Below, one piece after another: positions 1-20,748 of a stretch of 20,748 nucleotides of DNA. The translations under genes were made by a program, and so were the position numbers. The notes beneath the pieces were generated by a model, which was given only the letters and a program-made list of their open reading frames with translations, had not been told where the DNA came from and did no database searches. Within the stretch, counting starts at the first letter, position 1. Each line of letters begins with the position of its first letter. Source of the stretch: Bordetella parapertussis (lineage in GTDB: Bacteria; Pseudomonadota; Gammaproteobacteria; Burkholderiales; Burkholderiaceae_C); assembly GCA_945882755.1 (NCBI GenBank), contig CAMCWS010000129.1, positions 1 to 20,748 of the forward strand. The letters run 5' to 3'.

Positions 1-969
1 CTCTACACCGACTCGGGGGCTTTGGGGTGATTGACGTAACAAGGCTTTGCGAGTGGTGCTGTGGCTAAGTTGCTGTAGCCACCATTGCAAGGCTTTATCG
101 CCTGCGGGTTGACCCTTGGGGCTGGGGTTTTCACGCCATGCGTAGCTGATGGTGGCCAGTCGCAAGGGGCGCATCACCTCGCAAACACTGAGCAAGCCTT
201 GCTCAATATAAGGCTGGGCCAAAGGGTAGGGCAAAAAGCCTGACCCCAAACCGCGCAGTTGCGCGTCGAGCTTGGCTTGCATCGTGGGCACGGTGAACAC
301 ATCTTGTCCGGCTAGCAGCCCAAAGGTCAGGCCCATCCCTTGGGGCACCGTGTCAGCCACCGCCACGGCGCGGTGGGATTGGATCAATCTGTCGCTCAGC
401 GGTTGCGCCACATGCGCCAAGGGGTGCTGAGGTGCCACTGCAAACACAAACTCCACTTCGCCCAGTGGCGCAAAGCGCAACCCCGGGCTGTTGCTGAAGG
501 CGTAGCTCACGCCGACCGCCAAATCGGCTTGGCCAGAGATCAAAGCGCTCAAGGTGCCGCTCAAGGTCTCGTTGCGAAGTTTTAACCGTGTGGGCGGGTT
601 GAGTGCAAAAAACGTCTCACTCATCTCCATCATGACCTGGAAATCAATGATGGCATCCACAGCAATAGTGAGTTGGCCTTCCCAGCCGGTGGCCACCCGT
701 TTGACGCGGTGCGCGATGCTGTCCATGTCCAGCAGCAAACGGCTGCCCTCGGTCAGCAATTCTCGCCCTGCCGCGGTCAGTTGGGCTTGTCGCGACGAAC
801 GGGTGAACAGCAACACGTCCAGCGCCTCCTCCATTTGACGTACGCGGTAACTCAAGGCACTGGGTACCACGCCTATTTCGCGGGCAGCTCCGGCAAAGCT
901 GCCTTTTTCTGCGATCGCATTGAGCATGAAGAGGGCATCAGGGGTCAGAACATCACGGGCAGACGACAT
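1..969 (-). CDS. LysR-family transcriptional regulator, YhaJ-like (3' end outside window)
   Basis: The minus-strand frame is open from an ATG at 969 to the window edge (323 codons, no stop seen), so the C-terminus is cut off by the window. The N-terminus (MSSARDVLTPDALFMLNAIA) leads into a LysR winged helix-turn-helix: residues about 10-70 include GSFAGAAREIGVVPSALSYR and an EEALDVLLFTRS wing. The effector domain follows, with AVADT and a GLGSGFLPYPLAQPYIEQG stretch that closely resembles E. coli YhaJ as I recall it. A Shine-Dalgarno AAGG lies 5 nt before the ATG. It is divergent from a pirin gene, just as yhaJ neighbours the pirin yhaK in E. coli, so it probably controls that gene and itself from the 101-bp gap. 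The effector is unknown; YhaJ is linked to quinone and aromatic-breakdown products. LysR family is certain; the YhaJ subgroup is likely. Confidence 0.93.
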   Translation of the reverse strand, partial: MSSARDVLTPDALFMLNAIAEKGSFAGAAREIGVVPSALSYRVRQMEEALDVLLFTRSSRQAQLTAAGRELLTEGSRLLLDMDSIAHRVKRVATGWEGQLTIAVDAIIDFQVMMEMSETFFALNPPTRLKLRNETLSGTLSALISGQADLAVGVSYAFSNSPGLRFAPLGEVEFVFAVAPQHPLAHVAQPLSDRLIQSHRAVAVADTVPQGMGLTFGLLAGQDVFTVPTMQAKLDAQLRGLGSGFLPYPLAQPYIEQGLLSVCEVMRPLRLATISYAWRENPSPKGQPAGDKALQWWLQQLSHSTTRKALLRQSPQSPRVGVE

Positions 970-1070
970 AAACACCTTATTGATCAAATTATTTGAATGA
1001 TGCCATCAATTCCATGCATCCAAAAGAATACTTTGGTTGATTAAACTGATATTTATTCAGCAGACACACC
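970..1070. promoter_or_regulatory. Divergent LysR/pirin intergenic control region
   Basis: This 101-bp AT-rich gap separates the divergent regulator and pirin genes. It contains TTGATCAA (an 8-bp palindrome, about 979-986), a wider TTGAT...ATCAA inverted pair (about 979-1008), and CTGA-N7-TCAG at 1046-1060 close to the pirin start. LysR proteins bind T-N11-A type inverted repeats in such gaps, so one of these is a reasonable operator candidate. No clear -35/-10 pair was identified, and assigning the operator is inference. Confidence 0.4.
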
Positions 1071-1772
1071 ATGAACACTATTCGACGATCCCTTGACAGA
1101 GGCTATGCCGACCACGGATGGCTCAAGTCTTTTCACAGCTTTTCATTCGCTGGCTACTACGACCCCGCTCACATGGGTTGGGGTGCGTTGCGCGTGATCA
1201 ACGAGGACCGCATCGCGGCAGGCAAAGGTTTTGGCACCCACGGCCACCAAGACATGGAAATCATCAGCTATGTGCTGTCGGGCAATTTGGCCCACCAAGA
1301 CAGCATGGGCAATGTCAAAGGCATACCCCCGGGCGATGTGCAGCGCATGAGTGCAGGCACGGGCGTGAAACACAGCGAGTTCAACCATGCCGAGGGCGAG
1401 GAAACCCATTTTTTGCAAATTTGGATCGAGCCTAACCAGCGCGGCATCCCCCCCAGCTACGAGCAAAAAACTATTGCACCTGCCAGCAAGCGCGGTGCCT
1501 TGGCCTTGATTGCCGGCCACACGCCCACGGGTGACGCGGTGAAGATCCATGCCGATGCAGCGCTTTATGCAGGTTTGTTCAACGGCGATGAATCCGCCAG
1601 TTTGACCCTCAACCCACACCACAAGGCCTATGTCCATCTGATTCGCGGTCAACTGCTCGCCAATGGTCAGCAGCTGGCTGCTGGCGACGCCTTGTTGTTA
1701 GATGGTGAATCTCGAATCGAGCTGACCAAAGGCCAAGACGCAGAAGTCTTGGTGTTTGACCTGGCCCCCTGA
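1071..1772 (+). CDS. Pirin family protein (YhaK-like bicupin)
   Basis: This 233-residue protein has the full pirin length. The N-terminal cupin holds the four metal ligands His57, His59 (GTHGHQDMEI), His101 and Glu103 (GTGVKHSEFN), matching the pirin pattern H-x-H...H-x-E. Other pirin signatures are HGWLKSFHSFSFAGYYDP and AHQDSMGN. A second, degenerate cupin fills the C-terminal half and ends in EVLVFDLAP. Pirins bind Fe(II); some act as quercetinases and others as redox-sensitive regulators. E. coli YhaK, the closest relative I recall, is a redox-sensitive cytosolic pirin. The ATG at 1071 has a weak ribosome site. A flavodoxin-like gene follows after 28 nt, very likely in the same transcript, and the LysR gene upstream is the probable regulator. 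The catalytic substrate cannot be told from sequence. Confidence 0.95.
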   Translation: MNTIRRSLDRGYADHGWLKSFHSFSFAGYYDPAHMGWGALRVINEDRIAAGKGFGTHGHQDMEIISYVLSGNLAHQDSMGNVKGIPPGDVQRMSAGTGVKHSEFNHAEGEETHFLQIWIEPNQRGIPPSYEQKTIAPASKRGALALIAGHTPTGDAVKIHADAALYAGLFNGDESASLTLNPHHKAYVHLIRGQLLANGQQLAAGDALLLDGESRIELTKGQDAEVLVFDLAP

Positions 1773-1800
1773 ATTTTTTGTTGCTTACCTAGGAGAAATC

Positions 1801-2334
1801 ATGAGCAAAACTGTTGTTGTTTACCACTCTGGCTATGGCCACACCCAACGCGTGGCCCAATTTGTGGCCGAGGGCGCCAAAGCGCAACTCATCGCCATCG
1901 ACGCGGACGGCAACCTGAGCGACGCTGATTGGACCGCTATCAACGCCGCTGACGCCATCATCTTTGGCTCACCCACTTACATGGGCATGGCCTCATGGCA
2001 ATTCAAAAAGTTTGCCGATGCCACTTCTAAGCAGTGGATGAGCGGTGCGTGGAAAGACAAAGTGGCCGGTGGTTTCACCATCTCTGCCAGCCCCAGCGGC
2101 GACAAACTGTCGACCATCCAGTACTTCATCACCTTGGCGATGCAACAAGGCATGGTCTGGGTGGGTCAACCTGCCATGAATGACGGCAACATCAACCGCA
2201 TTGGTTCCAACTCAGGCGTGATGGCCCAAGTCGGCCCTACCAGCCCTGCGGCAGACATTCCCCAAGGTGACTTGGACACCGCCAAAGCCTACGGCGAACG
2301 TGTGGCTCACGTGGCGGCCAAATTGCGCGGCTGA
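1801..2334 (+). CDS. Flavodoxin family / WrbA-like NAD(P)H:quinone reductase
   Basis: I place the start at ATG 1801, not further upstream, because AGGAGA at 1791-1796 sits just before it and the protein then begins with a normal flavodoxin strand (MSKTVVVYHSGYGHTQRVA). The protein has 177 residues. SGYGHT (about 10-15) is the FMN phosphate loop; GSPTYMGMASWQFKKF is the second FMN-contacting segment, resembling the WrbA motif GSPTRFGNM...; and GGFTISAS is the third. WrbA-type enzymes are FMN-dependent and make two-electron reductions of quinones with NAD(P)H. The protein is shorter than typical WrbA (about 198 residues), so it belongs to the wider flavodoxin_family and the quinone substrate is inferred. 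It is cotranscribed with the pirin, suggesting a shared role in quinone or redox stress. Confidence 0.9.
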   Translation: MSKTVVVYHSGYGHTQRVAQFVAEGAKAQLIAIDADGNLSDADWTAINAADAIIFGSPTYMGMASWQFKKFADATSKQWMSGAWKDKVAGGFTISASPSGDKLSTIQYFITLAMQQGMVWVGQPAMNDGNINRIGSNSGVMAQVGPTSPAADIPQGDLDTAKAYGERVAHVAAKLRG

Positions 2335-2352
2335 TTTTTCACTGACCGCTGC

Positions 2353-2390
2353 AAGCCGCTTGGTGCGACAGTACCAAGCGGCTTTTTTTT
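2353..2390 (+). terminator. Rho-independent terminator after the pirin/flavodoxin operon
   Basis: An 11-bp GC-rich perfect stem (AGCCGCTTGGT at 2354-2364 pairing with ACCAAGCGGCT at 2373-2383), extended by an A-T pair, encloses an 8-nt loop and runs directly into eight T residues (2383-2390). It lies 19 nt after the flavodoxin stop, so it ends that operon before the DUF599 gene. Confidence 0.93.
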
Positions 2391-2414
2391 GGGGAGTTGG
2401 GTTAGTATGAAGCC

Positions 2415-3116
2415 ATGAAGATTTTGAGCATACTGCCATGGGCCGATTGGCTGGTCTTGGTGTTTTTTGGGCTGGTATGGATTGGCTATGCCCAATTTGC
2501 CAGCCGCTGGTCGCTCAAGCGTCCCTCTATCTTGGCCGCCACCAACCGTTTTCGACTGCGCTGGATCAAGGTGTCTTTGTCACGCGACCCAAGGGTGCTT
2601 GACGGCATCATCACCCAGACCTTGTCGAACACACCGGCGTTTTTTTCGTCCACCACCATACTGATCATGGGCGGTTTGCTTGCCCTCATGGGAACCACCG
2701 ACAAAGCCGCCGAGTTGGTGCGGGAAATTCCTTTTTCTCAGGCCACCCCTATCTTGGTGTTTGAGTTCAAGATCTTGGTCTTGATCGCCATTTTTGTGTA
2801 TGCCTTTTTCCGCTTTTCATGGTCGATGCGGCAATACACATTTGTGGCTCTGATGATCGGTGCACTGCCTTCACCCGAGTTTTTTGCGTCGCAACCTGAC
2901 AAGGAAGACGATTACGCCCAACGCGTGTCCGCCATGACAGGGCTGGCAGCTGAAACCTTCAACGACGGCTTGAGGGCCTATTACTTTTCGTTTGCGGTGA
3001 TGGGTTGGTTTTTCTCACCCATGGCGTTTGTGCTGACCACCTTATTGATCGTGGCGATTTTGTACAACCGCGAATTCCGCTCGGATGTGCTGGGTGTGCT
3101 CAACGACGGCAATTAA
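2415..3116 (+). CDS. DUF599 family inner-membrane protein
   Basis: This 233-residue integral membrane protein has about four hydrophobic segments: residues 6-28 (PWADWLVLVFFGLVWIGYAQ), 76-92 (FFSSTTILIMGGLLALMG), 112-132 (LVFEFKILVLIAIFVYAFF) and about 190-222. The arrangement and motifs (WIGYAQFASR, SRDPRVLDGIITQTL, AFFSSTTILIMGG, YAFFRFSWSMRQY) are those of DUF599 as I recall the family. Its function is unknown. It follows the terminator at 2390, has only a weak ribosome-binding site, and is convergent with bioB 47 nt downstream, so it is probably a single-gene unit. Confidence 0.9.
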   Translation: MKILSILPWADWLVLVFFGLVWIGYAQFASRWSLKRPSILAATNRFRLRWIKVSLSRDPRVLDGIITQTLSNTPAFFSSTTILIMGGLLALMGTTDKAAELVREIPFSQATPILVFEFKILVLIAIFVYAFFRFSWSMRQYTFVALMIGALPSPEFFASQPDKEDDYAQRVSAMTGLAAETFNDGLRAYYFSFAVMGWFFSPMAFVLTTLLIVAILYNREFRSDVLGVLNDGN

Positions 3117-3163
3117 GAGAAATTCAGGCTCAAGACAGAAGCGCTGAATGCCATGGCGTTTCT

Positions 3164-4168
3164 TTAGGTGGTTGAAATGCCCAACTTACCCAGCAAGGCC
3201 TGATCCTTTTGCCAATCTGGGTTGCCTGTGGTGAGCAATTTATCGCCATAAAAAATGGAATTGGCGCCTGCCATGAAACACAAGGCTTGTATGGCTTCAC
3301 CCATTTGCTGACGCCCAGCCGACAAACGCACACGGGCTTTAGGCATGGTGATGCGAGCTACTGCAACAGTGCGAACGAACTCCAGCAAATCAAGGGATTC
3401 GGTGCCGTGTAACGGTGTTCCTTCAACTTGAACCAAGTTGTTGATAGGCACGGATTCAGGGTAGGGCGTCAAGTTGGCGAGTTGGTGGACCAACCCAGCT
3501 CGCTGTTCGCGGCTTTCGCCCATGCCAACAATGCCACCGCTGCAGACATTCATGCCTGCCGAACGTACATGGGCCAGCGTATCAAGACGTTCTTGGTAAT
3601 CCCGCGTGGTGATGATGTCGCCATACAACTCTGGCGTGGTGTCCAGGTTGTGGTTGTAATAGTCCAAACCAGCTTGTTTTAACGTGCCAGCTTGGGATTC
3701 AGTCAGCATGCCCAGCGTGCAGCAGGCTTCCATGCCCAGCGATTTGACGGTGCGAACCAGTTCGGCGACTTTTTCTACATCACGGTCTTTGGGTTCACGC
3801 CAGGCCGCACCCATGCAAAAACGGCTTGCGCCATTCTTTTGGGCTTCTAGCGCAGCGGCTTTGACATCTTCCACATCCAGCAATTTGGAGGCTTCAACAC
3901 CCGTGTTGTAGTGAACAGACTGGGGGCAGTAGCCGCAGTCTTCAGGGCAGCCGCCGGTTTTGATGGACAAAAGTGTGGAGAGTTGGACTTCGTTGGGATT
4001 GAAATGTTCGCGGTGAACTTGTTGCGCCTTGAACATCAAGTCGCTGAAGGGTAAATTGAACAATGCTTCAATCGACTGTCGACTCCACGCTTCAACAGAA
4101 TTTTCTGAGGGCTTCGCAGGCTTGAGGAAATGAAGAGTCTGTACTTGCTGAGTCACTGCAGTAGGCAT
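3164..4168 (-). CDS. bioB: Biotin synthase BioB
   Basis: This radical-SAM enzyme inserts sulfur into dethiobiotin, the last step of biotin synthesis. The radical-SAM cysteine triad is Cys74, Cys78 and Cys81 in [13 protein letters not shown]. Further family blocks follow: FCMGAAW and EACCTLGML (Cys ligands of the second, 2Fe-2S cluster), [23 protein letters not shown] and [10 protein letters not shown] (the Arg cluster ligand), then [18 protein letters not shown] start at ATG 4168 (MPTAVTQQ, 334 residues). An in-frame ATG at 4210 would add 14 residues (MLLYSQHS...) that do not look like the family and would run into the divergent promoter. The protein lacks the long C-terminal tail of E. coli BioB. 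It is transcribed away from bioA across a short shared gap, suggesting common control. Confidence 0.97.
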
Positions 4169-4240
4169 AATTGAGAATAGATAGACTGAATGTTGTGAAT
4201 ATAGCAACAAAAAATTTTACGTATCTACAAGAGGTTTAAT
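4169..4240. promoter_or_regulatory. bioB/bioA divergent promoter region with inverted repeat
   Basis: A 72-bp AT-rich gap separates the bioB start from the proposed bioA start and must hold both promoters. At its centre is TGTTG-N9-CAACA (4191-4209), a perfect 5-bp inverted repeat with the outline TTGT...ACAA, reminiscent of half-sites used by biotin repressors (BirA: TTGTAAACC-N-GGTTTACAA). The match is only to the outer bases, so the regulator is a guess. AGAGG at 4230-4234 is the likely bioA ribosome site. I could not fix the -10/-35 elements. Confidence 0.45.
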
Positions 4241-5578
4241 CTGAGTACGCTTTCTTCGCAATTGGTGCAACGCAGCTTGCACAGTGTCTGGCATCCATGT
4301 ACACAAATGCAACACCACGAGACGGTGCCCTTGGTGGCCGTTCAACGCGGCAGCGGTCCTTGGCTTTATGACCACGATGGCAACCGTTACCTCGACGCCA
4401 TCAGTTCTTGGTGGGTCAACCTGTTTGGCCACGCCAACCCCCGCATCAACGATGCATTAAAACAGCAGCTCGACACCTTGGAACATGCCATGCTCGCCGG
4501 CTTCACCCATGAGCCTGTGGTGTTGTTGTCCGAGAAGCTCTCGGCCTTAACTGACGGGGCATTGGGACATTGTTTTTATGCGTCAGACGGCTCTTCTGCG
4601 GTAGAGATTGCCCTCAAGATGAGTTTCCATAGTTGGCGCAACCAAGGCCTTGGCAGCAAACATGAGTTTGTGTGTTTGAAAGGTGGTTATCACGGTGAAA
4701 CAGTGGGTGCGCTGGGTGTGACCGATGTGCCTATCTTTCGCGACGCCTATGACGCATTGCTAAAGCCTGCTCACACCCTCATGTCGCCCGATGCCAGGCA
4801 GTCCATCGAGGGAGAGTCCGCAGACCAAGTGGCGCTGCGTGCGGCCAAAGAACTTGAGACCCTGCTTCTAGAGCGGGCCGCGCACATCAGTGCCGTCATC
4901 ATTGAGCCCTTGGTGCAATGCGCCGGTGGCATGGCCATGCACAGCCCTGTTTATATCCAGGAGATTCGACGCTTGTGTACCGCCTTCAATGTGCATTTCA
5001 TCGCTGATGAAATTGCGGTGGGCTGTGGTCGAACTGGCCGTTTTTTTGCTTGCCAGCATGCGGCTGTGTGGCCTGATTTTTTATGTTTGTCCAAAGGCAT
5101 CAGCGGAGGGTATTTGCCCTTGTCATTGGTCATGACACGCAACGATGTCTATGCTTCTTTTTACAGCGACAGCATAGCGCGTGGCTTCTTGCATTCGCAT
5201 TCCTACACGGGTAACCCACTGGCTTGTCGTGCTGCTTTGGCTACCCTGGAAATTTTCGAGCAAGACGATGTGCTTGCTCAAAACCGAGTGCTCGCAAAAC
5301 GTATCAGCAACGAACTTGCACCCTTGGCCGCCCATGAGAAAGTTGGTCACTTTCGCCAGCAAGGCATGGTGTGGGCTTTCGATGCGAAGGTTGAAGACAC
5401 AAAGCTTGCTGCCACTTTCTCGCGACGCTTCTTTGCCAGCGCTTTGAAGCATGAGTTGCTGGTGCGACCAATCGGTACAACTGTGTATGTGATGCCGCCC
5501 TATGTATTGAGCGATTCAGACGCTGGTTTTTTGGCCGAGCGTTTGCAAACCGTTTTTGATGAAGTCATCCGCGCATGA
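4241..5578 (+). CDS. bioA: Adenosylmethionine--8-amino-7-oxononanoate aminotransferase BioA
   Basis: This PLP-dependent class III aminotransferase converts KAPA to DAPA with SAM as amino donor. Family blocks: SVWHPCTQM near the N-terminus, ISSWWVNLFGHANPRI, the PLP phosphate site ASDGSSAVEIALKM, GGYHGETVGALG, ADEIAVGCGRTGRFFACQ (the PLP-binding Asp) and CLSKGISGGYLPLS with the Schiff-base Lys. No ATG lies near the expected N-terminus. The TTG at 4262 and GTG at 4265 have no ribosome site and would leave almost no residues before the QRSLHSVWHP motif. A CTG at 4241 has AGAGG six nt upstream and gives a normal N-terminus (LSTLSSQLVQRS), so I take it as the start (445 residues). The stop overlaps the bioF ATG (ATGA), implying translational coupling. 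Product certain; start codon inferred. Confidence 0.96.
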   Translation: MSTLSSQLVQRSLHSVWHPCTQMQHHETVPLVAVQRGSGPWLYDHDGNRYLDAISSWWVNLFGHANPRINDALKQQLDTLEHAMLAGFTHEPVVLLSEKLSALTDGALGHCFYASDGSSAVEIALKMSFHSWRNQGLGSKHEFVCLKGGYHGETVGALGVTDVPIFRDAYDALLKPAHTLMSPDARQSIEGESADQVALRAAKELETLLLERAAHISAVIIEPLVQCAGGMAMHSPVYIQEIRRLCTAFNVHFIADEIAVGCGRTGRFFACQHAAVWPDFLCLSKGISGGYLPLSLVMTRNDVYASFYSDSIARGFLHSHSYTGNPLACRAALATLEIFEQDDVLAQNRVLAKRISNELAPLAAHEKVGHFRQQGMVWAFDAKVEDTKLAATFSRRFFASALKHELLVRPIGTTVYVMPPYVLSDSDAGFLAERLQTVFDEVIRA

Positions 5579-6768
5579 TCTTTTCTGAACTGGATGTATT
5601 GGCATCCAAACTGTCGGCGTTGGAGAAGCAAGGCTTGCGTCGGGAAAGGCGTACTGTGGAGTCCGTCTCGCTAGGGCACATGGTGGTGGACAGCAAACGG
5701 CTACTGACCTTCAACAGCAATGATTACTTGGGTTTGGCCTCACATCCACAGGTGGTGGAAGCCATCAAGGAGGGCGCATCTTTGTATGGCGCGGGCAGCG
5801 GTGCATCGCATTTGATCAGTGGCCATTCACAAGCACATGATCGACTAGAAGAATTGCTGGCCACATTTTTTTTGTCTCATCTGCCATCTGCCAGAGCACT
5901 GTATTTCAGCAGCGGTTATATGGCGAACTTGGGTGTGCTGACCGCATTGGCCGGCACAGCCTCAGGCGACATCAGCTTTTTTTCGGATCAATTGAATCAC
6001 GCATCATTGATTGACGGCATACGCCTCACCCGTGAACCTTTCCAAATTTATAACCACGCCGATATCGCTGATTTATCGCTGAAACTGTCTGCGTGTGAAA
6101 GCGGCACCAAGGTGGTGGTGACGGATGGGGTGTTCAGCATGGATGGCGATATCGCACCACTGCCAGAACTACTTCGCTTGTGCGAGCAACACGGCGCATG
6201 GTTGCTGGTGGATGATGCACATGGTTTTGGTGTTTTAGGCGAAACCGGCGCTGGTGTGTTGGAGCATTTCAATTTAAGTTCCCCGCAATTGATCTACATG
6301 GGCACCCTTGGCAAAGCTGCTGGCGTGTCTGGTGCGTTTGTTGCCGCGCATGAACACTTCATTGAATGGTTGGTTCAACGATCACGTCCCTATATTTACA
6401 CCACGGCGGCAGTTCCAGCACTGGCGTATGCGCTGTTGACCAGCCTGCGCATCATTCGCGGCGAAGAGGGCCAAAGACGACGATTGCATTTGTCATCATT
6501 GATTCAGCAACTGTCGACGGCGCCAGTTCCTGCGTCTTGGAAGCGCTTGGATTCAATAACGCCGATTCAACCCATGGTGTTGGGCAGCAATGCGCAGGTT
6601 CTGAAGGCCTCTGCAGAATTGAATCAGCAAGGTATTTGGATCAGCGCGATCCGTGCGCCAACTGTCCCCGTCAATACCGCCAGATTGCGAATCACCTTGT
6701 CGGCCGCTCATACCTCGCAAGACGTTGACCAATTGGTACAGGCCATTTCGAGTACTGCTCAATCATGA
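5575..6768 (+). CDS. bioF: 8-amino-7-oxononanoate synthase BioF
   Basis: This 397-residue alpha-oxoamine synthase condenses pimeloyl-ACP (or CoA) with L-alanine to give KAPA, the first step of biotin ring assembly. Visible motifs are FNSNDYLGLASHP, GAGSGASHLISGHSQAHDRLE (start of the family signature), YFSSGYMANLG, FFSDQLNHASLIDGIR, TDGVFSMDGDIAPL, VDDAHGFGVLGETGAG (Asp213 and His216 contact PLP) and GTLGKAAG with Lys247 as the Schiff base. The length is a little over the usual 385 or so. The ATG at 5575 overlaps the bioA stop by 4 nt and the stop at 6768 overlaps the bioD ATG by 4 nt, so the three genes form one translationally coupled operon. Confidence 0.97.
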   Translation: MIFSELDVLASKLSALEKQGLRRERRTVESVSLGHMVVDSKRLLTFNSNDYLGLASHPQVVEAIKEGASLYGAGSGASHLISGHSQAHDRLEELLATFFLSHLPSARALYFSSGYMANLGVLTALAGTASGDISFFSDQLNHASLIDGIRLTREPFQIYNHADIADLSLKLSACESGTKVVVTDGVFSMDGDIAPLPELLRLCEQHGAWLLVDDAHGFGVLGETGAGVLEHFNLSSPQLIYMGTLGKAAGVSGAFVAAHEHFIEWLVQRSRPYIYTTAAVPALAYALLTSLRIIRGEEGQRRRLHLSSLIQQLSTAPVPASWKRLDSITPIQPMVLGSNAQVLKASAELNQQGIWISAIRAPTVPVNTARLRITLSAAHTSQDVDQLVQAISSTAQS

Positions 6769-7454
6769 ATCAATCATTGCCTCAGCATCCATTTTCCTGT
6801 TTTGTCACTGGTACCGACACGGAGATCGGCAAGACCTTGGTGGCGTCTGCGTTGGTGTACCTTCAGGCGCAACGTGGCCATCGTGTGGCTGCAATGAAGC
6901 CTGTGGCTGCCGGTACCGAGTTACGCAATGGGCGCTGGTGTAATGAGGATGTGGACCATCTTGCAGCATGCGTTTCTGTCTCACTGCCTCAGCAGATGAC
7001 CACGCCTTATTTATTCAAAGCAGCTGCAGCGCCACATATCGCTGCAAGTTTGGAAAACAGGGGGATAGAACGCTCACACCTACTGAGTTGTTATGAGCAG
7101 GTCAAGGCGCAAGCAGATGCCTTGGTGGTCGAAGGTGTTGGTGGGTTTTGCGTTCCATTGAATGACAGCTATGACACTGCAGACATGGCCAACGATATGA
7201 ACTTGCCAGTGGTGCTGGTGGTTGGAATGCGTTTGGGTTGCATCAATCAAGCCTTGTTGACTTCCGAAGCGATTGCCTCAAGAGGCTTAAATCTCATGGG
7301 GTGGGTGGCCAACAGCGTAGATAAGCACATGTTGTATGCGCACGAGAATATCGAAGCCATTGCGCAAAGAATCAATGCACCGTTATTGGGGTCCATTCCC
7401 CGGTTGGAAGTGGCCAATGCATCCTCAGCAGCGACTTTTTTTCTTAAACCATGA
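6765..7454 (+). CDS. bioD: Dethiobiotin synthetase BioD
   Basis: This ATP-dependent carboxylase closes the ureido ring of DAPA to make dethiobiotin. The 229-residue protein begins with the P-loop GTDTEIGKT (residues 16-24, Lys23), followed by MKPVAAGT with the catalytic Lys45, then APHIAASLE and the VVEGVGGFCVPLND block, all standard for BioD. The C-terminal part includes GLNLMGWVANSVD and LLGSIPRL. The start ATG overlaps the bioF stop (ATGA). A small membrane-protein gene begins 9 nt after the stop, so the operon probably continues. Confidence 0.96.
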   Translation: MNQSLPQHPFSCFVTGTDTEIGKTLVASALVYLQAQRGHRVAAMKPVAAGTELRNGRWCNEDVDHLAACVSVSLPQQMTTPYLFKAAAAPHIAASLENRGIERSHLLSCYEQVKAQADALVVEGVGGFCVPLNDSYDTADMANDMNLPVVLVVGMRLGCINQALLTSEAIASRGLNLMGWVANSVDKHMLYAHENIEAIAQRINAPLLGSIPRLEVANASSAATFFLKP

Positions 7455-7463
7455 AGGATCCAC

Positions 7464-7724
7464 ATGACTTATGAATTCATTGTGATCTGCTTGTATCTAT
7501 TTTTTGGTTGCTGTTTTGGTTTTGTCACTTTTCCATACCGTCACCTCTTTAGCGAAGGACCTGAAAAACCTGAAAACTCAGACCAAAGCTCGCCTCTTGA
7601 AGGTCGGGTTTTTTGGGTGATGATTTGTACATGGCTGTGGCCCATCTTGGTCCTCACCGGCTTAAACACAGCGTGGATCGTTTCTAAGCGCAAAAAACAG
7701 GCTCAAAAAAACTCTGACGCTTAG
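7464..7724 (+). CDS. Small two-helix membrane protein at the end of the bio operon, unknown function
   Basis: I do not recognise this 86-residue protein. It has one hydrophobic segment at residues 5-24 (FIVICLYLFFGCCFGFVTF), a hydrophilic loop of about 25 residues (EGPEKPENSDQSSPLEG), a second segment at about 49-69 (VFWVMICTWLWPILVLTGL) and a basic tail (VSKRKKQAQKNSDA). By the positive-inside rule the C-terminus should be cytoplasmic. AAGGA lies about 6 nt before the ATG, and the gene is only 9 nt downstream of bioD, so it is very likely cotranscribed. Whether it relates to biotin (for example uptake) is not shown; it matches no biotin transporter I know and is too small for one. Confidence 0.8.
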   Translation: MTYEFIVICLYLFFGCCFGFVTFPYRHLFSEGPEKPENSDQSSPLEGRVFWVMICTWLWPILVLTGLNTAWIVSKRKKQAQKNSDA

Positions 7725-7758
7725 ATGAATTCCAAGCTATTCACATATTTAAAAACAA

Positions 7759-8112
7759 TCATTGGGCCAACTTCAAACCATTGATTTTCATCAACAGATA
7801 GATGTGTTGAAGTTCAGCTTTTTCACAGTCGGGTGCCCCCACCCAACGCGCCAAGGCAGAAGCTGGAATGTGAGTTCGCTTTCCCTCTAAGTCAACTTCC
7901 ACACGGAAATAGCAGGGTTCCAATTCATGAAAAGCAATGACCGTACCCCAGCGCCCAATATGCCAAGGCTTACGGATCACAACCACTTGATCGCCAGGGC
8001 GGGCAAGCAAATCCAAGTTGTCCTCAAAGGCTTGCTGGATTTCCACACTGGAGGTTTTGGCGCTTGCTTTTGCAAAATTGTTAGCAAATTCAATAAATTG
8101 TTCAGCATTCAT
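7759..8112 (-). CDS. Hypothetical protein, last gene of the otn-trhO operon
   Basis: This 117-residue soluble protein belongs to no family I can name. The N-terminal 35 residues (EQFIEFANNFAKASAKTSSVEI) look helical. The centre, RPGDQVVVIRKPWHIGRWGTVI followed by FRVEVDLEGKRTHIPASAL, has the spacing of a small KOW/SH3-like barrel (GDxVxV ... GxxGxV ... strand), but this is only pattern resemblance. The start ATG is 3 nt after the trhO stop and the trhO end carries GAGGT right against it, so the gene is clearly cotranscribed and probably coupled. It is convergent with the small membrane protein gene at 7724, with no terminator visible in the 34-bp gap. Confidence 0.8.
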   Translation of the reverse strand: MNAEQFIEFANNFAKASAKTSSVEIQQAFEDNLDLLARPGDQVVVIRKPWHIGRWGTVIAFHELEPCYFRVEVDLEGKRTHIPASALARWVGAPDCEKAELQHIYLLMKINGLKLAQ

Positions 8113-8115
8113 ACC

Positions 8116-8898
8116 TCAATGATCGGCTTGAGGTGGTATTTTCTTGAGTGTCTCTTTATGCAAAGGTGATAAATCTGGGTTCACCCCTCGGCGCTCATCA
8201 AACACAAAGCAGTTGCCGCTGTAATGGGCGCTGCCCACCTCTTCAAAGTATTTGAGAATGCCGCCTTCTAACTGGTAGACCGTCTCCAAACCCTGTTCCC
8301 GTAAGTAAATCGCCGCTTTTTCGCAGCGTATGCCGCCGGTGCAAAAGCTCACCACGGTTTTACCCTGCAAGTTGTCCAAGTGCTGGTTGGCAGCGGCGGG
8401 AAACTCGCTGAACTTCTCGATGCGCCAGTCCACTGCTCCCACAAAACTGCCTTCGTCCACCTCGAAAGCATTGCGGGTGTCCAGCGTCACCACTGGGCGG
8501 CCTTGGTCATCATGGCCATCGTCCAGCCAGCGCTTCAAGGTGGCTGCTGCCACCGCTGGGGCACGGCCGGTTTGCGGCTGAATTGCGGGGTGATTCATGC
8601 GGATGATTTCATTTTTCACCTTCACCAGCAGTTTGCGAAAGGGTTGGGTGGCCGACCAGCTTTCTTTCGGTGTGACGCTGGCTAAGCGGGGGTCTTGCTG
8701 CAACCAAGACACAAAGTCCCGCACCGCTTGAGCAGGACCCGCCAAAAACAGGTTGATGCCTTCCTCGGCGATCAACACTGTGCCTTTCAGGGAATGTGCG
8801 CTGGCTTGTGCATGGCAAGCCTCGCGCAAAGCCGCTGTGTCGCTGATTTCAGTGAACAGGTAGGCCGAAATATTTAAGACGGGTAGCGCAGGGTTCAC
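8116..8898 (-). CDS. trhO: tRNA uridine(34) hydroxylase TrhO (rhodanese-domain, YceA family)
   Basis: TrhO makes 5-hydroxyuridine at the wobble position of certain tRNAs using oxygen. The protein has the N-terminal acylphosphatase-like half (LNISAYLF..., [16 protein letters not shown]) and a C-terminal rhodanese domain with [20 protein letters not shown] and the active loop [12 protein letters not shown] (Cys186), then [17 protein letters not shown] choose the GTG at 8898: its last bases overlap the otnI stop (GTGA) and GAGG lies 5 nt before it. A TTG at 8913 is possible but adds five non-family residues. The length of 260 residues is normal for short proteobacterial versions. It sits inside the otn operon with no evident metabolic link. 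Confidence 0.93.
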
Positions 8899-9776
8899 CG
8901 CTTCCTCATCCAACCCAAGCCTGCCGAGGTGCCTGATGCACCCAGTGCGGGGCGGTATTCACAGCCCACCCAGCCTTGCCAATGGTTGGCTGCGATGACT
9001 TCTTCCATCACTTTGAACACAGTGTCGTAGTGCAATTCACCGGTATCGGGTTCGTGGCGCTGGGGCACACCTGCGATTTGGAAATGCCCCACTTGGCCCG
9101 TGGGCAGGTAGTGGCGGATTTTTTTCTCCACATCGCCTTCAACGATTTGGCAGTGGTAAAGATCGAACTGCACCTTCAGGTTGGGCATGCCCACCTCTTT
9201 GACGATCGCGTGGGCGTCGTCTTGGCGGTTCAAAAAGAAATGCGGGATGTCGCGGGTGTTGATGGGTTCAATCAGCACATCGCGCCCTGCGCTGGCAGCC
9301 TGCTCGCAGGCCCAACGCAGGTTGCTGATGTAGGTATCGCGCAAAAGGCCAGGGGTTCGGGCATAGATGCTGCTGGTGCTCAGTTCTGGCGGCAATGCAC
9401 TTGCCACCCGTAACTCTGGGGGAACCAAACCGGCCATCACATGGATGCGTGGGCAGTTCATGACCTCGGCATATTCCAAAGCGGTTAAAAAACCGCTGCG
9501 AAACTCGGCCTCATGACCTGGCAAGCAGGTGGTGCCCCGCACCCCTTGTTCCCAAGCGTGTGACATGCTGGCGCGGTCGCTGCCGCCGGGCGGGGCGTTA
9601 AACAGCACTTGTTGCAAGCCGTTGTCCTTCAGTGCCTTGGCTAAATCGTGCGATCCAAATTCGTAGGGAAACAAATACTCGACGCCTTTGAAACCATCGT
9701 GAGCGGCTGCCGCAAAGCGTTCGAGAAAAGCAACATCGTTATACAAAAAAGACAGGTTGGCAGCAAAGTGCAGCAT
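8895..9776 (-). CDS. otnI: 2-oxo-tetronate isomerase OtnI (hydroxypyruvate isomerase family)
   Basis: This TIM-barrel sugar-isomerase-like protein is predicted to convert 2-oxo-tetronate to 3-oxo-tetronate. The N-terminus [21 protein letters not shown] is classic for the family. Metal and catalytic residues visible are Glu170 ([15 protein letters not shown]), Asp205 (VQFDLYHCQ), His231/Gln233 ([17 protein letters not shown]) and Glu273 (GCEYRP). At 293 residues it is some 30 longer than the usual 260: extra residues lie after FNAPPG (about 65-80) and after VPPELR (about 122-142). ATG 9776 has GGAG a few nt upstream, and a longer in-frame extension to 9860 overlaps otnC and is not family-like. 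Assignment to OtnI rather than Hyi comes from its place beside otnK and otnC. Confidence 0.9.
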
Positions 9777-9790
9777 GGGGGCTCCGAGGG

Positions 9791-10477
9791 TTACCAGTGG
9801 GCGCCAAAGGTTTGGCGTAATTCGTCTATCTGCGCGTTGCTCAAAGCGAAAGCAGGGCACAGCAGCTGCAAGCGGGCAGTTTCTTCTAATTCTTCCAGTG
9901 TGGCCATGGCTTGCGCTGGTGTGTCGTGCCAGACATTGGGCCCCAGCCGCGAGAGCATGACTGAGTGCAGGGGCAGGTCTTGCTCTGCATAGCGATGTAT
10001 GGTGCTGGCCACCACTTTGGCAACTTCGGGGTCGCCGGGGCGGTGGTAGTCGACCAAGGGCACATGACCTACCTTCATCACAAAATAGGGTGTGATGGGC
10101 GGCAGCAACTCTGCGCCAAGCGGCGAGGGTAAGGGCTTATCGCGTAGGCTTAAAGCCACCAAGTGCGTGCTGTGGGTGTGGATGACGCAACGGGTAAGGG
10201 GCGATAAACCTTGCGCCGCAACGTAAATGGCTTGGTGCAGCGACAAGGTTTTGCTAGCCCGCTGGCCACTGCGTTGGGTGCCATTAGCGTCCACAAAAGC
10301 AAGTTCTTCAGGTTGTAAAAAACCCAAGCAAGCGTCGGTGGGTGTGATGAGAAATCCATCGTCCAAGCGAACGCTGATATTGCCTGCGCTGGCATGCACA
10401 TAGCCCCGCGCAAACAGGCTGGCGCCAATGCGGCAGATTTCTTCGCGAACAGCAGCGTTATCTGTAGAGAAGTTCAT
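9791..10477 (-). CDS. otnC: 3-oxo-tetronate 4-phosphate decarboxylase OtnC (class II aldolase/adducin family)
   Basis: The predicted role is cleavage and decarboxylation of 3-oxo-tetronate 4-phosphate to dihydroxyacetone phosphate. The 228-residue protein has the class II aldolase layout: [14 protein letters not shown] (about 26-38), [13 protein letters not shown], the metal motif [13 protein letters not shown] (His100, His102), [17 protein letters not shown] and [11 protein letters not shown]. Two canonical positions differ. The Glu normally found in the PS[SK]E block is replaced (SKTLSLH), and the third zinc His of the usual NHG motif is Leu (SRLGPNVW). This may define a subgroup, so the exact activity is less sure. 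ATG 10477 follows the otnK stop by 8 nt; a longer in-frame start at 10675 lies inside otnK. Confidence 0.88.
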
Positions 10478-10485
10478 GGCTGCAA

Positions 10486-11790
10486 TTAAAGCACTGGGCC
10501 GTGCAAGTTTTGAAAGGCCTTGGTGAAAAAGTCCGAGGTGCCAAAGTTGCCAGACTTTAAAGTCAGGTGCAAACCCGAGGCTGGGGCCGAGGGGCTGTGG
10601 GCGTGGCACCAAGGCACCCCTGGGTCGATTTGCGAACCGATGTGCATTTGGGTCACCTGCAAAGCCTGCACGCAAGCCCCCGAGGTTTCACCACCTGCCA
10701 CCACCATTTGACCCACACCCATCGCCACCAAGCCTTGGGCAATGTGCGCCAAGACCTGCTCCATGAGTTCGCCAGCCTGAGCTTGGCCGAGTTGGGCTTG
10801 AACCGCCTTTACTTGCTGTGCATCAGCAGTGGAATACACCAACACCGGCCCGATCGGCAGATGTTTTGCAGCCCATTGCAATACGGGTGCGGCAAGTTCG
10901 GCCACGGAGGTATGGGTGGCCCACTTCAAAGGATCGATTTGCCAAGCTTGATGGGGGTGGTGTTGCAAGAAATGCGCAACCTGCCCTTGGGTAGCCAAGG
11001 AACAACTGCCGCTGACAATGGCTTTCAAACCCATCGCAGGGGGCAGTTGCGCACTTGCGGCAGAAGGGGCGATGCCCCAGTTGGCGGGCAAAGCGATGGC
11101 CACACCCGAACCTGCCGTAAGCAAACGCATGTCTTTCAGCGCGGGCCCAAGCTTGTATAAATCGTCATTCGACAGTGCATCCACCACCGCGATGGATACG
11201 CCTTGGTCTTGTAATTCAGCAACACGTGCGGTGACAGCAGCAGCACCCAGTGCTACGGTCTTAAAGTCAATCAAACCCACTTTGCGTTTGCACTGCGCTT
11301 GCAACACATTCACCAAATTGGCGTCGCGCATGGGGGTGAGAGGGTGGTTTTTCATGCCACTGTCGCTCAGCAACACGTCGCCCACAAACAAATGGCCTTT
11401 GAACACCGTGCGTTGGTTGTCGGGGAAAGCAGGGGTGGCGATGGTGAACGGGCAGTTCAGTGCGTCCATCAGCGCCTCGGTAACGGGGCCAATATTGCCG
11501 CGAACATCGCCGCTGTACCAGCTGTCAAAAGTCGAGCAGTATTTGAAATACACCTGCTGAACATGCTGAGCTTGCAACCATGCCAAAGCTTCAAGCGACT
11601 GCTTCACAGCATCAGCGGGGGCAATGGTGCGGGATTTCAGCGCTACCACCACTGCATGGCAATCGGCGGGCAGGGCCTGGGTGGGAACACCAATGGTCTG
11701 CACCACCCGCATACCTGCACGAACCAAGTTATTGGCTAAATCGGTGGCACCTGTGAAATCGTCGGCAATGCAACCCAGCAGCAAGCTCAT
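10486..11790 (-). CDS. otnK: 3-oxo-tetronate kinase OtnK (DUF1537 four-carbon acid sugar kinase)
   Basis: This ATP-dependent kinase phosphorylates oxo-tetronates derived from threonate or erythronate. The N-terminus MSLLLGCIADDFTGATDLAN is the family hallmark (substrate side), followed by YFKYCSTFDS, GNIGPVTEALM and ATPAFPDNQRTVFKGHLFV. The C-terminal nucleotide domain shows IVSGSCSLATQGQ, VVAGGETSGAC and LTLKSGNFGTSDFF. The family motif I remember as FDSTxxGNIGP here reads FDS-WYSGDVR-GNIGP, about four extra residues near the substrate site. It is the first gene of a tight minus-strand operon (otnK, otnC, otnI, trhO, hypothetical). The start has no Shine-Dalgarno; a short open frame ends 3 nt before it. 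Confidence 0.93.
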   Translation of the reverse strand: MSLLLGCIADDFTGATDLANNLVRAGMRVVQTIGVPTQALPADCHAVVVALKSRTIAPADAVKQSLEALAWLQAQHVQQVYFKYCSTFDSWYSGDVRGNIGPVTEALMDALNCPFTIATPAFPDNQRTVFKGHLFVGDVLLSDSGMKNHPLTPMRDANLVNVLQAQCKRKVGLIDFKTVALGAAAVTARVAELQDQGVSIAVVDALSNDDLYKLGPALKDMRLLTAGSGVAIALPANWGIAPSAASAQLPPAMGLKAIVSGSCSLATQGQVAHFLQHHPHQAWQIDPLKWATHTSVAELAAPVLQWAAKHLPIGPVLVYSTADAQQVKAVQAQLGQAQAGELMEQVLAHIAQGLVAMGVGQMVVAGGETSGACVQALQVTQMHIGSQIDPGVPWCHAHSPSAPASGLHLTLKSGNFGTSDFFTKAFQNLHGPVL

Positions 11791-12057
11791 GGCTTAGCCA
11801 TGCGTTTGATTCTTGGGAAACGATTGGCTGGCTTGGCGCAAAGTGTGTGCATCGGTGGTGGCCTGGGTGAAGTGAGACTCGTCAAGCATACCGAAAGACA
11901 TTTGGACGCTTAAACCCTTGGGGTGAACCTCTGCTGACTTTGCGCTCATATGTCTATCAACAGGGTTTTGTCTTTGCTGTCCTACCAGTCCAAACGCTAA
12001 TGGGCGCCACATCAGCTTGAACCAAGGGTGCTAAAATTAGCAAATTTAAAGAATTTT
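11791..12057. promoter_or_regulatory. Divergent gap between otnK and the DUF945 gene
   Basis: This 267-bp gap must contain the promoters of the otn operon (minus) and of the DUF945 gene (plus). I see TAAAAT at about 12030-12035, which could be a -10 for the plus gene, but no properly spaced -35. A minus-strand frame of 72 codons (12012-11794) stops 3 nt before the otnK ATG; it resembles no family I know and has no ribosome site. No dehydrogenase or regulator for the acid-sugar pathway is present here. Confidence 0.4.
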
Positions 12058-13461
12058 ATGAACATCAGCAAAAAAACAATTTTGGTTTCCACTGGCGCCT
12101 TCATTTTTGTGCTGGCATTGTGGTTGGGATTGAGTTTTTATTCTGTCGGCAGGGTTGCCAGCGCAATCAACCAGATGGTGAGCCAACCCGATCCTAAGTC
12201 GTCCATCCGGTTTAAAAACCTGCAGCACCAAACTGGGTTTTTATCCGCCAAAGGTGACGTATGGGTTAGCCTTGCCGATAAATTCAGCGAAGACGGTCTA
12301 AGCGACACACAGCCTGTTTGGTTGCAAGTTCAGTACGACGTATCTCATTTAATACTCCCTACATCATTGGCTCGTTTTGAATGGCGGTTACAGCCCCTGC
12401 CCGAGGACAAGGCCAAATTTGAAGAAATTTTCCCCAAAGACTTTGCCTTGACAGGCCAAGGCGCAGTCGGTTTAGGGGGAAGCTACAGAAGCACTTTGAA
12501 GTTACCCGCATTCGAAATTGCGCAATCAGGGGTGTTACTGAATGTGGCGGCGACGGAAGGATTTTTCAAACTGTCTGACAATCAATTCCAGTTCGACTGG
12601 GCTACCAACAAGCTGAATTACCGCGGTGCGGGTCAAGCTTTGCAAGTAGATTTATTGAATATCAGCATGGATATCAGCAACACGCAAAAAGGCCTTGGTA
12701 CCAGCAGCATTTCCATGCAAAAACTCAGTACATCATCGGCAACCGTCGAGGGTTTGAAAATTGCTGCTGAGTCAACCATCAGTCAAGAAAAACTTGATGT
12801 TCGCCTGACCCAATCCCTTGAACGTGCAACCTTCATGAACCAAACGCTCAGCAATGTACAGGCTGAGTGGATAGTTGCGGGCTTGCATGAACAAAGCTCT
12901 GAAAAGTTGATACAACTGATGGACTTAAGCCAAGGTTTCAAAAACATGACGGCTGAAGAAGACAAATCTATGCGTGAAGCTGTGAAGGTACTCCTGCTCA
13001 AAGGTGGCAAAGTAGGTTTGTCAAAGTTGACTGCGCAGTCTGGCAGTGGCAGCTTACAAGGCCAGTTGATGCTTGAGCTCGAACCTGCAACAGGCGAAAA
13101 AATCCTTCTAGACAAGAGCTTAAAGCTCAATGGAGAGATCAAAACCACGGGCCAACTGCTCACGGCAGATCAGGAGGAAATGTTTGTTAAATGGGGCGTG
13201 GCAGTCAAAACTGCTGATGGCTTACAGGCCACCGTCAACATGACCCAAGGTAAGCTCAAATTCAACGGAAAAGAAAATGAAGCAACTGACTTGCAGGCTG
13301 AGCTTAGCAAAGAGCAAGGTCTTTTGGACGCTTTTCTGAGTGGTTCGGCCCAGATAAACAAAGACTCGTTGCAACTCTTGCCTGAACTGGCCGAGGTTGA
13401 AGAGCCAATCGAACCTGCACCAGCACCAGCACCTGCGCCAACGGTTAAAGAACAAGACTGA
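12058..13461 (+). CDS. DUF945 (YdgA-like) membrane-anchored periplasmic protein
   Basis: This 467-residue protein has a short basic N-terminus and one hydrophobic segment (MNISKKTILVSTGAFIFVLA, residues 1-24) acting as signal anchor, with the rest predicted periplasmic. The body has the strand-rich, repetitive look of E. coli YdgA/DUF945: an N-terminal VASAINQMV helix, then FKNLQHQTGFLSAKGDVWVSL, long beta segments, and a conserved-type end (KWGVAVKTADGLQATVNMTQGKLKFNG). The C-terminus is a Pro-Ala run (EPAPAPAPAP). Function is unknown in the family. I use ATG 12058; a GTG at 12028 would only add a hydrophilic extension before the anchor. It stands alone and ends just before the convergent SRP RNA gene. 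Confidence 0.85.
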   Translation: MNISKKTILVSTGAFIFVLALWLGLSFYSVGRVASAINQMVSQPDPKSSIRFKNLQHQTGFLSAKGDVWVSLADKFSEDGLSDTQPVWLQVQYDVSHLILPTSLARFEWRLQPLPEDKAKFEEIFPKDFALTGQGAVGLGGSYRSTLKLPAFEIAQSGVLLNVAATEGFFKLSDNQFQFDWATNKLNYRGAGQALQVDLLNISMDISNTQKGLGTSSISMQKLSTSSATVEGLKIAAESTISQEKLDVRLTQSLERATFMNQTLSNVQAEWIVAGLHEQSSEKLIQLMDLSQGFKNMTAEEDKSMREAVKVLLLKGGKVGLSKLTAQSGSGSLQGQLMLELEPATGEKILLDKSLKLNGEIKTTGQLLTADQEEMFVKWGVAVKTADGLQATVNMTQGKLKFNGKENEATDLQAELSKEQGLLDAFLSGSAQINKDSLQLLPELAEVEEPIEPAPAPAPAPTVKEQD

Positions 13462-13477
13462 TAGGAACACATAAAGT

Positions 13478-13565
13478 TGACGAGCCTTGACCCCAGCACT
13501 GGCTCCACAGTTAGGGCTGCTTGGTTCCCCACCTGACCCGGTTGGCACGTCATTTCTTGCGCTTA
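13478..13565 (-). ncRNA. ffs: Signal recognition particle 4.5S RNA (small bacterial type)
   Basis: The minus strand at 13539-13514 reads GGGTCAGG-TGG-GGAA-CCA-AGCAGCCC. This is the universal SRP domain IV core: GUCAGG and AGCAGCC form the internal loop that binds Ffh, and the GGAA tetraloop docks the receptor FtsY. The tetraloop-closing stem here is UGG/CCA where E. coli has UCC/GGA, so pairing is conserved although the bases differ, which argues for a functional RNA. Flanking segments (TGAC near 13550 with GTCA near 13488) can extend the hairpin. Both ends are estimates, since I could not identify the promoter or processing sites. The gene faces the DUF945 gene across less than 20 bp. It pairs with Ffh for cotranslational membrane targeting. 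Confidence 0.9.
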
Positions 13566-13566
13566 G

Positions 13567-13592
13567 GTGATACACCCAAGTGACACACCCAA
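13567..13592. repeat. Two tandem copies of a 13-bp repeat beside ffs
   Basis: GTGATACACCCAA (13567-13579) is followed at once by GTGACACACCCAA (13580-13592), differing at one base. On the ffs strand this lies immediately upstream of, or at, the 5' end of the RNA. It could be a paired regulator site or part of the leader; the sequence alone does not decide. Confidence 0.6.
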
Positions 13593-13833
13593 ACTATATC
13601 AAACTTACTGTCAAAGGCATCCCTCGACTGAGTCGAGTCGACAATTACACCCCCCCGTACCCCTTCAATTTCCCGCCAGTCTGACCCCCGCCATACCCTC
13701 ACCCCCCTGTTTTGTAGGATGGTTCCATCCGGCAGGCTTACACACTGTTTTGCTCAAAGGATCCCGTTTGCAGGCATTGCAAGTTGATATCAATTCAACT
13801 AGAGTGTGTTTACTTATGTTTAGGGCTTGAAAA
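13593..13833. other. Non-coding stretch between ffs and the OMP gene
   Basis: This C-rich stretch of about 240 bp has no convincing gene. It holds a 15-bp palindrome CTCGACT-G-AGTCGAG (13623-13637), a minus-strand TTGACA (13614-13609) upstream of ffs without a well-placed -10, and the palindrome GGATGGTTCCATCC (13717-13730). AGGG at 13822-13825 is the ribosome site of the following OMP gene. A plus frame across the region (13567-13830) overlaps the ffs upstream sequence and looks random. Confidence 0.5.
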
Positions 13834-14442
13834 GTGAGACATCTATTTTTAGTGATCAGTCTTTTTCTATGGTTGCCAGCATAGGCAGATGAAACCTATC
13901 CAGAACATCTTTGGTATGTCGGTGGAGGGCTTGGAGCGGCTGACAGCGGTATGTACAAGTACCCTGCTTCAGTAGATACCTACACGGCATATGAAAAATC
14001 AGGCCAAGCTGGAAAGATATTCTTTGGAAAACACATTTCTAAAAATTTCGATGTTGAAGTTTTTTATGCAAATCTTGGTAGCTCTTTTAATCAAGGAAGT
14101 ACTGGGTGGTATGCCACTGTTAAGTCAAACAGTTACGGCGTTGCCGCCAAATATTTTCCCTTTGACGGTGCTTTCAGACCCTATGCCAAATTCGGACTTC
14201 ATAGGTTAACAAGCAAGGACAGTGGTGCTAACAGTGATGGGGAATTTAGTGACTATGTAAAATCTAAATCGACAAATATTTTGTATGGTGTTGGAGCAGA
14301 TTATTCTGTCAACAAAAGCGTTAGAGTTGCGCTGGAATATGAAGTCTATGGCAAGGTAGGCTCAACAGACCCAGACTTGTTCACTGAAACAATACAACTG
14401 AACCCCAAAGTTTTTTACCTCTCTGTTATTTATTCTTACTGA
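13834..14442 (+). pseudogene. Outer-membrane beta-barrel protein with an amber codon in the signal peptide
   Basis: Reading from a GTG at 13834 (AGGG eight nt upstream) gives VRHLFLVISLFLWLPA, then TAG at 13882-13884, then ADETYPEHLWYVGGGLG in the same frame, continuing to a stop at 14442. The first part is a textbook signal peptide, and the amber codon sits at the middle position of the A-x-A signal-peptidase site. The mature part is an OmpA/OMP_b-brl type small barrel: GGGLGAADSG first strand, alternating strands (KIFFGKHISKNFDVEVFYANLG, SYGVAAKYFPF, PYAKFGLHR), ending in the aromatic YLSVIYSY expected for barrel assembly. Translation could restart at ATG 13951 but would lack the export signal. 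Most likely a recent pseudogene or a sequencing error; readthrough is possible but not indicated. Confidence 0.8.
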
Positions 14443-14617
14443 TCATAAATTTCTTGCCGGCCTGAACCCGACCGTACTACCCCTATCCGCCTTTTAAGGC
14501 TGCTTCCTTTTGGACGGCCTTACTCTCTGATTTGCTCATTAAACTAGCAGCAATAGGGTTTCTGAGTTAGCTAAGCGTTCTCAGGGACAGGTTGACCCAC
14601 TGCTCTGGCATCAGACA
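14443..14617. other. Short gap after the OMP pseudogene
   Basis: No gene is seen. It has a small palindrome GCCTTTTAAGGC (about 14490-14501) and a weak CTGAG...CTCAG inverted repeat, neither followed by a T-run, so no terminator is called. Confidence 0.3.
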
Positions 14618-14953
14618 CTAATGCAACTTCTCTTTTCGATCACTTCTGTTTTGGCTTATATTGATTTGTTCAGGCAGATCAGTTGCCAATTGTCCGTCCA
14701 ATAGTTGCCCCTTGATAGGTCTGAGGTAGAAGTCAGGGACAGCGCCTCTTTTCTGTCGATATGTCCTTCGACCTTTCGTATAAGTCAGAAGGTGAGAACC
14801 TTCAACCATCCAGATAAATTGACCGATCTCATCTGGGATGATGTACTGGTTTGGATGTTTGCGTAAAACTTTGACGATGCTTCCAATGTTGGACGGGTTG
14901 TGAGCCTTGATTGCGATAGCAAGGTCACCGGCACTACAATTGAGTTTCTCCAT
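14618..14953 (-). CDS. Conserved hypothetical protein, about 111 residues
   Basis: The protein starts MEKLNCSAGDLAIAIKAHNP and contains NIGSIVKVLR, a central W (IGQFIWMVEG) and GAVPDFYLRPIKG. This pattern (NxxNIGxIVxV ... W.VE ... VPDxxLRPI) resembles small hypothetical proteins common in Burkholderiales phage-like and accessory regions; I know no function. ATG 14953 has AGGAA about 6 nt upstream, supporting a real gene. The C-terminal 30 residues are hydrophilic. It stands alone, opposite to its neighbours, between a broken OMP gene and the giant repeat gene. Confidence 0.75.
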   Translation of the reverse strand: MEKLNCSAGDLAIAIKAHNPSNIGSIVKVLRKHPNQYIIPDEIGQFIWMVEGSHLLTYTKGRRTYRQKRGAVPDFYLRPIKGQLLDGQLATDLPEQINISQNRSDRKEKLH

Positions 14954-15025
14954 CTAACTTTCCTGTTTAGCCGTGTTTGACGATGTGTCGGGGTCAGTAA
15001 TCTGGGACAAATCCCCCAGTCAGTT

Positions 15026-15181
15026 ATGGCTGACCAGAACATGAAAAAAGCCCTCATCAAGAGGGCTGTTGCCCGCTTAGTTGCCGAAATGGCCTCATCC
15101 AGTGCTTACTGTGACCACCTTGCCTGGGTAGGCAGGTTGACATGGGCATCGAAAATCGTAAGTTTATTATTTAATAATTAA
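15026..15181 (+). CDS. Possible small ORF, 51 residues (doubtful)
   Basis: The frame begins MADQNMKKALIKRAVARLVA and ends in FNN; it is basic and helix-prone. It lacks a ribosome site and overlaps a hairpin that looks like a minus-strand terminator, so it may well not be translated. No family is recognised. Confidence 0.2.
   Translation: MADQNMKKALIKRAVARLVAEMASSSAYCDHLAWVGRLTWASKIVSLLFNN
15044..15067 (-). terminator. Intrinsic terminator read on the minus strand
   Basis: On the minus strand a perfect 7-bp stem AGCCCTC-TTGAT-GAGGGCT (15067-15049) is followed by five to six T (15049-15044). It would stop leftward transcripts before the small gene at 14953, yet no leftward gene is visible to its right, so it may be left over from a lost gene. 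Confidence 0.6.
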
Positions 15182-15185
15182 ATAA
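15167..15185. repeat. Perfect 19-bp AT palindrome upstream of the giant gene
   Basis: TTATTTAAT-A-ATTAAATAA has two perfect 9-bp arms around one central base. It sits in AT-rich DNA about 380 bp before the giant gene. It may be a regulator site (for example for an H-NS or MarR-like protein) or simply low-complexity sequence. Confidence 0.5.
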
Positions 15186-15567
15186 ATATCTATAGTTAAT
15201 TAATATAAATTAGTTTTGCCACAGGCAAAGTGAGCAAATACTAGTTGCGCGCTTCCGAATTTGAATGTACATTAAAAAAATTGCTGAAAGAAATAATTTA
15301 CATAGTTAATTTTTTATCGCTCAGGTACGATCTATGAAAAAAACTGTTAGAGAAAAATTACTAGAGCTTCAACTAATTTCAATTTATTTGAAATTTAGCA
15401 GTGATCTGTTGCTTAAGAATCCTCTATAAAAGTCATTTTCTGGAATTTATACGCCAGTTAAATCATGTATTTAATGGCAGTTGAATGTTAGAAAAATGGG
15501 TTTTGAAGGGGTTTTCTAAAGTAAGGCTCTTACAGAAAGCTCCGAGAAACCTGAAATAAATCTTTGA
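15186..15567. promoter_or_regulatory. AT-rich upstream region of the giant Calx-beta gene
   Basis: This gap of about 380 bp is strongly AT-rich, unlike the first 13 kb. I could not identify a clear sigma-70 pair; TATAAA near 15425 is one possible -10. A frame of 31 codons from ATG 15334 (MKKTVREKLLELQ) has an AGG eight nt upstream but no further support. The promoter of the giant gene is presumably here. Confidence 0.4.
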
Positions 15568-18500
15568 TTGAATAAATTTAACCTTAATATGACGAACTCA
15601 GTAATCAATCTTGGCGCTTATGGCAAATTAATTTTGCCAGTGCAGGTTGATGGTGACCGTTGGTTTTACTACTGGGATGTTAACGGCGATGGACAAGCAA
15701 CTGCAGCAGACAAAACAACGCATATTTATCTAGATTCTTTATTTAAACAAAATGCCGATGGGACATTTAACCCTGGAAGTTTTACAACTAATACATACCG
15801 TTATGCATCTTTAAATGGGGAATTAGTTGCATTGCCAACAATGGGACAAGCCTCGTTCAGCGTATCTAATTTGGCAAGTCAAACTTCAGTTTCTGGGGCA
15901 GCACTCAATAACACTTATGATGATTATTTAGCAATATATGATGGATATTCTTTACCACCAGGCTGGGTAGGGCCACATTTTTGGACATCAAGCCCATATG
16001 GAACTTCCCCAACTACATTAACTTTGAGCGACGGCTACAAAGGAGCTGGTTCAGGTGCACTAGAATTTAATGTGGCCTTGGAATATTTGGGGTCGATTCC
16101 TGCTGTTTCATTCGCAACTACTTCGGGTTCTGCGAATGAAGGCAACAGCGGAAATCAAACTGTCAACGTCACTGCCAATTTAAGTAGTCCAGCAATAACG
16201 GCAGTGACGGTGCCGATAATGCTTAGTGGCACAGCTACGAAGGAAGTAAACGGCGAAGAAGACGATTATTGGGGATACTCTAATCAAATGTATTCCATCA
16301 ACATACCGTTAGGTGGGTTGATGGGATCTGCCACTTTCAGTGTGCAGGGCGATAACAAAGTTGAATCAAACGAAACGGTGATACTTACAATGGGAGCACC
16401 CGTAGGTGCGACCCTAGGAGCAAACACCAGTTACACCCATACTATTACAAATGATGATCCAACAATTTCATTTGCCGCAACTACTGGTTCTGCGAATGAA
16501 AGTAACAGCGGCACCCAAACTGTCTACGTCAGTGCCAACTTAAGCAGTGCAACAACTTCAGTTGTAACGGTTCCAATTACCTACAGCGGGACAGCAACTT
16601 CAGGCTCGGACTACAGCGCAGCAACGACTTCGATCACGATAGCTGCAGGGGCTACAACTGGGACGGCGAGTTTCTCGGTAGTTGGAGATACCGCTTTAGA
16701 GTCCAATGAGACGGTAGTGCTAACAATGGGTACACCTACAGGCGTAACGCTTGGAGCCAACACCAGTTACACCCACACTATTACAAATGATGATGGGGTA
16801 ATTGATCTTGGCGCTGGGGTAATTGATCTTGGCTCTTATGGTAAGTTAATTCTGCCGGTACAGGCTGATGGTGACCGTTGGTTTTACTACTGGGATGTTA
16901 ATGGCGATGGACAAGCAACTGAGGCAGACAAAACAACCCATATTTATCTAGATTCTTTATTTAAACAAAGTGCCGATGGGACATTTAACCCTGGAAGCTT
17001 TACAACCAATACATACCGTTATGCATCTTTAAATGGGGAATTAGTTGCATTGCCAACGATGGGACAAGCCTCGTTCAGCGTATCTAACAGGGCAAATCAA
17101 ACTTCAGTTTCTGGGGCAGCACTCAACAGTACTTATGATGATTATTTGGCAATATATGATGGATATTCTTTACCAACAGGATGGGTAGGGCCACATTTTT
17201 GGACATCAAGCCCATATGGAACTTCCCCAACTACATTAACTTTGAGCGACGGCTACAAAGGAGCTGGTTCAGGTGCACTGGAATTTAATGTGGCCTTAGA
17301 ATATTTAGGGCAACCCCTCCCTTCTTTATTCTTCTCAAAAATTTCAGGGTCAGCAAATGAAGGTAGCAGCAGCAGTGAAACCGTAAATATCACAGTCAAT
17401 TTAAATCGTGCAACAACTGTAGATATCACAGTTCCAATTACTTACAGCGGAACTGCAACACCGAACACCGACTACAGTGAATTAACGACATCCTTAACGA
17501 TAGCTGCAGGTAATACATCTGGCTTGCTAAATTTTAAAGTTATAGGCGACTCTACTGGAGAGCCTGATGAAACTTTAGTGCTTAAAATGGGGACGCCGGT
17601 CAATGCTGGTTTAGACAGTGGTCTCAATACTTACACTCATACTATTATTAATGATGATCTTCCTGAAATTAATATCTCTCATGGCGGTAGAACCTCTTCT
17701 GAAAATAGCTTTTCTTATTGGTATGACCAGTATGTTAATTTAAATTTATCCAGCCCATCAATTTATGATATATTAATCCCGATTGAATATTTAGGAACTG
17801 CGTCTACCACCCAGTCCTTCGGGGTAGATTATATAATCAAAAAAACAGGGTCTGGATCATCGATTTCAGATTCGGTAAATTACATTAAAATACCAGCGGG
17901 AAATACAAGCGGATATATTAATTACACAATTACTCCTGAAGATGTTTTCGAAACTGATGAGACATTAATTATTTCTTTGGGTGAGCCTACGAATGCACAA
18001 CTAGGTTCGAAATCTACATTTATCCATACCATCCAAAATGATGATAATTGGGCAAAACCGTATGTTGGATTTTATGGCTCAACTGAAAATAATTCAAATG
18101 AGGGTAATACAGGAACGACCGATTTCATAATTACTGCATTTGTTTACGGACTTGAGAATAATCGGCCTGATTTAAGCGGAATTGATATAAGTATTCCAAT
18201 TTCTATTGGTGGTAATGCCACTCTAGGAAATGATTTTAGTGTTGTAGGAGATAGTATTTTTATTCCTGCCGGTTCAAGATTTGGTACTTTTGAATTTAGC
18301 GTTCTTGGCGACAGCACTGTAGAGTCCAATGAGACGGTAGTGCTTACGATGGGGACACCCACTGGCGCAACGCTTGGAGCCAACACCAGTTACACCCACA
18401 CCATTACAAATGATGATATCCCCACCATTTCCTTTGCCACAACCACTAGTGCGGCAAATGAAGGTAACAGTGGCAACCAAATTGTCAATGTCACAGCCAA

Positions 18501-20610
18501 TTTAAGCAGTGCAACAACGGCAGCAGTCACGGTGCCGATTACTTACAGCGGCACGGCAACTTCTGGCACGGACTACACCAATACCCCAACATCAATCACG
18601 ATAGCGGTTGGGGCTACAACTGGAACAGCGAGTTTCTCGGTAGTTGGAGATACTGCTTTAGAGACAAATGAGACGGTGGTGCTTACGATGGGTACGCCTA
18701 CAGGCGCAACGCTTGGAGCCAACACCAGTTACACCCACGCCATCACAAATGATGATGTCCCCACCATCTCCTTTGCCACAACTACTAGTGCGGCAAATGA
18801 AGGTAACAGTGGTAACCAAACTGTCAATGTCACAGCTAATTTAAGCAGTGCTGCAACGGCAGCAGTCACAGTACCGATCACTTACAGTGGTACTGCAACT
18901 TCAGGCTCGGACTACATCGGAGCTACGAATTTAATAACTATAGCGGCGGGGTCTACAACTGGGACTGCGAGTTTCTCGGTAGTTGGAGATACCGCTTTAG
19001 AGTCGAATGAGACAGTAGTGCTAACAATGGGTACACCTACAGGCGCAACAGTTGGATCCAACACTTTTTATACGTACACGATAACAAATGATGAAGTAGT
19101 GATTGGTATAAACGCAACCAATTCTTCGGTTTATGAAAATGGCTCACTCAATACTATTTACACATTTACCCGAACAGGAGATTTAAGCGCACCACTTAGC
19201 GTGAACTTTGCGGTTAGCGGAACGGCACACAGTTCTGATTACACGAGTTCACTCAATGTTTTTTCCGAACCAAATAAGGTTTGGACAAAATTGTTGGGAA
19301 CAACCGCTGTTGAAAGTGCAGATGCACTTGCAATTGGGTCAGATGGTTCAATTTATGTAGCAGGAAAGACTGCTGGAAACCTTGATGGTCAAGTCTCTTG
19401 GAATAATGGCTCTTACGATTACTTCGTATCAAAATTTCTGACTGATGGAACCAAAACATGGACTAATGTCCTGGGATCGTCATCAAATGACAAAATAAAT
19501 TCTTTAGCTGTTGCTGCCGATGGTCATATATATGTTACCGGAGAAACACTAGGCAATTTAGATAACAGGGTCAGTTTTGGGCAATCTGATGGATTTTTAA
19601 TTAGGTACCTATCTGACGGTACTAAAGAGTATGGCACAGCACTTTTCGGTTCAAATGCTTCTGACTTTGCTTATGCTATCAGCTCGGCATCCGATGGTGC
19701 TTTATATTTAAGCGGATCAACTAATGGCTGGTTATTTGGGCAACCCCATAGCGGCGGTGGAGATGCTTTTGTTATCAAGTACCTTCCAGACTTGAGTAGG
19801 TCTTGGACTAAAGTGATTGGATCGAATGCTAAAGACGAAGCACGTGCTCTCACAATGGGCTCTGATGGTTCGATCTTTGTAGGGGGAATCACTCAAGGAA
19901 ATTTTGACGGACAAACTAATAGTGGTGGCTACGATGCTTTCATCACCAAATATCTACCCGATGGAACAAAAGCATGGACAAATTTGCTCGGCTCAGTGAG
20001 TAATGACCAAGCCTATGCAATGACAACTGGTATTGATGGATCAATATATATCAGTGGAGGCACAGAAGGAAACTTAGGCGGTCAAACGAATAGTGGTCTT
20101 TATGATGTTTTTGTTGCTAAATATTCAACAGATGGCAATCTAGATTGGGCTAGATTACTGGGTAGTCGTGCTGATGATATTTCTTATGCCATAACTGCAG
20201 GTCTTGATGGCTCTATTTATGTAGGTGGTAAGACATGGAGTACTGATTTCGATGGCCAGATAAGTTTAGGTGGTGGCTATGACGCATTCATCACCAAATT
20301 TCTTCCTGATGGAACAAAGGCTTGGAGTACTGTTTTATCGTCTGACGCATCTGACGAAATTAGGGCACTAAGCATTGGCTTGGATGGATCGTTATATGCC
20401 AGTGGAGAAACAACTGGACACCTAGAAGGCCAAACCAATAGTGGTGGCAGCGATGCCTTCATTATCAAATACCAAGTAACACCTCAAATCATCTTTGCTG
20501 CAGGTTCAGCAACAGCGACTTTAGTAATTGATCCTACTGCAGATAATTTAATTGAAGGAAAAGAAACAGTTGTAGTCACCTTAGCCGAAGGTGTCGGTTA
20601 TTGGAGTTGA
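15568..20610 (+). CDS. Giant Calx-beta / beta-propeller surface protein, truncated by an insertion sequence
   Basis: This 1680-residue acidic repeat protein has the order: module A1 (12-175); two Calx-beta domains (about 178-297, 298-409); module A2 (418-581), differing from A1 at only 9 of 164 residues; five Calx-beta domains (about 582-698, 699-826, 827-951, 952-1063, 1064-1176), most ending in T-I-T-N-D-D; then an eighth Calx-beta split by seven SBBP-type propeller blades of about 57 residues (1238-1636). Each A module carries a calcium loop DVNGDGQATxAD (37-48, 443-454). Calx-beta domains bind Ca2+, so a secreted or cell-surface adhesin is the best guess. No signal peptide is present, which fits type I secretion, but no RTX repeats or export signal remain. 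The start is uncertain: TTG 15568 or ATG 15589, neither with a good ribosome site. The stop TGA is the first three bases of the IS. Confidence 0.88.
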   Translation: MNKFNLNMTNSVINLGAYGKLILPVQVDGDRWFYYWDVNGDGQATAADKTTHIYLDSLFKQNADGTFNPGSFTTNTYRYASLNGELVALPTMGQASFSVSNLASQTSVSGAALNNTYDDYLAIYDGYSLPPGWVGPHFWTSSPYGTSPTTLTLSDGYKGAGSGALEFNVALEYLGSIPAVSFATTSGSANEGNSGNQTVNVTANLSSPAITAVTVPIMLSGTATKEVNGEEDDYWGYSNQMYSINIPLGGLMGSATFSVQGDNKVESNETVILTMGAPVGATLGANTSYTHTITNDDPTISFAATTGSANESNSGTQTVYVSANLSSATTSVVTVPITYSGTATSGSDYSAATTSITIAAGATTGTASFSVVGDTALESNETVVLTMGTPTGVTLGANTSYTHTITNDDGVIDLGAGVIDLGSYGKLILPVQADGDRWFYYWDVNGDGQATEADKTTHIYLDSLFKQSADGTFNPGSFTTNTYRYASLNGELVALPTMGQASFSVSNRANQTSVSGAALNSTYDDYLAIYDGYSLPTGWVGPHFWTSSPYGTSPTTLTLSDGYKGAGSGALEFNVALEYLGQPLPSLFFSKISGSANEGSSSSETVNITVNLNRATTVDITVPITYSGTATPNTDYSELTTSLTIAAGNTSGLLNFKVIGDSTGEPDETLVLKMGTPVNAGLDSGLNTYTHTIINDDLPEINISHGGRTSSENSFSYWYDQYVNLNLSSPSIYDILIPIEYLGTASTTQSFGVDYIIKKTGSGSSISDSVNYIKIPAGNTSGYINYTITPEDVFETDETLIISLGEPTNAQLGSKSTFIHTIQNDDNWAKPYVGFYGSTENNSNEGNTGTTDFIITAFVYGLENNRPDLSGIDISIPISIGGNATLGNDFSVVGDSIFIPAGSRFGTFEFSVLGDSTVESNETVVLTMGTPTGATLGANTSYTHTITNDDIPTISFATTTSAANEGNSGNQIVNVTANLSSATTAAVTVPITYSGTATSGTDYTNTPTSITIAVGATTGTASFSVVGDTALETNETVVLTMGTPTGATLGANTSYTHAITNDDVPTISFATTTSAANEGNSGNQTVNVTANLSSAATAAVTVPITYSGTATSGSDYIGATNLITIAAGSTTGTASFSVVGDTALESNETVVLTMGTPTGATVGSNTFYTYTITNDEVVIGINATNSSVYENGSLNTIYTFTRTGDLSAPLSVNFAVSGTAHSSDYTSSLNVFSEPNKVWTKLLGTTAVESADALAIGSDGSIYVAGKTAGNLDGQVSWNNGSYDYFVSKFLTDGTKTWTNVLGSSSNDKINSLAVAADGHIYVTGETLGNLDNRVSFGQSDGFLIRYLSDGTKEYGTALFGSNASDFAYAISSASDGALYLSGSTNGWLFGQPHSGGGDAFVIKYLPDLSRSWTKVIGSNAKDEARALTMGSDGSIFVGGITQGNFDGQTNSGGYDAFITKYLPDGTKAWTNLLGSVSNDQAYAMTTGIDGSIYISGGTEGNLGGQTNSGLYDVFVAKYSTDGNLDWARLLGSRADDISYAITAGLDGSIYVGGKTWSTDFDGQISLGGGYDAFITKFLPDGTKAWSTVLSSDASDEIRALSIGLDGSLYASGETTGHLEGQTNSGGSDAFIIKYQVTPQIIFAAGSATATLVIDPTADNLIEGKETVVVTLAEGVGYWS
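15601..16092 (+). repeat. Module A, copy 1 (492-bp direct repeat)
   Basis: This encodes residues 12-175 of the giant protein. It is repeated at 16819-17310 with the same length, no indels and only scattered base changes. The module has DGDRWFYYWDVNGDG, an ALPTMGQ turn and a GPHFWTSSPYG segment. I recall similar unnamed modules (W-Y-x-W-D-x-N-G-D-G ... LPT) in cadherin-like or VCBS-type giant proteins. Confidence 0.9.
16795..16836 (+). repeat. 21-bp tandem duplication before module A copy 2
   Basis: GGGGTAATTGATCTTGGCGCT (16795-16815) is followed by an almost identical unit (16816-16836, last bases TCT), encoding GVIDLGA-GVIDLGS. It marks the left joint of the second A module. Confidence 0.8.
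16819..17310 (+). repeat. Module A, copy 2 (492-bp direct repeat)
   Basis: This encodes residues 418-581. Compared with copy 1 there are 9 amino-acid changes in 164, and the calcium loop (443-454) is kept. The high DNA identity points to recent duplication or ongoing gene conversion. Confidence 0.9.
18298..19095 (+). repeat. Near-identical Calx-beta coding repeats
   Basis: The ends of Calx-beta 5, 6 and 7, and of Calx-beta 2 at about 16660-16794, share long stretches of almost identical DNA encoding FSVVGDTALESNETVVLTMG and GANTSYTHTITNDD. The less similar domains 3 and 4 (17311-18045) lie between, so the similar copies are not simply neighbours. Confidence 0.8.
19279..20475 (+). other. Seven-bladed SBBP-type beta-propeller segment
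   Basis: Seven consecutive repeats of about 57 residues follow the pattern W-T-x-x-L-G-S ... A-x-x-x-x-D-G-S-I-Y-V-x-G-x-T-x-G-N-L-x-G-Q ... Y-D-A-F-I-x-K-Y-x-x-D-G-T-K. This is the SBBP (beta-propeller repeat) type, and seven units make a closed propeller. It is flanked by two halves of a Calx-beta domain (NFAVSGTAHSSDYT before, IIFAAGSATATLVIDPTADN after). Confidence 0.85.
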
Positions 20611-20748
20611 CCCTGTAACTCAGTACCACCGGCAGTTTTAATTTGCCGATCGTTTCTCTCGAAACATCTGTGGCGGCAAATATCCCAATGCGCTGTGCGG
20701 ATGGTAAGAATTGTAGTCATCGAACCATGCCTTCAATTGGCTCATCAC
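20608..20748 (-). mobile_element. IS3-family insertion sequence, one end only
   Basis: The element's end is placed at TGACCCTGTAACTCAG (from 20608), where the Calx-beta reading is abruptly lost; IS3-family elements begin with 5'-TG. A transposase C-terminus lies 27 nt inside. The rest of the element, and any target-site duplication, are outside the window. Confidence 0.75.
20638..20748 (-). CDS. IS3-family transposase (OrfB), C-terminal part
   Basis: The minus frame enters from the right edge and ends at TAA (20640-20638). The 36 visible residues include WFDDYNSYHPHSALGYLPP and MFREKRSAN. The block W-x-x-x-Y-N-x-x-H-P-H-S-A-L-G-Y-x-P-P is the well-known C-terminal signature of IS3-type DDE (rve) integrase-like transposases. 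The catalytic residues lie outside the window. Confidence 0.92.
   Translation of the reverse strand: MMSQLKAWFDDYNSYHPHSALGYLPPQMFREKRSAN

Follow-up and report, generated by a model that had tools for sequence, protein, structure and literature searches.

A seven-bladed SBBP propeller apparently nested within a Calx-beta domain, in a gene cut by a putative IS3-type element

Results

A single Calx-beta domain in a large repeat protein is, as read from its sequence, split after its 'SDYT' loop by a complete seven-bladed SBBP propeller, after which the second half of the domain resumes. The architecture is real and recurrent, and is a combination of known kinds of domain. Overall, the data are in our judgement probably best explained by an exchangeable propeller nested on an in-line Calx-beta frame, in a copy that has here been broken by an IS element. 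The nesting had been proposed in a preliminary description of this DNA, and it is borne out by flanks that match complementary halves of a profile, by recurrence at one site, and by empty and scarred copies in the same lineage.

The gene lies at 15568..20610 (+ strand) of the window, by which we mean the whole stretch of DNA analysed, 20748 bases in length. It encodes 1680 amino acids from a TTG start; translation of P0002, the window's own protein of 1673 aa, instead begins at an in-frame ATG, residue 8 at nt 15589. Over the entire 1680-aa protein Pfam Calx-beta (PF03160) scores 129.8 bits, and a profile built from uninterrupted domains locates seven uninterrupted copies, at residues 189-297, 309-409, 596-697, 723-826, 844-950, 963-1063 and 1076-1176, the last of which (18793..19095, + strand; columns 1-101, 121.6 bits) is the complete domain preceding the nested one. 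The same ORF holds a 165-residue domain twice, at residues 12-176 (15601-16095) and 418-582 (16819-17313), with 462 of 495 bases identical, for which no Pfam family scored above its cut-off. Elsewhere the window carries biotin synthesis genes (3164-7454), with bioB on the - strand diverging from bioA, bioF and bioD on the + strand, and at 8895-11790 (- strand) genes for a 2-oxo-tetronate isomerase, a 3-oxo-tetronate 4-phosphate decarboxylase (below its cut-off) and a 3-oxo-tetronate kinase.

The N-terminal half of the split domain occupies 19096..19251 (+ strand; residues 1177-1228) and the C-terminal half 20479..20601 (+ strand; residues 1638-1678). With the profile from uninterrupted domains the N flank matches over residues 1190-1228 (17.4 bits, columns 5-44 of 101) and the C flank from residue 1636 (33.3 bits, columns 43-85). 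The cut is bordered by the strings earlier singled out as flanking it, the motif 'SDYT' on one side and the strand 'FAAGSATATL' on the other. The Calx-beta model search that had been proposed gave a divided answer: both halves are matched by our profile, and both fall below the gathering score of 27 for Pfam PF03160, which gave no match to the N flank alone and 13.6 and 14.4 bits for the C flank, the 14.4-bit match covering profile positions 59-96. Unlike an ordinary PF03160 domain, this one carries an insert of about 400 residues and is here without its last strand. Predicted strands lie at the expected Calx-beta places in two models, which give the placement of strands and not their pairing; in the window model they fall at residues 1178-1183, 1196-1203, 1210-1218 and 1225-1227 of the N half and 1640-1643, 1649-1656 and 1668-1674 of the C half, and the last strand, absent in the window copy, is present in that of an intact relative. 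The pLDDT of the flanks in the window model is about 59-79 on the N side and 53-82 on the C side. A fold search with the model returned no Calx-beta structures, the list being filled by the propeller with rows that mostly span model residues 45-469, so that this result excludes nothing. The proposal that the flanks would form one sandwich rests on homology, on the placement of strands and on the confidence scores of the two models.

The seven SBBP blades are present at residues 1239-1637 (19282..20478, + strand), and the Pfam SBBP model (PF06739), a search that the preliminary description had also called for, scores 54.6 bits on the insert against a cut-off of 20.5. A linker at 19252..19281 (+ strand; residues 1229-1238) leads from the Calx-beta half to the propeller, whose blades of 53-59 residues start at nt 19282, 19459, 19630, 19804, 19975, 20146 and 20323 (+ strand; residues 1239, 1298, 1355, 1413, 1470, 1527 and 1586). 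Each follows a pattern of a W-T-x-x-L-G strand, an A-strand, a 'DGSIYV' strand and a 'DAFITKY' strand, with a turn, 'PDGTKA', leading into the next W strand. This inter-strand turn is present in blades 1-6 and absent from the last, and as the array opens with a W strand and closes with a 'DAFIIKY' strand, the repeat pattern implies that the last blade has to take the first W strand as its own. Velcro closure of this kind is a known feature of propellers. The N-terminal strand VWTKLLG would close the last blade and leave both ends of the propeller adjacent, where a hairpin turn would be, and two short linkers would join these ends to a single loop of the Calx-beta sandwich. Among nested modules the N-side linker measures 1-25 residues by profile boundaries and the C-side linker a few; adjacent ends and linkers this short would explain how an entire propeller fits into a single loop.

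The gene does not naturally end where the ORF does, a feature absent from the preliminary description. The gene is truncated by an IS3-type element, the end of which fills the window from 20602 to 20748 (- strand), with the last 36 aa and stop codon of a transposase at 20638..20748 (- strand; Pfam rve_3, 35.6 bits, cut-off 26.5). Short-read contigs often end in repeats, and the window, which is a whole contig, terminates inside this one. Copies of the element at two unrelated loci match from exactly 20602 (98% and 73% identity) and a third matches from 20607 (77%), and similarity stops at those boundaries. The rve_3 match and the sharp end starting with TG agree with the IS3 family, a label that is our own reading of the transposase and the end. 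The codon of Tyr1678 ends at 20601, and residues 1679-1680 and the stop ('WS*') are encoded by the element. Because the element takes over from 20602, the Calx-beta match in the window ends at column 85, while other nested copies in the same profile comparison reach column 99 or 100. An element interrupting the gene just after 'GVGY' would have removed the last Calx-beta strand and anything downstream, and the window copy probably lacks this strand and whatever followed. In the genus of G389 the element end was matched in three of 61 genomes, and it had no match in the plasmid collection or in a set of eight genomes.

Recurrence was assessed in a pool of 174 proteins (the best 120 of 608 and all 64 of a second set, after removal of overlap and of P0002), together with 278 locus ORFs of more than 300 residues from the best 78 loci, and the window. 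Arrays of at least five blades numbered 209. A propeller beside a complete Calx-beta domain, the layout that had been raised against nesting, does occur elsewhere, with a complete domain on one or both sides of 51 arrays; the array of the window is among the 26 of 209, in 23 sequences, that are flanked by a Calx-beta half on each side (23 seven-bladed and three six-bladed by the blade profile). It thus lies within another domain, unlike ordinary SBBP (PF06739) propellers, which in the arrays seen are mostly free-standing or tandem. Two further arrays (P0115 and L006), both starting at the beginning of their sequence, have only a C-half, one, in the flagellin P0073, has a weak N-half only, and 129 have no Calx-beta nearby. 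Long blade arrays also occur in P0032, a 1711-aa SBBP propeller protein whose eukaryote source is labelled Ochromonas danica.

A scan allowing any split point, with cut-offs of our own choosing (8 bits, halves meeting within 12 columns) and a profile from the same protein set, found 29 interrupted Calx-beta domains in 25 sequences, the window included, all split at columns 40-49 by inserts of 334-428 residues; uninterrupted domains in the set numbered 634. The blade profile missed four of these 29 inserts (the second copy of P0035, P0159, P0162 and P0163), whose starts look like those of a divergent propeller. P0066 failed the filter of the split scan and is nested by the array scan, so that the two scans together give 30 modules in 26 sequences. 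The carriers that have a name are metagenome-assembled genomes, with the labels Polaromonas for L001, Comamonas for L005, Burkholderiales or beta proteobacteria for L002 and L004, and Rhodobacteraceae for L003. Among sampled genomes the nested module is rare: the full junction was found in one of 399 genomes of the family of G001, namely G001 itself, the centre of the sample. In the genus of G389, the nested-module protein gave no more than a propeller-type match, in one of 61 genomes, and an intact orthologue of the window gene was therefore not found there. The contig of the intact relative L001 ends inside the gene, so that neither the complete C-terminus nor secretion genes are seen in it. 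Standard annotation reported an interrupted Calx-beta in none of seven relatives scanned, six of which carry one by our profile test, the seventh (P0073) having the propeller only. As nesting hides the Calx-beta domain from standard annotation, such modules are probably under-counted.

The frames and the propellers gave different histories. The frame tree was built from the 29 interrupted frames, their two halves joined by script, and the 70 best-matching of 619 uninterrupted domains (at most two per protein). It is based on 120 columns and leaves many forks unresolved; in it, the 29 frames and four uninterrupted domains are set apart from the other 66 by a branch with 99% SH-aLRT support. The best match of a frame is a frame in another sequence in 27 of 29 cases, and the remaining two are closest to the empty-site copy at 726 of L006. 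Uninterrupted homologues, for which the preliminary description had proposed a search, are represented by these four domains of the same lineage, in which the same loop is closed; they occur in L004, L006 and P0159, sequences that also hold filled or half-seen copies. P0159 has all three states, empty at 265-355, scarred at 2337-2449 and filled at 2741-3229. Its scar reads '...SNGPLEKSWSRLVG FVTEFSPSSLPTVTF...', the first and last strands of a propeller, as in P0162 and P0163, with nothing between them. We read this as an apparent in-frame loss of the propeller, and it may also be a misassembly of a repeat gene.

The propeller tree held 90 rows, of which the 60 non-nested comprised 25 picked for Calx-beta neighbours (or P0073) and 35 taken at random, and showed 17 changes between nested and non-nested state across all rows. 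When 22 nested propellers were held together against 54 others, their descent from one origin was rejected (AU p 1.3e-5); 14 rows with long branches or other oddities, 8 of them nested and 6 not, had been omitted from this test. The propeller tree is thus at odds with one insertion passed on by plain descent; blade exchange within genes, or long branches, could be the source of the conflict.

Discussion

Interrupted frames that form one group while the propellers fall into several suggest a fixed socket with exchanged propellers, in which one lineage of Calx-beta frames would keep the site and the propellers within it would be lost and replaced. The fuller proposal is that the Calx-beta frame is a socket of single lineage with one fixed loop, that propellers of different branches have been swapped, lost and regained in it, and that the same cassette also sits on flagellins. 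We put this forward tentatively, as an idea that more probably fails than holds in this full form. Two flagellins carry the nested module in their variable middle, P0113 at 291-788 between flagellin domains 5-142 and 986-1070, and P0090 at 470-971 between 5-142 and 1144-1228; in the flagellin P0073 a propeller alone occupies the variable middle, at 325-718. The words 'propeller' and 'calx' are absent from the main text of a paper on flagellin diversity (PMC7018530).

In the proposed arrangement, the sandwich would keep its place in line among Calx-beta and Ig-like domains and hold the propeller out sideways, the row of domains acting as a calcium-stiffened stalk and the propeller as the exchangeable part that would contact a ligand or surface. 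Ligand binding, calcium stiffening and the role of a secreted adhesin are here inferred by analogy. An RTX or Bap-type adhesin secreted by a type 1 system would have RTX repeats and a C-terminal secretion signal; the relatives P0036 and P0056 carry HemolysinCabind repeats, and the window gene is cut before its end. The propeller might instead have no part in ligand binding and serve the stalk as a bulky, rigid spacer or as a strut on its side. We regard this as unlikely, while noting that no ligand site has been identified, that SBBP propellers occur in many unrelated large proteins, and that calcium sites bridging the blades, a stabilising feature, are given weight in the CylK paper (PMC8916777). 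Propellers from different branches on the same frame fit turnover of a contact surface better than they fit a strut, and the module is also found in the middle of flagellins.

It is very improbable that the flanks are two separate Calx-beta remnants left by recombination among tandem repeats. Tandem layouts of Calx-beta and propeller do exist, in the 51 arrays described above, and Pfam fails to recognise the flanks; against this, all 29 interrupted copies share the place of the split and have complementary halves, uninterrupted copies of the lineage close the same loop, and the scarred copy leaves the frame intact.

Slightly less credible still is a nested module that is a CylK-like enzyme, with Calx-beta in place of the calcium-binding cap. 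CylK (PDB 7fh6, 7fh7, 7fh8, 7ron, 7roo) is the only solved sequence relative by phmmer (E up to 1) and by far the best fold match, and it shares the seven-bladed fold. Its description gives it an N-terminal beta-roll cap, a catalytic site between cap and propeller, an Arg105 that comes from the calcium-binding beta-roll domain, and calcium sites that bridge blades (PMC8916777). In the alignment Tyr473 of CylK corresponds to Tyr1455 of the window and Asp440 to Glu1424, a position at which the relative BrtB also has Glu. Tyr1455 occupies a common repeat position of the blades, however, Leu438 and Phe499 are replaced by Lys1422 and Gln1481, and Pfam at E up to 1 found no beta-roll or RTX repeats in the window ORF that could supply Arg105. 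Unlike in CylK, the partner of the window propeller is a Calx-beta sandwich around the insert, one half of which precedes it. The scaffold is thus shared, and by these comparisons the module is not a CylK. Membership of the LipL53 family of SBBP lipoproteins (NF047494) was likewise rejected, at 153.6 bits over residues 1233-1558 against a curated cut-off of 400.

The window protein resembles BapP of Pseudoalteromonas tunicata in joining Calx-beta repeats and a beta-propeller in a large protein. BapP is described as a large calcium-dependent biofilm adhesin whose propeller is N-terminal, predicted to be five-bladed and regarded as unique by its authors (PMC12153261); as described there it is not nested, in contrast to the propeller of the window, which lies in a Calx-beta domain. 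A literature search found no paper joining Calx-beta, beta-propeller and SBBP, a result that does not prove the nesting to be new to the literature, and the main text of a 2026 survey of domain insertion is without 'calx' or 'propeller' (PMC13114784). Chance or an artefact of assembly, suggested by a whole contig that ends in a repeat element and by the tendency of repeat genes to assemble badly, can be dismissed, as the ORF is open across both junctions, the same junctions occur in independent copies in other records, and the 30 inserts are pairwise less than 85% identical except in two pairs (P0036/P0072 and P0162/P0163).

Calx-beta domains are usually regarded as passive stalk units. Here a Calx-beta domain is the host of an insertion at a fixed site that is found filled, empty or scarred, and how an entire domain is gained and lost can therefore be tested directly. 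If the frame is indeed a socket for exchanged propellers, bacteria would be able to change a display head while leaving the stalk untouched, and if the cassette is mounted on flagellins, a filament would carry thousands of propellers.
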